In this document: piece by piece, positions 1-64,000 of the stretch
Position numbering within the stretch: the first letter of the stretch is position 1
Layout: every line of letters begins with the position of its first letter
Origin: Methyloversatilis universalis EHg5
Lineage (GTDB): Bacteria > Pseudomonadota > Gammaproteobacteria > Burkholderiales > Rhodocyclaceae
Direction of reading: 5' to 3'
Length of the DNA stretch: 64,000 nucleotides
Assembly (NCBI RefSeq): GCF_000378945.1
Contig: NZ_KB900539.1
Span: 3,788,588 to 3,852,587, forward strand
The notes under the pieces: model-generated
The model's database searches: none
What the model was told of the DNA's origin: nothing
Seen by the model: the letters and a program-made list of their open reading frames with translations, nothing else
Position numbers and translations under genes: made by a program

Positions 1-1
1 T

Positions 2-706
<705 letters not shown>

Positions 707-717
707 ACGCGCCCCCG

Positions 718-738
718 GGGCCGGGCATCGCCCGGCCC
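718..738 (+). terminator. GC-rich hairpin after argB
   Basis: Perfect 9-bp stem (GGGCCGGGC with GCCCGGCCC) and a 3-nt ATC loop, starting 11 bases after the argB stop codon. No T-run follows, so it could be a weak terminator, an mRNA-stabilising 3' structure or an intra-operon processing site. The next gene starts about 20 bases downstream. Confidence 0.4.
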
Positions 739-759
739 GTCCCCCGGAGGGGGTGAAAA

Positions 760-1443
760 ATCCGCACTGAGCACACTCGAGTCCGCAATCCGGACACAGG
801 CAGGCAGCCGGTCTGGATCTTCGATCTGGACAACACGCTGCACGATGCCAATCCGCACGTGTTTCCGCATCTGAACCGGGCGATGACCGCCTGGCTGATG
901 ACCGAACTCGGGCTGGATCACGCGGCGGCCGACCACCTGCGCGCCCACTACTGGCACCGCTACGGCGCCACCCTGCTCGGCCTTATACGCCACCACGGCA
1001 CCCGCCCGGCGCACTTCCTGCACGGCACCCATGATGTCGAAGCACTGCGCCCGGGCATCGTGTTCGACCGCGCGGTGCGCCACATGCTGCGCCGCCTGCC
1101 CGGCCGCAAGATCGTGTTCACGAATGGCCCGCTGCACTACGCCGAAGCGGTGCTGCAGGCGACCGGGCTGGATACGCTGATCGACGGCGTGCACGCCATC
1201 GAACATTCACGCTACACGCCCAAGCCGAGGCGGATCGGCTTCCTGCACCTGCTGCGCGATTTCGGGCTCAGGCCGTCGCGCTGCATCATGGTCGAGGACA
1301 CCGCAGAGAACCTGCGTACCGCCCGTCAGCTCGGCATGCGCACCGTGTGGATCAGCCGCAGTCCGGCCCACCATCCGTATGTGGACCTGCGGCTGCCGTC
1401 GGTGCTGCAACTGCCCCGCGCCCGTGCGCTGGCGCGGGTTTGA
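760..1443 (+). CDS. HAD-family pyrimidine 5'-nucleotidase, no canonical start codon
   Basis: Haloacid dehalogenase-type phosphatase of the pyrimidine 5'-nucleotidase (SDT1-like) group. The catalytic motif I, WIFDLDNTLHDA, is encoded at 814-849, upstream of the first in-frame GTG (859), so 859 cannot be the real start. Motif II is IVFTNGP and motif III/IV is MVEDTAENLRTA near the C-terminus. The frame is open back to a stop at 754-756, yet contains no ATG, GTG or TTG before motif I. An ATC at 760 sits 9 bases after GGAGG (746-750) and is used here as the nominal start. The other option is a GTG at 753 followed by a run of five A: losing one A would join it to the frame, so a 1-base sequence error or real frameshift is possible. 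Function confident, start uncertain. Confidence 0.85.
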   Translation: MRTEHTRVRNPDTGRQPVWIFDLDNTLHDANPHVFPHLNRAMTAWLMTELGLDHAAADHLRAHYWHRYGATLLGLIRHHGTRPAHFLHGTHDVEALRPGIVFDRAVRHMLRRLPGRKIVFTNGPLHYAEAVLQATGLDTLIDGVHAIEHSRYTPKPRRIGFLHLLRDFGLRPSRCIMVEDTAENLRTARQLGMRTVWISRSPAHHPYVDLRLPSVLQLPRARALARV

Positions 1444-1455
1444 GGGTCAGCGACC

Positions 1456-2646
<1,191 letters not shown>

Positions 2647-2689
2647 TCATTGCGCACAAAGAAATTCTGTTTGTCCAGGACAGAGCTGG

Positions 2690-2826
2690 AACTTGATCCG
2701 CACCGCCCGGTCACAGGCATGGACGGTGCGAGCCGTCACCCGCTTCACCTCCCTGAGCGGGTGCCTACAAGCGAGGCGTTTCGTACCCACGGCGACATCC
2801 CCTTGAGCCGTGGGTTTCTTTTTTTC
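2690..2826 (+). ncRNA. Candidate small RNA with anti-Shine-Dalgarno loop and own terminator
   Basis: The 352-base gap between hemB and engB holds no supported protein gene, but on the plus strand it shows three successive hairpins. H1 pairs GCACCG (2700-2705) with CGGTGC (2724-2729). H2 is a perfect 8-bp stem, CACCCGCT (2737-2744) with AGCGGGTG (2756-2763), whose 11-nt loop contains CCTCCC, complementary to a Shine-Dalgarno site. H3 is a strong Rho-independent terminator. Flanking genes both lie on the minus strand, so this terminator serves neither. The 5' end is a guess; no clear promoter was identified. Not matched to 6S, SRP, RNase P or tmRNA by eye. Confidence 0.45.
2785..2825 (+). terminator. 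Rho-independent terminator of the candidate sRNA
   Basis: Perfect 9-bp stem ACCCACGGC (2785-2793) with GCCGTGGGT (2807-2815), a 13-nt loop rich in C, and a T-tract TTTCTTTTTTT at 2815-2825. The T-run is on the plus strand and runs into the engB stop codon, so it ends a plus-strand transcript starting in the hemB-engB gap. Confidence 0.75.
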
Positions 2827-3463
2827 AGGGCTCTGGGGTCGCGTCCGGCAGGGCGGCGGTCAGCCAGGGCGCCACCACCTTTTCCACTTCGTCCACGCCG
2901 GTCTTCTTCAGGCTGGAAAACAGCTGCACCGTCACCTGATCGCCCATGCCGGACAGCTGGTTGCGTACATCGGCCAGCGTAGAGGCCTGCGCGCTGCGGG
3001 TGAGCTTGTCCGCCTTGGTGAGCAGCACGTGCATCGGCTTTCCGCTCTGCGAGAACCACTGGATCATGTTCCAGTCGAGTTCGGTCAGCGGATGCCGCGA
3101 ATCCATGATGAGCACCAGCCCGACCAGGCTTTGGCGCTCCTTCAGATAGCGCTCGATCAGGCCAGCCCAGGCGCGACGCACCTCGGGCGGTACCTGGGCA
3201 AAGCCGTAACCCGGCAGATCGACCAGAAAGCCGCCCTTGACCAGCTTGAAGTAGTTGATGAGCTGGGTGCGGCCCGGCGTCTTGCTGACGAAAGCCAGTC
3301 GTGTATGGCCGACCAGCGTGTTGATCGCGCTCGACTTGCCGGCGTTGGAACGACCGGCAAACGCGATTTCGGGTCCGGCCGCCGCCGGCAGACCGGTCGG
3401 CTTGGCTACGGAGATATGGAAGGCAGCGCCACGGAACAGAGAGGACAAATCAGAATCGCGCAA
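2825..3463 (-). CDS. engB: Ribosome biogenesis GTP-binding protein (YihA/EngB)
   Basis: Small cytoplasmic GTPase of the TrmE-Era-EngA-EngB-Septin group, needed for 50S subunit assembly and cell division. The 212-residue product has G1 GRSNAGKSS, G2 TPGRTQ, G3 DLPGYG, G4 TKADKL and the SSLKKTG C-terminal region. The start appears to be TTG (3461-3463), giving MRDSDLSSLFRGAAFH; no ATG or GTG fits the family N-terminus. It is divergent from cytochrome c4, a pairing common in betaproteobacteria and also seen with hemB close by. Confidence 0.96.
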   Translation of the reverse strand: MRDSDLSSLFRGAAFHISVAKPTGLPAAAGPEIAFAGRSNAGKSSAINTLVGHTRLAFVSKTPGRTQLINYFKLVKGGFLVDLPGYGFAQVPPEVRRAWAGLIERYLKERQSLVGLVLIMDSRHPLTELDWNMIQWFSQSGKPMHVLLTKADKLTRSAQASTLADVRNQLSGMGDQVTVQLFSSLKKTGVDEVEKVVAPWLTAALPDATPEP

Positions 3464-3557
3464 TGCGCGCCCGGGAAAACGCGGTAAAATGGGGAGTTTA
3501 GCGTATCACCGAAATTTTCCCGGACCTTTGCCCGGCATCACCCGCTCAAGGATAGTC

Positions 3558-4208
3558 ATGCGCCACCTCAACGCTCTCGGTTTCGCCCTGTCTCTGACCC
3601 TCGTTTCGGCCAGCGCGCTGGCTTCCGAAGAAAAAGCCGCTCCCAAGGCAGACGCTGCCGCGGGCAAGGCGATCGCCACCCAGGTGTGCGCGGCCTGTCA
3701 CGGCGCCGACGGCAACAGCACCATTCCGGCCAACCCGAAGCTGGCCGGTCAGCATCCGGAATACCTGTACAAGCAGCTCACGAATTTCAAGGGCAAGGAC
3801 GGCAAGCCGGCCGAGCGCGTCAACGGCGTGATGTCCGGCATGGTGGCCGGTCTGTCCGATCAGGACATGCGCAATGTCGCCGCCTACTATGCCAGCCAGA
3901 AGCCGGCCGGCGGTCAGGCCCGCGGCTCGCGTGAAAGCATCGAACTGGGCCAGAAGATCTGGCGCGGTGGCGACCAGTCCAAGGGTCTGCCGGCCTGTTC
4001 CGGCTGCCACGGCCCGGCCGGTGCCGGCCTGCCGGCGCAGTACCCGCGCATCGCCGGTCAGCACGCCGACTACACCGAAGCCCAGCTGAAGACCTTCCGC
4101 GTCGGCGAGCGCGCCAACGATCCGGCCAAGATGATGCGCATGATCGCGGTGAAGATGACCGACGCCGAAATCAAGGCGGTCGCCGACTACGCTGCCGGCC
4201 TGAAGTAA
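3558..4208 (+). CDS. Diheme cytochrome c4
   Basis: Periplasmic diheme c-type cytochrome that carries electrons to terminal oxidases. The 216-residue protein has an N-terminal signal peptide ending near ASA-LASEE, then two homologous class I cytochrome domains with heme motifs CAACH (about residue 45) and CSGCH (about 145), each followed by a distal methionine segment (MSGM, MMRM). The start ATG at 3558 follows an AAGGA site. Divergent from engB; the 94-base gap must hold both promoters. Two-domain architecture and length match c4 rather than a single-heme c5 or c551. Confidence 0.94.
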
Positions 4209-4231
4209 TCCGCGCGCGGCGCCGGGCCGGC

Positions 4232-5053
4232 TCAGCCGGCACCGGGCGGCGCACGGCGCTCCGCCGCCAGCGTCGCGATCTCGTCTGCCGAAAAGCCCGC
4301 CTCCAGGCGGGCTTTTTCGTTCACCGGCGGCTGCAGCCGCGGCGCGTCGAATTCGTTGAACAGGCGCAGGAAGGTGGGTTCCGGCGCCAGCCCGCGCTGC
4401 GCGCACAGCAGCCGGAACCAGCGGTCGCCGATCGCCACGTGGGTGATTTCGTCGGTGAGCACGATGTCCAGAATGCCCAGCGCCGCCTGGTCACCGATGG
4501 CGCGCAGCTTGGCCATGATGGGCGGCGTGGCGTCCAGCCCGCGCGCCTCCAGCACCCGCGGCACCAGCGCCATCCGGATCAGCGCGTCGTGCGCGGTGCG
4601 GCTGGCCATGTCCCACAGTCCGGCATGCGCCGGAAAATCGCCGTAGTCGTAGCCCAGCGTCCGCAGATGGGTGCGCAGCAGCCCGAAATGGCGCGCCTCG
4701 TCGGCGGCCACCCGCAGCCAGTCTGCGAGGTAGTCGTCCGGCAGTTCGCGGAAGCGCCACGCGGCGTCCAGCGCCAGATTGATGGCGGTGAATTCGATGT
4801 GGCAGATGGCGTGGATCATCGCGCCATGCCCTTCGCGGCTGCCCATGCGGCGCGAACGCAGTGCCGACGGTTCGACCAGTGCTGGCCGCTCGGGCCGGCC
4901 TGCGTCGGGAATGTCATGCGGCGGCCCGGCGCTGTGGTCGAACACCACGCCCGCCTGCCAGTCGCGCCACAGCGCAGCCACCTGCGCACATTTGGCGTCC
5001 GGGTCGGCGCACATCAGCGCGGCGTGCAGTTCGTGAAAAATCTTTCGGCTCAT
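4232..5053 (-). CDS. DUF455 ferritin-like protein
   Basis: Conserved cytoplasmic protein of 273 residues belonging to the ferritin-like DUF455 family. Carboxylate/histidine motifs expected for a diiron or single-iron helical bundle are visible: [30 protein letters not shown] and [12 protein letters not shown]. The reaction is not established for the family. The gene converges on cytochrome c4 and is divergent from msrP, so it is probably transcribed alone. Confidence 0.85.
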
Positions 5054-5119
5054 GGGCGGTCTATCGGTAAGTTCTGGGCAACGCGTACGGTCTGCTGCCG
5101 TGACAGGAGGAGTTTACCC

Positions 5120-6076
5120 ATGCTGATCAAACGCCCGGCCGATATCGCGCCGTCTGACATCACCCCGCGCGCGCTGTTCGACAGCCGCCGCGACTTCATC
5201 CGTACCGCCGGCCTCGGGCTGGGCGCCGCGCTGATCGGAGCCGGCCTGCCGCGTACCGCGCAGGCGGCCGGCTACGGTGGCCAGCCGCTGGGGCCGCTGG
5301 TGAAGAGCCCGTACTCGACCGGCGAGAAGCTGAACGACTATTCGGACATCACCGGCTACTGCAATTTCTACGAATTCGGCACCGACAAGAGCGATCCGTC
5401 GCGCAACGCCCACCGCCTGAAAACGCGGCCATGGACGGTGAGCATCGAAGGTCTGGTGAACAAGCCGAAAACGCTGGCCATCGACGACGTGCTGAAGCTT
5501 GCGCCGCTGGAAGAGCGCATCTACCGGCTGCGCTGTGTCGAGGCGTGGTCCATGGTCATTCCGTGGGTGGGCTTTCCGCTGTCGGCGCTGCTGAAGCAGG
5601 TCGAGCCGCTGGGCAGCGCGAAATACGTCGAGTTCACCACGCTGGCCGACCCGCAGACCATGCCCGGCGTGCGCAGCGGCGTGCTGGACTGGCCTTACGT
5701 GGAGGGGCTGCGGCTGGACGAAGCCATGCATCCGCTGACACTGATCGCGGTCGGCCTGTACGGCGAAGTGCTGCCTAACCAGAACGGCGCTCCGATGCGC
5801 CTGGTGGTGCCGTGGAAATACGGCTTCAAGAGCGCCAAGTCCATCGTGAAGATACGCTTCACCGACAAGGAGCCGGTCAGTTCATGGACCCGCGCGGCGT
5901 CGCGCGAATACGGCTTCTATTCCAACGTGAATCCGGATGTCGACCACCCGCGCTGGAGCCAGGCGCGCGAACGCCGGCTGGGGGAATTCACCAAGCGCAA
6001 GACGCTCATGTTCAACGGCTATGGCGACCAGGTCGCGTCGCTGTACACCGGCATGGACCTGAAGAAGAATTTCTGA
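5120..6076 (+). CDS. msrP: Periplasmic methionine sulfoxide reductase catalytic subunit MsrP (YedY)
   Basis: Molybdopterin-dependent periplasmic enzyme that repairs oxidised methionines in envelope proteins, receiving electrons from MsrQ. The 318-residue product carries a Tat signal ([10 protein letters not shown] near residue 20) with cleavage around AQA-AGY, and the molybdenum-ligand cysteine in RLRCVEAWS (about residue 138). An AGGAGG site at 5105-5110 precedes the ATG at 5120. A longer open frame upstream has no family similarity. msrQ follows after 2 bases, forming an operon. Confidence 0.95.
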
Positions 6077-6078
6077 CC

Positions 6079-6738
6079 ATGCGTATCACGATGGGTCCGA
6101 AGATGCGCCTGCCCCGCTTCAACCCGGACCGCCGGCAGTTCACGCTGATCTGGCGCGCGCTGTGGGTGGCCGGCCTGCTGCCGCTGCTGATGCTGGTGTC
6201 GGCCGGCCTGCGCGACGCGCTCGGGGCCAATCCGATCGAGTACATCACCCGCGCCACCGGCGACTGGACGCTGCGGCTGCTGCTGCTCACGCTGGCGGTC
6301 ACGCCGCTGCGCCAGCTCACCGGCTGGCACTGGCTGGTGCGGCTGCGCCGCATGCTGGGTCTGTATGCCTTCTTCTACGCCTGCCTGCACCTCACCACCT
6401 ATGTGTGGCTGGACCAGTTCTTCGACTGGCCGGGCATGCTGAAAGACATCGCCAAGCGCCCCTTCGTGACGCTGGGCTTTGCCGCCTTCGTGCTCATGCT
6501 GCCGCTGGCCGCCACCTCGACGAACGCGATGATCCGCCGGCTCGGCGGTCGCACCTGGCAGGGCCTGCATCGCGCGGTGTATGCGGTCGCGGTGCTCGGT
6601 GTGGCGCACTACTGGTGGCTGGTGAAGAAGGACCTTACCGAACCCATCCTGTACGCCAGCGTGCTGGGCACGCTGTTCGCACTGCGGCTGTGGCACGCCC
6701 TGCGCCTGCAGCGCACGCTGCAGGCGCAGGCGGCCTGA
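6079..6738 (+). CDS. msrQ: Heme-binding membrane subunit MsrQ (YedZ)
   Basis: Inner-membrane b-type heme protein that passes electrons from the quinone pool or flavin reductase to MsrP. The 219-residue protein has about six hydrophobic helices and conserved histidines in ACLHLTTYVW, QGLHRAVYAV and GVAHYWW. It begins 2 bases after the msrP stop; the ATG at 6079 gives MRITMGPKMRLPR. It ends just before a convergent PEP-CTERM gene. Confidence 0.95.
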   Translation: MRITMGPKMRLPRFNPDRRQFTLIWRALWVAGLLPLLMLVSAGLRDALGANPIEYITRATGDWTLRLLLLTLAVTPLRQLTGWHWLVRLRRMLGLYAFFYACLHLTTYVWLDQFFDWPGMLKDIAKRPFVTLGFAAFVLMLPLAATSTNAMIRRLGGRTWQGLHRAVYAVAVLGVAHYWWLVKKDLTEPILYASVLGTLFALRLWHALRLQRTLQAQAA

Positions 6739-6745
6739 ACCGCGA

Positions 6746-7255
6746 TCAGGCCCGGCGGCGGGCCATGCCGGCGAGCAGCGCCAGACCGCCGGCCATCAGC
6801 GCCCAGCTGCCCGGCTCCGGCACCGCCGGCGTGAAGGCCAGCGAACCGGCGCCGGACAGACCGCCCACCGTGTCATAGGCGACGAAGGCTTCGCCGATCT
6901 GCTCGTAGCCCGCCACCAGCGAGAACAGCGGATCGCCGCTGGCGACGCTGTAACCCACGCCGACGAAACGGCCATCGACAAAGGCCGCTTCGGCCGGCGC
7001 GGCAGCATCGGCCAGCGCGTAGTGCTGGCCGAGCAGCGTGAAGCTGAAGCTGTCGAGCAGCAGCCATTCCTGGCCGACGCCGGTCAGCGCGGCGTCATCG
7101 AAGGCTACGCTGCCGCTGTAGGCGGCACCGATGAAGGCGCCGGAGTCGAACTGGCCGGAAAAGTCCCAGTTCTGGATCGCGGCCTGGGCCGGCAGGGCAG
7201 CCGCCAGCGTGAGCGCCGAAGCGGCGGCGAGTACGGCATTGCGCAGCATGTTCAT
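6746..7255 (-). CDS. Small PEP-CTERM sorting-domain protein
   Basis: Exported protein of 169 residues with an N-terminal signal peptide (MNMLRNAVLAAASALTLAAA, cleavage near AQA) and a C-terminal PEP-CTERM signal: VPEPGSWALMAGGLALLAG followed by MARRRA. Such tails are recognised by an exosortase, linked to surface proteins of exopolysaccharide-producing bacteria. The middle (about 110 residues) is a beta-rich domain I do not recognise. An AAAGGAA site lies before the ATG. It follows the RTX nuclease gene by 18 bases on the same strand, so co-transcription is likely. Confidence 0.85.
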   Translation of the reverse strand: MNMLRNAVLAAASALTLAAALPAQAAIQNWDFSGQFDSGAFIGAAYSGSVAFDDAALTGVGQEWLLLDSFSFTLLGQHYALADAAAPAEAAFVDGRFVGVGYSVASGDPLFSLVAGYEQIGEAFVAYDTVGGLSGAGSLAFTPAVPEPGSWALMAGGLALLAGMARRRA

Positions 7256-7273
7256 GTCTGTATTCCTTTCGTT

Positions 7274-10200
7274 TTAGAGGCCAAGGTCGCGGGCAGCGTC
7301 GATGCGGGCGGCGGTCACGCCGCGCAGGGTCACCAGCGCACGCGGTGCGGCCGTGCCGGCCAGACCGTCGGTGTCGATCTGCACGGTGACGCCGGCGCTG
7401 CCGTCGAGCAGGCGCACGTGGCCGGCGGCCCAGGCGACGCTGCGATCGAGGCCGAGGCTGGCCAGCAGTGCGCTCAGGTCGATGCGGTCAGTGCCCGGCA
7501 CGAAGTCGGTCACGGTATCGACGCCGTCGCGCAGGCTCAGATAGACGAAGGTGTCGGCGCCAGCGCCGCCGGTCAGCGTGTCCGCGCCTTCGCCGCCGGT
7601 GATCACGTCATCGCCGGCCGATCCGGTCAGCGTGTCGCGACCGGCACCACCCCGGATCGCCTTCTGCAGCGACAGGCCTACCAGCACCGGGTCGTGGTCA
7701 GACGAGCGGAAGGCGTTCGGCGCGTACAGGTCCTGCGGCTTGAACTCGGTGTTGTAGTCGATGACCGACGGTTCGTCCGCATTGATGCGCCAGTGCGCGG
7801 CACCGGTGATCTGGGCGCTCAGGCTGACGGTGGCCAGCGCGTGGTCCAGATAGCCGGCTTCGCCGTCGAACACGTAGGAGTAGCCGAACGCGTCGAAGCG
7901 ATCGATCTGGTCAACATAGCCATTGGCGGTCAGGTCGAGGATGGGGTCTTCCTTGCCGTAGGCGTTCAGGTCACCGATCACGATCACGTCGGCGTCACCG
8001 GCCGAAGCCTGCAGGCCGGCAATGGTGCCGCGCAGCGCCTGCGCCTGCTGCACCCGCAGCGCGTTCCAGCAGCCCTGGCCGTCGCCCTGGTCGAGATCGG
8101 CGCCCGAAGTCGGGCAGCTGCCCTTGGACTTGAAGTGGTTCACCACCACGCTGAACTTCTCGCCATTGGCGGCGGCAAAGGTCTGCGCCAGCGGCGGGCG
8201 GCTGAACACCGCGCGGGTATCGCTCAGCGAGGCACCGGCGCGCGACAGACGGGCCGGCTTGTAGATCATCGCCACCTTGATTTCATCGCTGCCGGTGCCG
8301 TTGGCCGGGTCCGGCACCACCGCGTAGGTGCCGGCGCCGAGCACTGCATTGAGGCCGGCCACCAGATCCTGGATGGCGCTGCGGCTGCCGTCGCCGTCGT
8401 TCTCGATTTCCATCAGGCCGACGACGTCTGCGTTGAGCGCGCTCAGCGCGGCGACGATCTTGGCCTTCTGGCGCGAGAACTCGGCCGCGTTGCTGGCACC
8501 GCGGCTGGTCGGGAAACCGCCGCCCAGGCCGTCGCCGTTGAAGTAGTTCAGCACGTTGAAGCTGGCCACCTTCACGTTGCCGCCAACCGACGGCGCCGTG
8601 GCGCTGCGCGGGTTGCTGCGCACGAACACCGGCGCTTCGGTCGGGTGCAGACGGTAGTCGGCCAGACCGGTATTGCTGTTGGTGGCCAGACCGAAGTCGA
8701 TCACACCGGTCACGCCGGCCAGCGTGTCACCGGCACGCACCGTGTTGTCGGCACCGATGTAGGGAATCGGATTCGGGTTCTGCAGGCTGCTGCCGTCGTC
8801 CAGCAGGAAGCTGCGGCGCGCGTTGTCCAGCGTCAGTGCGGCGGCTTCGGCGGACGCGGCCGGGTGGCGGTTGGTCGGCTTTTCCAGCCGGCCTTCGGTG
8901 GACAGCGTGAGCTGGCCGTAACGGCCGAGGAAGAAGTTCTGACCCACGGTGATCGGGCCTTCGACGCGCACCAGCATGCCTTCGTAGCGCTCCAGGCCTT
9001 CGGCCGGCATCGCAGCGATCACGGTCGGCGCGATGGCGTATCCGCTGCCCAGCAGGCTTGCGGTCGCATTCGTCAGCTGGGTGACAGGGTGAGCCAGCGT
9101 GCCAGCATTGGTGGCCGCACCGACGTTGAATTCCGTGACCGTACCGGTCACGCGCAGGCGCTGGCCCACGCTCACCGCGGGCGCGGTGCTGGTGAACACG
9201 AACAGGCCTTCCGAGGTCGCGTCGTCGCCATCCGGCAGGTCGTTCTGGATGAAGTAGCCGTTGTTGTTCAGGCGGGTCACGACGCCTTCGGTGATCACCG
9301 TCTGGCCGACCAGCGGGCTCGTTTCGCCGCTGCCCTGGATGGCCGGAATCGGCGTGATCGCCGCAGCGGCGGCCACCGACAGGTTCACCGTGCAGTCACC
9401 GCTCTGCGCTTCATTGTTGGCGAAGCGCAGCGTGATGGCATACGAACCGGCGGCGGTGGCGCTCGACACGTCGAGCGAGGCGGTGGCGGCATCGCCATCC
9501 GCAGCCGCCGGGCTCAGGCTGCCCAGCGTGACGCCGGCCGGCAGGTTGCCGACCACGCTCAGCGCATTGACCACGCTGTCGGCATCACTGCCCGAAACGG
9601 TGACGTTGCCGGACTGGCCGGCCTGCAGCGACAGCGACGGGCAGGTCGCGATGACCGGTGCATTGACACCGCCGGCCGTACCGCCCTCAACCACGATGTT
9701 GTCCACACCCACCCACTCGTCATTGCCGACCGCGTTGGTGGTGATGATGCGCAGCTGCAGCAGCGGCTGGTTGTCGGCCGCGGCCGGCAGCGTGACCGAT
9801 ACCGGCGTCACCTTGCCGGCCAGCGACGGGCCTTCGGTGGCATCGGCCACATAGGCGGCTGGCACATCGGTGAACGGGCCGCTGCCGCCGACGCGGAACT
9901 GCAGCGCAACCGGCTGCACCGCGTTGTCGGTCGAGCCGTCGAGATCGCGCAGGTCGTAGCGCACCGTGATGCCGCTGCGGCCGGTGGTGTCCAGCGACAG
10001 CAGCAGGAAAGGGGCGTCGGCAGTGCCTGAGCCGGTCAGGGCCACCACCGGGTCAGCCAGATGGAACTCGGCCACGCCACCGGTGGTGAAGGTGTTCGGG
10101 GCGGTCTGGTTGGCATTGACGTCGATTACGCCAGTGCCGTCGACCGTGATGGCGCGCGGATCGGCACCGGTAGCGGTGACCAGATCGTCACCGCGGTAGC

Positions 10201-10396
10201 CGGTGATGCCGGGCACACCGTCCCAGTTGTCATTGGCCGTGATGAGACCGATGTTGGACCAGTCCTGCGCGAAAGGCAGCGGCTGGGCGATGTTGTCGGC
10301 ATGAGCGACCGACGCGAACAGGCCGGCCACGGCGGCGGCCAGAACAAGCCGGCGGGAAACCGGGCGAAGCGTAGCGGTACGGGAGAACGAGACCAT
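7274..10396 (-). CDS. Extracellular ExeM/NucH-type endonuclease with RTX repeats
   Basis: Large (1040-residue) secreted nuclease. It has a signal peptide (about 1-33, ending SVAHA), a beta-sandwich N-terminal region, an Ig-like stretch, an OB-fold-like segment (about 369-425), and an endonuclease/exonuclease/phosphatase domain (about 608-905) with NYFNGDG, LMEIENDGDG, VVNHFKSKG, VIGDLNAYG, YLDHALA and the catalytic SDHDPV. The C-terminus has calcium-binding RTX nonapeptides (GGAGRDTLT, GSAGDDVIT, GGEGADTLT, GGAGADTF, about 912-950). It likely degrades extracellular DNA. A Sec-type signal plus an RTX tail is seen in other ExeM/NucH proteins, so the export route is ambiguous. Flanked by two PEP-CTERM genes, one a 5'-nucleotidase. 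Confidence 0.92.
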   Translation of the reverse strand: MVSFSRTATLRPVSRRLVLAAAVAGLFASVAHADNIAQPLPFAQDWSNIGLITANDNWDGVPGITGYRGDDLVTATGADPRAITVDGTGVIDVNANQTAPNTFTTGGVAEFHLADPVVALTGSGTADAPFLLLSLDTTGRSGITVRYDLRDLDGSTDNAVQPVALQFRVGGSGPFTDVPAAYVADATEGPSLAGKVTPVSVTLPAAADNQPLLQLRIITTNAVGNDEWVGVDNIVVEGGTAGGVNAPVIATCPSLSLQAGQSGNVTVSGSDADSVVNALSVVGNLPAGVTLGSLSPAAADGDAATASLDVSSATAAGSYAITLRFANNEAQSGDCTVNLSVAAAAAITPIPAIQGSGETSPLVGQTVITEGVVTRLNNNGYFIQNDLPDGDDATSEGLFVFTSTAPAVSVGQRLRVTGTVTEFNVGAATNAGTLAHPVTQLTNATASLLGSGYAIAPTVIAAMPAEGLERYEGMLVRVEGPITVGQNFFLGRYGQLTLSTEGRLEKPTNRHPAASAEAAALTLDNARRSFLLDDGSSLQNPNPIPYIGADNTVRAGDTLAGVTGVIDFGLATNSNTGLADYRLHPTEAPVFVRSNPRSATAPSVGGNVKVASFNVLNYFNGDGLGGGFPTSRGASNAAEFSRQKAKIVAALSALNADVVGLMEIENDGDGSRSAIQDLVAGLNAVLGAGTYAVVPDPANGTGSDEIKVAMIYKPARLSRAGASLSDTRAVFSRPPLAQTFAAANGEKFSVVVNHFKSKGSCPTSGADLDQGDGQGCWNALRVQQAQALRGTIAGLQASAGDADVIVIGDLNAYGKEDPILDLTANGYVDQIDRFDAFGYSYVFDGEAGYLDHALATVSLSAQITGAAHWRINADEPSVIDYNTEFKPQDLYAPNAFRSSDHDPVLVGLSLQKAIRGGAGRDTLTGSAGDDVITGGEGADTLTGGAGADTFVYLSLRDGVDTVTDFVPGTDRIDLSALLASLGLDRSVAWAAGHVRLLDGSAGVTVQIDTDGLAGTAAPRALVTLRGVTAARIDAARDLGL

Positions 10397-10434
10397 GGGA
10401 ATATTCCGTCGACAGGGTGTAGCGTAATCGAAGT

Positions 10435-10457
10435 GCCCCGCGCGCTGGGCGCGGGGC
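10435..10457 (-). terminator. GC hairpin between nucleotidase and nuclease genes
   Basis: Perfect 8-bp stem GCCCCGCG / CGCGGGGC with a 7-nt loop, just past the 3' end of the 5'-nucleotidase gene on the minus strand. No T-run follows, so termination may be weak or Rho-assisted; partial read-through into the nuclease gene is possible. Confidence 0.35.
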
Positions 10458-10483
10458 GCGGGGCGCGGATCAGCGATGCGCGA

Positions 10484-12421
10484 TCAGGCGGCTGCGCGGC
10501 GGCGTGCGAAGAAACCGATCAGGCCCAGGCCGGCCATCAGCATGGCCCAGGTATCGGCTTCCGGCACCGGTGCGAGGGCGGCGTCGACCAGGCGGCCGGC
10601 GTTGTCCAGCGGGTTCGCGGCACCGTAGCGGCTGGCGGAAATCACGCCACCCAGACCGCCTTCGGCCACCGAGTCAGTGATGTATTCCTGCAGCGCCTGC
10701 TGGTAGGTGATGGTGTTGGTGGCGTTGTCGAACAGCACGCCCCAGGCCGCGAAAGCGTAACCATCTCCGCCGTTGGCGGTGAAGTCGATGGTGGTGAGCG
10801 ACACGGTGCGCACACCGGCCAGCGCCTTGCCGTCGAGCACCAGCACGGTGCCGTCATCCAGCGTGATGCTGATGACGCGGCTGCCAACCGGGCGCGTGGT
10901 GTCATACACGACGCGCATGCCGGCAACCTGGGAGAAACGGCCGTCGGCATTGCCGCTTTCCGAAGCGTTGGAAACCGAGTGTTCCATCATGGCCTTGAGC
11001 TGTTCGGCATTCACGCTCTGCGCGGTCTTCACCAGATTGGTGAAGGGCAGCACATCGAAGGTGTTGCCCACGGTCACGTCGCCGGCAGCGATCGAGGTGC
11101 GGATGCCGCCACCGTTCTGGATGGCGATGTCGGTGCCGCCGGCGTGGCGCATCGCGTCGGCCACCAGATTGCCAATGTTGGTTTCGGCATTGCGCACACC
11201 GGCGGTGAAGCTGCCCGGAGCACCGGCCACGCCGCGCGCGCCATTGAGTGACACCTGCGAAGTGCCGATGACAGTGGCGTTGAGCACGCTGATGTAGGAC
11301 TGCACCGGATCGACCACCGCGGTCTTCAGGAAGCTGTCGCCGCTCACGCGGTCGGCGTCGGCCGCGGCACCGCTCACGCGCAGCATGCGCGAGCCGTCGA
11401 TGGCGGTCACCGCGCCGGTGCTGTCGTCGATGGTGAGATTCAGTTCGCCGACATAGCGGTTGCCGAAATTCGAGGTGACCAGCGCGACATCGCGGCCGTC
11501 GGCGCCCTTCACCATCTGCGGCAGACCGGTGATGCCGCGGGTGTCGCCCGGAATCAGCGTGTTGTCGGCATTGGCCATCAGCTCGTGACCGCCGCCGGAC
11601 AGCACCACGTCCACATTGCGCAGCTGCGGGATGAGCACGTTGCGCTCGTTGGCCGCGTTCTGCAGATGGCTCATGACGATGACCGTGTTGGCGCCCTGGG
11701 CGCGCGCCGCGTCGATCTGGCCCTGCACGTGCGACACCAGCGCGTTCAGGTTCTGCGCTTCGGTATTGGTCGCGCTCCAGCCGGCGGTCATGTTCACCGC
11801 GCCGGTCGAGCTGATGCTGGGCAGCAGCGGCGTGGTCACGCCGACCACCGCCACCTTCTTGCCGCCGTCGGTGGTGAGCAGCGTGTAGGGCGCCACCTTG
11901 CCGGCTGAGGCCAGCGACGAGAACTCGGCGGTGGCACCGAAGTTCAGGTTGGACGACAGATAGGTGGTGCCGGACACAGCGGCGAAGCGCGCGGCCACCG
12001 TCGGACCGAGGTCGAATTCGTGATTGCCGAACACTGCGGCGTCAAAGCCGATGTGGCGCATCGCGATCGCGTCGTAGAAATCCTGGCCGCCGTCGCTGTA
12101 GGCGCTGCCCAGATTCACGAAGCTGGCGTTCAGGCGCGGGCCGGGCAGGAAGGCGTCGCCGGCGTTCAGCTTGAACACGGTGCGACCGGCGGCAGTTGCA
12201 GCCGATTCGGCGCCCGACATGACCGAAGCCAGACGGTCGATGCCGCCGTAGTAGGAAATCGCCTGCGAGGCGTTGTCGCGCAGATTGCCCTGGGCCGACA
12301 GCAGCCAGGATTCCTGGTCGCCGACATGCAGCAGCGTGAGGCCTTCGGCGAAGGCGGTGGATGCGAACAATGCGGACAGTGCGGCAGCGAGTGCCTGCTT
12401 GCGCAGCGGACGGGTATTCAT
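10484..12421 (-). CDS. PEP-CTERM-anchored 5'-nucleotidase
   Basis: Exported metallophosphatase (645 residues) of the UshA/5'-nucleotidase family that removes phosphate from nucleotides outside the cytoplasm. After a signal peptide (cleavage near TAFA-EGL) come the calcineurin-like metallophosphatase domain (about 27-330; LLHVGDQESW, LNAGDAF, FGNHEFDLG, VMSHLQ, SGGGHE) and the C-terminal 5'-nucleotidase substrate domain (about 370-590; ETNIGNLVADAMRHA, QNGGGIRTSI, NGGDGYAFA). The tail VPEADTWAMLMAGLGLIGF then ARRRAAA is a PEP-CTERM signal. AGGAG lies 8 bases before the ATG. Together with the adjacent nuclease it suggests extracellular DNA use or phosphate scavenging. Confidence 0.93.
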   Translation of the reverse strand: MNTRPLRKQALAAALSALFASTAFAEGLTLLHVGDQESWLLSAQGNLRDNASQAISYYGGIDRLASVMSGAESAATAAGRTVFKLNAGDAFLPGPRLNASFVNLGSAYSDGGQDFYDAIAMRHIGFDAAVFGNHEFDLGPTVAARFAAVSGTTYLSSNLNFGATAEFSSLASAGKVAPYTLLTTDGGKKVAVVGVTTPLLPSISSTGAVNMTAGWSATNTEAQNLNALVSHVQGQIDAARAQGANTVIVMSHLQNAANERNVLIPQLRNVDVVLSGGGHELMANADNTLIPGDTRGITGLPQMVKGADGRDVALVTSNFGNRYVGELNLTIDDSTGAVTAIDGSRMLRVSGAAADADRVSGDSFLKTAVVDPVQSYISVLNATVIGTSQVSLNGARGVAGAPGSFTAGVRNAETNIGNLVADAMRHAGGTDIAIQNGGGIRTSIAAGDVTVGNTFDVLPFTNLVKTAQSVNAEQLKAMMEHSVSNASESGNADGRFSQVAGMRVVYDTTRPVGSRVISITLDDGTVLVLDGKALAGVRTVSLTTIDFTANGGDGYAFAAWGVLFDNATNTITYQQALQEYITDSVAEGGLGGVISASRYGAANPLDNAGRLVDAALAPVPEADTWAMLMAGLGLIGFFARRRAAA

Positions 12422-12538
12422 GTTTCGGCTCCTGGAACGAGGTCGCCGGCGGAAAGCCGGCAGATGCGGAGCGCGAGACTAGGCGACCAACATGACCGCA
12501 CATGGGCCGGTTTTCTCCGGCTTGATGGTCCGAACGGA

Positions 12539-13747
12539 CTACCTTTCGCCGCGGGCGAACAGCGCCCAGATCAGGCAGCCGGTACCCAGCGTGCCGAAGG
12601 CGACGGTCCACGCCAGAGGGGTGTTCGTGCCCCCCGACAGATCGAGTGCGGCGCCGAAAACCAGCGGTGCGACAAAGCCGGCGCCGAAGCCGCCCAGCGA
12701 ATACAGCGCCATCGCGGCCCCCCGCTGGGCCGGCGGCGCAGCGTGTACGAGACCCGCGGTCAGCGAGGCCGAATCGGCCATGACCGTCACGTTGTACAGC
12801 GACAGCAGCGCGAGCAGCAGCCACCAGGGCGCGCCGACCGCCGCACCGGCCAGCCAGCACATCAGGCCGGACGCGAACATGACGCGCACGATCCAGCGGC
12901 TGCGGCCGACCTTGCCGGCCATTTCATTGCCCAGAATGCTGGCCGGCTGGCCCAGCAGCATGACCAGCGCCGCCGCTTCGGTCGGCGTCAGCCAGGGGGC
13001 GGCGGCAGACAGCGTCCAGCCGAAGGCGATGAAAGCCACCAGCCAGGAGCGCAGGCCGAACAGCTCCCAGCAATGCACCGCGTAGCCACTGACCAGTATG
13101 CGCACCCGCGGATGTGCCAGCACCGGGCCGAAGCGCGGCAGCCAGCGCGCTTCGTGCGCCGCCGGCGGTTTCACCTCTCCGATGCGCCACCACACCAGCG
13201 CTGCGGCCAGCACCGGCCCCAGTGCCATCAGGGCCACGGCGTGCTGCCAGCCGAAGGCGCGGCCGAGCGCGCCGGCGACCAGCAGCGCGGCGCTGGTGCC
13301 GATGCCGAAACTCGATGTGTAGAAAGCGATGTGGCGGGTGCCGGCATCGTGCGGCACCCGGTCGGCCAAGACGCGCAGGCCGGGCATGTAACAGCCGGCC
13401 AGCCCGGCCCCGCTGACCGCCTGGAACAGGGCGCCGGTCCATAGTCCGGTCGCGGCAAGCGCGAAGCCGGTCATGCCGAGCGCCATCAGCAGATTGGACA
13501 GCACGAACACCACCCGCGCATCGACGCGGTCGGTGGCGCCCGACAGGAAGGGCACCGCCACCATGTAGCCGAAGAAGAAGGCGCCGCCGATGAAACCGGC
13601 TTCGGCGCCGCTGAGCGACCACAGCGCCGACAGTTCGGTCAGGAAGGACGGAAAGGCCGCGAGGCTGGTCATGCCCAGCACCTCGGCGCTGCACATGAGC
13701 AGCGTGAGCCGCACCGTCGCCGAGGCGCTGCCGGCGGTCGCGCTCAC
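12539..13747 (-). CDS. Major facilitator superfamily transporter
   Basis: Inner-membrane MFS protein of 402 residues with about 12 hydrophobic helices; the loop SGATDRVDARVV after helix 2 and a second one after helix 8 resemble the MFS A-motif. The substrate cannot be read from sequence. The start is GTG at 13745-13747, which overlaps the stop of the small basic gene upstream by GTGA, so translation is probably coupled. The bioC-small-MFS order on one strand suggests a single transcript downstream of bioB. Confidence 0.85.
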   Translation of the reverse strand: MSATAGSASATVRLTLLMCSAEVLGMTSLAAFPSFLTELSALWSLSGAEAGFIGGAFFFGYMVAVPFLSGATDRVDARVVFVLSNLLMALGMTGFALAATGLWTGALFQAVSGAGLAGCYMPGLRVLADRVPHDAGTRHIAFYTSSFGIGTSAALLVAGALGRAFGWQHAVALMALGPVLAAALVWWRIGEVKPPAAHEARWLPRFGPVLAHPRVRILVSGYAVHCWELFGLRSWLVAFIAFGWTLSAAAPWLTPTEAAALVMLLGQPASILGNEMAGKVGRSRWIVRVMFASGLMCWLAGAAVGAPWWLLLALLSLYNVTVMADSASLTAGLVHAAPPAQRGAAMALYSLGGFGAGFVAPLVFGAALDLSGGTNTPLAWTVAFGTLGTGCLIWALFARGER

Positions 13748-13914
13748 TCGTCGCGCGACTTCAGCCAGGCCGCCTTCTGGCGGGCGCGACCGGCCTTCTT
13801 GTCGGTGCGCGCGTGCTCGCCGCCCTTGCGCAGCAGCGCCGCGGTGGCCAGCGGATTGCGCGGCTTCAGCGTGCGCGGCTTGCGACTGAGGCGGGCCGCG
13901 GTCTTTTCGTTCAT
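13744..13914 (-). CDS. Small basic protein between bioC and the MFS gene
   Basis: A 56-residue, strongly basic protein beginning MNEKTAARLSRKPRTLKPRN and ending AWLKSRDE. No signal peptide or membrane segment. Its ATG overlaps the bioC stop (ATGA) and its stop overlaps the GTG of the MFS gene (GTGA), so all three reading frames are tightly coupled, which strongly supports real translation. The RKPRTLKPRNPL segment recalls short basic proteins seen in other betaproteobacteria, from memory only. Function unknown; nucleic-acid binding is possible from the charge alone. Confidence 0.75.
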   Translation of the reverse strand: MNEKTAARLSRKPRTLKPRNPLATAALLRKGGEHARTDKKAGRARQKAAWLKSRDE

Positions 13915-14816
13915 CGCCGGCCGCCGCGCTCGAACTTGATGATGGCGCGGCCGTCTTCGGTCTGTTTCGGCTCGCCGCGCCAGGCGTGGCCGTAGATGAT
14001 TTCCATCGTGGCCGGCAGGCGGCCGTCCTCGGCGCGGCGCATCAGCGCCGCATCCAGCCGCGCACGGGCGCGCGGCGTGAGCAGTCCGCGCGGACGCCCG
14101 GCCAGCGCGGCCAGGCTGCCGGTATCGGCCAGATCGCGGTACAGCCCCTCGGGCGACGGGAAGGTGAGCGTGATGTGTTCCATGTCCATCACCGGCTCGG
14201 CAAAGCCGGCTTCGACCAGCATGTCGCCGACATCGTGCATGTCGATGAAGCGGTGGGCGCGGCCGGGCAGGCCGGCTTCGTCAAGCGCGGCGCGCAGTTC
14301 GCGCAGCGTGTCCGGCCCCAGCATGGAAAACATGAACAGGCCGCCCACCTTCAGCGTGCGCTGAATTTCGCGCAGCGCGGCCGGCAGCTCGGGCAGCCAG
14401 TGCAGCGCCATGTTGGACCACACCATGTCCTGACTGCGCGGTGCGACCGGCAGCGCGGCGATGTCGGCGCGCACGACGGCGGTCTGGCTGCCGCCAAGCA
14501 CGCCGGGCAGCCAGCGCCGCCAGCGTGGCGTACGGCTCGCCGCCTGCGCCAGCAGTGCGGCCGAACGGTCCAGCCCCAGCATCAGCGCGTCCGGGTAGCG
14601 TGCCCGCAGCGGCTGCAGGTCGGCCCCGCTGCCACAGCCCAGATCGAGCAGTCGCGCCGGCTTCAGCGTGACCAGATCGAGCCGCTCCGCCATCCGGCGG
14701 GCCACTTCGCGGTGCAGGACTGCAGCGCTGTCGAAGCGCGCCGGCGCAATCTCGAAGCCATGCGCGACGGCACGGGCATCGAGTGCGTAGTCCGGAGGAA
14801 CGGTGGGCGTGGCCAA
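13911..14816 (-). CDS. bioC: Malonyl-ACP O-methyltransferase BioC
   Basis: SAM-dependent methyltransferase that methylates malonyl-ACP to open the pimelate branch of biotin synthesis. The 301-residue product has the motif I LLDLGCGSGADLQPL (about 57-71), the SNMALHWL segment and LKVGGLFMFSMLGPDTLREL, all typical of BioC. The start is TTG at 14814-14816 (MATPTVPPDY); there is no upstream ATG or GTG in the 7-base gap after bioB. It sits between bioB and the small basic gene. bioA, bioD and bioF are not in the window. Confidence 0.9.
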   Translation of the reverse strand: MATPTVPPDYALDARAVAHGFEIAPARFDSAAVLHREVARRMAERLDLVTLKPARLLDLGCGSGADLQPLRARYPDALMLGLDRSAALLAQAASRTPRWRRWLPGVLGGSQTAVVRADIAALPVAPRSQDMVWSNMALHWLPELPAALREIQRTLKVGGLFMFSMLGPDTLRELRAALDEAGLPGRAHRFIDMHDVGDMLVEAGFAEPVMDMEHITLTFPSPEGLYRDLADTGSLAALAGRPRGLLTPRARARLDAALMRRAEDGRLPATMEIIYGHAWRGEPKQTEDGRAIIKFERGGRR

Positions 14817-14823
14817 GCCGGGT

Positions 14824-15804
14824 TCAGACCGATTTCAGTCCCAGGCGCTCGAACAGGCGGCGGTCGTTCTCCGCCTGCGGGTTGCCGGTGGTGAGCAGCT
14901 TGTCGCCGTAGAAGATCGAATTGGCGCCGGCGAGGAAGCACATCGCCTGCATTTCGTCGCTCATCAGTTCGCGGCCGGCAGACAGGCGCACATAGCTCTT
15001 CGGCATCGTGATACGGGCAGCGGCGATGGTGCGCACGAATTCGAACGGGTCGAGATCCGGCGCGTCGGCCAGCGGCGTGCCTTCGACCTTCACCAGATTG
15101 TTGATCGGCACCGATTCCGGCGGCGTGTCCATGGACGCCAGCGTGGAAATCAGGCCGGCACGCGCGCGACGGGTTTCACCCATGCCGACGATGCCGCCGC
15201 AGCACACATTCATGCCGGCTTCGCGCACCGCTTCCAGCGTGTCGAAACGGTCGCCCTGGGTGCGGGTGCCGATCACCTCGCCGTAGTACTCCGGCGCGGT
15301 GTCGATGTTGTGGTTGTAGTAGTCGAGACCGGCGTCCTTCAGCTTTTCGGCCTGACCTTCACGCAGCAGACCCAGCGTGGCGCAGGTCTGCAGACCGAGG
15401 CCTTTCACCGCCGCAATCATTTCGGTCACCTTGTCGAGGTCGCGGTCCTTCGGGCCGCGCCAGGCAGCACCCATGCAGAAGCGGGTGGCCCCGGCGTCCT
15501 TCGCGGCGCGGGCGGCGGCCAGCACTTCGTCGACCGGCAGCAGTTCCTGGCTGGTCACGCCGGTGTCGTGGCGCACCGACTGCGGGCAGTAGCCGCAGTC
15601 TTCCGGACAGCCGCCGGTCTTGATCGACAGCAGCGTCGAGCGCTGGATGGCATTGGCATCGAAGTTCTCGCGATGTACCGTCTGGGCGCGGAACAGCAGA
15701 TCGTTGAACGGCAGCGCGAACAGCGCCTCGACCTGTTCGACGGTCCAGCGCTGGGCGGGCTGCGAACGGGAGGACGGCGGCAGATGAATGACCTGGGTGT
15801 GCAT
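14824..15804 (-). CDS. bioB: Biotin synthase
   Basis: Radical-SAM enzyme that inserts sulfur into dethiobiotin. The 326-residue product has the cluster-binding [11 protein letters not shown] motif (about residues 66-76), [25 protein letters not shown] and [10 protein letters not shown], and the C-terminal [17 protein letters not shown], all diagnostic of BioB. It is divergent from comF with a 71-base gap that should hold both promoters. bioC follows after 7 bases. Confidence 0.98.
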
Positions 15805-15875
15805 GGGTACGGAAGAGGCGCACGCGAATGCGCCGGAACGGCGAAGCCGCCATTTTCGTCGAAAACAGGGGCTTC

Positions 15876-16604
15876 ATGTTGCAGCGCGTGATGAGGGTCG
15901 CGCCGGCCCGGCGCATCGCCCGCCTGCTGGACGCGCTGCTGCCGCAGGACTGCGTGCTGTGCGGTCTGCGCGCGGGCGACAGCCCGCTGTGTGCCGGCTG
16001 CCGCGCCGATCTGCCGGCCCTGCCCGCCGCCCATTGCCCGGTGTGCGCACTGCCGGTGGCGACCGCGCAGGTGTGCGGCCGCTGCCTCAAGCACCCGCCC
16101 GCCTTCGATGCCACGCTGGCGCTGTGGTGCTACGCGGCGCCGGCCGACCACCTGATCCACGCGCTGAAATTCCATGCCCGGCTGCCGCTTGCTCGCTTCT
16201 TCGCCGACGCGCTCGCGGCGCTCGATCTGCCGCCGGTCGACCGTCTTCTGGCCATGCCGCTGCACCCGCGCCGGCTGGCCGAACGCGGCTTCAATCCGTC
16301 GGTGGAGATCGCGCGTGCGCTGGCCCGGCGCACCGGAGTGACCTTCGACGCCTTCGCGCTGGAGCGGCTGCACGACACGCCGCCTCAGCGCGAACTGGCG
16401 TGGTCGCAGCGGCGACGCAATGTGCGCGGCGCGTTCGCGCTGCACCGCGACGCGGACGTACGCGGCCTGCATGTGGCGGTGGTGGACGACGTGCTCACCA
16501 CCGGCGCCAGCCTGCACGAACTGGCCCGGGTGCTGAAGGCCGGCGGCGCACTTACGGTGACCGCGCTGGTGCTGGCGCGCACGCCGAAGCTGCGCGGGCG
16601 CTGA
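15876..16604 (+). CDS. ComF family phosphoribosyltransferase-like protein
   Basis: Homologue of ComFC, linked to natural transformation in competent bacteria. The 242-residue protein has an N-terminal zinc-ribbon-like double cysteine set (CVLCG, CAGC, CPVCA, CGRCL) and a C-terminal phosphoribosyltransferase fold with the PRPP-loop VAVVDDVLTTGAS. The chosen ATG at 15876 follows CAGGGG; an in-frame ATG at 15828 is possible but would overlap the promoter region of bioB. trmL follows in the same direction. Confidence 0.88.
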   Translation: MLQRVMRVAPARRIARLLDALLPQDCVLCGLRAGDSPLCAGCRADLPALPAAHCPVCALPVATAQVCGRCLKHPPAFDATLALWCYAAPADHLIHALKFHARLPLARFFADALAALDLPPVDRLLAMPLHPRRLAERGFNPSVEIARALARRTGVTFDAFALERLHDTPPQRELAWSQRRRNVRGAFALHRDADVRGLHVAVVDDVLTTGASLHELARVLKAGGALTVTALVLARTPKLRGR

Positions 16605-16663
16605 ATGCGTGCGCACCGCCGATCCGCGGCACAATCCGGCCTCCGATCGATTCCGCACGCCCC

Positions 16664-17149
16664 ATGTTCCACATCGTCCTGTACCAGCCGGAAATTCCGC
16701 CCAACACCGGTAACGTGATGCGCCTGTGCGCCAATGGCGGCTTCAGGCTGCATCTGGTGAAGCCGCTCGGCTTCGACATCAGCGACAAGCACCTGAAGCG
16801 CGCCGGCATGGACTACCGCGATCTGGTGAATGTGACGGTGCACGAGAACTGGGCGGCGCTGGCGGACGCGCTGGCCCTGCAGCCGGACGACGGCCGGCTG
16901 TACGCGCTGAGCACCCGCGGCCGTACGCCGCACACGCAGCCGCAGTACCGCGCCGGCGACATTTTCCTGTTCGGACAGGAAACCGCCGGACTGCCGCAGA
17001 CGCTGCTGGACACCGTGCCGGAAGCGCAGCGTCTGCGCATTCCGATGCGCCCGGACAGCCGCAGCCTGAATCTGAGCAATTCGGTCGCCATCGTGGCCTA
17101 CGAGGCTTGGCGACAGCACGGATTCGACGGGGCCTTGCAGCCCGGGTAA
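16664..17149 (+). CDS. trmL: tRNA (cytidine/uridine-34-2'-O)-methyltransferase TrmL
   Basis: SPOUT-class methyltransferase that methylates the ribose of the wobble base in tRNA-Leu. The 161-residue product begins MFHIVLYQPEIPPNTGNVMR, a hallmark of the family, and has the knotted C-terminal motifs LFGQETAGLP and IPMRPDSRSLNLSNSVAIVAYE (split here across the last two motifs). The long open frame upstream in this register is not part of the gene. It converges on gpsA. Confidence 0.95.
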   Translation: MFHIVLYQPEIPPNTGNVMRLCANGGFRLHLVKPLGFDISDKHLKRAGMDYRDLVNVTVHENWAALADALALQPDDGRLYALSTRGRTPHTQPQYRAGDIFLFGQETAGLPQTLLDTVPEAQRLRIPMRPDSRSLNLSNSVAIVAYEAWRQHGFDGALQPG

Positions 17150-17161
17150 AGGTCGCCGGCC

Positions 17162-18151
17162 TCAGCCGGCGGTTTCGACCTTGGGGTCGCGCGCCAGCAG
17201 GCGTTCGACCGCCTGCGGGGCGGCCAGACGGCCATCGAGCACCGCCGCCACCGCCTGCGTGATCGGCATGTCGACGCCCAGGCGGGTGGCCAGCGCAGCG
17301 GCTTCGCGTGCGGTGGGCACGCCTTCGGCGACATGGCCAAGCGTGGCCAGCACCTCGTCCAGCGTACGGCCTTCGGCCAGCAGCAGGCCGACCCGCCGGT
17401 TGCGCGACAGGTCGCCGGTACAGGTCAGGATCAGATCGCCCATGCCGGCCAGACCCATGAAGGTCTGAGTGCGACCGCCGAGGGCAACGCCGAGGCGGGC
17501 GATTTCGGCCAGACCGCGGGTGATCAGTGCGGCGCGGGCATTCATGCCGAAACCCAGGCCGTCGCACACGCCGGTAGCGATCGCCATCACGTTCTTCACC
17601 GCACCGCCGACTTCGACGCCAGCCAGATCGTCGTTGGCGTACAGCCGCAGCCGCGGGCTGTGCAGCGTGCTCACCACCGACTGCGCGAAAGCGAGGTCCT
17701 CGCTGGCGACGGTGATCGCGGTCGGCTGGCCACGCGCCACCTCGATCGCGAAACTGGGGCCGCTGAAGGCGCCGCGGGCGACACCGGCCGGCAGCAGTTC
17801 GCGCGCCACCGCGTGCGGCAGCAGGCCGCTGCCCTGTTCGAAGCCCTTGCACGCCCACAGCACCGCCGGCACCGCCGACTGCGCGACGGCGGCCAGCGAT
17901 GCACGCAGGCCGGCGATCGGCGTGGCGATCAGTGCGAGCTCACAGCCGGCGAGCGCGGCCGGCAGATCATCGTGGATGGAAATGGACGCTGGCAGCGCGA
18001 TGCCCGGCAGCAGGCGCTCATTGCGACCGGTAGTGCGCAGTTCAGCGGCGTGGCCGTCGTCGCGGGTCCGCAGTCGGACCTCATGATCGGCCGCATAGGC
18101 GACCGCCAGCGCGGTGCCCCAGGCACCGGCGCCGAGTATGCAAAGTTTCAT
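17162..18151 (-). CDS. gpsA: Glycerol-3-phosphate dehydrogenase [NAD(P)+]
   Basis: Reduces dihydroxyacetone phosphate to sn-glycerol-3-phosphate for phospholipid synthesis; cytoplasmic. The 329-residue product has the dinucleotide fold [13 protein letters not shown] at the N-terminus, [27 protein letters not shown], the active-site lysine in [13 protein letters not shown] and [12 protein letters not shown]. Start MKLCILG at 18149-18151. It is the last gene of the rhodanese-grxC-secB-SH3-gpsA run, which parallels E. coli yibN-grxC-secB-gpsA. Confidence 0.97.
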
Positions 18152-18167
18152 GCGGATTGCGGGTGCG

Positions 18168-18617
18168 TCACAGCCCCCACACCTGGCTGATGCGGACAAA
18201 GCCGCTCTGGCCATCGCGGTGCTTCACCCGCGTCCAGCCGGCCGGCGCCTGCTCGTTGAGCAGCGGTTCCAGCAGCACCCGGCGTTCGGCTTCGAACACC
18301 AGCGGTGCGCCGTCTTCAGGCTTGGCGAGCACGCGCGCCTTTTCTGCGGTCACGATGACCGAGCGCTGCGGCGACAGGGCGGACGATTCCACCCAGGCCA
18401 GCATGCCGCCCGGTTCGCGCACCTTGACCCAGCCGGCCTGAGTGCGCACGACTTCGACCGGCGTCTGGCGCGCGATCACATACTGCTGGCGCGCCTGCTT
18501 CGACGGCGCGTCGTACAGCACGGCCACGTCGGCAAGCGAGCGGTATTCGAGCCCCGCCGCCAGGGCGGCGGGCGCGAGGGCGACGGCGGCAAGCGCCGCC
18601 AGCGCAAGACGCTTCAT
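18168..18617 (-). CDS. Exported SH3-domain protein
   Basis: Periplasmic protein of 149 residues: signal peptide (about 1-21, LAPAALAAG) then two short SH3b-like repeats (AVLYDAPS...[30 protein letters not shown]...[15 protein letters not shown]). Such domains usually bind peptidoglycan or mediate envelope interactions. The start ATG overlaps the secB stop as TGATG; a GTG directly upstream is an alternative. It is placed between secB and gpsA, which are adjacent in E. coli. Confidence 0.82.
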
Positions 18618-19096
18618 CACTGAACGGTGGGCGCGCCGTTCTGGGCCTGGTCAGCCTGGGCACGCTGCTGATACAGCGCCTCGAAGTTCACCGGAGCCAG
18701 CACCACCGGCGGGAAGCCGGCGCGGTTCACCGCGTCCGACACGCTTTCGCGGGCGTACGGGAACAGGATGTTCGGGCAAGCGATGCCGAGGATGGGCTGC
18801 AGGTCTTCCTGCGGCACGTTGCGGATCTGGAAGATGCCGGCCTGACGCACTTCGACCAGGAACATGGTCTTTTCAGCGATCTTGGCAGTGACGGTGACGG
18901 TGAGCGTCACGTCGTACACGCCGTCCTGCACCGCCTTGCCTTCGGTCTGCAGCTGGATCTGCACGTTCGGGTTGTCGCGCGTCAGGAAGATTTCCGGCGC
19001 ATTCGGCACTTCGATCGACAGGTCCTTCACATAGACCTTCTCGATCGAGAACACCGGGCCCTGGGGCTGTTGGGGTTGCACTGCTTCGTCGGCCAT
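18617..19096 (-). CDS. secB: Protein-export chaperone SecB
   Basis: Tetrameric cytoplasmic chaperone that keeps precursor proteins unfolded and delivers them to SecA. The 159-residue protein has [20 protein letters not shown] at its start and [25 protein letters not shown], the hallmark SecB region, near the end; start [10 protein letters not shown]. It overlaps the SH3 gene and follows grxC by 35 bases. Confidence 0.97.
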
Positions 19097-19131
19097 ATCT
19101 CTATTCTCGGTGGGTGATGAACGCCGCAGGG

Positions 19132-19389
19132 TCAGCCCTGCAGCAGCGGATCCAGCTTGCCTTCGCGGTCGAGCGCGTGCAGTTCGTCGCACCCGCCCAC
19201 ATGGAAGTCGTCGATGTAGATCTGCGGCACGGTACGCCGGCCGGTTTTCTCCATCATTTCAGCGCGACGCGACGGGTCTTCGTCGACGCGCACCTTTTCG
19301 ATGTCGGTCACGCCCTTGGCCGCGAGCAGCCGCTCTGCCCGCACGCAGTACGGGCAGTAGCCGCTGGTGTACATCAGCACATGGGCCAT
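19132..19389 (-). CDS. grxC: Glutaredoxin 3
   Basis: Small cytoplasmic thiol-disulfide oxidoreductase (85 residues) using glutathione, with the CPYC dithiol active site (residues 12-15), the TVPQIYID cis-proline segment and the GGCDELHAL glutathione-binding motif. It starts 4 bases after the rhodanese gene and lies in the yibN-grxC-secB-gpsA-like operon. Confidence 0.97.
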
Positions 19390-19393
19390 GGCG

Positions 19394-19810
19394 TCACTTC
19401 TTGGTCAGCGGCAGCCCGGCCTGTTCCCAGGCACCGATGCCACCGTCGAGCGCAAACACCTTGTCGAAACCGGCCTTGCGCAGCGCGGCGCAGGCGCTGG
19501 CCGAACGGTGGCCGCTGGCGCAGACGACGATGAGCGGCCGATCCTTGTACTTTGCCAGATCCCCCAGTCGCGACTCGATCTGGCCGGACGGGATGTGGCG
19601 CGAACCGGCGACGCGGCCGGTGGCCCATTCGGCCTGTTCGCGCACGTCGATCACCTGCGCGTCCTCGCGGTTGATCAGCTGGGTGGCCTGGGCCGGCGAC
19701 ACGCGCGGGCCGAAGGTTTTCTGGCGCAGCGTCATCACGATCAGGGCGATGCCGCTGCCGAGCGCGGTGATGGCCCAGATGTAGTTGTTGTTCTGAGTGA
19801 GGAAATCCAT
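19394..19810 (-). CDS. Membrane-anchored rhodanese (YibN-like)
   Basis: Protein of 138 residues with one N-terminal membrane helix (about 10-30, NYIWAITALGSGIALIVM) and a cytoplasm-facing rhodanese domain; active-site loop CASGHRSA with the catalytic cysteine. It resembles E. coli YibN in both architecture and position at the head of the grxC-secB-gpsA operon. Substrate unknown. The 277-base gap between this gene and gpmA shows no gene and must contain the two divergent promoters. Confidence 0.9.
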   Translation of the reverse strand: MDFLTQNNNYIWAITALGSGIALIVMTLRQKTFGPRVSPAQATQLINREDAQVIDVREQAEWATGRVAGSRHIPSGQIESRLGDLAKYKDRPLIVVCASGHRSASACAALRKAGFDKVFALDGGIGAWEQAGLPLTKK

Positions 19811-20087
19811 GGGGAGGAGAGGCTGGAGAGCAGTGTGGGCGGGGCGGTCCGGGGCTGGAAACGGCCTCCTGTAACGGGGTCCGCATCATCACCGGGAACG
19901 GCTCATCCGGCAACGGCCGGATTGCAAGCTGTCATGTCCGGGCCAATTTTTACCGGGCCGCGCGCTGCGTTTTCTGGGAAAATACGCATTTTAGCCCAAG
20001 CGCGGTCCGTCCACCTGCAGACCACGAGTCCGCAGTGCAGCACGTCTCACCGGGGCGTCGCGCGTCACCACATAGCCCACCCGAAAT

Positions 20088-20909
20088 ATGTACAAGCTCG
20101 TTCTGCTGCGCCACGGCGAATCCGTCTGGAACAAGGAAAACCGCTTCACCGGCTGGACCGACGTCGGTCTGACCGACAAAGGTGAAATAGAGGCCCGCGA
20201 AGCCGGCCGTCTGCTCAACCGTGAAGGCTACCGCTTCGACATGGCCTTCACTTCGGTGCTCAAGCGCGCCAACAAAACGCTCTATGTCGCGCTCGAACAG
20301 CTGAACCTGATGTGGATCCCGATCCGCCCGACCTGGCGGCTGAACGAACGCCACTATGGCGCGCTGCAGGGCCTGAACAAGGCACAGACCGCGCAGAAGT
20401 TCGGCGAGGAACAGGTGCTGGTGTGGCGCCGTTCCTACGACACCCCGCCGCCGGCGCTGGAAGAGGACGATCCGCGCCTGGACCGCAAGAACCCGCGCTA
20501 CGCCGAAGTGCCGGACGCCGAATTCCCGCGCACCGAATGCCTGAAGGACACCGTGGCCCGCGTCATCCCGTTCTGGGACGCGGAAATCGCGCCGCAGATC
20601 AAAGCCGGCAAGAACGTGCTCATCGTCGCTCACGGCAACAGCCTGCGCGCGCTGATCAAGTATCTGGACAACGTGTCGGAACAGGACATCCTGGGTCTGA
20701 ACATTCCGACCGCACAGCCGCTGGTGTATGAGCTGGACGAAAACCTGAAGCCGACCCGCCATTACTACCTCGGCGATCAGGAAGCCATCCGCGCCGCCAT
20801 CGACGCGGTGGCCAACCAGAGCCGTGCGGTGCCGCAGCGTCAGCGCCCGCCGATTCCGGAATCCGAAGAGCCGCAATCGGCCGAACAGCGCGCACCGTGG
20901 ATGGAGTGA
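20088..20909 (+). CDS. gpmA: 2,3-bisphosphoglycerate-dependent phosphoglycerate mutase
   Basis: Interconverts 3- and 2-phosphoglycerate in glycolysis and gluconeogenesis. The 273-residue protein has the phospho-histidine motif [10 protein letters not shown] near the N-terminus, [24 protein letters not shown] and the second catalytic histidine [10 protein letters not shown]. It carries an extra charged, proline-rich tail of about 25 residues ([13 protein letters not shown]) beyond the E. coli enzyme. Its stop overlaps the GTG start of the envC-like gene (GTGA). Confidence 0.97.
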
Positions 20910-22156
20910 AGGGCTGGCTGATCCGGGCGCTGCTGTGCGCACTGCCCGGAGCCGCCCTCGCCGAGCGCGCAGTCCAGCCCGGACCGGACCAGCTGCGCGC
21001 TCTGCAGCAGCGCATGGAAGCGCTGCGCGATGAACTGAACCAGTCTGAAAGCGCCCACCGCGAAGCCCGCGACGAGCTGCACAGCTCGGAAAAAGCGATT
21101 TCCGACGCCACCCGCACGCTGCGCGACATCAGCGACCGCCGCCGGGCGGTTGAAGCCACTCTTCTCGACAACCGGCGCGAGGTCGCGGCCGGTGAGGCGC
21201 AACTGCATACGCAGCAGGAGCAGCTGGCCCGGCTGCTGCGCGGCCACCAGCGCGCCGGCGAAGCCGATGCGCTGCGCCACCTGCTGTCCGGCACCGATCC
21301 CAACCAGAGCGCGCGCGACCTGCACTATCTGCGCAGCCTGTCAAAAAGCCAGCTCCGTTTGATGGACGAACACCGCGCCACGCTGGCCAGGCAGCGCGAA
21401 CTGCTGGCCACTCAGGATGCGCAGCTGGAAGAGCTGCGCACACTGGAAGAAGGGCGCGAACGCGAACGCAAGACACTGCAGGCCGAACATGACGTGCGCC
21501 GCAAGGTGCTGGACCGCATCGCCGGCCAGCTGCGCAGCGAGCGCAAGGAACTGGCCCAGCTCAAGCGCGACGAGGCCCGGCTGGGCCGGCTGGTCGAATC
21601 GCTGTCACGCCGCAGCGTGCGCACGCCCCCCCGCCCCGCCGCACAGCCGACCAGCCCCGCAACGCCCGCCGGCGAGGATACGCAGGGCACGGCCGCCGCA
21701 CCGCGCGGCCGCGAAGCCAGCGGCCCGGTGGTGCAGTCGGCGCCGGTGGACCACGGCGGCGTCGCCTTCACGAAACTGCGCGGGCGCCTGCCCTGGCCGG
21801 CCAGCGGAGAACTTGCGCGCCGCTTCGGTGCCCAAAGCGCCGATGGCGGCACACCGCTGCGCGGCATCTTCATCCGCGCAGCCTCCGGCGACGTGAAGGC
21901 GGTCGCTGCCGGCACCGTGGTGTTCGCCGACTGGCTGCGCGGCTTCGGCAACCTGGTCATCGTTGACCATGGCGATCACTATCTGAGCATCTATGGCAAT
22001 AACGAAGCGGTGCTCAAAGCGGTCGGCAGCACGGTGCGAGCTGGTGAGGTGATCGCTTCGGTGGGCGCCAGCGGTGGGGCTTCGGAATCGGGTTTATACT
22101 TTGAATTGAGGCATCAGGGACAAGCGCTCGACCCCTTGAAATGGGTTGCGCAGTAA
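20906..22156 (+). CDS. EnvC-like murein hydrolase activator with degenerate LytM domain
   Basis: Periplasmic activator of cell-division amidases. The 416-residue protein has a signal peptide (cleavage near AALA), a long coiled coil (about 25-215, heptads rich in E, R, Q and L), a proline/alanine linker, and a C-terminal LytM/M23 domain. Zinc-ligand positions are replaced: the usual GxxHxGxD is [10 protein letters not shown] and the HxH motif reads [10 protein letters not shown], as in EnvC, so it is probably catalytically inactive. Start taken as GTG 20906 giving [15 protein letters not shown], with GTGA overlap to gpmA; an in-frame GTG at 20897 is the alternative. ctpA follows. Confidence 0.9.
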
Positions 22157-22199
22157 GGGTTTCAGCCCGCCCTGGCCATCATTTTCGCGGAGTGCATCG

Positions 22200-23585
22200 A
22201 TGCAGAAGAAGTTGCAGCAAACCGGGCTGGTCTTGATCGGACTGTGCGCCGGCGTACTGCTGAGCCTGAATTTCTCCGCCAACGCGAACAAGACGCCCGG
22301 CTCCACGCTGCCGGTCGAAGAACTTCGCCAGTTCGCCGACGTACTCAACGCGGTGAAATCCGGCTATGTCGAGCCGGTCGATGACAAGAAGCTCATCACG
22401 CACGCGATCAGCGGCATGCTGTCCGGTCTCGATCCGCATTCGGCCTACCTCGATCAGGACGCGTTCAAGGACCTGCAGGCAGGCACCCAGGGCGAGTTCG
22501 GCGGCCTCGGCATCGAGGTCGGCATGGAAGACGGCTTCGTCAAGGTGGTGTCGCCGATCGAGGACACGCCCGCCTTCCGCGCCGGCATCAAGGCTGGCGA
22601 CCTCATCATCAAGCTGGACGACACCTCGACCAAGGGCCTGACCCTGGGCGACGCGGTCAAGCGCATGCGCGGCAAGCCGGCCACCAGCATCCGGCTGACC
22701 ATCGCGCGCAAGGGCGAAACCAAGCCGCTTGAAGTCACGCTGACCCGCGAAATCATCAAGGTGCAGTCGGTGAAGTCCAAGCTGGTCGAGCCGGGCTACG
22801 GCTATCTGCGCCTGACCCAGTTCCAGGAAGCCAGCGCCGAAGACATCGCCAAGCACATTGGCCGGCTGTACAGGGACGGCGAACTGAAGGGTCTGGTGCT
22901 TGATCTGCGCAATGATCCGGGCGGCCTGCTGCATGGCGCAGTCGGCGTGTCGGCCGCCTTCCTGCCACCGAAGTCGCTGGTGGTGTCGACCGACGGCCGC
23001 ACCGAAGACGCCAAGCGCCGCTTCATCGCTGCGCCGGAAGACTATCTGCGCGGTTCGCGCGAGGACTTCCTGGCCACGCTGCCGGCGGGTGCCAAGACCG
23101 TGCCGATGGTGGTACTGGTGAATTCGGGTTCGGCCTCGGCCTCAGAAATCGTCGCCGGTGCGCTGCAGGACCACAAGCGGGCGGTCATCATGGGCACCCA
23201 GACCTTCGGCAAGGGCTCGGTGCAGACCATCATGCCGCTGGCCAACAACACCGCGATCAAGCTCACCACCGCGCGCTACTACACGCCGAACGGCCGCTCC
23301 ATCCAGGCCAAGGGCATCGTGCCGGACATCGTGGTCGAAGAGTCGCCCAACGGTTCGGGTGGCGGACTGCGTCTGCGCGAAGCGGACCTCGACCGCCATC
23401 TGGGCAATGACAAGGAACCGGAGGAATCGGTGGTCAGGCCCGCGGCCGGCAAGGCCAAGCCGGGGCGGGACGACGACGACGACGCCAAACCGGCCGCACC
23501 GTTTGAATTCGCCACCGGCTCGGACTACCAGTTCACCCAGGCCCTGAATCTGCTGAAGGGCCTACAGATCATGCAGAAGAACTGA
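22200..23585 (+). CDS. ctpA: S41 C-terminal processing peptidase
   Basis: Periplasmic or membrane-tethered serine protease with an N-terminal signal/anchor (MQKKLQQTGLVLIGLCAGVL), a PDZ domain (about 95-180; GEFGGLGIEV, RAGIKAGDLIIKLD) and the tail-specific protease core with catalytic serine and lysine in NSGSASASEIVAGAL and GTQTFGKGSVQ. Length 461 is normal. The acidic, low-complexity DDDDD stretch near the C-terminus is unusual. The gene follows envC by 43 bases; EnvC and Ctp proteases both act in peptidoglycan remodelling, so co-regulation is plausible. Confidence 0.95.
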   Translation: MQKKLQQTGLVLIGLCAGVLLSLNFSANANKTPGSTLPVEELRQFADVLNAVKSGYVEPVDDKKLITHAISGMLSGLDPHSAYLDQDAFKDLQAGTQGEFGGLGIEVGMEDGFVKVVSPIEDTPAFRAGIKAGDLIIKLDDTSTKGLTLGDAVKRMRGKPATSIRLTIARKGETKPLEVTLTREIIKVQSVKSKLVEPGYGYLRLTQFQEASAEDIAKHIGRLYRDGELKGLVLDLRNDPGGLLHGAVGVSAAFLPPKSLVVSTDGRTEDAKRRFIAAPEDYLRGSREDFLATLPAGAKTVPMVVLVNSGSASASEIVAGALQDHKRAVIMGTQTFGKGSVQTIMPLANNTAIKLTTARYYTPNGRSIQAKGIVPDIVVEESPNGSGGGLRLREADLDRHLGNDKEPEESVVRPAAGKAKPGRDDDDDAKPAAPFEFATGSDYQFTQALNLLKGLQIMQKN

Positions 23586-23662
23586 GGTCGGGCCTACTGC
23601 GGCCTGTCGAGGCCGCGACCGGGTGGTGCCCGCCGGGCGCCACCGGATGCAGGAGCTGAATC

Positions 23663-24124
23663 ATGGTCGCACATGCCAGCCAGCGTCGTTTCGGCCGCGA
23701 GCACCGCGCGCCGCGCAAACCCGGTTACGGCCCTCAGGCCGGGCTGATGAAGCACCGCGAACTGCGCTTCTGCAAACGCTGTCCGCGCAGCGCCGGCGAT
23801 GCGCTCGACCTGATCGGGCGCATCGGCCGCATCGTGGTGACCGGCCAGCGCGAGCGCGTGATCGCGATCGAATACAGCCTGGCCGAGCACAGCTTCCGCA
23901 GCATTGAACGGGCGTTGCGCAAGCACGGTTTCGTGCTCGACCGCTCGATCGGCATGCGGCTCATTCGCGCCGTGCTCTATTTCTGCGAGGACACCCAGCT
24001 GCGCAACCTGAAACAGCCGGAGCGGCTGATCAAGAAATCGAACGAAATCTACGTGCAGGCCTGGGAACACCACGCGCACGGCGACCACGACGACACCCCG
24101 AGCGAACTGCGCGAATACCGCTGA
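23663..24124 (+). CDS. Conserved hypothetical protein
   Basis: 153-residue soluble protein I cannot assign. The N-terminal 28 residues are basic and probably disordered; an alternative ATG at 23747 would start at MKHRELRF. The middle (IGRIVVTGQRERVIAIEYSL followed by RSIERALRKHGFVLD) has a beta-alpha-beta pattern reminiscent of heavy-metal-associated domains but without their CxxC. The C-terminus is histidine/acid-rich (HHAHGDHDD), which could bind metal. AGGAG lies before the ATG. It stands between ctpA and the ThiF/MoeB gene on the same strand. Confidence 0.7.
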   Translation: MVAHASQRRFGREHRAPRKPGYGPQAGLMKHRELRFCKRCPRSAGDALDLIGRIGRIVVTGQRERVIAIEYSLAEHSFRSIERALRKHGFVLDRSIGMRLIRAVLYFCEDTQLRNLKQPERLIKKSNEIYVQAWEHHAHGDHDDTPSELREYR

Positions 24125-24183
24125 GTACGCCGTCCCACCCGCCACATTTCGCCGCCCGCACCCCGAGGCGGCCACCGCCCCCC

Positions 24184-24942
24184 ATGAACGACCAGCAACT
24201 GCTGCGCTACAGCCGCCACATCCTGCTCGACCCGATCGGCATCGAAGGACAGGACCGCCTGCTCGGTTCGCGCGCCCTCATCGTCGGCGCCGGCGGCCTC
24301 GGCTGCCCGTCCGCCCTCTACCTCGCAGCGGCCGGCGTCGGCACGCTGGTCATCGTCGATGACGACGAGGTGGACATGACCAATCTGCAGCGGCAGATCC
24401 TGCACCGCGAACAGTCGGTCGGCCGCGCCAAGGTGGAGTCGGCGCGCGATGCGCTGCACGATATCAATCCGGGCACCGAAGTGATTGCGCTGAAGCAGCG
24501 CCTGGCTGGCGATGAACTGCAGGCACAGGTGGCGGCCGCGGACGTGGTGCTGGACTGCAGCGACAACTTCGCCACCCGCCACGCGATCAACCGCGCCTGC
24601 GTGGCGACCCGCACGCCGCTGGTGTCGGGTGCGGCCATCCGTTTCGATGGTCAGGTGGCGGTGTTCGACAGCCGCGAGCCGGACGCGCCCTGCTATCACT
24701 GCCTGTTTCCGGAAGGCGGCGAATCGGAGGAAGTGCGCTGCGCGGTGATGGGCGTGTTCGCGCCGCTGACCGGCATCATCGGCACGGTACAGGCGGCCGA
24801 GGCGCTGAAGATACTGGCGCAGACCGGCCGCACGCTGGCCGGCCGCCTGCTGCTGCTGGACGCGCTCGGCATGGAGTGGCGCAGCATCACGCTGCCGCGC
24901 GACCCGGGCTGCGCGGTATGCGGCGCGGGTCAGACCGCCTGA
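24184..24942 (+). CDS. ThiF/MoeB/HesA-family adenylyltransferase
   Basis: E1-like enzyme that adenylates the C-terminal glycine of a small sulfur-carrier protein (MoaD or ThiS). The 252-residue product has the nucleotide loop IVGAGGLGCPSALYL, DDDEVDMTNLQRQILH, the DCSDNFATRHAIN motif, and two zinc-binding CxxC pairs (CYHCLFP; CAVCGAG). It matches MoeB in length and form; ThiF cannot be excluded because neither carrier gene is in the window. It follows ctpA as in other betaproteobacteria and ends at a tandem repeat. Confidence 0.9.
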   Translation: MNDQQLLRYSRHILLDPIGIEGQDRLLGSRALIVGAGGLGCPSALYLAAAGVGTLVIVDDDEVDMTNLQRQILHREQSVGRAKVESARDALHDINPGTEVIALKQRLAGDELQAQVAAADVVLDCSDNFATRHAINRACVATRTPLVSGAAIRFDGQVAVFDSREPDAPCYHCLFPEGGESEEVRCAVMGVFAPLTGIIGTVQAAEALKILAQTGRTLAGRLLLLDALGMEWRSITLPRDPGCAVCGAGQTA

Positions 24943-25002
24943 CCCTAGCCCCTAGCCCCTAGCCCCTAGCCCCTAGCCCCTAGCCCCTAGCCCCTAGCCC
25001 CT
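24943..25002. repeat. Tandem repeat of the 8-bp unit CTAGCCCC
   Basis: About 7.5 perfect head-to-tail copies of CTAGCCCC fill the gap between the convergent ThiF/MoeB and NADH dehydrogenase genes, starting directly after the TGA of the former. Each unit contains CTAG, a tetranucleotide scarce in many proteobacterial genomes. No gene overlaps it. A nearby isolated CTAG follows in CTCAAAAGGCTAG. Confidence 0.97.
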
Positions 25003-25009
25003 CAAAAGG

Positions 25010-26332
25010 CTAGTGCAGCTTCACGTGCGGCTCGGTGCTCTGCTTGATGAAGCGGGCCACCGCGTCGAGCGAGCTCTTGATCCAGCCGTGCAGCGCGATC
25101 TGGTGCATCTGGTACAGCGAGCGGTACATCATGCGCGCGACCAGACCTTCGATGAACATGCTGCCGCCGACCACGCCACCCATCAGATTGCCGGTCGCGC
25201 CACTCTTGCCCAGCGACACCAGCGAACCGAAGTCCTTGTAGCGGAAGGGGCCGGGGTCGCCCTTGCCCTCCAGCCGCATGGCGAAAATCTTCACCAGATA
25301 GCTGGCCTGCTGGTGCGCCGCCTGGGCGCGCGGCGGAATCGTGCCTTCGCCGCCCAGCCAATGACAGGCCGCGCAGTCGCCGAAGGCGTAGATGTCCGGG
25401 TCGTGCGTGGTGACCAGATGGTCGTCCACCACCAGCTGATTGATGCGGTTCGATTCCAGCCCGCCGAAACCGGACAGCATGTTGGGCGCCTTGATGCCGG
25501 CCGCCCACACCATGAGGTCGGCGCGGATGAATTCGCCGCCCGGCGTGGCCAGACCGTCCTGGCGCAGTTCGCTGACGCGCACCGAGGTACGCACGTCGAT
25601 GCCCATGTCGCGCAGCAGCTTTTCAGCCGAGGCCGAAATGCGCGCCGGCAGTGCAGGCAGCACCCGGTCGGCCGCCTCGATCAGCGTGATCCGCACGTCG
25701 CTGCGCGGATCCATGCTGTGCACGCCGAAGGCGCGCAGCACCTTGCTGGTGTGGCGCAGCTCGGCCGACAGTTCGACGCCGGTGGCGCCAGCGCCGATGA
25801 TGGCGATCGACACTTCGTGCGGTTCGCCGCGCTCGGCACGCGCGTCCGCGCGCATGCAGGCGGCCACCAGCTTCTGGCGGAAGCGCTCTGCGTCGTGCGT
25901 GGTGTCCAGCGCCATCGTGTGCTCTTCCGCACCCGGAATGCCGAAGGTATTCACCGTGCTGCCGATGGCAATCACCAGATGGTCGTAATGCAGCTCGCGC
26001 TCCGGCAGCATGGGTTCGCCGTCAAAGTCGGCCACCGCCTCGATATGGATGGTCTTGCGCGCGCGGTCAATGGCCGTCATCCGGCCCATCTGGAACTCGA
26101 AACTGTGCCAGCGCGCCTGCGCGACGTATTCCAGCCGGTGCATGTGCATGTCCATGCGACCGGCCGCGACTTCGTGAAGATGCGGCTTCCAGATGTGGAT
26201 GGGCGAGGCATCGACCAGCACGATGTCGGCCAAGCCCTTGGCGCCATAGCGGTCACCCAGCTGGGTAACCAGTTCGAGGCCGCCGGCGCCGCCGCCGACC
26301 ACCACGATCACGGGTTTCTTGGAATTATTCAT
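25010..26332 (-). CDS. ndh: Type II NADH dehydrogenase (NDH-2)
   Basis: Single-subunit, non-proton-pumping flavoprotein oxidising NADH and reducing quinone at the inner membrane. The 440-residue product has the FAD loop VVVGGGAGGLELV at the start, the NADH loop IIGAGATGVELSAEL, the VWAAGIKAPN segment and IYAFGDCAAC, and an amphipathic C-terminal region (MYRSLYQMHQIALHGW) typical for membrane attachment. It converges on the ThiF/MoeB gene; dsbB lies upstream on the same strand with a 155-base gap. Confidence 0.94.
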   Translation of the reverse strand: MNNSKKPVIVVVGGGAGGLELVTQLGDRYGAKGLADIVLVDASPIHIWKPHLHEVAAGRMDMHMHRLEYVAQARWHSFEFQMGRMTAIDRARKTIHIEAVADFDGEPMLPERELHYDHLVIAIGSTVNTFGIPGAEEHTMALDTTHDAERFRQKLVAACMRADARAERGEPHEVSIAIIGAGATGVELSAELRHTSKVLRAFGVHSMDPRSDVRITLIEAADRVLPALPARISASAEKLLRDMGIDVRTSVRVSELRQDGLATPGGEFIRADLMVWAAGIKAPNMLSGFGGLESNRINQLVVDDHLVTTHDPDIYAFGDCAACHWLGGEGTIPPRAQAAHQQASYLVKIFAMRLEGKGDPGPFRYKDFGSLVSLGKSGATGNLMGGVVGGSMFIEGLVARMMYRSLYQMHQIALHGWIKSSLDAVARFIKQSTEPHVKLH

Positions 26333-26487
26333 GATCTCCTCAGACCGTTAGGGACCGTCTGCTGCGGTCTCCACCCGCCCTGCACGGGAGCGGACGGCGC
26401 ATTCTGCTACAGCGCCCGGCGCTTGTGCAGGCCGGGCGGTCTGACCGTGCCCGGTGTCATCGAGGCGGAACAGTCACCGTCGGCTCT

Positions 26488-26967
26488 TCAGCCACGGCGC
26501 AACGAAAGCAGCACAGCCACCATGGTCAGTACCGCCAGCCACAGCAGCGACCACTCCGGAATGTCCAGACCGAAGATGGGCGGCAGCTTGGCGCCACAGG
26601 TCCCATCGGCGAAGAACACCTGGGGCAGCCACTGCGCCGGCGGCAGGCTGTTGACGAAATCCTCGACCGGATCAAGACCGCAGCTCACCGACGGGTGGTA
26701 GAGCACATACACGTGCCGGCCGGCAACCGCGGCACCGAGCGCTGCCACCAGTCCGGCCGCCCACAGGCCGCTGCGTGCGAGCGCGCCACCGAACAGGCCG
26801 CTCAGCAGGAAGAACACGCCGGCGCCGACGAAGGCATAGCGCTGCAGGATGCACAGCGGGCAGGGCGCCAGCTGCTCGACATGCTGCAGCCACAGCGCGA
26901 AGGCCACCAGGCCGAAACAGAAGTAGGACAGCAGGAAATACAGGCGCGTACGGACCAGGGGCGTCAT
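26488..26967 (-). CDS. dsbB: Disulfide bond formation protein B
   Basis: Inner-membrane enzyme that re-oxidises DsbA and passes electrons to quinone. The 159-residue protein has four hydrophobic helices and both cysteine pairs: CPLC in the first periplasmic loop (APCPLCILQRY) and the second pair in SVSCGLD and DGTCGAKL. The C-terminus follows a long final helix. Neighbouring NDH-2 also feeds the quinone pool but no operon is evident. Confidence 0.95.
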   Translation of the reverse strand: MTPLVRTRLYFLLSYFCFGLVAFALWLQHVEQLAPCPLCILQRYAFVGAGVFFLLSGLFGGALARSGLWAAGLVAALGAAVAGRHVYVLYHPSVSCGLDPVEDFVNSLPPAQWLPQVFFADGTCGAKLPPIFGLDIPEWSLLWLAVLTMVAVLLSLRRG

Positions 26968-27015
26968 CGTGTTCTCGTTATCGTTGCGTAAGGGGCTTGC
27001 GCGATGCAGGCGTGC

Positions 27016-28368
27016 TCAGAGCACGTAGCGTGCGAGGTCCTCGCTGCGGGAAAGTTCGCCCAGACGCGCATCGACATAGGCGCCGTCCACGGTCACGGTG
27101 CGACTGTGCTGGCCAGCATCGAAGGACACTTCTTCCAGCAGCTTTTCCATCACCGTATGCAGCCGGCGCGCGCCGATGTTCTCGGTGCGCTCATTCACCG
27201 ACCACGCTACCTCGGCCAGCCGGCGTATGCCGTCCGGCGCGAACTCGAGCGTGACGCCGTCGGTTGCCAGCAGCGCGGCGTACTGGCGGGTCAGGCAGGC
27301 ATCGGTTGCGGTCAGGATGCGTTCGAAATCGTCCACCGACAGCGACTCCAGCTCGACCCGGATCGGAAAGCGCCCCTGCAGCTCCGGAATGAGGTCGCTC
27401 GGCCGCGACAGGTGGAAGGCACCGCTGGCAATGAACAGGATGTGGTCGGTCTTCACCATGCCGTGCTTGGTGGTGATGGTGGTGCCTTCGACCAGCGGCA
27501 GCAGGTCGCGCTGCACGCCCTGGCGCGACACGTCGGCGCCGCCGTGATCCGAGCGCGACGCCACCTTGTCGATCTCGTCCAGGAACACGATGCCGTGCTG
27601 CTCGACCGCGGCCAGCGCCTGCTGCTTCACCTCGTCCTCGTTGACCAGGCGCACCGCCTCTTCGTCGGCCAGCGCACGCATCGCCTCGCGCACCGTCATC
27701 TTGCGGCTGCGCCGGCGCTGCGTGCCCATGTTCTGGAACATCGACTGCAGCTGGCCGGTCAGCTCTTCCATGCCGGGCGGGGTCAGGATTTCCATCGACG
27801 CCGGCGCCACCGCCAGTTCGATGTCGATTTCCTTGTCGTCCAGTTCGCCCTCGCGCAGCTTCTTGCGGAATTTCTGGCGCGTGCCGCTCTCGTCGGCCGC
27901 CGGCGCATCGACGCCGAAACCGACCGGGCGGGCCGGCGGCAGCAGCACGTCGAGAATGCGGTCTTCGGCGGCGTCTTCGGCGCGGGTACGCACCGCCTTC
28001 ATCGCGCGCTCGCGCAGGTCCTTGATCGCGATCTCGACCAGATCGCGGATGATGGTGTCGACATCGCGGCCGACATAGCCCACTTCGGTGAACTTGGTCG
28101 CTTCCACCTTGATGAAGGGCGCGTTCGCCAGCCGCGCCAGCCGGCGCGCGATTTCGGTCTTGCCGACACCGGTCGGGCCGATCATCAGGATGTTCTTGGG
28201 CGTGATTTCGGTGCGCAGCGGCTCGGCCACCTGAGCGCGGCGCCAGCGGTTGCGCAGGGCCACCGCGACCGAGCGCTTGGCCTGCTGCTGACCGACGATG
28301 TGCTTGTCCAGTTCGGACACGATTTCGGACGGGGTCATGACTTGGGCGGATGCGGACACGGTATTCAC
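27016..28368 (-). CDS. hslU: ATP-dependent protease ATPase subunit HslU
   Basis: Hexameric AAA+ unfoldase of the HslUV protease. The 450-residue product carries Walker [24 protein letters not shown], the I-domain with charged insert, Walker [29 protein letters not shown] and the C-terminal LARYVL tail that docks on HslV. The start is taken as GTG at 28366-28368, which overlaps the hslV stop (GTGA) and is preceded by TGGAG; an ATG at 28336-28338 (MTPSEIV) is closer to the E. coli N-terminus but lacks a ribosome binding site. Confidence 0.96.
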
Positions 28369-28904
28369 CACTCCAGGGTTTCGATGGTGTGGCTGTGATT
28401 GGTGTAGATGCACAGGTCGCCGGCAATGCCCAGCGACTTGGACACCACCTCGTTCGCCGGCAGATCGGTGTTCTCGACCAGCGCGCGGGCGGCCGACTGT
28501 GCGTAGGCACCGCCGGAGCCGATGGCCACGATGCCGCCTTCCGGCTCCAGCACGTCACCGTTGCCGGTGATGATGAGCGAGGACTCGCGGTCGGCCACCG
28601 CCAGCATGGCTTCGAGCCGGCGCAGCATGCGGTCGGTGCGCCAGTCCTTCGCCAGTTCGACCGCGCTGCGCACCAGATGGCCCTGGTGCTTTTCCAGCTT
28701 GGCTTCGAAGCGCTCGAACAGCGTGAAGGCGTCGGCGGTGCCGCCGGCAAAACCGGCCAGGATGCGGCCCTGATACAGCCGGCGCACCTTGCGCGCGGTG
28801 GCTTTAACCACGATGTTGCCGAGCGTGACCTGACCGTCGCCACCAAGGGCGACCTGATTGGGGCGACGCACCGACAGGATGGTGGTGCCGTGATACTGTT
28901 CCAT
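28365..28904 (-). CDS. hslV: ATP-dependent protease peptidase subunit HslV
   Basis: Proteasome-like threonine protease of HslUV. The 179-residue product has a short propeptide (MEQYHG) before the catalytic threonine of [18 protein letters not shown], and [14 protein letters not shown]. Longer in-frame sequence upstream is not family-like. It overlaps hslU by 4 bases and follows the STAS gene after 73 bases on the same strand. Confidence 0.97.
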
Positions 28905-28977
28905 GGCGATTCCCGAAAAGATCTGAAAGCAGCCGGGGGCGCGTCTTGCGGCGCCGCGCACGGCAGGGCGGGTGGTG

Positions 28978-30186
28978 TCAGAAACGCCGCTGCTGGATTT
29001 CCGCGACCGCGGCGACACCGATCAGCAGCAGCAGCGCGGCCACCATGGGCCGCACATCGACCAGCCGCGGCTGGCGGCCGGTGGCCTGTACCGCGGTGAT
29101 CACGTTGAACAGCAGGCCGGCGCTGATGAAATCCATCCGGCGCAGCTCCGAACAGTCGACCTTCATCACGCCCTGCGGCAGATCGGCCTGCTGCAGCGCT
29201 GCGAAGGCATCCTGCCGCGCACCGACGACTTCTCCGCGCAGCGCGATCGGACCGCCACAGGCGGGCTGTACGGTCTCGGCCGCCGGCGGCACCAGCACGG
29301 AAGCGACCCAGCGTGCATCCCAGGACGGCGGCGACAGCTCGAAGGTGATCGCGTACTGGATGGCGAATTCCTCGAAATTGGCTTCGTCGCCAAGCTGCTG
29401 CAGCGTTTCCAGATAGAGCAGCCACTGCGCCGGCCCCTGCGCCTCACCCGGCACGATGCGCGGTGCCAGCAGGTCGCGCAGGCCGGCCGTGCTGAGCATG
29501 GCCACGCCATGGCCGCGCCGGCGCACGTCGGTCAGTACGTCCAGCAGCAGGCGGGCGCCGTCTTCGTCGACTTCGTGCAGCCGCGCCAGATCCAGCCTCA
29601 CCACAGGCGCCTTGGCGCTCAGGCGTTCGATCTGCGCAATCGAAGGCTGGCTGGCCGCGGTGAGCTTGCCCGACAGAGTGAGCGTCGGCGGTCCGCCACA
29701 GGCGCCGCCCGAGGGCGTGGCCGGCCAGGTGGGCGCCGAACGCTCGAAGCGTTCGGCATAGGCCAGCGCGTGCGCCTCGAAGGCATCGACCCGTCCCAGT
29801 GCGTGACACAGATCGAACAGCATGGCCCACACCTGTTCGGTCGAACTGCCCAATTCGGCGAACGTGGCCTTTTCCAGTACCGACAGCGCAGCTTCGTCGT
29901 CGCCGTTGGCGAACAGCATGGCGGCTTCTTCAACCACCGGGTTCAGGCCGCTGGACACATCGCGCACTTCAAGTTCGCCCTTGCCGGTGCGGCGGGCACC
30001 GTCCAGCGGGTCCCTGGACACGAAGTCGAGCGAAATCAGCCCGGCCGAAGACGGCGCCGCACTGTGTTCAAAGGCGCTGTCCGGCGCACGGCTGGCCGGC
30101 ACCGCGGAGGGCGCGGCAGGACGAGCCGGCTTCCGGGTTTCGACCTGCGGCGTCGCAGGGGTTTTCTTGAAAAAGGAAAAAGCCAC
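28978..30186 (-). CDS. Protein with two STAS-like domains
   Basis: 402-residue protein with no signal peptide; it begins [14 protein letters not shown] followed by a disordered proline/alanine-rich stretch to about residue 45. A helical region (about 70-150) precedes a STAS/MlaB-like domain (about 165-230; [35 protein letters not shown]) and a second weaker one (about 300-375; [35 protein letters not shown]). STAS domains act in regulatory partner switching or lipid transport; which applies here is unknown. It lies upstream of hslVU, a frequent placement in betaproteobacteria in my recollection. A hydrophobic segment near the end ([14 protein letters not shown]) may be a buried helix. Confidence 0.75.
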
Positions 30187-30328
30187 GGGTGCGTCGGTTT
30201 GCGTGCCGGTGCGGCTCGGACAGCCGGGCGGCAGTTAAGTGCATATGAACCGTCACTTTACCTGCCAAACCGGGGGCCACGCATCCCCCAGATGTATCAG
30301 GCGGCATCCGCCGCCTGGCCCGCTCCGC

Positions 30329-32341
30329 TCAGAAACTGGCCCGCAACCCGGCCATGATGCTGCGGCCGGGCATGGGCGCCAGCCCCTTGAGGAAGGACAC
30401 GTGGTTGCGCGCTTCGGTGTCGAACAGGTTGTTGCCGCGCAGCCAGGCCTCCCAGTTCATGCCGCCCGACCTGAAGTCGTAGCTGGCGAAGGCATTCACC
30501 AGCGCATAGCCGGCGGTTTCGGACTCGCCCGATGCCACCCGGTCCTGCCGGCTCGCGCCCTGCACTTCCATGCGCAGGTTCACTGCCTCGCGATGCCAGT
30601 TCAGCGCCGCCATGCCACGCACCGGCGCGATCCGCGGCAGCGGTTCGCCGGTGTCGCGGTTGGTGGCCCGCACCATGTCGGCCTGAAGATCGAGGTGAAG
30701 CTCGCCGGCGCAGCGGCACAGCAGCAGGTGAGCCTGGGCCTCCATTCCGTAGAACTTCGCCGGCACCGCCTGGTAGGCGAATTCCGGCAGTTCGCCGGCC
30801 GGGTTCAGCAGGCCGTCCTCTTCGCGGTTGCGACCAGTACCGGCCAGCGCGATGTAATTGCCGAAGCGGCTGTAATAGGCGCCGAGGCTGCCGCTGTGCT
30901 CGCCGTATTTCACCCGCAACTGGGCATCGATCGAATTCGACTGTTCTTTCTGCAGACCGGCGCTGCCCACTTCGTAGTTGCCGGTGGCGGCGTGCGGACC
31001 GTTGGCGAACAGTTCGTAGAAAGTGGGCGCGCGTTCGGTATGCGCGAACTGCGACGTGACCGAAAAGGTGTCGTTCAGCGGGTAGATGGCGCCCAGCGCC
31101 GCGCTGCGGGCAGTGAAGCGACGCTCCTGCGCGGGCTCGAAGCGGGGTGCACCGGTGTTCGGATCGTTCGGGCCACCGCCGTCGGTGCCCACCTCGACCC
31201 GCTCCAGCCGGCCGCCGAAGGTGAGCTTGAGCGCACCGATGCGCGTTTCCTCGAACAGGAAGAGCGCGCGGCTGTCGGTGCGGGTCGACGGCACGAAGGC
31301 TTCGTCACCCAGCGCGGAAAAGTCGCTGCTGTCGAACTGGGCGCCGATCACGCCGCGGAAGCGGCCGATTTCGGCATGGCTGGCTTCGACCCGGACGTCG
31401 CTGCCTTTGCTGAAGAAGCGGGTGGCGGGGGTGCCGGCGTCCAGCTCGACATGCTGGTAGTCGGTATGGCCGGCGCGGAATTTCAGGCCGGTGATGAAGC
31501 CGTCCAGATCGCGCGCTTCACCGGCCAGATCCCAGCGCTCGCTGCGCATGTCTATGGTGACGCCGGGCTCGGCCACGGTGCCGTAGGTCGAATCGTAGAT
31601 GCCGTAGGAGGCGCCGATATAGCCCTTGTCACCAGCCCAGGACGCACCGATGCCGCCACCCTCGCTGTCGGCCGCCGAATTGCGCAGGCGGGAGGCACCG
31701 CTGCTGCGCGGAATACGCAGGTCTGACGTGCTGCGGGTAAAACCGTCGGCGTGCAGGTTGAAGCCTTCCTTGCCGAATTCGACCCGGCCGGCCAGTGCGC
31801 GGGTGGAATCGGCACCGCCGACCACGCCATCGACCCGGCCGCTGGCGCCGCTCATGGCCGACTGCGGAATGCGGTTGTCCAGCGTGTTCACCACGCCACC
31901 CATCGCGTTGCCGCCATACATCAGCGCGGCCGGGCCGCGCACCACTTCGACCCGCTCGACCACCAGCGGATCAACCGTGGTGGCATGGTCGAAGGACAGC
32001 GAGGACGCGTCGACGGTGGCGCCGCCATTGCCGAGGATGCGCACGCGGTCGCCGTCCATGCCGCGGATGACCGGGCGGCTGGCGTTCGGGCCGAACCAGG
32101 TCGAGCTGACGCCCGGCAGATTGCCCACGGTTTCGCCCAGCGTGCTGGCGCCGCGCAGCGTAAGGTCGTGGTCGTCCATCACCGATACCGGGCTGACCAG
32201 ATCGGACAGGTCGCTGCCCAGCGGATTACCGGTCACCACCACCGCCGGCAGGGTCTGGATGGACTGCGCGTACACCGGCACGGAAAAGGATGCGGAGGCG
32301 GCCGCCGCAACGGCGCCGCCCAGAAGGCTCTTGAACTGCAT
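30329..32341 (-). CDS. TonB-dependent outer-membrane receptor, ZnuD-like
   Basis: Outer-membrane beta-barrel (670 residues) with signal peptide (SVPVYA-QSI), TonB box-like LPAVVVTGNP, a plug domain (about 40-150; RGMDGDRVRILGNGG, VERVEVVRGPAALMYGGNAMGG) and a barrel ending in the terminal phenylalanine LRASF. The plug signature and overall size fit the zinc receptor family (ZnuD), in line with its neighbours; heme or other ligands are not excluded. Start is the ATG at 32339-32341 after GGGAG. The same-strand order dksA, small CxxC protein, receptor suggests linked expression. Confidence 0.88.
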   Translation of the reverse strand: MQFKSLLGGAVAAAASASFSVPVYAQSIQTLPAVVVTGNPLGSDLSDLVSPVSVMDDHDLTLRGASTLGETVGNLPGVSSTWFGPNASRPVIRGMDGDRVRILGNGGATVDASSLSFDHATTVDPLVVERVEVVRGPAALMYGGNAMGGVVNTLDNRIPQSAMSGASGRVDGVVGGADSTRALAGRVEFGKEGFNLHADGFTRSTSDLRIPRSSGASRLRNSAADSEGGGIGASWAGDKGYIGASYGIYDSTYGTVAEPGVTIDMRSERWDLAGEARDLDGFITGLKFRAGHTDYQHVELDAGTPATRFFSKGSDVRVEASHAEIGRFRGVIGAQFDSSDFSALGDEAFVPSTRTDSRALFLFEETRIGALKLTFGGRLERVEVGTDGGGPNDPNTGAPRFEPAQERRFTARSAALGAIYPLNDTFSVTSQFAHTERAPTFYELFANGPHAATGNYEVGSAGLQKEQSNSIDAQLRVKYGEHSGSLGAYYSRFGNYIALAGTGRNREEDGLLNPAGELPEFAYQAVPAKFYGMEAQAHLLLCRCAGELHLDLQADMVRATNRDTGEPLPRIAPVRGMAALNWHREAVNLRMEVQGASRQDRVASGESETAGYALVNAFASYDFRSGGMNWEAWLRGNNLFDTEARNHVSFLKGLAPMPGRSIMAGLRASF

Positions 32342-32438
32342 GAAATATCTCCCGGCGCCCGCCATGGCGGGCGCGTCCGCGCGGATGGCCGCACGGACAT
32401 GACTGAATCGAATGAAACGCGCCGGACGGCGCGACGGA

Positions 32439-32786
32439 TCAGATCAGCGGAAAGACGGGCGGGCCGTGGGCACACGGCTCAGGCGCGGCCCCATGAACCG
32501 CCACCCGCAGCGAGGCAGCGCGCAGCACATGGGACAGGTCGGCCACCACGGTATCCGGCGCGGTGCCGGAAAACAGCGTAGCCAGGGAATGGGCGGACAG
32601 ACAGTCCGGGCACACCGCCGCATGGGTCGGTGCGCCGTCGTCATCGCTGTCAGCCAGCACCGCCGCGCGCGGCGACAGGTGCTCGAAAGCGTGAACGAGG
32701 GATACGTGCTGCGCCCCGACGAGGCACAGCACGAGCAGGACGAACCGCAGCGGACCGAACCGCAGCGCGGACAGGCGCCTGAACAT
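32439..32786 (-). CDS. Small exported protein with CxxC motif (DUF2946-like)
   Basis: 115-residue protein with a hydrophobic N-terminal signal (FVLLVLCLVGAQHVSLVHA), then AVCPDCLSAHSL and a histidine/cysteine-bearing tail (EPCAHGPPVF). The combination resembles DUF2946-type proteins often found beside TonB receptors for metals; assignment is tentative. Metal handling is an inference from the Cys/His residues and the receptor downstream. Start ATG at 32784-32786; an immediately preceding GTG is possible. Confidence 0.7.
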   Translation of the reverse strand: MFRRLSALRFGPLRFVLLVLCLVGAQHVSLVHAFEHLSPRAAVLADSDDDGAPTHAAVCPDCLSAHSLATLFSGTAPDTVVADLSHVLRAASLRVAVHGAAPEPCAHGPPVFPLI

Positions 32787-32807
32787 CACGTGTGTCCGCG
32801 CCCGGCC

Positions 32808-33245
32808 TCAGTCGCCGTACAGCTTCTGCAGGCGTTCGCGGCGCTCCTGCGCCTCGATCGTCAGCGTCGCGGTCGGACGGGCAAGCAGGCGGCCGATGCC
32901 GATCGGTTCGCCGGTTTCATCGCAATAGCCGTAGTCGCCGTTGTCGATGCGCTCGATCGCCTGTTCGATCTTCTTCAGCAGCTTGCGCTCGCGGTCACGG
33001 GCGCGCAGTTCCAGCGTGTGCTCTTCCTCGACCGTCGCGCGGTCGGCCGGATCGGACACATTGTCCACCTCGCGCATGTGCTCGACGGTTTCGTCGGCCT
33101 TGCGCAGGATGTCGTCGCGCATGCGCGCCAGCAGATCGCGGAAGAACGCGAGCTGCGCTTCGTTCATGTAGTCCTTTTCCGGCATCTTGAGGACGTCGGC
33201 TTCGGTCAGCGGCTTGTCGGCCTTGCTGGCATTCTTGGTGGCCAT
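32808..33245 (-). CDS. dksA: RNA polymerase-binding regulator DksA, single-cysteine type
   Basis: Secondary-channel regulator that works with ppGpp at rRNA, amino-acid and stress promoters. The 145-residue product has the coiled-coil tip DNVSDPADRATVEEEHTLEL and the C-terminal zinc-finger region GYCDETGEPIGIGRLLARPTAT. Of the four zinc cysteines of E. coli DksA only the first remains (positions two to four are T, T and A), so zinc binding should be lost; this C1 type is known in several alpha- and betaproteobacteria. Start ATG at 33243-33245, 9 bases after GGAG. It sits upstream of a putative zinc receptor gene. Confidence 0.93.
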   Translation of the reverse strand: MATKNASKADKPLTEADVLKMPEKDYMNEAQLAFFRDLLARMRDDILRKADETVEHMREVDNVSDPADRATVEEEHTLELRARDRERKLLKKIEQAIERIDNGDYGYCDETGEPIGIGRLLARPTATLTIEAQERRERLQKLYGD

Positions 33246-33343
33246 CCGCATGAACTCCAAGGTTTGGAAAGGCGAAGAGGATACCAATGTTTTGATGAAA
33301 AACCGTCGACCGGATCACTGCCCGGCCACGGTCAGCCCGGTAC

Positions 33344-34558
33344 TCAGCTCACGCGCAGCAGCAGGCCCTTCAGATACTCGCCTTCCGGGAAGGCCAGACC
33401 GACCGGATGGTCGGCCCCCGCAGACAGCCGTCGCAGCACCCGGGCCGACACGCCGGCATCGGCCGCGGCGTCGGCCACGATCTTCTGGAAGAAATCCGGA
33501 TCGACCCCGCCAGAGCAGGAATAGGTCATCAGCAGCCCGCCCGGCGCAAGCAGCCGGAAGCCGAGCAGATTGATGTCCTTGTAGGCGCGGGCGGCCGCCT
33601 TTGCGTGCGCGGCCGACGGTGCGAACTTGGGCGGATCGAGCACGATGAGGTCAAAGCGGCGGCCTTCGGAACGGAAGGTGCGCAGCGCCTGGAACACGTC
33701 GGCTTCCAGCCATTCGGCGCGACCGGCGTCGATCTGCGGGTTGTGGCCGACGTTGCGCTGCGCGGTCGCCAGCGCCGGACCGGACGAATCGATGGACAGC
33801 ACCGAGGCGGCACCGCCGGCCAGCGCGTGCAGCGAAAAACCACCGGTGTAGCAGAAGCAGTTGAGCACCCGGCGCTCGCGCGCAAGTTCGCCACACAGCC
33901 GGCGATTGTCGCGCTGGTCGAGATAGAAACCGGTCTTGTGGCCGCCGGCCACATCGATCTCGATATTCACGTCGCCGGCCACGCCGGGCTCGGCAATCAC
34001 CGGAAAGGGCGGCTCGCCGTCACCGACCAGCCAGCCGCAGCGCGGCTCCAGACCTTCGAGCGCGCGGACGTCGGAATCGGAACGTTCATAGACGCGGGCG
34101 ATGCCGGTCGCGCGCACCAGCGCGTCGGCGATAGCCTGCCGCCACTTTTCGCCGCCGGCGCCGGTGATCTGCAGCACGATCACGTCGGCGTAGCGGTCGG
34201 CGATCACGCCGGGCAGGCCGTCGGACTCGCCGTGCAGCAGCCGCACGCCGCCGCGCGGGCCGAATTCGCCCGCCAGTTCGGGCAGATCGCGTCGCTGTTC
34301 GACCGCACGCGTCACCGTGCGACGGAAGAAGGCGTCGTCGATCGACTCGTCCTCGAAGGTCCACATGCGGGCGCGGATCTGCGACGCCGGCGAGAACGCC
34401 GCGCGGCCCAGCACGCGACCGCTGGCCGCCTGCACCAGCACCGTATCGCCCGGCCGGGCCCGCCCCTCGAGGCGGTCGACCGAACCGGCGAATATCCACG
34501 GGTGGCGGCGCATGACCGAGCGCTCGCGGCCCGGTGCAAGAATCAGGGTGGCACTCAT
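33344..34558 (-). CDS. 23S rRNA (cytosine-5)-methyltransferase RlmI-like
   Basis: SAM-dependent RNA methyltransferase of the RlmI/YccW type (m5C1962 of 23S rRNA in E. coli). The 404-residue product starts with a PUA domain (ATLILAPGRERSVMRRHPWIFAGSV, about 1-80) followed by the catalytic domain with DQRDNRR, VLNCFCYTGGFSLHA (SAM motif I) and the catalytic region IVLDPPKFA with the YSCSG motif. It is flanked upstream (3' of the DUF484 gene) by a cluster of GC hairpins and is probably transcribed alone. Confidence 0.92.
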   Translation of the reverse strand: MSATLILAPGRERSVMRRHPWIFAGSVDRLEGRARPGDTVLVQAASGRVLGRAAFSPASQIRARMWTFEDESIDDAFFRRTVTRAVEQRRDLPELAGEFGPRGGVRLLHGESDGLPGVIADRYADVIVLQITGAGGEKWRQAIADALVRATGIARVYERSDSDVRALEGLEPRCGWLVGDGEPPFPVIAEPGVAGDVNIEIDVAGGHKTGFYLDQRDNRRLCGELARERRVLNCFCYTGGFSLHALAGGAASVLSIDSSGPALATAQRNVGHNPQIDAGRAEWLEADVFQALRTFRSEGRRFDLIVLDPPKFAPSAAHAKAAARAYKDINLLGFRLLAPGGLLMTYSCSGGVDPDFFQKIVADAAADAGVSARVLRRLSAGADHPVGLAFPEGEYLKGLLLRVS

Positions 34559-34580
34559 ACGCTATCCGTCATGACGCTGA

Positions 34581-34942
34581 GCCTGCCGAACAGGCAGGCC
34601 GTGCGAAGCCGGCCCTCCTGAGCGAACACAGTGAGGGCGGGAGCCAACGCGCCGCCCGAAGGGCCGCCCCGAGGGGTGTAGCGGGGGTTTCGGCGAGCAC
34701 TGCTCGCCGCCCGCGCAACCGGTCGGCTGTGCAAAGCCGACCGTGGATGAGCGCAGCCCCCTCGGCGGGGGTGAAGCCGGGGTTTCGCGGCGCAAGCGCC
34801 GCGCCGGCTGAACGGCCCGGCTGTGCAAAGCCGGGCCTCGTACCAAGGGGTTTCGCAGCGCATGCGCTGCGCCTGCCGAACGGGCCGGCTTTGCGAAGCC
34901 GGCCCTCCTGAGCGAACGCAGTGAGCGTGGGGGCCCACACTC
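34581..34942. repeat. Cluster of two-hairpin repeat modules
   Basis: The 384-base gap between rlmI and the DUF484 gene holds no gene but three tandem modules. Each has GGGGTTT, then hairpin H1, an 11-base spacer ending AAC, then hairpin H2. H1 arms lie at 34691-34709, 34787-34802 and 34855-34870; H2 arms at 34721-34742, 34814-34837 and 34882-34905. H2 always has a 6-base loop of form (G/T)TGC(A/G)A, while stems differ but still pair. A fourth, decayed module and the flank CCTCCTGAGCGAAC occur at 34581-34640 as a direct repeat of 34871-34935. The structure resembles REP/BIME elements. Confidence 0.85.
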
Positions 34943-35593
34943 TCAACCCAGCTCGCGAATCAGCGACGCGCCGAGCAGCTCACCGATGCGTTCGAGATAG
35001 AGGGTGCCCATGTCCGGCACGAAGCGGGCGTCGTCGTTGGCGCCCAGCGCCAGCAGGCCGACCACGCGCGCGTCGCGGCGCAGCGGCACCAGTGCGATCG
35101 ACTGCACGCGGGGCGCGGCCTCGCCGAACCAAGCCACCACGCCGAGGTCGTTTACCGGGCCGCAGTAGGGCTGGCGCGCCTCGTTGGCGAACACGCGGAT
35201 GCGCTCGTCCACCGGCTCGAACACCTCGCCTTCGCGGGTCAGCACGCTGTTCCACAGCCGCAGTGCAGTGTGCGGCACCGAAAACCCTTCCGACAGCTGC
35301 TCGCGCAGCGCGCTCATGACCGCATCGAAGCTGCCGGCGCTCATCAGTGCCAGCGACAGCGCATGCACGCGGGTGGAAATGACGTCATTGTCCTCACCGA
35401 AACGCAGCAGTTCGGCCAGCTTCAGTTCCAGCGAGCGGGTCTTTTCGCGCAGCGTCAGGATCTGTCGCTCGGTGATCGAAATCGCCCGGCCGCCATGCGG
35501 ATGCGGCACATTGAGGTGGGCGAGCAGTTCGTGATACTCATCGAAGAACTGCGGATGGTCCTGCAGATAACGCGCGACGTCGTCGGCTCTCAT
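34943..35593 (-). CDS. DUF484 family protein
   Basis: 216-residue cytoplasmic protein: an N-terminal helix-rich segment (VARYLQDHPQFFDEYHELLAHL), a coiled region (ITERQILTLREKTRSLELKL), then a GAF-like fold (about 75-210). DUF484 proteins usually sit between dapF and xerC; here dapF is adjacent but rlmI lies where xerC would be. Biochemical role unknown. It starts 7 bases after dapF and its stop codon is directly followed by a repeat element. Confidence 0.88.
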   Translation of the reverse strand: MRADDVARYLQDHPQFFDEYHELLAHLNVPHPHGGRAISITERQILTLREKTRSLELKLAELLRFGEDNDVISTRVHALSLALMSAGSFDAVMSALREQLSEGFSVPHTALRLWNSVLTREGEVFEPVDERIRVFANEARQPYCGPVNDLGVVAWFGEAAPRVQSIALVPLRRDARVVGLLALGANDDARFVPDMGTLYLERIGELLGASLIRELG

Positions 35594-35600
35594 GGGGGTG

Positions 35601-36430
<830 letters not shown>

Positions 36431-36434
<4 letters not shown>

Positions 36435-36868
36435 TCGGTCACCATCGTGCTGTAGTCGCGCCACACGCAGCGGTCCATCACCACGGTCAGGCCGGCCGCC
36501 TGCGCGCGCAGCGCAGCCGCTTCGTCGATCACGCCGTCCTGCAGCCACACGGCCGGCAGGCCCAGCGCGATCGCCTGGTCGACGAACTCGCCGACGCGGT
36601 CGGCGGCGATGAACAGATCGACCAGATCGATCTGGCTGCGCAGGTCGTCCGGAATGTCGGCCAGCGAGGCATAGGCCTTTTCGCCCAGCACCTGATCGAC
36701 TGCCGGCCGCACCGGCACGATGCGCCAGCCGAAGCGCTGCATGCCGCGCGCGACGCGATGACTGGGACGGGATTCGATCGGGGACAGGCCGACCACGGCT
36801 GCCGTGCGCACGCCACGCAACAGGTCAGCGATGGCCTGCGGCGCAGGATTCGTGAACATGGCCGTCAT
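36431..36868 (-). CDS. CoA-binding domain protein (YccU-like)
   Basis: 145-residue cytoplasmic protein with a Rossmann CoA-binding fold: [16 protein letters not shown] near the N-terminus, [36 protein letters not shown] and [16 protein letters not shown], then the MDRCVWRDY motif. Function in this family is unsettled. It overlaps the acyltransferase gene upstream (ATGA) and dapF downstream (ATGA), giving strict translational coupling across all three. Confidence 0.9.
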
Positions 36869-37740
36869 TCTACCGCCGCCGGCCGCTCGACACCGGGCGG
36901 CCGCTTGTAGCGCTTGTAGCCCCAGATGTACTGCGCCGGGTACCGCCGCACCAGCGCCTCGACATTGCGGTTGATCGCATCGACCCGCTGCACCGTATCG
37001 CCCTCGACCGGCAGTCCGGGTTCGATGAAATGGACGTGATAGCCCCGGCCGTGCGGCAGCCGCTCGGCGAACACCATGACAGTGCCGGCGGCGATCGAGG
37101 TCAGCCGGGCAGCCAGGGTCATGGTGTAGGCCGGACGGCCGAAGAAATCCGCCCACAGGCCTTCGCCGTTGGCCGGCACCTGATCCGGCAGGATGCCCAC
37201 CAGTCCGCCGTCCTTCAGCGTGCGCAGCAGGCGCCGTACGCCGCTGCCGTCGGCCGCCGCCAGCGATACGCCGTCGCCCTCGCGCCCGCGCGCCATCACC
37301 GGCGCAAGCCAGGCCTGGCGCGGCGCGCGATACAGCACGGTAATCGGGATGCGCGAACCGATCAGCCGGGCGGCGATCTCAAACGCCCCCATGTGCGGCG
37401 TCAGCAGCACCACGCCTCGGCCGCTGGCGTGCAGACGCTCGACCGTTTCCCAGCCGCTCACCTGTACCACCGCGCGCAGCACCTCGGCGCGCGGCCGCAG
37501 CCACAGCCAGGGCAGCTCCAGCATGGTGCGGCCGGAATGGGCCGCCGCATCGCGGATCAGCGCGGCATCGGCCTGCGGCACGGCGCCGGCGAGGTTGCGG
37601 TCGAATTCCCGGCGGAACTTGGCCGAGCGTGCGTGCATCAGACGGCCGGCCGCCGCCCCGACGGCCTGCAGCGTGCGCAGCGGAAGGAGTGACAGCAGCC
37701 GGAAGGCACCCGTGGCCAGACGGCTCGCGAGGTCGGACAT
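36865..37740 (-). CDS. Lipid A biosynthesis lauroyl/myristoyl acyltransferase family (LpxL/LpxM)
   Basis: Inner-membrane acyltransferase of 291 residues that adds secondary acyl chains to lipid A. The N-terminus is hydrophobic (FRLLSLLPLRTLQAVGAAAG); the catalytic HxxxxE motif is TPHMGAFE (about residue 115), followed by PITVLYRAP, GILPDQVPANGEG with the second conserved block, and QYIWGYKRYKRPP at the end. Which acyl position or chain it uses cannot be told. First gene of its operon and divergent from metK. Confidence 0.9.
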   Translation of the reverse strand: MSDLASRLATGAFRLLSLLPLRTLQAVGAAAGRLMHARSAKFRREFDRNLAGAVPQADAALIRDAAAHSGRTMLELPWLWLRPRAEVLRAVVQVSGWETVERLHASGRGVVLLTPHMGAFEIAARLIGSRIPITVLYRAPRQAWLAPVMARGREGDGVSLAAADGSGVRRLLRTLKDGGLVGILPDQVPANGEGLWADFFGRPAYTMTLAARLTSIAAGTVMVFAERLPHGRGYHVHFIEPGLPVEGDTVQRVDAINRNVEALVRRYPAQYIWGYKRYKRPPGVERPAAVE

Positions 37741-37790
37741 GGACAGGAAGCTGGGTACGCGAATATTGCAGAACGCGGTAGACTACTGTT

Positions 37791-37850
37791 TCCGCCGAGT
37801 TAAACGAGACAACTTGCAGGGCGGCCTACAAATACTGCTAAAGCGTCGCC
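37791..37850 (+). promoter_or_regulatory. SAM-II type riboswitch aptamer upstream of metK
   Basis: The metK leader aligns with the SAM-II (metA motif) class: P1 stem CCGCC (37792-37796) with GGCGG (37820-37824); inside the P1 loop the conserved A-rich segment GAGTTAAACG and TTGCA; then the 3' joining segment TACAAATACTGCTAAAG with the invariant GCTAAA (37837-37842), and a tail GCGTCGCC able to pair as a pseudoknot with ACG of the loop. SAM-II aptamers bind S-adenosylmethionine and repress translation of methionine/SAM genes. This fits exactly with metK, whose product makes SAM. By-eye comparison with remembered SAM-II sequences, not a covariance search. Confidence 0.78.
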
Positions 37851-37908
37851 TGCTCGCTTCCCGGAGCCGGTTCGACGAACCGCAACAGGGAAGTTTGATA
37901 GGAGCAGG
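37849..37908 (+). promoter_or_regulatory. Expression platform masking the metK ribosome binding site
   Basis: Directly after the aptamer, CCTGCTC (37849-37855) pairs perfectly with GAGCAGG (37902-37908), which overlaps the AGGAG ribosome binding site of metK (37900-37904). Nested inside are a 6-bp stem CTTCCC / GGGAAG and a hairpin CGGTTC-GAC-GAACCG (37868-37882). The aptamer tail and the first strand abut at 37849, so ligand binding could switch exposure of the site. Confidence 0.65.
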
Positions 37909-37911
37909 TGC

Positions 37912-39075
37912 ATGTCAGAGTATTTCTTCACTTCGGAATCGGTGTCCGAAGGCCATCCGGACAAGGTGTCCGACCAGATTTCCGACGCCATTCTCGACGC
38001 CATCCTGGCGCAGGACCCGACCGCCCGCGTCGCCGCCGAAACGCTGTGCAATACCGGTCTCGTCGTGCTGGCCGGTGAAATCACCACCACCGCCAACGTC
38101 GATTACATCCACGTCGCACGCGACACGATCAAGCGTATCGGCTACGACAACACCGAATACGGCATCGACTACAAGGGCTGCGCGGTGCTGGTGGCCTACG
38201 ACAAGCAGAGCCCGGACATCGCACAGGGCGTAGACCGCGCCAGCGACGACTACCTGAACCAGGGTGCCGGCGACCAGGGCCTGATGTTCGGCTACGCCTG
38301 CGACGAAACGCCGGTGCTGATGCCGCTGGCGCTGCACCTGTCGCACCGTCTGGTCGAACGCCAGGCTCACCTGCGCAAGGACGGCCGCCTGCCCTGGCTG
38401 CGCCCGGACGCCAAGAGCCAGGTCACCATCCGCTACGTCGACGGCAAGCCGGAGCGCATCGACACCGTGGTGCTGTCCACCCAGCATGCCCCGGACATGT
38501 CGCTGGAAGCGATCCGCGAAGCGGTGATCGAAGACATCATCAAGCCGGTGCTGCCGCCGGAACTGGTGAAGGGCGAAATCAAGTATCTGGTGAACCCGAC
38601 CGGCCGCTTCGTCATCGGCGGCCCGCAGGGCGACTGCGGCCTGACCGGCCGCAAGATCATCGTCGACACCTACGGCGGTGCCGCACCGCACGGCGGCGGC
38701 GCCTTTTCCGGCAAGGATCCGTCCAAGGTCGACCGCTCGGCCGCCTACGCCGGCCGCTACGTGGCGAAAAACATCGTCGCCGCCGGCCTCGCGTCGAAGT
38801 GCCAGGTGCAGGTGAGCTACGCCATTGGCGTCGCCCAGCCGACCTCGGTCATGGTCGAAACCTTCGGCACCGGCAAGATTTCGAACGAAAAGCTGACCGA
38901 ACTGGTGAAGCGCCACTTCGACCTGCGTCCGAAGGGCATCGTGCAGATGCTGGACCTGCTTCGCCCGATCTACCAGAAGACCGCCGCCTACGGCCACTTC
39001 GGCCGCGACGAGCCGGAATTCACCTGGGAAGCGACCGACAAGGCCGCCGCGCTGCGGGCCGACGCCGGGCTCTGA
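37912..39075 (+). CDS. metK: S-adenosylmethionine synthetase
   Basis: Makes SAM from methionine and ATP. The 387-residue product has [17 protein letters not shown] at the N-terminus, [12 protein letters not shown], the glycine-rich [19 protein letters not shown] and [15 protein letters not shown]. The ATG at 37912 follows AGGAG. Expression is probably set by the SAM-II riboswitch in its leader, giving direct product feedback. Followed by a strong hairpin and then a compositionally different gene. Confidence 0.98.
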
Positions 39076-39096
39076 CCCGGGCACCTCCTTGGAGGT

Positions 39097-39129
39097 TGAC
39101 GGCAGGGTTGCTGCACAGCCCTGCCGTCA
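39097..39129 (+). terminator. Hairpin terminator after metK
   Basis: Perfect 11-bp stem TGACGGCAGGG / CCCTGCCGTCA with an 11-base loop, 22 bases past the metK stop; followed by GTCTGTTGTCG, only weakly T-rich. A smaller hairpin ACCTCC-TT-GGAGGT directly precedes it. Confidence 0.6.
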
Positions 39130-39156
39130 GTCTGTTGTCGATGCAGCGCGAAGCAC

Positions 39157-39187
39157 TTCGCATATGAATGAAAAATGCATATGCGAA
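39157..39187. promoter_or_regulatory. Inverted repeat upstream of the DUF3857 gene
   Basis: Perfect 10-bp inverted repeat TTCGCATATG / CATATGCGAA around an 11-base A-rich spacer, 53 bases before the TTG start of the next gene. It is the only AT-rich stretch in this region. The spacing (21 bp centre to centre, two helical turns) fits a dimeric repressor operator; a hairpin in RNA is the alternative. Confidence 0.5.
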
Positions 39188-39239
39188 AATTTCCGTTTAG
39201 CCCACTGAGTCGCACTGCCGGCCGGAACGGAGAGAGCTT

Positions 39240-41873
39240 TTGCGCACGCCGACATCAGCATTCCACAGCCTATTCGGCCTGCTATTCGTACTGCTCTGCT
39301 GGCATGCGGATGCCAGAGCTGCCGACTACCGCGTTCTACCGACGCCAGCCTGGGTGACACCCATAGAGCACGGAAGTCGCACACAAGTACCTGTCGATCA
39401 GATCAGCAGCGGCGCCCACTTCCTGCTCGGCGATTTCCAGACACGCAGCGGCCCTGAAGGTCGAACGGAATTCCGTCACATCGCCACACAGGCGCTCAAC
39501 GACCAAGGCGTCGATGCGGTCGCGAATATCGAACTGCTGTTCGACCCATCCTATCAATCGCTGCACCTCCATACGCTGGCGGTCGTCCGCGACGGTAAGA
39601 GAATAGACAAGCTGCACAGGGCGACCATCCGCGTACTGCAGCGCGAGAAGGAACTGGAGTACCGCATCTACGACGGGCGAAAAAGTGCCCACATCGTCCT
39701 CGACGACATCCGTACCGGCGATATCGTCGAGTACGCCTACAGCGTAAACGGCGCGAATCCGGTATTCGGCACACGCGAATTCGGCACCCAGTCGCTGCAG
39801 TGGGCGGTGCCGGTCGAGCGCCTCTATGTCAGGCTGCTGCTGCCCATCGATCGCGACACACGCATCACCGTCCGCAACAGCACGCGCCAGCCGCTCGTTC
39901 GCATCACGGCAACCCATCGCGAATACGTTTGGGACGAGTCACCGCTGGCACCGCTGGCTCTCGAACGCGATGCGCCGGGCTGGTTCGATCCATATCCGGC
40001 GCTCGAATGGAGCGAGTTCGTTGACTGGAATGCCGTTGCGCGCTGGGCCGTTCCACTCTACCGTCCGCCGGCGCAGCTCGGCCCCTCACTGCGCGCCAAA
40101 GTGCTGTCCATCGAAACCAGCGCCCGCAGCCAAGCTGGCAAGGTGCTCGCCGCACTACGGTTGGTGCAAGGCGACGTGCGCTACCTCGGCGTCGAAATCG
40201 GCAGCGGTTCCTTTGTGCCATCGCAGCCCGATCGCGTGTATGACCGTCGCTTCGGAGACTGCAAGGACAAGACGCTGCTGTTGCTGAGCCTGTTGCACCA
40301 CATGGGCATAGACGCCCAGGCAGCGCTGGTGAACACCGTGCGAACGCGCGGCGTCAGCGACTTGGCACCAAATCCGGCGGCATTCAATCACGTACTCGTA
40401 CATGTAAAAGTCGACGGTCGCAGCTACTGGCTGGACCCGACCCGCGCACCGCAACAGGGTGCGCTCAACGCGGTCTATCAACCGGACTTCGGCCTCGCAC
40501 TGCTGGTCAGCGATACCACGCGCGAATTGCTGCCGATGCGACACGACCCCTCTGAGGCAATCAAGCGGCGCATCGACGCACGATTCGACGCGCGCGACGG
40601 CTTCGATCAGCCCGCCCAACTCACCATCACAACGACAAGCGAGGGGCGCGAAGCCGAAGAGGCACGCAATCTGCTCGCCACAACCAGTCCGGAAACGCTG
40701 CAGAAGCAGTATCTGAACTATTACGCACGCTACTACCCCCGCATTCAGGTGACCCGGGGCATGGCGGTCAGCGACGACGTCGAGCACAACCGCCTCACGG
40801 TGACTGAGTACTACGCCATTCCGGATTTCTGGCCACTGGTTGAAGGTGGCAGTCGCCGCGAAGCCAGTTTCCATTCGCCGGAGATGATGGATGTACTGCG
40901 GCTGCCCTCTTCGACCGTACGCCATTCGCCAGTGGCCCTGGCGCAGCCGATGGATGTCACTCTGGTCACTGAAGCCCTGCTGCCGGAAGCGTGGCCGATC
41001 AGACCCGAGACAACGCGGATCGAGGATGCCCACTTCACACTTGAACGTCAGGTCACAGGCAGCGACCGGCAACTGTTGCTGACCGATCATTTCCGCTCGC
41101 ACTTCGATCACGTGAAGATGGACGCCATTCCGTCCTATGTCGCCAATCTGGAACGAGCACGCAATGCGCTGGGCTATCGGCTCTTCCATTACCTGAACCA
41201 GCCGTCTGCCTCGCTTGCCGAGCGCTTCAACTGGATGATCGCGCTGCTGGCTACGATGCTCACCGGCGCGCTGATCTGGCTTGCACGCCGCCTGTATCGC
41301 TATGATCCGCCACCTTCAGACTTCGCACCTATCCCGGCGCTGACCGGCATCCGCGGATGGCTGCTGCTGCCAGCACTCAGCCTCATCCTGCTGCCATTCA
41401 GGCTGCTCCTCGAGTTTCTGCCGAACATATCGGTGTACTCGGTTCCCACATGGGTCCGGCTGACCCACCCAGGAGAAGGCACTTACGATCCGCTGTGGGC
41501 GCCAGCGCTGCTGTTCGACCTGCTGGCAACCCTGAGCCTCGGCATGCTGGCCCTGCTAACCCTTGTTCTCTTCATCAAGCGTCGCAGCAGCACACCCCGC
41601 TTCTTCATCGCGCTGACCGCGGGCCTCGTGATATCGCAATCGATCGGCCAGGCGCTCGTGATGGCGCTGCCGCTGGCCGGGGAAGCCGCCGAAACCGCGC
41701 GCAACCCCACTGAGCTCGTCCAGTCAGTGCTTTCGCTGGCGATCTGGGGCACCTACTTCGTGCGCTCAAGGTGGGTAAAGTCCACCTTCACCCGCACCTG
41801 GCACAAGCGCCCGTCGGAACCGGAACCTTTCACGGCGCCATCCGGCACTGCGCAAGAGCGCTCCGCCAGTTGA
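39240..41873 (+). CDS. DUF3857 / transglutaminase-like / DUF2569 membrane protein
   Basis: Large exported protein (877 residues): signal peptide (LLFVLLCWHADARA), an N-terminal DUF3857 domain (about 50-220), a transglutaminase-like core (about 270-400) with the catalytic triad segments RFGDCKDKTLLLL, FNHVLVHV and YWLDPTRAP, a beta-rich segment, then a C-terminal membrane part with about five helices whose RGWLLLPALSLILLPFRLL resembles DUF2569. Probably acts on envelope peptides or crosslinks; substrate unknown. Start is TTG after GGAGAG. Codons are visibly less GC-biased than those of metK or dctP, suggesting acquisition by transfer. Confidence 0.85.
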   Translation: MRTPTSAFHSLFGLLFVLLCWHADARAADYRVLPTPAWVTPIEHGSRTQVPVDQISSGAHFLLGDFQTRSGPEGRTEFRHIATQALNDQGVDAVANIELLFDPSYQSLHLHTLAVVRDGKRIDKLHRATIRVLQREKELEYRIYDGRKSAHIVLDDIRTGDIVEYAYSVNGANPVFGTREFGTQSLQWAVPVERLYVRLLLPIDRDTRITVRNSTRQPLVRITATHREYVWDESPLAPLALERDAPGWFDPYPALEWSEFVDWNAVARWAVPLYRPPAQLGPSLRAKVLSIETSARSQAGKVLAALRLVQGDVRYLGVEIGSGSFVPSQPDRVYDRRFGDCKDKTLLLLSLLHHMGIDAQAALVNTVRTRGVSDLAPNPAAFNHVLVHVKVDGRSYWLDPTRAPQQGALNAVYQPDFGLALLVSDTTRELLPMRHDPSEAIKRRIDARFDARDGFDQPAQLTITTTSEGREAEEARNLLATTSPETLQKQYLNYYARYYPRIQVTRGMAVSDDVEHNRLTVTEYYAIPDFWPLVEGGSRREASFHSPEMMDVLRLPSSTVRHSPVALAQPMDVTLVTEALLPEAWPIRPETTRIEDAHFTLERQVTGSDRQLLLTDHFRSHFDHVKMDAIPSYVANLERARNALGYRLFHYLNQPSASLAERFNWMIALLATMLTGALIWLARRLYRYDPPPSDFAPIPALTGIRGWLLLPALSLILLPFRLLLEFLPNISVYSVPTWVRLTHPGEGTYDPLWAPALLFDLLATLSLGMLALLTLVLFIKRRSSTPRFFIALTAGLVISQSIGQALVMALPLAGEAAETARNPTELVQSVLSLAIWGTYFVRSRWVKSTFTRTWHKRPSEPEPFTAPSGTAQERSAS

Positions 41874-41883
41874 AGCCTGGCCT

Positions 41884-42966
41884 TCACTCCACCGGATGCC
41901 GGCCCACGAAAGCATCCACCGAGTTCTCGGCGATGCGCGTCCACAGGTGCTGCTCGGAGCGGAAGCGGTTCCACGGTTCGAACACCTTGCGGAACTGCGG
42001 GTTAGCGGCGGCGGTTTCGCGGTACAGCGCGAACGCCTCTTTCTGGCAGGCGAGCAGGATGTCGCGCGGAAACATGCGCAGCTGGGCGCCGCCCTCGATC
42101 AGTTTCTTCATCGCCGCCGGATTGCGCGCGTCATAGCGCGCCTGCATGCCGACATGGGCGGCCGCGCAGGCAGATTCCAGAATCTGCCGGTATTCGGCCG
42201 GCAGCGCGTCGAAGGCCGGGCGATTGACGTACAGGCTGAGCTGCGGGCCGGCTTCCGCCCAGCCCGGGTAGTAGTAATAGGGCGCGACCTTGTAGAAGCC
42301 GAGCTTGAGGTCGTCGTAGGGCCCGACCCATTCGGCGGCGTCGATGGCGCCCTTTTCCAGCGCCGGATAGACGTCGGCACCCGGAATCTGCTGCGGTACC
42401 AGACCCAGTCGCGACACCACCTGGCCGGCGTAGCCGCCGATGCGCATCTTCAGGCCCTTGAGGTCGGCCACGCTGCGGATTTCGCGGCGGAACCAGCCGC
42501 CCATCTGCGCGCCGGTATTGCCGCAGGGGAAATTGACGATGTTGTAGCCGGCGAACAGTTCGCGCATCAGCGCCATGCCGCCGCCATCGACCAGCCAGGC
42601 GTTCTGCTGCCGGCTGTTCAGGCCGAAGGGCATGGCGCAGTCGAAGGCGAAAGTGGGGTCCTTGCCGATGTAGTAGTAGGACGCCGAATGGCCGCATTCC
42701 ACCGTGCCTTCGCGCACCGCGTCGAGCACGCCGAAGGGCGGCACGATTTCGTTGGCGGCGAACACCTGGATCTGGAAACGGCCGCCGGTGGCCGCGCTCA
42801 CCTGCTGCGCCACCTGTTCGGCGGCGGCATGCAGCGCGTCCAGCGCCTTCGGAAAGCTGGACGCCAGTCGCCAGCGCAAGGCCGGCTGCGCGGCATGCAC
42901 GGCCGGCGCACTCGCCAGCGCTGCGGCCAGCGGCGCCGCTTTCAGGAAGCCACGGCGGTCGGTCAT
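41884..42966 (-). CDS. TRAP transporter solute-binding protein (DctP family), orphan
   Basis: Periplasmic binding protein of 360 residues with a Tat-type signal (MTDRRGFLKAAPLAAALASA, cleavage near VHA). Family features are LRWRLASSFPKALDALH, VREGTVECGHSASYYYIGKDP, the conserved LKGLKMRIGGYAGQV, and GAIDAAEWVGPYDDLKLGFYKVAPYYYYPGW, as in binding proteins for 2-oxo acids and similar organic acids. No DctQ or DctM gene lies nearby, so its membrane partner is elsewhere. Start ATG at 42964-42966; an upstream TTG is less likely. Confidence 0.88.
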   Translation of the reverse strand: MTDRRGFLKAAPLAAALASAPAVHAAQPALRWRLASSFPKALDALHAAAEQVAQQVSAATGGRFQIQVFAANEIVPPFGVLDAVREGTVECGHSASYYYIGKDPTFAFDCAMPFGLNSRQQNAWLVDGGGMALMRELFAGYNIVNFPCGNTGAQMGGWFRREIRSVADLKGLKMRIGGYAGQVVSRLGLVPQQIPGADVYPALEKGAIDAAEWVGPYDDLKLGFYKVAPYYYYPGWAEAGPQLSLYVNRPAFDALPAEYRQILESACAAAHVGMQARYDARNPAAMKKLIEGGAQLRMFPRDILLACQKEAFALYRETAAANPQFRKVFEPWNRFRSEQHLWTRIAENSVDAFVGRHPVE

Positions 42967-43011
42967 GTCACCGGATCCATTCAAGGTCGCGCCGCTCAGA
43001 TGAGGGGCCGC

Positions 43012-43040
43012 GAGCGAAGTGAGCGCGGGGGCTCACACTC
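43012..43040. repeat. Second copy of the GAGCGAA...CACACTC repeat
   Basis: A 29-base element sharing GAGCGAA, GTGAGCG, GGGGGC and CACACTC with 34910-34942. Both copies end at the stop codon of a minus-strand gene (pmbA here, DUF484 there), so the element may be a dispersed 3'-end sequence. Confidence 0.7.
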
Positions 43041-44379
43041 AGGCTCCGGCGACCCGCATGCGGTCGATCAGCACCGAGCCGCTCTGCTTCGAGCCGCGTA
43101 CCAGCGCGTCGGAACCGACCGCCTGTATGCCCTTGAACATGTCGCGCAGATTGCCGGCGATGGTGATTTCCTGCACCGGGTAGGCGATTTCGCCGTTCTC
43201 GATCCAGTAGCCGGCGGCGCCGCGCGAATAGTCGCCGGTCACGTAGTTCACGCCGTGGCCCAGCAGTTCGGTCACCAGCAGGCCGCGCTTGATGCCGCGT
43301 ATCAGGTCGTCCAGGCTCTGCGTGCCCGACTGCAGGATCAGGTTGTGCGAGCCGCCGGCGTTGCCGGTGGTCTGCATGCCCAGCTTGCGGGCGGAATAGG
43401 TGCTCAGGAAATAGCCGTTCAGCACGCCGTTCTCGACCACTTCGCGGTCGCGGGTGACCACGCCGTCATCGTCGAACATGCCCGACCCCATCGCGCGCGG
43501 CAGGTGCGGGCGTTCGGAAACGTTGATGTGCTTCGGGAAGATCTGCTTGCCCAGGCTGTCGAGCAGGAAAGACGATTTGCGGTACAGCGCGCCGCCGCTG
43601 GCCGCCTGCACGAAGTGACCGAGCAGTCCGATGGCCAGCGGCGCTTCGAACAGCACCGGCACCCGGGTGGTGCGCACCCGGCGGGCGTCCAGCCGCGACA
43701 GCGCGCGCCGCGCCGCGTACTCGCCGATCGCCTCCGGCGCCGGCAGGTCACCGGCCGCGCGGCGGCTGGCATACCAGTCCTCGCGCTGCATGCCGTCGCC
43801 TTCGCCGGCGATGACCGAGCAGCTCACGTACTGGCGCGAACTGGCGTAGCCGGCCATGAAACCCAGGCTGTTGGCCGACACGAACTGCGACTGCTGGGCC
43901 GACACCGAGGCGCCTTCGGAATTGCGGATGTCCGGCGACACCGAGAAGGCGGCGTCCTCGCAGCGGCGGGCGATGTCGATGGCGGTTTCGACCTGGATGT
44001 CCCACGGGTGATAGAGATCGAGATCGCGGAATTCGGTGGCCAGCAGTGACTTGTCCGGCAGGCCGGCCGCGTCGTCTTCGGCGGTGAAGCGGGCGATCGA
44101 CAGCGCGGCATCGACGGTGGCGCGCATCGCATCCAGCGAAAAATCGCTCGAACTGGCGTAGCCGCGGCGCTGGCCGACATACACGGTGACGCCGATGCCC
44201 TTGTCGCGGTTGTACTCGATGGTTTCGACCTCGCCGCGGCGCACCGTGACCGACTGGCCGAAGCCTTCGGACACATCGACTTCGGCTGCGGAGGCCCCGC
44301 CCGCGCGGGCGTGATCAAGAAGCTGTTGCGCGATGTCGCGCAGGCTGGCATCGGTATGGCTGAAACCCTGTCGGGACAT
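43039..44379 (-). CDS. pmbA: Metalloprotease-like PmbA/TldE
   Basis: Partner of TldD in a cytoplasmic protease involved in maturing or degrading small peptides (microcin B17, CcdA). The 446-residue product has GFGQSVTVRRGEVETIEYNR, VYVGQRRGYASSSDFS, and GTQSLDDLIRGIKRGLLVTELLGHGVNYVTGDYSRGA (in two parts), all characteristic of PmbA, without the metal-binding HExxxH of TldD. Start MSRQGFSHTD. Divergent from yjgA, as in E. coli where yjgA and pmbA are neighbours. Confidence 0.95.
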   Translation of the reverse strand: MSRQGFSHTDASLRDIAQQLLDHARAGGASAAEVDVSEGFGQSVTVRRGEVETIEYNRDKGIGVTVYVGQRRGYASSSDFSLDAMRATVDAALSIARFTAEDDAAGLPDKSLLATEFRDLDLYHPWDIQVETAIDIARRCEDAAFSVSPDIRNSEGASVSAQQSQFVSANSLGFMAGYASSRQYVSCSVIAGEGDGMQREDWYASRRAAGDLPAPEAIGEYAARRALSRLDARRVRTTRVPVLFEAPLAIGLLGHFVQAASGGALYRKSSFLLDSLGKQIFPKHINVSERPHLPRAMGSGMFDDDGVVTRDREVVENGVLNGYFLSTYSARKLGMQTTGNAGGSHNLILQSGTQSLDDLIRGIKRGLLVTELLGHGVNYVTGDYSRGAAGYWIENGEIAYPVQEITIAGNLRDMFKGIQAVGSDALVRGSKQSGSVLIDRMRVAGA

Positions 44380-44452
44380 GGCGGATTCGTGGTCGGGCAA
44401 AGGCTGCAATAATAGCTGCTTGCCACGCTCAGCCCCGCCCTCTGTATCTCCA

Positions 44453-45046
44453 ATGCGCCCCAAATCGATTTCCACCACAGAAAACCCGGACGATCAGGAT
44501 CTGCCCGACCGTCCGAGCAAGAGCCAGAAGAAGCGCGACGCCCATGCGCTGCAGGACATCGGCACGCAACTGGTCGCGCTGTCGGCCGAACAGCTCAAGC
44601 GCATCGACATGCCGGACAGCCTGCGCATCGCCATCGCCGAAACACAGCGCACCCGCAGCCACGAAGGCCTGCGCCGGCAGATGCAGTACGTCGGCAAGGT
44701 GATGCGCGGCATCGATACCGCACCGCTGATCGAGGCGCTGGACGTGATCCGCGGCCAGTCGGCCGCCGCGGTGGCACGCGAACACATGCTGGAGCGCATG
44801 CGCGAACGGCTGATGGCGGACGAACAGGTGCTGGGCGACATCGCCACCCAGTGGCCGGGCGCCGACCTGACCCGGCTGCGTACGCTGCGCCGCAACGCGC
44901 TGCGCGAGCGCGAACAGAACAGGCCGCCGCGCGCCTTCCGCGAAATCTTCCGCGAGCTGCGCCAGCTCGACAACGCCGCCCGCGGCGAAGAGGCGGAGGC
45001 CGATGCCGATTCCGACAGCGAACAGGAGGGATACGACGATGAGTGA
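44453..45046 (+). CDS. Ribosome-associated protein YjgA (DUF615)
   Basis: 197-residue cytoplasmic protein that associates with the 50S subunit in E. coli. Visible family features are SKSQKKRDAHALQDIGTQL, RRQMQYVGKVMRGID and PPRAFREIFRELRQL; the tail is very acidic (EEAEADADSDSEQE). The start MRPKSISTTE is chosen at 44453. Its last 8 bases overlap mogA, and an AGGAGGG site inside its end serves mogA. Confidence 0.93.
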   Translation: MRPKSISTTENPDDQDLPDRPSKSQKKRDAHALQDIGTQLVALSAEQLKRIDMPDSLRIAIAETQRTRSHEGLRRQMQYVGKVMRGIDTAPLIEALDVIRGQSAAAVAREHMLERMRERLMADEQVLGDIATQWPGADLTRLRTLRRNALREREQNRPPRAFREIFRELRQLDNAARGEEAEADADSDSEQEGYDDE

Positions 45047-45641
45047 CACGCAACAGGATCTGCTGACCGTCGGGCTGGTGTCGGTGTCCGACCGCGCCTC
45101 CAGCGGCGTCTATCAGGACCAGGGCATTCCCGCGCTGAAGGAATGGCTGTCGGCCGCGCTGAAGAATCCGGTCATGTTCGAAACCCGGCTCATTCCGGAC
45201 GAGCGGCCGCAGATCGAGGCCACGCTGGCCGAACTGTGCGACAGCGCCGGCTGCGACCTGGTGCTCACCACCGGCGGCACCGGCCCGGCGCCGCGCGACG
45301 TGACGCCGGACGCCACGCTGGCGGTGGGCGACCGCGAAATGCCCGGCTTCGGCGAACAGATGCGCCAGATCAGCCTGCGCTTCGTGCCGACCGCCATCCT
45401 GTCGCGCCAGACCGCGGTCATCCGCGGTCGCACCCTCATCCTGAACCTGCCCGGTCAGCCGAAGTCGATCAGGGAAACGCTGGAAGGCCTGAAGGACGCG
45501 GACGGCCAGCAGATCGTGCCCGGCATTTTCGCCGCCGTGCCCTACTGCATCGACCTGATCGGCGGCCCTTACATCGAAACCGACGACACCGTGGTGAAGG
45601 CCTTCCGGCCGAAGTCGGCGGTGCGGCCGCCCCAGGGCTGA
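45039..45641 (+). CDS. mogA: Molybdopterin adenylyltransferase MogA
   Basis: Adenylates molybdopterin before molybdenum insertion. The 200-residue product has VGLVSVSDRASSGVYQDQGIP, the TTGGTGPAPRDVTPDAT MPT-binding loop and LPGQPKSIRETLEGL. The ATG lies inside yjgA, with AGGAGGG at 45024-45030. Molybdenum cofactor made through this step would be used by MsrP, encoded about 40 kb away. Convergent with mtgA. Confidence 0.95.
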   Translation: MSDTQQDLLTVGLVSVSDRASSGVYQDQGIPALKEWLSAALKNPVMFETRLIPDERPQIEATLAELCDSAGCDLVLTTGGTGPAPRDVTPDATLAVGDREMPGFGEQMRQISLRFVPTAILSRQTAVIRGRTLILNLPGQPKSIRETLEGLKDADGQQIVPGIFAAVPYCIDLIGGPYIETDDTVVKAFRPKSAVRPPQG

Positions 45642-45648
45642 GCGCCGC

Positions 45649-46341
45649 TCAGGGCACCTGCGAGTAGTGCATGCGCGCCGCCACCCGGGCGGCGTGGGCG
45701 GCCAGGCGCGGCCCGAAGGTCTTTTCGTACTTGCGCGGATTGGGCAGCATCACCGCCAGCCGCGCCGCCTGGTCCGGCCCAAGCTGGGCGGCAGACACCC
45801 GGTAGTAGCGCTGGGCGGCCGCCTCGGCGCCAAACACGCCGTCGCCCCACTCCACCACGTTCAGATAGATTTCCAGAATGCGCCGCTTGTCCATCACCGC
45901 TTCCATCATGAAGGTGATGGCCGCCTCCTGCGCCTTGCGCAGATAGCTGCGGCTGGGGCTGAGGAAGAGGTTCTTGGCCAGCTGCTGGCTGATGGTCGAA
46001 CCGCCGGCCACCGCGCGGCCCTTCTTGCGGTTCTTTTCCATCGCCTTCTGGATGCCCTCCCAGTCAAAGCCTTCGTGGTCGACAAAGCCATCGTCCTCGG
46101 CCGCCACCACCGCCCGCTTCAGGTGCACCGAAATGCGTTCGTAGGGCACCCACTGCTGGCGCAGCTGCGCGTCCGGGCTGCGTTGGCGCAGTTCGTCCAG
46201 CCGCAGCGACATGAAGCTGGTCTGCGACGGGTTGAACCGGGTCCACCACAGCAGGTGGCCGAACACCCACAGCTGGTAGGCCAGCGCCAGCAGCACCGCA
46301 CCGGCCAGCAGCCACTTCAGCAGACGGAAAGCGCTGCGCAT
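45649..46341 (-). CDS. mtgA: Monofunctional peptidoglycan glycosyltransferase
   Basis: Membrane-anchored enzyme that polymerises glycan strands from lipid II. The 230-residue product has one N-terminal transmembrane helix (LLKWLLAGAVLLALAYQLWVF) and a GT51 domain with AAEDDGFVDHEGFDW (catalytic glutamate region), GGSTISQQLAKNLFLS and KRRILEIYLNVVEWG. Start MRSAFRLLKW. It follows aroE by 7 bases on the same strand, an order common in betaproteobacteria. Confidence 0.96.
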   Translation of the reverse strand: MRSAFRLLKWLLAGAVLLALAYQLWVFGHLLWWTRFNPSQTSFMSLRLDELRQRSPDAQLRQQWVPYERISVHLKRAVVAAEDDGFVDHEGFDWEGIQKAMEKNRKKGRAVAGGSTISQQLAKNLFLSPSRSYLRKAQEAAITFMMEAVMDKRRILEIYLNVVEWGDGVFGAEAAAQRYYRVSAAQLGPDQAARLAVMLPNPRKYEKTFGPRLAAHAARVAARMHYSQVP

Positions 46342-46348
46342 GGCTGGG

Positions 46349-47194
46349 TCAGACCAGCGGCGGCAGGGCTGCACGCAGCGTGTCGCGCACCGCGGCGGTA
46401 TCCGGGCGCACACCGCGCCACAGCGCGAACGCTTCGGCCGCCTGTTCGACCAGCATGCCCAGGCCGTCGGCCAGCCGCGCCGCGCCCTGATCACGCGCCT
46501 GCTTCAGATACGCGGTCAGGCCCCGGCCGTACACCATGTCGTAGGCCAGGCTGCCCTGCGCGTACAGGCCGGCCGGCAGCGGCGGCGCCTCGTCGCTGAG
46601 GCTGGCGCTGGTGGCGTTGATCACCACGTCGTACGGTGCGTCGGCGGCCTCCTGCCAGCCGCCGGCGGCCAACGTGTCAGGCATCTCGTACGCGAAGAAA
46701 TCAGCAAAGTCACCAATCAGTTTCTCCGCGCGCTCTACAGTTCGATTTGCGATGAACAATCTGGACACGCCTGTCTGCAGCAATGGCGCGACAACGCCGC
46801 GTACAGCTCCACCAGCCCCCAGCAGCAGCACTCGTGCCCCTGCCAATTGGCAACCTAGCTGTTCGAGATCACGGACCAGTCCTACGCCATCAGTGTTGTC
46901 CCCTTTGATTTCGCCGTCCTCAAAACTTAGGGTGTTCACCGCTTGGGCAAGTTTGGCGCGCTCGGTAAGCCGATTTGCCATTCGGAAGGCCTCTTCCTTG
47001 AACGGCACCGTGATATTCATGCCGCGCCCGCCTTGCGCGCGGAACTGCGCGACCGCGGCGGCGAAGCCGTCCAGCGGCGCCAGCAGCGCCTCATAGCTCA
47101 GATCCTGCGCGGTCTGCGCGGCGAAGGCAGCGTGGATGGCCGGCGATTTGCTGTGGGCGATCGGGTGGCCGATGACGGCGTAGCGGTCAGTCAT
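46349..47194 (-). CDS. aroE: Shikimate dehydrogenase, with lower-GC central segment
   Basis: NADPH-dependent reduction of 3-dehydroshikimate in aromatic amino-acid synthesis. The 281-residue product has GHPIAHSKSPAIH, the catalytic lysine in NITVPFKEEAF, KGDNTDGVGLV, the nucleotide loop LLLGAGGAVRGVV and the GLGMLVEQAAEAF C-terminal motif; all domains are intact. DNA of the middle (about 46675-47010) is distinctly less GC-rich with different codon choice than both ends, pointing to recombination within the gene. Adjacent to mtgA and a tonB-like gene. Confidence 0.96.
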   Translation of the reverse strand: MTDRYAVIGHPIAHSKSPAIHAAFAAQTAQDLSYEALLAPLDGFAAAVAQFRAQGGRGMNITVPFKEEAFRMANRLTERAKLAQAVNTLSFEDGEIKGDNTDGVGLVRDLEQLGCQLAGARVLLLGAGGAVRGVVAPLLQTGVSRLFIANRTVERAEKLIGDFADFFAYEMPDTLAAGGWQEAADAPYDVVINATSASLSDEAPPLPAGLYAQGSLAYDMVYGRGLTAYLKQARDQGAARLADGLGMLVEQAAEAFALWRGVRPDTAAVRDTLRAALPPLV

Positions 47195-47227
47195 GGTGCT
47201 CGGAAACGTGGGTGGGCGCGTGAGCGC

Positions 47228-48151
47228 TCAGTTTGATTCGACCAGATCGCCGCGCGCGAAGATGAGCGTGCGGGTGATGGACAGGATGTCGTATTCGCGC
47301 CGGATGTGGTCCGGGAAAGACGGATAGGGTGCGGCCATGCGCACGATGCGGATGGCCGCGTCGTCCAGCACCTTGTGGCCGGACGAGCGCTCCAGCGCGA
47401 TCGAGGCGACCTCGCCGTCCTGGCGGATTTCGATCGTGAGCGTCACGTTGCCATACACCCTGCCGCGCGCGGCAGGCGGGTAGTTCAGGCTGCCGATGCG
47501 CTCGATCTTCTGCCGCCAGTCGTCGATGTAGCGCGCGAAGGCGTATTCCTGGGTACGGGTGAGTGCGTAGGCCTTGCGCGGCTTCTTGTTGTAGTCATCG
47601 ACGTTGCGCGCGATCGCGGCCAGGTTTTTCGCGGTAGCGGCAGCGCTGGCGGCCAGTTCGTCTCCGGTCAGCGTCTTCTTCTGTTCAGGTGACGGATCCG
47701 GCTGTTCCAGCCGGTGCTCCTGCCGGTTCAGCGCCGGCCCTGACTTCAGTTCGGACAGCAGCTTCTGCTGCTGCGATTCCAGTTCCTGCACCCGGCGCTG
47801 GGTATCCACCAGCTGGTCGCCGGTCTTTTCGCGCGGGCTGACCGGCAGCGGCGTGCTGGCGCGGCGGTCCTGGTCCACCGTGCCGCCGCCGTCCAGATTG
47901 GCCTGGGCCAGCGCCTGCGGGTCGATCGGCTTCTGCTTGCTGCGGGCATTGACCAGGATGACTTCCAGCGCCTGGTCTTTCGCCTTCTGCTTCGGCTTCA
48001 GGTCAGGCGTGAAATGCAGGGCCAGCGCGAAGGCGTGCACCAGGATGGACAGCGCAATGCCCAGCGCCAGCGGAGGCACGCCGGCATCGGCCGGCGTATC
48101 GGCGGCCAGAGCGACGGCAGGGGTGCGGGCAACAGCGCGTTTCAGGAACAT
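47228..48151 (-). CDS. TonB-like energy transducer
   Basis: 307-residue inner-membrane protein: one N-terminal helix ([20 protein letters not shown]), a long charged, glutamine-rich periplasmic linker (about 50-200), and a C-terminal TonB-type domain (about 215-305; [40 protein letters not shown]). It would couple the proton gradient to outer-membrane transport. No exbB or exbD is adjacent; the TonB-dependent receptor at 30.3 kb is a possible but unproven partner. Divergent from uppP and upstream of aroE on the same strand. Confidence 0.87.
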
Positions 48152-48285
48152 GGCGGCGGATTTTACAGGTGGCGGGTGAAATACCGCCGCCCGGTCGACA
48201 ATTCGCGCGACAGGCGATGCGGGCTCTTCACCGTGCTCGCCTATACTCAGCCGCCTGTTCCGTCTTGCCGCACCGCACACAAACC

Positions 48286-49110
48286 ATGGACCACCTGCTG
48301 CTGATCAAGGCCGTCATCCTCGGCATTCTGGAAGGCCTGACCGAATTCCTGCCGATTTCGAGTACCGGCCACCTCATCATCGCCGGCAGCCTGCTCGGCT
48401 ACACCGACGACACCAGCCGGGTGTTCAAGATCGTGATCCAGCTCGCGGCCATCCTGGCCATCTGCTGGGAATACCGGCGCAAGATCGTCGACGTGGTGGG
48501 CGGCCTGGGCCGGGTGCCGGCGGCCAACCGCTTCGCGCTGCACGTGTTCATCGCCTTCCTGCCGGCGGCGGTGCTGGGCCTCATGTTCCACCGCATCATC
48601 AAGACCTATCTGTTCAACCCGCTCACGGTGGCCGGCGCGCTCATCGTCGGCGGCGTCATCATCCTGCTGATCGAGCGCCGCACCCATGTGCCGCGCTATG
48701 AAACCGCGGACGACCTGGACTGGCGCGCCGCGCTCAAGGTCGGTTTCGCGCAGTCGCTGGCCATGTTTCCGGGCGTGTCGCGCTCCGGTGCGACCATCAT
48801 GGGCGGCCTGATGTTCGGGCTGTCGCGCCGTGCGGCGACCGAATTCAGCTTCTTCCTTGCCATCCCCACCATGTTCGCGGCCACGGTGTATGACGTGTAC
48901 AAGAACTGGGCGCTGCTGCGGGTGGAAGACCTGCCGGTGTTCGCGGCCGGCTTCGTCGCCTCCTTCCTGGCCGCCTTCTTCAGCGTGCGCTGGCTGCTGC
49001 GCTACATCGCTAGCCACACCTTCGAGCTGTTCGCCTGGTACCGCATCGCCTTCGGCCTGTTCGTGCTGGCGAGCGCCTGGTTCGGCTGGGTGGACTGGGC
49101 TGACCACTGA
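48286..49110 (+). CDS. uppP: Undecaprenyl-diphosphatase UppP (BacA)
   Basis: Membrane phosphatase that recycles the undecaprenyl carrier of peptidoglycan synthesis and gives some bacitracin resistance. The 274-residue protein has [18 protein letters not shown] (active-site region) and [15 protein letters not shown] with about eight hydrophobic helices. Its TGA overlaps the ATG of the yqiA-like gene (TGATG), so the two are co-translated. Confidence 0.97.
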
Positions 49111-49694
49111 TGCAGAAGCTGTTCTACTTCCACGGTTTCCGCTCCGGCCCGCAGTCGGCCAAGGCACAGCAGCTGCGCGCCCGGCTGGCACGGCGCGGAC
49201 AGGCCGATCTGCTGTGGTGCGAACAGCTGCCGCCAGCGCCGCAGGAAGCGATCGCGCTGATCGAATCGGCGCTGTGCCCGGCGCTGGAGGCCGGCTGCGA
49301 GGTATCGCTGGCCGGCTCGTCACTGGGCGGCTTCTATGCGCTGCATCTGGCGGAGAAGTACGGCCTGCGCGCCGCGCTGGTCAATCCGGCGGTGGTCGCG
49401 CCGCTGTCGCTGGGCGACTACATCGGCGAACACAGCCATATGTACACCGGCGAAACCTTCCACTTCGGGCAACAGGATGTCGATGCGCTGCGCGCGCTCG
49501 ACGTGCCTGCGGTCACCCGGCCCGAGCGCTATCTGGTGCTGCTGGAAACCGGCGACGAAGTGCTGGACTGGTGGCAGGCGGTGCTGAGGCTGCGCGGCGC
49601 GAACATGGTGATCCGCGCCGGTGGCGATCACAGCCTGCAGTGCTTTGCCGACGAACTGACCCGCCTCTGCGACTTTTTGCTGCCGGAACGCTGA
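49110..49694 (+). CDS. YqiA-type esterase
   Basis: 194-residue alpha/beta-hydrolase of the YqiA family (UPF0227). It has FYFHGFRSGPQSAKAQQ, the nucleophile elbow AGSSLGGFYA, HMYTGETFHF and the catalytic histidine GGDHSLQCF near the end. Family esterases cleave short acyl esters; the cellular substrate is unknown. ATG overlaps the uppP stop. Confidence 0.9.
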   Translation: MQKLFYFHGFRSGPQSAKAQQLRARLARRGQADLLWCEQLPPAPQEAIALIESALCPALEAGCEVSLAGSSLGGFYALHLAEKYGLRAALVNPAVVAPLSLGDYIGEHSHMYTGETFHFGQQDVDALRALDVPAVTRPERYLVLLETGDEVLDWWQAVLRLRGANMVIRAGGDHSLQCFADELTRLCDFLLPER

Positions 49695-49712
49695 CGCGAA
49701 CCGGCGGCGCGC

Positions 49713-51182
49713 TCAGCGGAAGTCGCTGACGCGGAAGCGGGCGAGGTCGAAGTTGGAGCCGCGCTCGATCAGCTCGACCGGGTCCAGCCGCACATGACGG
49801 CCGTTGATCGATGCGTGCAGCGGGTATTCGGATGAATAGCCGGTGCCGTTGATGGCCAGGCGCACCACCGCGCCGCTCACCGGCTCGTCCAGCGCGACCG
49901 CCTCGCCGCTCTGCCGTTCGGAAAACACCTCCAGCGGGCGAGCGGTGGTCGACAGCGTTTCGATGCCCACGGTGCCGCGCGCATCGCGACCGCGCAGGTA
50001 GCGGCGCACCACACCGACCAGCCAGTTGTCGCCACCCGAGGGCTGCATGCCGACCAGAGAACCGACCCGCACCCATTCAGCGCTGGCGGTCGGTGCCGTG
50101 GCACCGATGCCGCCCAGGCTGGCGTCCGACATTTCCCAGCGGTAGATGACCGCCTCGTCGCGTGCACCGCGCAGCACGTGGTGCAGGTGCTTGATGCCGT
50201 TGGCCACTGCCAGCGCACCGCCCAGCGTATGCCGGCGGTACTGGCGGGTCGGCGGATCGAGCGCCCAGTTGGACGCCAGATGACGCAGAAGCCGGGACAG
50301 CGCGTCGCGCTCCGGCATGTCGTCGAGACTGAGCGAATCCGGCAGATCGCCGCCTTCAACCCGGCGCGCCAGCGCCAGCGCGGCATCGGCCGCGGCAATG
50401 CCGGAAAAGAAGCGGATGCCGTCGACCTGCTGTGGCGCACGCACCAGCCGCAGCGGCGGCGACGGCTGGTTGGCGTCCAGCCAGTGGGTGCTGCCGCGCT
50501 CTATGGTCGGCGACATCGAATAGCGGGCGGCGAAGTAGCCGGTCAGGTTTTCGGCCAGACGCACGCTGTCCGGCACCAGACCTTCGGGTGCGGCGACATG
50601 CAGCGCGATCAGCCGCAGGTATTCACGCTCGACCGAGGTAGGCACCTCGTCGGCGGCATTCACCACTTCACGCGATTCGGCGTTGGCCGCCTGCGCCAGC
50701 AGATAGGCCTGGCCGGCCACCTGCCACAGCCCGGCGTCGACCGGACCGTTGTGATAGACATCCCACTTGAAGCGCTGGCGGCAGGCACGCAGGGTGCGCG
50801 ACGCCAGCCGCGACAGACCGCTCAGCACGGTGGCGTGGGCCGGATCAGCCAGATAGCGGTCGAGCGCGACTTCGTAGGCGGAGGACAGGATGGACCAGAA
50901 ATCGCGGCCCGTGCGCCAGATCACGTCGCTGCCCTGAGGGTCGGCGGCGTAGGCCTGCTCCAGCTTGCGCAGATGCGGCTGGGCGCTGGAATCGAACTGG
51001 TAGAGCAGATTGACGTGGTGGGCGAGGTCGATATTGGCGGCTTCGCCCACCGATTCGACCCAGCCGGTCAGCTCGTTGACCGCCAGTTCCGGCTGGGCAG
51101 CAGCAATTTCGGCCAGCACGCGGCGAAGCTCGGCCGGATTGCCGAGCACGCTTGCCGGTGATGAAGAGAACACGCCGAACAT
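49713..51182 (-). CDS. Conserved hypothetical protein, possible atypical PilZ
   Basis: 489-residue soluble protein with no signal peptide. Mostly helical for the first 350 residues, then a C-terminal beta-rich part (about 390-485; WVRVGSLVGMQPSGGDNWLVGVVRRYLRG, YSSEYPLHASINGRHVRLDPVEL) whose arrangement recalls atypical PilZ-domain proteins of betaproteobacteria. I cannot see a classic RxxxR and DxSxxG pair, so c-di-GMP binding is speculative. Start ATG at 51180-51182 after GAGGTGG. It converges on yqiA and is divergent from thyA with a 163-base gap. Confidence 0.72.
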   Translation of the reverse strand: MFGVFSSSPASVLGNPAELRRVLAEIAAAQPELAVNELTGWVESVGEAANIDLAHHVNLLYQFDSSAQPHLRKLEQAYAADPQGSDVIWRTGRDFWSILSSAYEVALDRYLADPAHATVLSGLSRLASRTLRACRQRFKWDVYHNGPVDAGLWQVAGQAYLLAQAANAESREVVNAADEVPTSVEREYLRLIALHVAAPEGLVPDSVRLAENLTGYFAARYSMSPTIERGSTHWLDANQPSPPLRLVRAPQQVDGIRFFSGIAAADAALALARRVEGGDLPDSLSLDDMPERDALSRLLRHLASNWALDPPTRQYRRHTLGGALAVANGIKHLHHVLRGARDEAVIYRWEMSDASLGGIGATAPTASAEWVRVGSLVGMQPSGGDNWLVGVVRRYLRGRDARGTVGIETLSTTARPLEVFSERQSGEAVALDEPVSGAVVRLAINGTGYSSEYPLHASINGRHVRLDPVELIERGSNFDLARFRVSDFR

Positions 51183-51345
51183 ACCTGCCACCTCTCCGCC
51201 GTCGGGGAAACCCCGACCGGACCGCTCAATACATGCATTATGGTCGCGCGGCGATCCGCTGCCGCCACGCACGGCTTCCAGCGCTCACCGCACAGTGATC
51301 TAGAATGCCGACCCTGTAGCGTAACGCGACTGCGCGAACTTTTCC

Positions 51346-52140
51346 ATGAAGCAATATCTCGACCTCATGCGGCACGTGCTGGAACACGGCACCGAAAAGA
51401 CCGACCGCACCGGCACCGGCACCCGTTCGGTGTTCGGCTGGCAGATGCGCTTCGATCTGTCGCAGGGCTTCCCTGTACTCACGACGAAGAAGCTGCACCT
51501 GCGCTCCATCATCGTCGAACTGCTGTGGTTCCTGCGCGGCGAAACCAATATCGCCTGGCTGAAGGAACGCGGCGTCAGCATCTGGGACGAATGGGCCGAC
51601 GCCGACGGCAATCTCGGTCCGGTCTATGGCGCCCAGTGGCGCAGCTGGCCGGCGCCGGACGGCCGCCGCATCGACCAGATCACCGAACTGCTGGACGGCC
51701 TGCGCCGCAACCCGGATTCGCGCCGCCACATCGTGAGCGCCTGGAACCCGGCCGACATCCCTTCGATGAAGCTGCCGCCCTGCCACGCACTGTTCCAGTT
51801 CTACGTGGCGGACGGACGATTGTCGTGCCAGCTTTATCAGCGCAGCGCGGACATATTCCTCGGCGTGCCGTTCAACATCGCCAGCTATGCGCTGCTCACG
51901 ATGATGATCGCCCAGGTGTGCGGGCTGAAGCCGGGCGATTTCGTCCATACGCTGGGCGACGCCCATCTGTATTCCAACCATCTGGAACAGGCCCGGCTGC
52001 AGCTGTCGCGCGAACCGCGGCCGCTGCCCACCATGTGGATCAATCCGGACGTGACCGATCTGTTCGCCTTCACGCCGGAGGATTTCCGGCTCGACGGCTA
52101 CGATCCGTGGCCACACATCGCGGCCAAGGTGGCGGTATGA
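51346..52140 (+). CDS. thyA: Thymidylate synthase
   Basis: Methylates dUMP to dTMP using 5,10-methylenetetrahydrofolate. The 264-residue product is typical: [23 protein letters not shown], the catalytic cysteine in [30 protein letters not shown] and HLYSNHLEQ. Its stop overlaps the folA start (ATGA), so the dihydrofolate it releases is handled by the next gene product. With dcd nearby, this supplies dTTP precursors. Confidence 0.98.
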
Positions 52141-52631
52141 AGCTCGCGCTGATCGCCGCACTGGCGGCCAATCGCATGATAGGCCGCGACAACGGCATGC
52201 CCTGGCATCTGCCGGAAGACCTGAAGCGCTTCCGCGCGCTCACCATGGGCCACCCCATCATCATGGGCCGCAAGACCTGGGATTCGCTGGGCCGGCCGCT
52301 GCCGGGACGCACCAGCATCGTGGTGAGCCGGCAGGCGGATCTGGACATCGCCGGCGCGCACGTGGCGCCCTCGCTGGACGCGGCCATCGAGCGGGCGGCC
52401 ACGGTCGAGGGCGGCGACGAAGCGTTCGTGATCGGCGGCGCCCAGCTGTACGCGCTGGCCCTGCCGCGGGTGGACCGTCTGCTGCTGACCGAAATCGCCG
52501 ACGCCTTCGACGGCGACACGATGTTTCCGGATTTCGACCGCGCCGACTGGGTGGAAACCGCCCGGGAAGACGCGGTCAGTGCCGGCGGCCTGCGCTACGC
52601 CTTCGTCGATTACGCACGACGCGCAGCCTAG
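52137..52631 (+). CDS. folA: Dihydrofolate reductase
   Basis: Regenerates tetrahydrofolate from the dihydrofolate made by thymidylate synthase. The 164-residue product has [27 protein letters not shown] (in two parts), [28 protein letters not shown] and DTMFPDFD. It overlaps thyA by 4 bases and is translationally coupled. Followed by a palindrome in the convergent gap. Confidence 0.97.
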
Positions 52632-52677
52632 ATCAGTCCCGTCCTCCGTTCCAGCCAGGGGCCGGGGACGATACGCT

Positions 52678-52697
52678 GCCTGCAGCCGGCTGCAGGC
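52678..52697. repeat. 20-bp perfect palindrome in convergent gap
   Basis: GCCTGCAGCC followed by its exact reverse complement, with no spacer, in the 85 bases between folA and the decarboxylase gene. It has no loop of its own, so cruciform or protein binding is as likely as a terminator; no T-run flanks it. Confidence 0.6.
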
Positions 52698-52716
52698 CTG
52701 ATCCTGCGCCCCCGCC

Positions 52717-54969
52717 TCAGTCGCGCACGCAATCCACCGCGTAATCCAGTTCGTCGCCGTCGCCGGTGGCGACCAGCCCGTGGATGTCGGTTTCGAAACC
52801 CGGGAAGGCGCGGTTGAATTCGCGTGCGAAGAACAGGTAATTGACGATGGTGCGGTTGAATCGCTCGCCCGGAATGAGCAGCGGAATGCCCGGCGGATAG
52901 GGCGTCAGCAGCACGCTGGTGATGCGGCCTTCCAGTTCGTCGATGGCCACGCGGTCGATCTCGCGGTGGGCCATGCGCGCCCAGGCGTCGGCCGGCTTCA
53001 TCGCCGGTTCCATCGGCGACAGATACATTTCGGTGGTCAGGCGCGCGATGTCGTGCTTCTTGTACATCTCGTGGATGCGCACGCACAGATCGCGCAGGCC
53101 GACCCGCTCGTAGCGCGGATGGGCGGCGACGAACTCAGGCATCACGCGCCACAGCGGCTGGTTGTTGTCGTAGTCGTCCTTGAACTGCTGCAGTTCGGTC
53201 ACCATGGTGTTCCAGCGGCCCTTGGTGATGCCGATGGTGAACATGATGAAGAAGCTGTACAGGCCGGTCTTCTCGACGATGATGCCGTGCTCTGCCAGAT
53301 AGCGGGTCAGGATGCCGGCCGGGATGCCCCAGTCGGCAAAATCGCCATCGACGTCCAGGCCCGGGGTGATGACCGTCGCCTTGATCGGATCCAGCATGTT
53401 GAAGCCGTCGGCCAGATCGCCGAAACCGTGCCAGCGTTCGCCGGCGCGCAGCGTCCAGTCCTCGCGGGTGCCCAGGCCTTCGTCGGCCAGATGGTCCGGC
53501 CCCCACACCTTGAACCACCAGTCAGCGCCGAATTCGGCATCGACCTTGCGCATGGCGCGACGGAATTCGACCGCTTCGGCCAGCGATTCCTCGACCAGCG
53601 CGGTGCCGCCCGGCGGCTCCATCATCGCCGCCGCCACGTCGCACGAGGCGATGATGGCGTACTGCGGGCTGGTCGAGGTGTGCATCAGATAGGCCTCGTT
53701 GAACACGTCGCGGTCGAGCGAACGGGTCTGCGAGTCCTGCACCAGAATCTGCGACGCCTGCGACAGGCCGGCCAGCAGCTTGTGGGTCGACTGGGTCGAG
53801 AAAATCATCGACTCCTTGCAGCGCGGCCGGCCTTCGCCGATCGCGTGGTAGTCGCCGTAAAAGTCGTGGAAGGCAGCGTGCGGCAGCCAGGCTTCGTCGA
53901 AGTGCAGCGTGTCGATCTCGCCATCCAGCACGTCCTTGATCGCCTCGACGTTGTACAGCACGCCGTCGTAGGTGGACTGGGTGATGGTGAGGATGCGCGG
54001 CTTCTTGTTGACCGCCTCGCGCGCGAACGGGTTGGCGTCGATCTTGGCGCGGATCACGTCCGGACTGAATTCGGACAGCGGGATCGGGCCGATGATGCCG
54101 TAGTGGTTGCGGGTCGGCGTCAGGAACACCGGAATCGCACCGGTCATGATGATGGAGTGCAGGATGGACTTGTGGCAGTTGCGGTCCACCACCACGATGT
54201 CGCCCGGCGCCACGGTCGAGTGCCACACCATCTTGTTCGAGGTGGAGGTGCCGTTGGTGACGAAATACAGGTGATCGGAATGGAAGATGCGCGCCGCATT
54301 GCGTTCCGACGCCGCCACCGGGCCGGTGTGGTCGAGCAGCTGGCCCAGTTCCTCGACCGCGTTGCACACGTCGGCACGCAGCATGTTCTCGCCGAAGAAC
54401 TGGTGGAACATGCGGCCGACCGGGCTCTTCAGGAAGGCCACGCCGCCGGAGTGGCCCGGGCAGTGCCACGAGTAGGAGCCGTCCTGCGCGTAGTGGGTGA
54501 GCGCGCGGAAGAAAGGCGGCGGCAGCGAGTCCAGGTAGGCGCGCGCTTCGCGCACGATGTAGCGGGCCACGAATTCCGGCGTGTCCTCGAACATGTGGAT
54601 GAAGCCGTGCAACTCGCGCAGGATGTCGTTCGGAATGTGGCGCGTGGTGCGCGTTTCGCCGTACAGGAAGATCGGGATGTCGGCGTTGCGGCGGCGGATT
54701 TCCGCAACGAAATTGCGCAGATTGGTCAGCACCGCCCGGATTTCAGCTTCACCGCCACTGCCGAATTCCTCGTCGTCGATCGACAGGATGAAGGTGGAGC
54801 CGCGACTCTGCTGCTGCGCGAACGAGGTCAGATCGCCGTAGCTGGTGACGCCCAGCACGCCAAGACCTTCCTTTTCGATCGCTTCGGCCAGGGCACGGAT
54901 ACCCAGACCGGAGGCGTTTTCCGAACGGAAGTCCTCGTCGATGATGATGACCGGAAACTCGAAGCGCAT
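52717..54969 (-). CDS. Orn/Lys/Arg decarboxylase (PLP-dependent, class I)
   Basis: Large PLP enzyme (750 residues) decarboxylating a basic amino acid for polyamine synthesis or acid tolerance. It has an N-terminal wing domain (about 1-130), the PLP domain with NGTSTSNKMVWH, DEAWLPHAAFHDFYG and the Schiff-base lysine in STQSTHKLLAGLSQAS, and a C-terminal domain with TPYPPGIPLLIPGER. Arginine, lysine and ornithine specificity cannot be separated by eye. Start ATG (MRFEFPVII) follows GAAGG by 9 bases; a TTG 9 bases upstream is an alternative. Gene order with dcd and mrp is conserved in betaproteobacteria, as I recall it. Confidence 0.92.
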   Translation of the reverse strand: MRFEFPVIIIDEDFRSENASGLGIRALAEAIEKEGLGVLGVTSYGDLTSFAQQQSRGSTFILSIDDEEFGSGGEAEIRAVLTNLRNFVAEIRRRNADIPIFLYGETRTTRHIPNDILRELHGFIHMFEDTPEFVARYIVREARAYLDSLPPPFFRALTHYAQDGSYSWHCPGHSGGVAFLKSPVGRMFHQFFGENMLRADVCNAVEELGQLLDHTGPVAASERNAARIFHSDHLYFVTNGTSTSNKMVWHSTVAPGDIVVVDRNCHKSILHSIIMTGAIPVFLTPTRNHYGIIGPIPLSEFSPDVIRAKIDANPFAREAVNKKPRILTITQSTYDGVLYNVEAIKDVLDGEIDTLHFDEAWLPHAAFHDFYGDYHAIGEGRPRCKESMIFSTQSTHKLLAGLSQASQILVQDSQTRSLDRDVFNEAYLMHTSTSPQYAIIASCDVAAAMMEPPGGTALVEESLAEAVEFRRAMRKVDAEFGADWWFKVWGPDHLADEGLGTREDWTLRAGERWHGFGDLADGFNMLDPIKATVITPGLDVDGDFADWGIPAGILTRYLAEHGIIVEKTGLYSFFIMFTIGITKGRWNTMVTELQQFKDDYDNNQPLWRVMPEFVAAHPRYERVGLRDLCVRIHEMYKKHDIARLTTEMYLSPMEPAMKPADAWARMAHREIDRVAIDELEGRITSVLLTPYPPGIPLLIPGERFNRTIVNYLFFAREFNRAFPGFETDIHGLVATGDGDELDYAVDCVRD

Positions 54970-55075
54970 GGTGCCCAACCTTCAAAGTAAAAGAGGGCAC
55001 CCCGACGCGGCGCCCCCGGACTGCAGCGGGGCTGCAGGCTTGAAGCGCGCGATGGTAACAGTTCGGTATTGCAAA

Positions 55076-55108
55076 ACAATCGGGGCCGCACAAGGCGGCC
55101 CCGATTGT
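55076..55108 (-). terminator. Rho-independent terminator after PEP-CTERM gene
   Basis: Perfect 14-bp stem ACAATCGGGGCCGC / GCGGCCCCGATTGT with a 5-base loop, followed on the minus strand by TTTTGC. It lies 22 bases past the stop of the PEP-CTERM gene and separates it from the decarboxylase gene. Confidence 0.85.
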
Positions 55109-55130
55109 CTGAAACAGGGTCTGTCCGGCG

Positions 55131-55802
55131 TCAGGCGATGCGGCGGCGGGCGATGGCACCGACCACGGCCAGACCGGCCACCACCAGCGCCCACGACTCG
55201 GGTTCCGGCACCGCAGCTGCGATCGCGGCGTTGCTGGTCAGGAATTCGACGCGCACGCCGGTCGGGTTGCCGCCGTTCTGGGCGTTGTTGGTAACGTAGA
55301 AATCCAGCGTATTCAGGCCCGACACGAAACCGGCACTGGCGCCGAACGAGGTCGGGCTGGACAGATTCACACCGCTGGAAATGGTGTGACCGTTCAGCTG
55401 CACATAGCCCTGGTTGTCCGCCCACCAGCGGCCGGCGAACGACGCGGTGCCGGTGTCCTTGCCGGTCAGGTCGAAGCTGATCGACCACTTGTACAGGCCG
55501 TTGCTCGACGGGTCGTAGCTGTCTCCGGCGTTGGCGCTCGGCGTGAGCCAGGACGACGCCACATCGTTTTCCGCCCAGATCGGGAAGGGGAAGCCTTCAC
55601 CGGTCGTCACCACGCCATAGCCGCCGGTACCGGTCGCGGTGCCGGTGACAACGGTGAAGCGGTAGTTGGTGTCCTGCTCGCCGGCGAAGAACACCTCGCC
55701 GGTGTTGTACAGGCCGTCGATCCAGGTGGTCGGGGCGGCGGCAGACGCCACGGCCGAAGCCAGGGCCAGACTGGAAGCAAGCAGCAGGTTCTTGATGTTC
55801 AT
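55131..55802 (-). CDS. PEP-CTERM sorting-domain protein
   Basis: Exported protein of 223 residues with signal peptide (NLLLASSLALASAVASA), a beta-rich domain with many G, S, T and aromatic residues (about 30-190; SWLTPSANAGDSYDPSSNGLY, split by function only) and a PEP-CTERM tail VPEPESWALVVAGLAVVGA then IARRRIA. Likely surface-exposed. Own terminator and a 153-base upstream gap suggest a separate transcription unit between dcd and the decarboxylase gene. Confidence 0.88.
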   Translation of the reverse strand: MNIKNLLLASSLALASAVASAAAPTTWIDGLYNTGEVFFAGEQDTNYRFTVVTGTATGTGGYGVVTTGEGFPFPIWAENDVASSWLTPSANAGDSYDPSSNGLYKWSISFDLTGKDTGTASFAGRWWADNQGYVQLNGHTISSGVNLSSPTSFGASAGFVSGLNTLDFYVTNNAQNGGNPTGVRVEFLTSNAAIAAAVPEPESWALVVAGLAVVGAIARRRIA

Positions 55803-55955
55803 CGTGGTGACTCCGCGCAATTCAGGAATGGAGCGAAGTCTAGGGACCGGCCCTGTCACCGGCCGTTCATAAAGTCACACCTGCGGCGGGTGCCTGCAAA
55901 CGACTGTTACGGCGGACACCGCAACAGTGACTTATGCACGGCCGGACAGCGGGAT

Positions 55956-56522
55956 TCAGATCTTGGGCAGCGTGACGCCGGTCTGGCCCTGGTACTTGCC
56001 ACCGCGGTCGCGGTAGGAGGTTTCGCAGGGTTCGTCCGACTCGAAGAACAGCATCTGGGCCACGCCTTCGTTGGCGTAGATGCGGGCCGGCAGCGGCGTG
56101 GTGTTGGAAAACTCCAGCGTCACATGGCCTTCCCACTCCGGCTCCAGCGGCGTCACGTTCACGATGATGCCGCAGCGGGCATAGGTGCTCTTGCCCAGGC
56201 ACACCACCAGCACGTTGCGCGGAATGCGGAAGTACTCGACCGTGCGTGCCAGCGCGAACGAGTTCGGCGGGATGATGCAGGACTCGGCATCCATCTCGAC
56301 GAAGGAGTTCGGGTCGAAGGTCTTGGGGTCGACGATGGTGGAATTGATGTTGGTGAACACCTTGAATTCGGAGGCGCAGCGCACGTCATAGCCGTAGCTC
56401 GAGGTGCCGTAGGACACGATGCGGCGACCTTCGACATGGCGCACCTGACCCGGCTCGAACGGGTCGATCATGTGGTGCTCCTGCGCCATCCGGCGTATCC
56501 AGCGGTCGGACTTGATGCTCAT
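55956..56522 (-). CDS. dcd: dCTP deaminase
   Basis: Deaminates dCTP to dUTP on the way to dTTP. The 188-residue product has [17 protein letters not shown], the catalytic motif [21 protein letters not shown] (in two parts), GWEGHVTLE-type segment [12 protein letters not shown] and [26 protein letters not shown] near the end. Start [12 protein letters not shown]. With thyA and folA about 4 kb away the pyrimidine route to dTTP is well represented. Confidence 0.97.
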
Positions 56523-56602
56523 CTGCGTGCCCTCGAATGCATGCCGGCCCCGGGGGAGGAGCCGCAAAAGGACGCAATTGTTGCAATTTCGGGCCGGAAA
56601 AG

Positions 56603-56640
56603 CACGCGGCCCGGGTGGCAGACGCCAGCCGGGCCGCGTG
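56603..56640 (-). terminator. Rho-independent terminator of the sulfide dehydrogenase operon
   Basis: Perfect 12-bp stem CACGCGGCCCGG / CCGGGCCGCGTG, 14-base loop, followed on the minus strand by CTTTTCC. Starts 18 bases past the flavoprotein stop codon and insulates dcd. Confidence 0.8.
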
Positions 56641-56658
56641 TTTCGCATCAGAACGCCA

Positions 56659-57942
56659 TCAGGTCAGCATGTCTGCCCAGATGTTCTTCGCCCACGCCAG
56701 CCCGAACTGGCCTTCCAGTTCGTTCGGCGCGGCCGACACGCCGCCGGCACCCTTCACCGGCTGCACCAGCTTTGTCGCCGGGTCGTAGGCATGCACCGAC
56801 GCCACGTGGATCACGTTCTTCGCATCGACGAAGCTGTAGCAGGTGTTCATCACCAGCGGCGCGTCCGACGGCGGCAGACCGGCCTGCAGGTTCACGATGG
56901 CCGCCGCCGCCAGCTTGGCGTGCTGGTTGGCCATGTGGCCCGACTTCGGCATCGTCGGTGCCGGAAAGATGGCGTCGCCCAGCACATGGATGTTCGGCGT
57001 GCTGGTCGAACCCATGGTGAGCCAGTCGATCTCCACCCAGCGGCCGTTCACCAGCTTCAGGCCGGACTTGGCGGCGATGTCGCCGGCGCGCTGTGCCGGC
57101 ACCACGTTCAGCACGTCGGCCTTCACCTTGTCGAATTCCAGGATGGCGGTGCGGTTCTTCGCATCGACATCGCGCAGCTCGCTCTGCGGCCGGTACTCGA
57201 TGATGCCCTTGTACTGTTCGTTGAACACCTTGGTGAACAGGCCCTTCTTGGACACGATTTCGTCGTTCGCATCCAGCACCAGCACCTTGGACTTCGGCTT
57301 CTTCGTCTTGAAGTAGTGCGCCACCATGCACGCGCGCTCGTACGGTCCGGGCGGGCAGCGGTAGGGTGCTTTCGGGATGGTCAGCGCGTACACGCCGCCG
57401 TCCGGCATCGCTTCCAGCTGCCGGCGCAGCGCCACCGTCTGCGGGCCGGCCTTCCAGGCGTGCAGGATGTCCTGCTGCGCCGCGGCCGAATTCAGGCCGG
57501 GCAGCGTGTCGTACATGAAGTCCACGCCGGGCGACAGCACCAGACGGTCATAGGCCAAATCGCCGCCCTTGGCCAGCCGGACAACCCGCTTGTCGGCGTC
57601 GACCGCGACCACCTCGTCCTGCACCACCTTGATGCCGTACTTCGCCAGGCCCTCGTAGCCGATGGTGATGTCCGACAGCTGCTTCTCGCCAGCCAGCACC
57701 AGATTGGAGATCGGGCAGGACACGAAGGCCGCATTGCGCTCGACCAGCGTGACCTTGATGCCGCCATTGCTCCACATCGAAATGTACTTGGCCACGGTGG
57801 CGCCGCCAAAGCCACCGCCCACCACCACCACATGACCCTTGCCCTTGCCTGCACCGGCGCAACCGTACAGCGCGGCCATGGCCGATACGCCGAGCGCGCC
57901 CTGGATGAAACCGCGGCGTCCGAAATCGGTGTGCTGACTCAT
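56659..57942 (-). CDS. Sulfide dehydrogenase flavoprotein subunit (FCSD, FccB/SoxF type)
   Basis: Periplasmic FAD enzyme oxidising sulfide and passing electrons to a cytochrome c subunit. The 427-residue product has a Tat signal ([13 protein letters not shown]), the FAD loop [16 protein letters not shown], the redox-active cysteines in CPISNLVL and [21 protein letters not shown], and [22 protein letters not shown]-terminal FCSD domain closes the chain ([15 protein letters not shown]). Its start overlaps the cytochrome gene stop (ATGA), giving a coupled two-subunit complex. Confidence 0.92.
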
Positions 57943-58256
57943 TTGGCACCTCCTGCCGGCTTGATCGCCGCGAAATAGCCGGCGATCAGGTCCAGCTGCT
58001 CGTCGGTATAGCCCTTGGAAATCTGATGCATGATGGTGGCCGGCTTGTCGCCGCTGCGGAAGGCTGTCAGGCTGGCCAGCAGCTTGTCCTTCGGCTCACC
58101 GGCCAGAACAGCCATGCCGCCGGCGCTGCGGCCGTCGGTGCCATGGCAGTTGGCGCAGGTGGCCGCGAGATTGCGGGCAAGATGGGGGTCGGCAGCCTGG
58201 GCGGCCGCCGACAGCAACAGGGCAAGGACGCCGGCCAGCGGCGCGATTCTTCTCAT
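57939..58256 (-). CDS. Cytochrome c, partner subunit of sulfide dehydrogenase
   Basis: Periplasmic monoheme cytochrome c (105 residues) with signal peptide (LALLLSAAAQA) and the heme motif CANCH (about residue 33), followed by a methionine-bearing segment (TIMHQISKGYTDEQLDLIAGYFA). It is the natural electron acceptor for the overlapping flavoprotein. Start MRRIAPLAG at 58254-58256; upstream in-frame codons lack support. Confidence 0.88.
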   Translation of the reverse strand: MRRIAPLAGVLALLLSAAAQAADPHLARNLAATCANCHGTDGRSAGGMAVLAGEPKDKLLASLTAFRSGDKPATIMHQISKGYTDEQLDLIAGYFAAIKPAGGAK

Positions 58257-58558
58257 GGAATTTCTCCTGGTCTCCGGGATCGGCGGGACGCAGCCGGACG
58301 GCATGTCCCGCAACACTTCACACGCTATTAAAAAAACGGCCTTCGCTCAAATAACCGATGGTTCATTGCTTATCCGGAGAACGGATAAGGCTGAAAAAGT
58401 CCCGGCGCGGAACCTGTTGCGCGGCCAGCGACCCCAACTTGTCAGGCAGGCGCAGGCAGGGTATTGATGCGCCCCTCACGGTGCAGCGAATCGCGCGCAG
58501 TCGCGCCCTCGGCACCCTCCGACTTCATTGCCTTTAACGTCCGAATCCAGAACCGATC
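58257..58558. promoter_or_regulatory. Divergent control region of the sulfide/SoxYZ genes
   Basis: 302 bases with no gene. It contains an AT-rich tract (CTATTAAAAAAACGG around 58325) and a perfect 8-bp inverted repeat CTTATCCG-GAGAA-CGGATAAG at 58369-58389 near the middle. The inverted repeat could be the operator of a regulator controlling both directions; a regulator gene itself is not in the neighbourhood. Confidence 0.5.
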
Positions 58559-59344
58559 ATGCAACGCAGACAGTTCATCACCGCCGGCAGCAGCCTGCTG
58601 CTGGCTTCCTTCCTGCCGCTGCACGCCTTCGCAAACCCGCAGCCGCGCCCGGCCTTTGCCGCCACCACGCTGGACGAGGCGCTGAAGGCGCTGGGCGCCG
58701 ACAGGGCCACCGCGACTCGCGACATCCAGATCACTGCCCCCGACGTGGCGGAGGACGGCTCGGTGGTGCCGCTTGCGGTGCAGAGCGGGCTGGCGGGCAC
58801 CGAAGCGCTGTCGATACTGGTCGAGAAGAACCGCACCCAGCTGATCGCGCGCTTCACGCTGCCCGAAGGCACGCAGGCCAACATCAACACCCGCATCAAG
58901 ATGTCGGAAGGCTCGCGGGTACTGGGCGTCGCGCACACGAAGGCCGGCGTTTTCAGCGCCGCGCGCGAAGTGAAAGTAACCCAGGGCGGCTGCGGCCCGG
59001 GCGACCCGTCGGGTCGCGCGCCGGACGGCGCGGCGCCTCAGCCCACCCGCATCCGCGCCACGGTGACCGGCGGCGAAACCGAAGTGAGGGTGCTGATGAG
59101 TCACGACATGGAAACCGGCCAGCGACGCGACGCAGCCGGCGCGCTGGTGCCGGCGCACTACATCACCGACGTGCGCATCACCCACAACGGTCGTGACGTG
59201 CTGGTCGCCCAGTTCGGCACCGGCGTGTCGCGCAACCCCTTCCTGCACTTCCGTTTCAAGGGCGGCGCCAAGGGCGACAAGCTGCGCGTGGACTGGACCG
59301 ACAACAAGGGCCGCACCCGCAGCGACGAAGCCGCGCTGGGCTGA
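58559..59344 (+). CDS. SoxY-SoxZ fusion sulfur-carrier protein
   Basis: Exported 261-residue protein with a Tat-like signal (MQRRQFITAGSSLLLASF). The N-terminal half is SoxY-like, with the sulfur-carrying cysteine in QGGCGPGD (about residue 143), here internal rather than terminal because a SoxZ-like domain follows (about 160-261; TRIRATVTGGETEVRVLMSH, NPFLHFRFKGG). Natural fusions like this occur with sulfide oxidation genes and with quinoprotein dehydrogenases. The divergent flavocytochrome c genes favour the sulfur role. SoxAX, SoxB and SoxCD are absent from the window. Confidence 0.88.
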   Translation: MQRRQFITAGSSLLLASFLPLHAFANPQPRPAFAATTLDEALKALGADRATATRDIQITAPDVAEDGSVVPLAVQSGLAGTEALSILVEKNRTQLIARFTLPEGTQANINTRIKMSEGSRVLGVAHTKAGVFSAAREVKVTQGGCGPGDPSGRAPDGAAPQPTRIRATVTGGETEVRVLMSHDMETGQRRDAAGALVPAHYITDVRITHNGRDVLVAQFGTGVSRNPFLHFRFKGGAKGDKLRVDWTDNKGRTRSDEAALG

Positions 59345-59349
59345 AATGA

Positions 59350-59379
59350 CACGGCCCGCTGCGTGAGCAGCGGGCCGTG
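59350..59379. terminator. 13-bp hairpin in the SoxYZ-mrp convergent gap
   Basis: Perfect 13-bp stem CACGGCCCGCTGC / GCAGCGGGCCGTG closed by a GTGA tetraloop, 6 bases after the SoxYZ stop codon. No T-run on either side, though the position between convergent genes suits a shared terminator. Confidence 0.6.
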
Positions 59380-59426
59380 GGTCGAGCTGGAAGCAGTTCG
59401 GGCGACGCGCGCATCGCCCGCCTGCG

Positions 59427-60515
59427 TCAGGTGTTCTGCACCACGATGCTCGGGAACTTGGCCGTCATGTCCTTCGCCTTGTCGGCGATCTTCACGGCTA
59501 CCTTGCGCGCGATGTCGCGGTAGATTTCGGCCACACGGCCGTCCGGGTCAGACACCACGGTCGGCTTGCCGGCGTCGGCCTGTTCGCGGATCTGCATCGC
59601 CAGCGGCAGCGAACCGAGCACGTCGAGGTCGTAGTCAGCCGCCATGCGCGCGCCGCCGCCTTCGCCGAAAATGTGCTCTTCGTGGCCGCACTTCGAACAG
59701 GTGTGCAGGCTCATGTTCTCGACCACGCCGAGGATGGGGATGCCCACCTTCTCGAACATCTTCAGGCCCTTGCGCGCATCCAGCAGCGCGATGTCCTGCG
59801 GCGTGGTGATGATGACCGCACCGGTCACCGGCACCTTCTGCGCCAGCGTGAGCTGGATGTCGCCGGTGCCCGGCGGCATGTCGATCACCAGGTAATCCAC
59901 GTCGTCCCAGCGGGTTTCGGTCAGCAGCTGTTCCAGCGCCGAGGTCACCATCGGGCCGCGCCACACCATGGGGGTTTCGACGTCGATCAGGAAACCGATC
60001 GACATGGCCTGGATGCCATAGGCGGTCATCGGCGACAGCGACTTGCCGTCCGGCGATTCCGGGCGGCCGGTGATGCCCAGCATCTGCGGCTGCGACGGGC
60101 CGTAGATGTCGGCATCGAGCAGACCCACGGTGGCGCCTTCGGCCGCCAGCGCCAGCGCGAGGTTCACCGCTGTGGTGCTCTTGCCGACGCCGCCCTTGCC
60201 GGAGGCGACCGCGATGATGTTCTTCACGCCGGGCAGCAGCTTCACGCCGCGCTGCACCGCGTGCGACACGATCTTCTGGCTGACGCTGACGCTCACGTTG
60301 CCCACGCCCGGGATGGCGCGCAGGCGGGCGATCGCCAGCCGGCGCAGGTGATCCATCTGGCTTTTCGCCGGGTAGCCCAGCTCGATGTCCACCGACACGT
60401 CGGCGCCGTCGATGCGGATGTTCTTCGCGCTGCGGCTGGTCACGAAATCCTTGCCGGTATTCGGATCGATCAGTTCCTTGAGGGCGCTCTGGACCTGGGC
60501 TTCGGTGAGGGACAT
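59427..60515 (-). CDS. apbC: Mrp/ApbC-type iron-sulfur carrier ATPase
   Basis: P-loop ATPase that carries and delivers [Fe-S] clusters. The 362-residue product has an N-terminal DUF59 domain (VQSALKELIDPNTGKDFV), the deviant Walker A ASGKGGVGKSTTAVNLA, DADIYGPSQPQMLG, DMPPGTGDIQLTL and the cluster-binding pair CSKCG. Start MSLTEAQVQS at 60513-60515. Divergent from metG, a classic pairing. Confidence 0.96.
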   Translation of the reverse strand: MSLTEAQVQSALKELIDPNTGKDFVTSRSAKNIRIDGADVSVDIELGYPAKSQMDHLRRLAIARLRAIPGVGNVSVSVSQKIVSHAVQRGVKLLPGVKNIIAVASGKGGVGKSTTAVNLALALAAEGATVGLLDADIYGPSQPQMLGITGRPESPDGKSLSPMTAYGIQAMSIGFLIDVETPMVWRGPMVTSALEQLLTETRWDDVDYLVIDMPPGTGDIQLTLAQKVPVTGAVIITTPQDIALLDARKGLKMFEKVGIPILGVVENMSLHTCSKCGHEEHIFGEGGGARMAADYDLDVLGSLPLAMQIREQADAGKPTVVSDPDGRVAEIYRDIARKVAVKIADKAKDMTAKFPSIVVQNT

Positions 60516-60688
60516 AAGGACGACTCCATCTGCGCGGGATTCCGCCGCCGCGCCTCGTGCGCCGCTGCCACGGAAATACCCGATCAATTTACTAAAGTAT
60601 AACCGATCACCCCGGCCGCCGTGGCGCCAGCGCGCGGGGACAGTAGAATTGCGGGTTTTCCGCTCTGGCCGCTTCGTCGCCCGTCACC

Positions 60689-62839
60689 ATGTCCCGCCGC
60701 CGTCTGCTCGTCACCAGCGCCCTGCCCTACGCCAATGGCGCCATCCACCTCGGCCATCTGGTCGAATACATCCAGACCGACATCTGGGTGCGCTTCCAGC
60801 GCATGCGCGGCCACGAGGTGCATTACGTCGGCGCCGACGACCAGCACGGCACGCCCATCATGCTGCGCGCCGAGAAGGAAGGCATCACGCCGCGCCAGCT
60901 GGTCGAACGCGTGCTGCACGAACACGCGCGCGACTTCTTCGGCGGCCTCGCCGTGCAGCAGGCCTGGAAGAAGGGCGAAGGCGAACTGGGCGGCTTCCTG
61001 GTCAGTTTCGACAACTATCACGAGACCGATTCGGACGAGAACCGCGCCTTCTGCGAAGACATCTACGGCAAGCTGAAGGCCGGCGACCTGATCGCCCAGC
61101 GCTCGGTCGAGCAGTTCTACGACCCGGTGAAGGACATGTTCCTGCCCGACCGCTTCATCAAGGGCGAGTGCCCGAAGTGTTCGGCCAAGGACCAGTACGG
61201 CGACTCGTGCGAAGTGTGCGGCGCCACCTATGCACCGACCGAACTGAAAAACGCCTATTCGGTGGTGTCCGGCGCAGCGCCCGAACGTCGCTCCAGCGAA
61301 CACTATTTCTTCCGGCTGTCGGCGCCGCAGTGCGAAAGCTTCCTGCGCGACTTCACCCAGGGCTCGAACCGGCTGCAGCCGGAAGCGGCCAACAAGATGA
61401 AGGAATGGCTGGGCGAGCCGGGCGACAACCGGCTGTCGGACTGGGACATTTCGCGCGACGCGCCCTACTTCGGTTTCCGCATCCCGGGCACCGACAACAA
61501 GTTCTTCTACGTCTGGCTGGATGCGCCGGTCGGCTATTTCGGCAGCTTCCGCAACTACGTGGCGAAGCGGAAGACGCTGGGCCATGACATCGACGAGGCC
61601 GACTTCCTCGACGCCGCGCGTGCGAAGGCAGCCGGCACCGAAATGGTCCATTTCATCGGCAAGGACATCCTGTACTTCCACGCGCTGTTCTGGCCGGCCA
61701 TGCTGGAGCACTCGGGCTACCGCACGCCGACCCAGATCAACGCGCACGGCTTCCTGACCGTCAATGGCGAGAAGATGAGCAAGAGCCGCGGCACCTTCAT
61801 CACCGCGCAGAGCTACCTCGACCTCGGCCTGAATCCGGAATGGCTGCGTTACTACTACGCCGCCAAGCTGAATGGTTCGATGGAAGACATCGACCTGAAC
61901 CTCGACGACTTCGTCGCGCGGGTGAATTCCGATCTGGTCGGCAAATACATCAACATCGCCAGCCGCTGCGCCGGTTTCATCACCAAGCGTTTCGCCGGCA
62001 CGCTGTCGGCGCCGGCCGTGCCCTTCCACTGGCACGAAGTGTCCATCCGCGATGCCTACGAATCGCGCGACTACGCCCGTGCGCTGCGCGAGGTGATGGC
62101 CTGCGCCGATCAGGCCAATGTGTTCGTGAACGACCACGCCCCGTGGGTGCTGGCCAAGCAGGAGGGCCAGGACGAAAAGCTGCAGTCGGTGTGCAGCACC
62201 GCGCTCGAACTGTTCCGCCAGCTGTCGGTGCTGCTCAAACCGGTGCTGCCGCACCTGGTGGCCGAGGTCGAGCGCTTCCTGAACATCGCGCCGCTGGGCT
62301 GGGACGACTTCGGCCGCACGCTGACCGCCGGCCACACGATCAACGAATACAAGCACCTGATGACCCGCGTCGACCCGAAACAGGTGGTCGCACTGGTCGA
62401 TGCCAACAAGGAATCCCTGGTGAGCACTCAAGCCCCCGCTACCGCGCCGGCCAAGACCGAAGCCCCGAAAAAGGCCGAAGCGCCGACCGCCGACACCGGC
62501 GCCCACATCTCCATCGACGATTTCTCCAAGGTCGAGCTGCGCATCGCGAAAATCGTTGCTGCCGACCACGTCGAGGGCGCGGACAAGCTGCTGCGCCTGC
62601 AGCTGGACATCGGCGAAGAAAAGCCCCGTCAGGTGTTCGCCGGCATCAAGTCGGCCTACGACCCGACGTTGCTGGTCGGCCGTCTGACCGTGATGGTGGC
62701 CAACCTCGCGCCGCGCAAGATGAAGTTCGGCATGTCGGAAGGCATGGTGCTGGCCGCCTCCGACGACAGGGGCGAAGTGCCCGGCCTGTTCATCCTGTCG
62801 CCGGATTCCGGCGCCCAGCCGGGCATGCGGATCAAGTAA
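60689..62839 (+). CDS. metG: Methionyl-tRNA synthetase
   Basis: Charges tRNA-Met. The 716-residue product has the HIGH-like signature [10 protein letters not shown], the zinc-binding insert with [18 protein letters not shown], the KMSKS loop [12 protein letters not shown], and a C-terminal EMAP-like tRNA-binding domain (about 605-715; [21 protein letters not shown]) joined by an alanine/lysine-rich linker. Start [17 protein letters not shown]. Followed by acyP after 11 bases. Confidence 0.97.
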
Positions 62840-62850
62840 GCGACCCACCG

Positions 62851-63144
62851 ATGGACGAGCACGAGATCGAAGCCCTGCACTTCGCCATCCACGGCCGGGT
62901 GCAGGGCGTGTATTTCCGCGCGTCCATGGTGGCCGAAGCACAGCGTCTCGGCCTGACCGGCTGGGTGCGCAACCGGCACGACGGTTCGGTCGAAGCCTAT
63001 GCCTGCGGCAAGCCGGCCGCGCTCGACGCGCTGGTGGTCTGGGCGGAAAGCGGACCGCCGGCCGCACGCGTCGACGAATGTGTCCTGTCGCCGGCAGAAG
63101 CTGACCCCGCACTGCACGACTTCACGCAAGCCGCGACAGCCTGA
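62851..63144 (+). CDS. acyP: Acylphosphatase
   Basis: Small cytoplasmic enzyme (97 residues) hydrolysing acyl phosphates. Catalytic features GRVQGVYFRASM (arginine) and GWVRNRHDGSVE (asparagine) are present. It starts 11 bases after metG, likely co-transcribed. The C-terminal ALHDFTQAATA is family-like. Confidence 0.94.
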   Translation: MDEHEIEALHFAIHGRVQGVYFRASMVAEAQRLGLTGWVRNRHDGSVEAYACGKPAALDALVVWAESGPPAARVDECVLSPAEADPALHDFTQAATA

Positions 63145-63290
63145 GCTTTCACGGCCATCATGGCCGGCAGACCCGCGCCAGATGGTGCACTGCCGCCATG
63201 GCAGCGCGTCATGACTTCCTCCCGCCATCGTTCTAGCGTCCACATCAGGCGCGCACATGGACGCGACCCACACATGTGGAGGAGACAACC

Positions 63291-63737
63291 ATGCTGCCAA
63301 CGGAGGAAGCGTGTTTCCGCGCTGTGTTGCGCGCCTGCCAGGATCACGCCGACGCGATGCTCGCGTGCGGCACCCCGCCCCGCCCGACCGCGCTGGTCAC
63401 CCGGCTCGACCACGGGCGCATCGTCGATGCCGCGCTGGCGCGCATGGACATGCTGGATGAAGCGTCGGTGGTGCGCTTCGTGCAGGAAACCATCACCGAC
63501 CCCGAGGTGGACGTGATCGGCCTGAGCTGCGTGCTGCGGCTGGCCGAATTCGACGACGACGCACCGGCGGCACCGCCGGTCACGCGCGACGTGGTGGTGA
63601 TCTATCTGGTGTCCCGCGAGCGCGAGACCTGGGTCGCGAATGACATCGACAGCGCCGCCCGCCGGCTGGTCCGCGGCACGCTGGACATGAGCCGCGGCAG
63701 CAATACCTTCATTGCAGCCCCCGCGCTGATCCACTGA
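63291..63737 (+). CDS. Hypothetical protein
   Basis: 148-residue soluble protein not recognised. It starts MLPTEEACFRAVLRACQDHA after a strong GGAGGAG site, has no signal peptide or membrane helix, and is acidic in the middle (RLAEFDDDAP) with a beta-strand-like run VVVIYLVSRERETWVANDI. A GTG at 63276 would extend it by five residues. Separated from acyP by 146 bases that hold a small GGCCATCATGGCC palindrome. Confidence 0.65.
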   Translation: MLPTEEACFRAVLRACQDHADAMLACGTPPRPTALVTRLDHGRIVDAALARMDMLDEASVVRFVQETITDPEVDVIGLSCVLRLAEFDDDAPAAPPVTRDVVVIYLVSRERETWVANDIDSAARRLVRGTLDMSRGSNTFIAAPALIH

Positions 63738-64000
63738 AGGCGCGGCTTTCGTCGTGTGCCACCCGGCGGCGGGTGCCCATCCGCCCTGCATGTCGTCTAA
63801 CGACGCTGTAGAAATACCCCATCTCGGGGCAAGCGGTTGCTACCGGCCTTAGACGGTCCGAAGTCGTTCATCCTCATTTCAGCTCCGCAATCTTCGTTTC
63901 ATCGTCGTCTCCTGACCTCAGCCGTGGCCCTTGATCGGCGCAATGCCGGCGTCGTGGCCCGACCGCGAGCTTACCTAATTTGCGTAGCCGTGGTGCCCGA
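63738..64000. other. No gene supported at window end
   Basis: 263 bases with no recognisable coding frame. On the minus strand short frames of about 8 and 26 codons follow a CAGGAG site but show no family similarity. A gene could extend in from beyond the window. No tRNA, repeat or terminator with a T-run was seen. Confidence 0.4.

Follow-up and report, generated by a model that had tools for sequence, protein, structure and literature searches.

The riboswitches nearest to the leader described here are those of the SAM-II family, a name that covers SAM-II and SAM-V, grouped as in PMC6914780. SAM-II (RF00521, SAM_alpha) is an H-type pseudoknot with the order P1/L1/P2/L3, which carries C18 and the segments UUGC and GCUAAA and precedes genes of the methionine cycle; 44 tandem examples have been described, some with a terminator in the first and a ribosome binding site in the second position (PMC9481103). 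SAM-V (RF01826), known from other lineages, has the same fold, a short P2a and translational control, and was made a class of its own because sequence searches distinguish it from SAM-II (PMC2704228). In the SAM-V structure, the U20:A48.U9 triple faces the sulfonium, U47 pairs with the adenine and is touched by position 8, and A50 holds the amino acid; SAM-II is said to bind SAM virtually identically (PMC6061858). The original prediction for this locus described SAM-II as best known from alphaproteobacteria, and one survey reports SAM_alpha solely from Rhizobiales and Rhodobacterales (PMC4239095), but SAM-II has already been published from beta- and gammaproteobacteria as well (PMC2258182, PMC2704228).

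Another pseudoknot, the SAM/SAH riboswitch (RF01727), stands directly before metK in proteobacteria but is, in the available text of two papers, reported solely from Rhodobacterales (PMC2864571, PMC4239095). The metXZ element is a pseudoknot leader of methionine genes in betaproteobacteria, in which, by its text description, regions 1-4 and 2-6 pair like P1 and P2 of the leader considered here; it differs in that it precedes metX/metZ and includes a terminator (PMC4239095). For metK itself, a 2014 survey mentions attempts to find a regulation in betaproteobacteria that had no success (PMC4239095), and in the open PMC literature, as far as its text was available, we found no description of a conserved RNA before betaproteobacterial metK. 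The leader described below would fill this gap: it is most likely a riboswitch of this family that responds to SAM, in a variant (metK type) absent from Rfam 15, and would act as a translational OFF switch.

Parts and conservation of the metK leader

The window, that is, the whole stretch of 64,000 nucleotides analysed, contains metK, whose product makes SAM, the main methyl donor of the cell. By reading of the sequence and its ORFs, metK is separated by 171 bases from the start of a divergent ORF (36865–37740, minus strand), which, going by its sequence, we take to encode a lipid A acyltransferase. The parts of the leader are collected in Table 1.

Table 1. Features of the metK leader and their positions in the window
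Feature	Position	Strand	Remark
-10-like box TAGACT	37779–37784	+	sequence; 7 nt 5′ of P1
P1 5′ strand CCGCC	37792–37796	+	partner is GGCGG 37820–37824
L1 strand GAGUUAA	37797–37803	+	position-equivalent to GAUUU(G/A)A of SAM-II
L1 bases G8, U9, U10	37799, 37800, 37801	+	numbering by analogy with SAM-V
P2a 5′ strand GAC	37808–37810	+	partner is GUC 37845–37847
P2 5′ strand UUGCAG (pseudoknot)	37814–37819	+	last two bases exchange with 37835–37836
P1 3′ strand GGCGG	37820–37824	+	two-sided changes in relatives
L3, A-rich linker	37825–37834	+	varies among relatives
P2 3′ strand and predicted SAM pocket, CU GC UAAA	37835–37842	+	pocket roles from PMC6061858
Predicted pocket bases U47; A48–A50	37839; 37840–37842	+	numbering by analogy with SAM-V
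P2a 3′ strand GUC	37845–37847	+	pairing counts in metK-type elements
Anti-SD CCUGCUC	37849–37855	+	leader-matched duplex with SD
Nested hairpin of expression platform, CUUCCC...GGGAAG	37857–37893	+	MFE fold
SD with flank, GAGCAGG	37902–37908	+	sequence, duplex statistics, MFE fold
metK, S-adenosylmethionine synthetase, 387 aa	37912–39075	+	ORF

Both strands of P1, the loop segments (TTGC at 37814–37817 and the A-rich AAATA at 37830–37834) and GCTAAA at 37837–37842 are read where the original prediction had placed them, and CCTGCTC pairs over seven bases with GAGCAGG, which overlaps the SD sequence AGGAG, as it had also claimed. A third helix, P2a, was found in addition. Folding of the leader on the window strand beats 199 of 200 dinucleotide shuffles (z = −2.78). 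The MFE structure contains P1 and a long hairpin that closes the SD through its pairing with the anti-SD; ensemble probabilities are 0.96–0.98 for the five P1 pairs and 0.99–1.0 for the seven anti-SD:SD pairs.

At gathering thresholds, a scan of the window with Rfam 15 gave no match on the metK leader; the sole over-threshold match in the window is an anti-hemB sRNA (RF02837) at 2736–2823. A permissive scan of 37700–38000 (301 bases) with 4227 families at E ≤ 10 returned a hairpin ribozyme at E = 10 as the sole match, and the covariance search for SAM-II and SAM-V that had been proposed as a check was thus negative at E ≤ 10 in this region. SAM/SAH (RF01727), SAH (RF01057) and SAM-II with long loops (RF01726) did not match the leader at E ≤ 10 either, and a genome-wide search with SAM-V (threshold 41 bits) was negative at E ≤ 10. 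With RF00521 (gathering threshold 36 bits), four places in the genome were obtained at E ≤ 10, none of them at the metK leader; one, before a metH-like ORF, lies above the cut-off with 43.3 bits. Since RF00521 misses the metK leader yet finds the metH SAM-II, the leader appears to be a divergent variant of the family: the SAM-II fold proposed for it stands, and its identification as plain SAM-II is not borne out by this search. None of 20 metK leaders of relatives matched any Rfam family at E ≤ 10; eight of these 20 loci have SAH riboswitches at other places.

Using metK as a query, we obtained at least 581 related stretches and took the best 80, with 83–91% identity in the best segment. The motif was scored as present when the pattern nCAA(C/A)TTGC...GCTAAA occurred within 340 bases, P1 not being required, and two of the 80 loci were left unjudged. 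Among these best 80 of at least 581 relatives, the motif is present upstream of metK in 45 of 78 judged loci, including Rhodocyclaceae, Azonexaceae, Polynucleobacter, Cupriavidus, Pandoraea, Burkholderia and Lautropia, and absent in 33, mainly Gallionella and its kin, Nitrotoga and Methylophilaceae. Conservation before orthologous metK genes agrees with the choice of metK as the target gene. A DNA search with 37780–37990 as query, which matched 55 of 61 genomes, was set aside as a measure of leader conservation: many of its matches fall in the metK coding part, and the count is not leader evidence in itself because the query included 79 metK bases. Nine of these genomes have a separate match to essentially 37790–37824 or a part of it.

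The aligned metK leaders read CGCC-GAGUUAA-var-GACAACUUGC-nn-GGCG-var-AAAU-nn-GCUAAAGCGUC, and the primary sequence of the metK-type leader is very conserved. P1 and GCTAAA, whose loss from orthologous leaders had been named as grounds for rejecting the original prediction, are both retained in them. We extracted 59 distinct copies of the motif from the loci, 35 of which entered the pairing test. In these 35 leaders, 98.8% of cells are paired over the 14 pairs of P1, P2 and P2a, and two-sided changes occur at four pairs, 31 cells in all (0/500 shuffles). Four of five measures (pairing, two-sided pairs, two-sided cells and covariation score) exceed every one of the 500 shuffles; for the remaining measure, the count of pair types, 500/500 shuffles reached the observed value. 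When the 3′ strands were slid out of register, pairing fell from 98.8% to 32–52%. The outer P1 pair is UA in 21 and CG in 14 of the 35 leaders, and P2a is without any variation in this set. Among relatives, the outer bases of P2 exchange between AG/CU, GG/CC, GA/UC and GU/AC.

For a larger set, we used a covariance model built solely from metK leaders (R1). Its 240 aligned matches, less nine duplicates, gave 231 sequences; 16 were not parsed and five were of neither type, leaving 167 metK-type and 43 classic (SAM-II-like) elements. The parse required at least four of five P1 pairs and picked the best register; therefore the P1 counts in this set of 210, in which the outer P1 pair also occurs as GC, lean towards pairing, and the 35-leader test is free of this bias. 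Loci L105–L114 were outside the R1 search, hence the metK-type leaders L106–L108 and L110–L113 are outside the set. Gene labels rest on short protein motifs, which miss some metK genes (L022, L070, L071, L116), so that the rows labelled as non-metK include some metK.

Among the 167 metK-type elements, P2a pair 13 is GC in 141, AU in 11, GU in five, CG in two and unpaired in eight, and pair 14 is AU in 149, GU in 11, UA in two, GC in one and unpaired in four; pairs 13, 14 and 15 are formed in 159, 163 and 167 elements, respectively. The first outer pair of P2 is AU in 68, GC in 62, GU in 13 and CG in two (145 formed, 22 unpaired), and the second is formed in 163. Each of the P2 outer and P2a pairs, the near-invariant pair 15 excepted, is reached by 0/1000 shuffles, a statistic that, like the other shuffle tests here, takes no account of relatedness among the sequences. 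Within the 126 rows labelled as metK, P2a pair 13 exceeds all shuffles and pair 14 (123/126) is no better than shuffles. The two-sided changes in P1, P2 and P2a across relatives bear out the SAM-II architecture that had been proposed. L3 ranges from 5 to 61 nt in the metK-type elements, with inserted hairpins recognized by eye. At E ≤ 0.01 and with stricter filters, R1 has matches in 302 of the 399 genomes searched in the order and, in a class sample, in 161 of 369, both element types taken together.

Relationship to SAM-II and SAM-V

P1 and P2 of the metK leader form an H-type pseudoknot in which L1 carries the P2 5′ strand, the arrangement of the SAM-II family. A relation by sequence is also observed: in the genome of the window, R1 scores 79 bits on the metK leader, 32.4 bits on the metH SAM-II (E = 4.6e-5) and 24 bits on a leader before a gene with a metZ motif (E = 0.007). 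As the classic elements in the set of 210 were found with R1 and are hence R1-like, we avoided this circularity with 30 loci picked by RF00521 alone from other classes of the phylum (probably Alphaproteobacteria). R1 weakly matches 10 of them at E ≤ 10 (seven at E < 1, the best at 0.01), in all 10 cases at the place of SAM-II and nowhere else; the other 20 were unmatched at this threshold.

In 21 aligned rows comprising metK-type elements, betaproteobacterial SAM-II and other SAM-II, the UU of L1, UUGC and GCUAAA are invariant. By our own mapping onto SAM-V, the equivalents of U9, U10, U19, U20, G21, C22, U47 and A48–A50 are kept, also in the window. The U8 that contacts U47 in the SAM-II family is absent from the window, which has G8, as do 119 of 126 metK elements, the remaining seven having U. 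Position 8 is the one ground for considering a ligand other than SAM, such as SAH or another adenosyl compound, given that this position touches the adenine-pairing U47 in SAM-V (PMC6061858) and that G8 is nearly fixed before metK. Such a ligand is nonetheless very unlikely: the equivalents of U9, U20, U47 and A50, which read SAM, are kept, the gene encodes SAM synthetase and known SAM aptamers precede metK, and no SAH family matches the metK leader of the window or of the 20 scanned relatives at E ≤ 10, although SAH riboswitches were detected elsewhere in these loci.

The metK-type and classic elements differ jointly at L1 nt 6, nt 17 and P2a. Classic elements have GAUUUGA in 38/43 and AGC before UUGC in 43/43 cases; metK-type elements have GAGUUAA in 119/167 or GAUUUAA in 23/167, and AAC before UUGC in 158/167. 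Nucleotides 6 and 17 are G-G in all 43 classic and A-A in 159 of 167 metK-type elements; one or the other combination is present in 202/210 elements (shuffle maximum 153), which nearly coincides with the split into two types. A G-G/A-A pair in L1 of SAM-II is predicted in PMC2258182, where the positions given here are our own reading of its text. The register of P2 and P2a, with C18, two spacer bases and then P2a, is that of the Rfam SAM-II consensus by eye. For P2a this likeness rests on the consensus, because the 43 classic elements give no support: in them, P2a pairs 13 and 14 at the metK-type register are formed in 20 and 21 elements, the same as in shuffles, and the first outer P2 pair in 19, likewise unsupported.

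Relative to SAM-II, the metK type thus has G8 for U8, A6/A17 for G6/G17, a P2a near GAC:GUC, an L1 that may hold an inserted hairpin and a widely variable L3, and it is tied to an anti-SD and to metK. With SAM-V it shares the fold, the pocket bases, a short P2a and, probably, translational control, and it too can stand second in a tandem behind SAM-II; it differs in that about 50 nt separate P2a from the SD further downstream, and in that a separate anti-SD, rather than P2a, sequesters the SD. One competing reading is that the leader is ordinary SAM-II, for which the Rfam model is merely too narrow. This is a real possibility, though we do not favour it. The topology is identical, and intermediates exist: the metK elements with U8, the metK-type elements with GAUUUAA and three of 43 classic elements reading GAGUUGA. 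Against it stand the joint differences listed above and the behaviour of RF00521, which, in one scan of five tandems (L148, L149, L159, L160, L167), finds the classic member (three above and two below the cut-off) and never the adjoining metK-type member. This separation resembles the ground on which SAM-V was named a class (PMC2704228). Our preferred reading therefore remains that of a distinct variant within the SAM-II family, which would represent a third natural solution on the SAM-II/SAM-V fold, with G8 in place of U8 and a short P2a combined with a separate anti-SD. More tentatively, the metK type may deserve the rank of a separate class beside SAM-II and SAM-V, one that also forms the second, translational half of tandems before genes that have no known tie to methionine. 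If so, a fall in SAM would turn on the genes behind these tandems, among them those for small MYDC/MFDC proteins with a MATE transporter gene next in line, and those for a MoxR-like AAA ATPase, an HD hydrolase and several Pfam-less proteins. The tandem layout itself is not new, as tandem SAM-II pairs have already been described (PMC9481103).

The elements before genes with a metZ motif (L146, L152, L155, L163) are of the classic, SAM-II-like type. RF00521 scores them below its cut-off (29.7–32.8 bits for L152, L155 and L163, and 18.6 bits for a fragment of L146). As these elements are SAM-II-like, the metXZ element, compared here by its text description, is probably SAM-II itself.

Expression platform and predicted switching

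In 123 distinct metK leaders, we compared the 14 nt that follow P2a with the 24 nt that precede the start codon, the start codon being the nearest upstream ATG, GTG or TTG (at least one, in L065, is misplaced). The anti-SD:SD duplex has −12.14 kcal/mol when both segments come from the same leader vs. −8.79 kcal/mol when leaders are mixed (0/2000 permutations), and neighbouring control segments show no leader-matching effect (465/1000 and 911/1000). The two strands thus match leader by leader, as the original prediction, which proposed comparing them among related genomes, had expected. A helix with at least four expected pairs is present in the ensembles of 93/123 leaders. In 94 of 122 leaders, the 33 nt before P1 contain a -10-type TANNWT box (against a mean of 31.6 and a maximum of 47 in base shuffles); it sits 7–8 nt 5′ of P1 in 61 of the 94, so the aptamer probably starts at the RNA 5′ end. 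The box of the window, TAGACT, does not fit TANNWT and is a weaker match than the boxes of relatives.

In the proposed mechanism, transcription would begin at or just 5′ of P1, and the RNA would fold as an H-type pseudoknot of P1, P2 (UUGCnn with nnGCUAA) and the 3-bp P2a (GAC:GUC), the groove of P2 being occupied by a third strand, L1 (GAGUUAA). SAM would be seated as in SAM-II and SAM-V, with its adenine on U47, the sulfonium by the U20:A48.U9 triple and the amino acid on A50. Bound SAM would lock P1, P2 and P2a; the anti-SD, which follows P2a directly, would then be available for pairing with the SD, and translation of metK would be turned off as product feedback. When SAM is absent, the P2-5′/P1-3′ strand GCAGGGCG would pair with CGCCUGC and capture the anti-SD, and the SD would be open.

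The SD hairpin has a probability near 1 in the full leader of the window; therefore the ON state needs such a competitor. The duplex of the GCAGGGCG strand with the anti-SD has −11.5 kcal/mol in the window. Across leaders, the putative anti-sequestor duplex is weakly leader-matched (−10.48 vs. −10.23 kcal/mol, 18/2000 permutations) and its best duplex beats shuffled tails in 73/123; P1 is above a probability of 0.5 in the full leader in 53/123. In truncated transcripts of the window, the MFE structure has the alternative pairing at ends 37854–37872 and 37896 and P1 at the other ends tried, which is suggestive only. Co-transcriptional loss of P1 was rejected as proof of an anti-sequestor, being seen in 116/123 real and 114/123 shuffled platforms. 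Because the anti-sequestor signal is weak and this control negative, the proposed direction, SAM as the OFF signal, follows homology and product-feedback logic.

The nested hairpin, which the original prediction regarded as an added element, has similar counterparts in relatives by eye, and a U-run occurs in the platforms of 29/123 leaders, so that in some of them it may double as a terminator. Control by transcription termination at this hairpin in place of translation would also suit the observation that alpha- and betaproteobacterial SAM-II is most often terminator-linked (PMC2258182). It is unlikely, since the same test finds no such U-run in 94/123 leaders, the hairpin of the window is followed by UUUGAU, and the anti-SD of each leader fits its own SD. 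The least likely reading considered is that the leader is a binding site for protein (MetK or another that binds RNA), or that a methionine regulator uses it as a DNA operator. Protein binding, too, can yield strong primary-sequence conservation such as that seen here. Against this reading stand the two-sided RNA pair changes in three helices of the pseudoknot; the element also lies downstream of the -10-type box, and betaproteobacterial metK is, in the available text of the survey, under no known methionine regulator (PMC4239095). Translational control by a SAM-II-family riboswitch accounts best for these observations.

Other elements found in the searches

The genome of the window also has the classic SAM-II before metH, above the Rfam cut-off (G000:C1:334655–334733; L001/L145), and, before the gene with a metZ motif, a SAM-II-like element with a long L3 followed by a terminator-like hairpin, of which Rfam matches a fragment only (G000:C1:2941772–2941855; L146). 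R1 has 10 matches in genome G677 and six in G789, whose contig also encodes an OLD-type ATPase, a UvrD helicase and a PD-(D/E)XK nuclease.

Tandem leaders with a classic SAM-II followed, after a gap of about 33–114 nt, by a metK-like element were identified before a small MYDC/MFDC protein (L135, L139, L148, L149, L159, L160, L167, L178, L179, L187, L201, L208, L211, L215, L226), and a single element before such a protein in L196 and L198. The one MYDC/MFDC protein tested has no Pfam match. Several of these loci have an apparent transporter start about 380–420 nt downstream, confirmed as MatE in L215. Other SAM-II-family elements, several of them before Pfam-less proteins, were found in L228–L232, L234, L240, L241, L248, L134, L203, L218, L225 and L238; among them are those before a MoxR-like AAA ATPase (L232), an HD_4 protein (L203) and, by eye, metF-like genes (L240, L248). 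In L150 and L151, from the family of the window, and L157, from its order, a single SAM-II-like element precedes a protein of 60–65 aa containing QALRRGAPL (read in L150 and L157), without a Pfam match in the one tested. In L153, a SAM-I/IV riboswitch (616–719, 66 bits) precedes a metK-like SAM-II-family element by about 470 nt; RF00521 matches weakly between the two (20 bits, 866–947).

Finally, twelve riboswitch-free metK leaders, many of them from Methylophilaceae, have in common a hairpin in which the stem varies and the loop reads TT(C/T)AGCCTTTAGT (L066, L067, L074, L079, L083, L090, L092, L093, L104, L105, L109, L114). In the 11 of these 12 loci that were scanned, it matches no Rfam family; it lies about 22–58 nt before metK and is often followed by a T-rich stretch.
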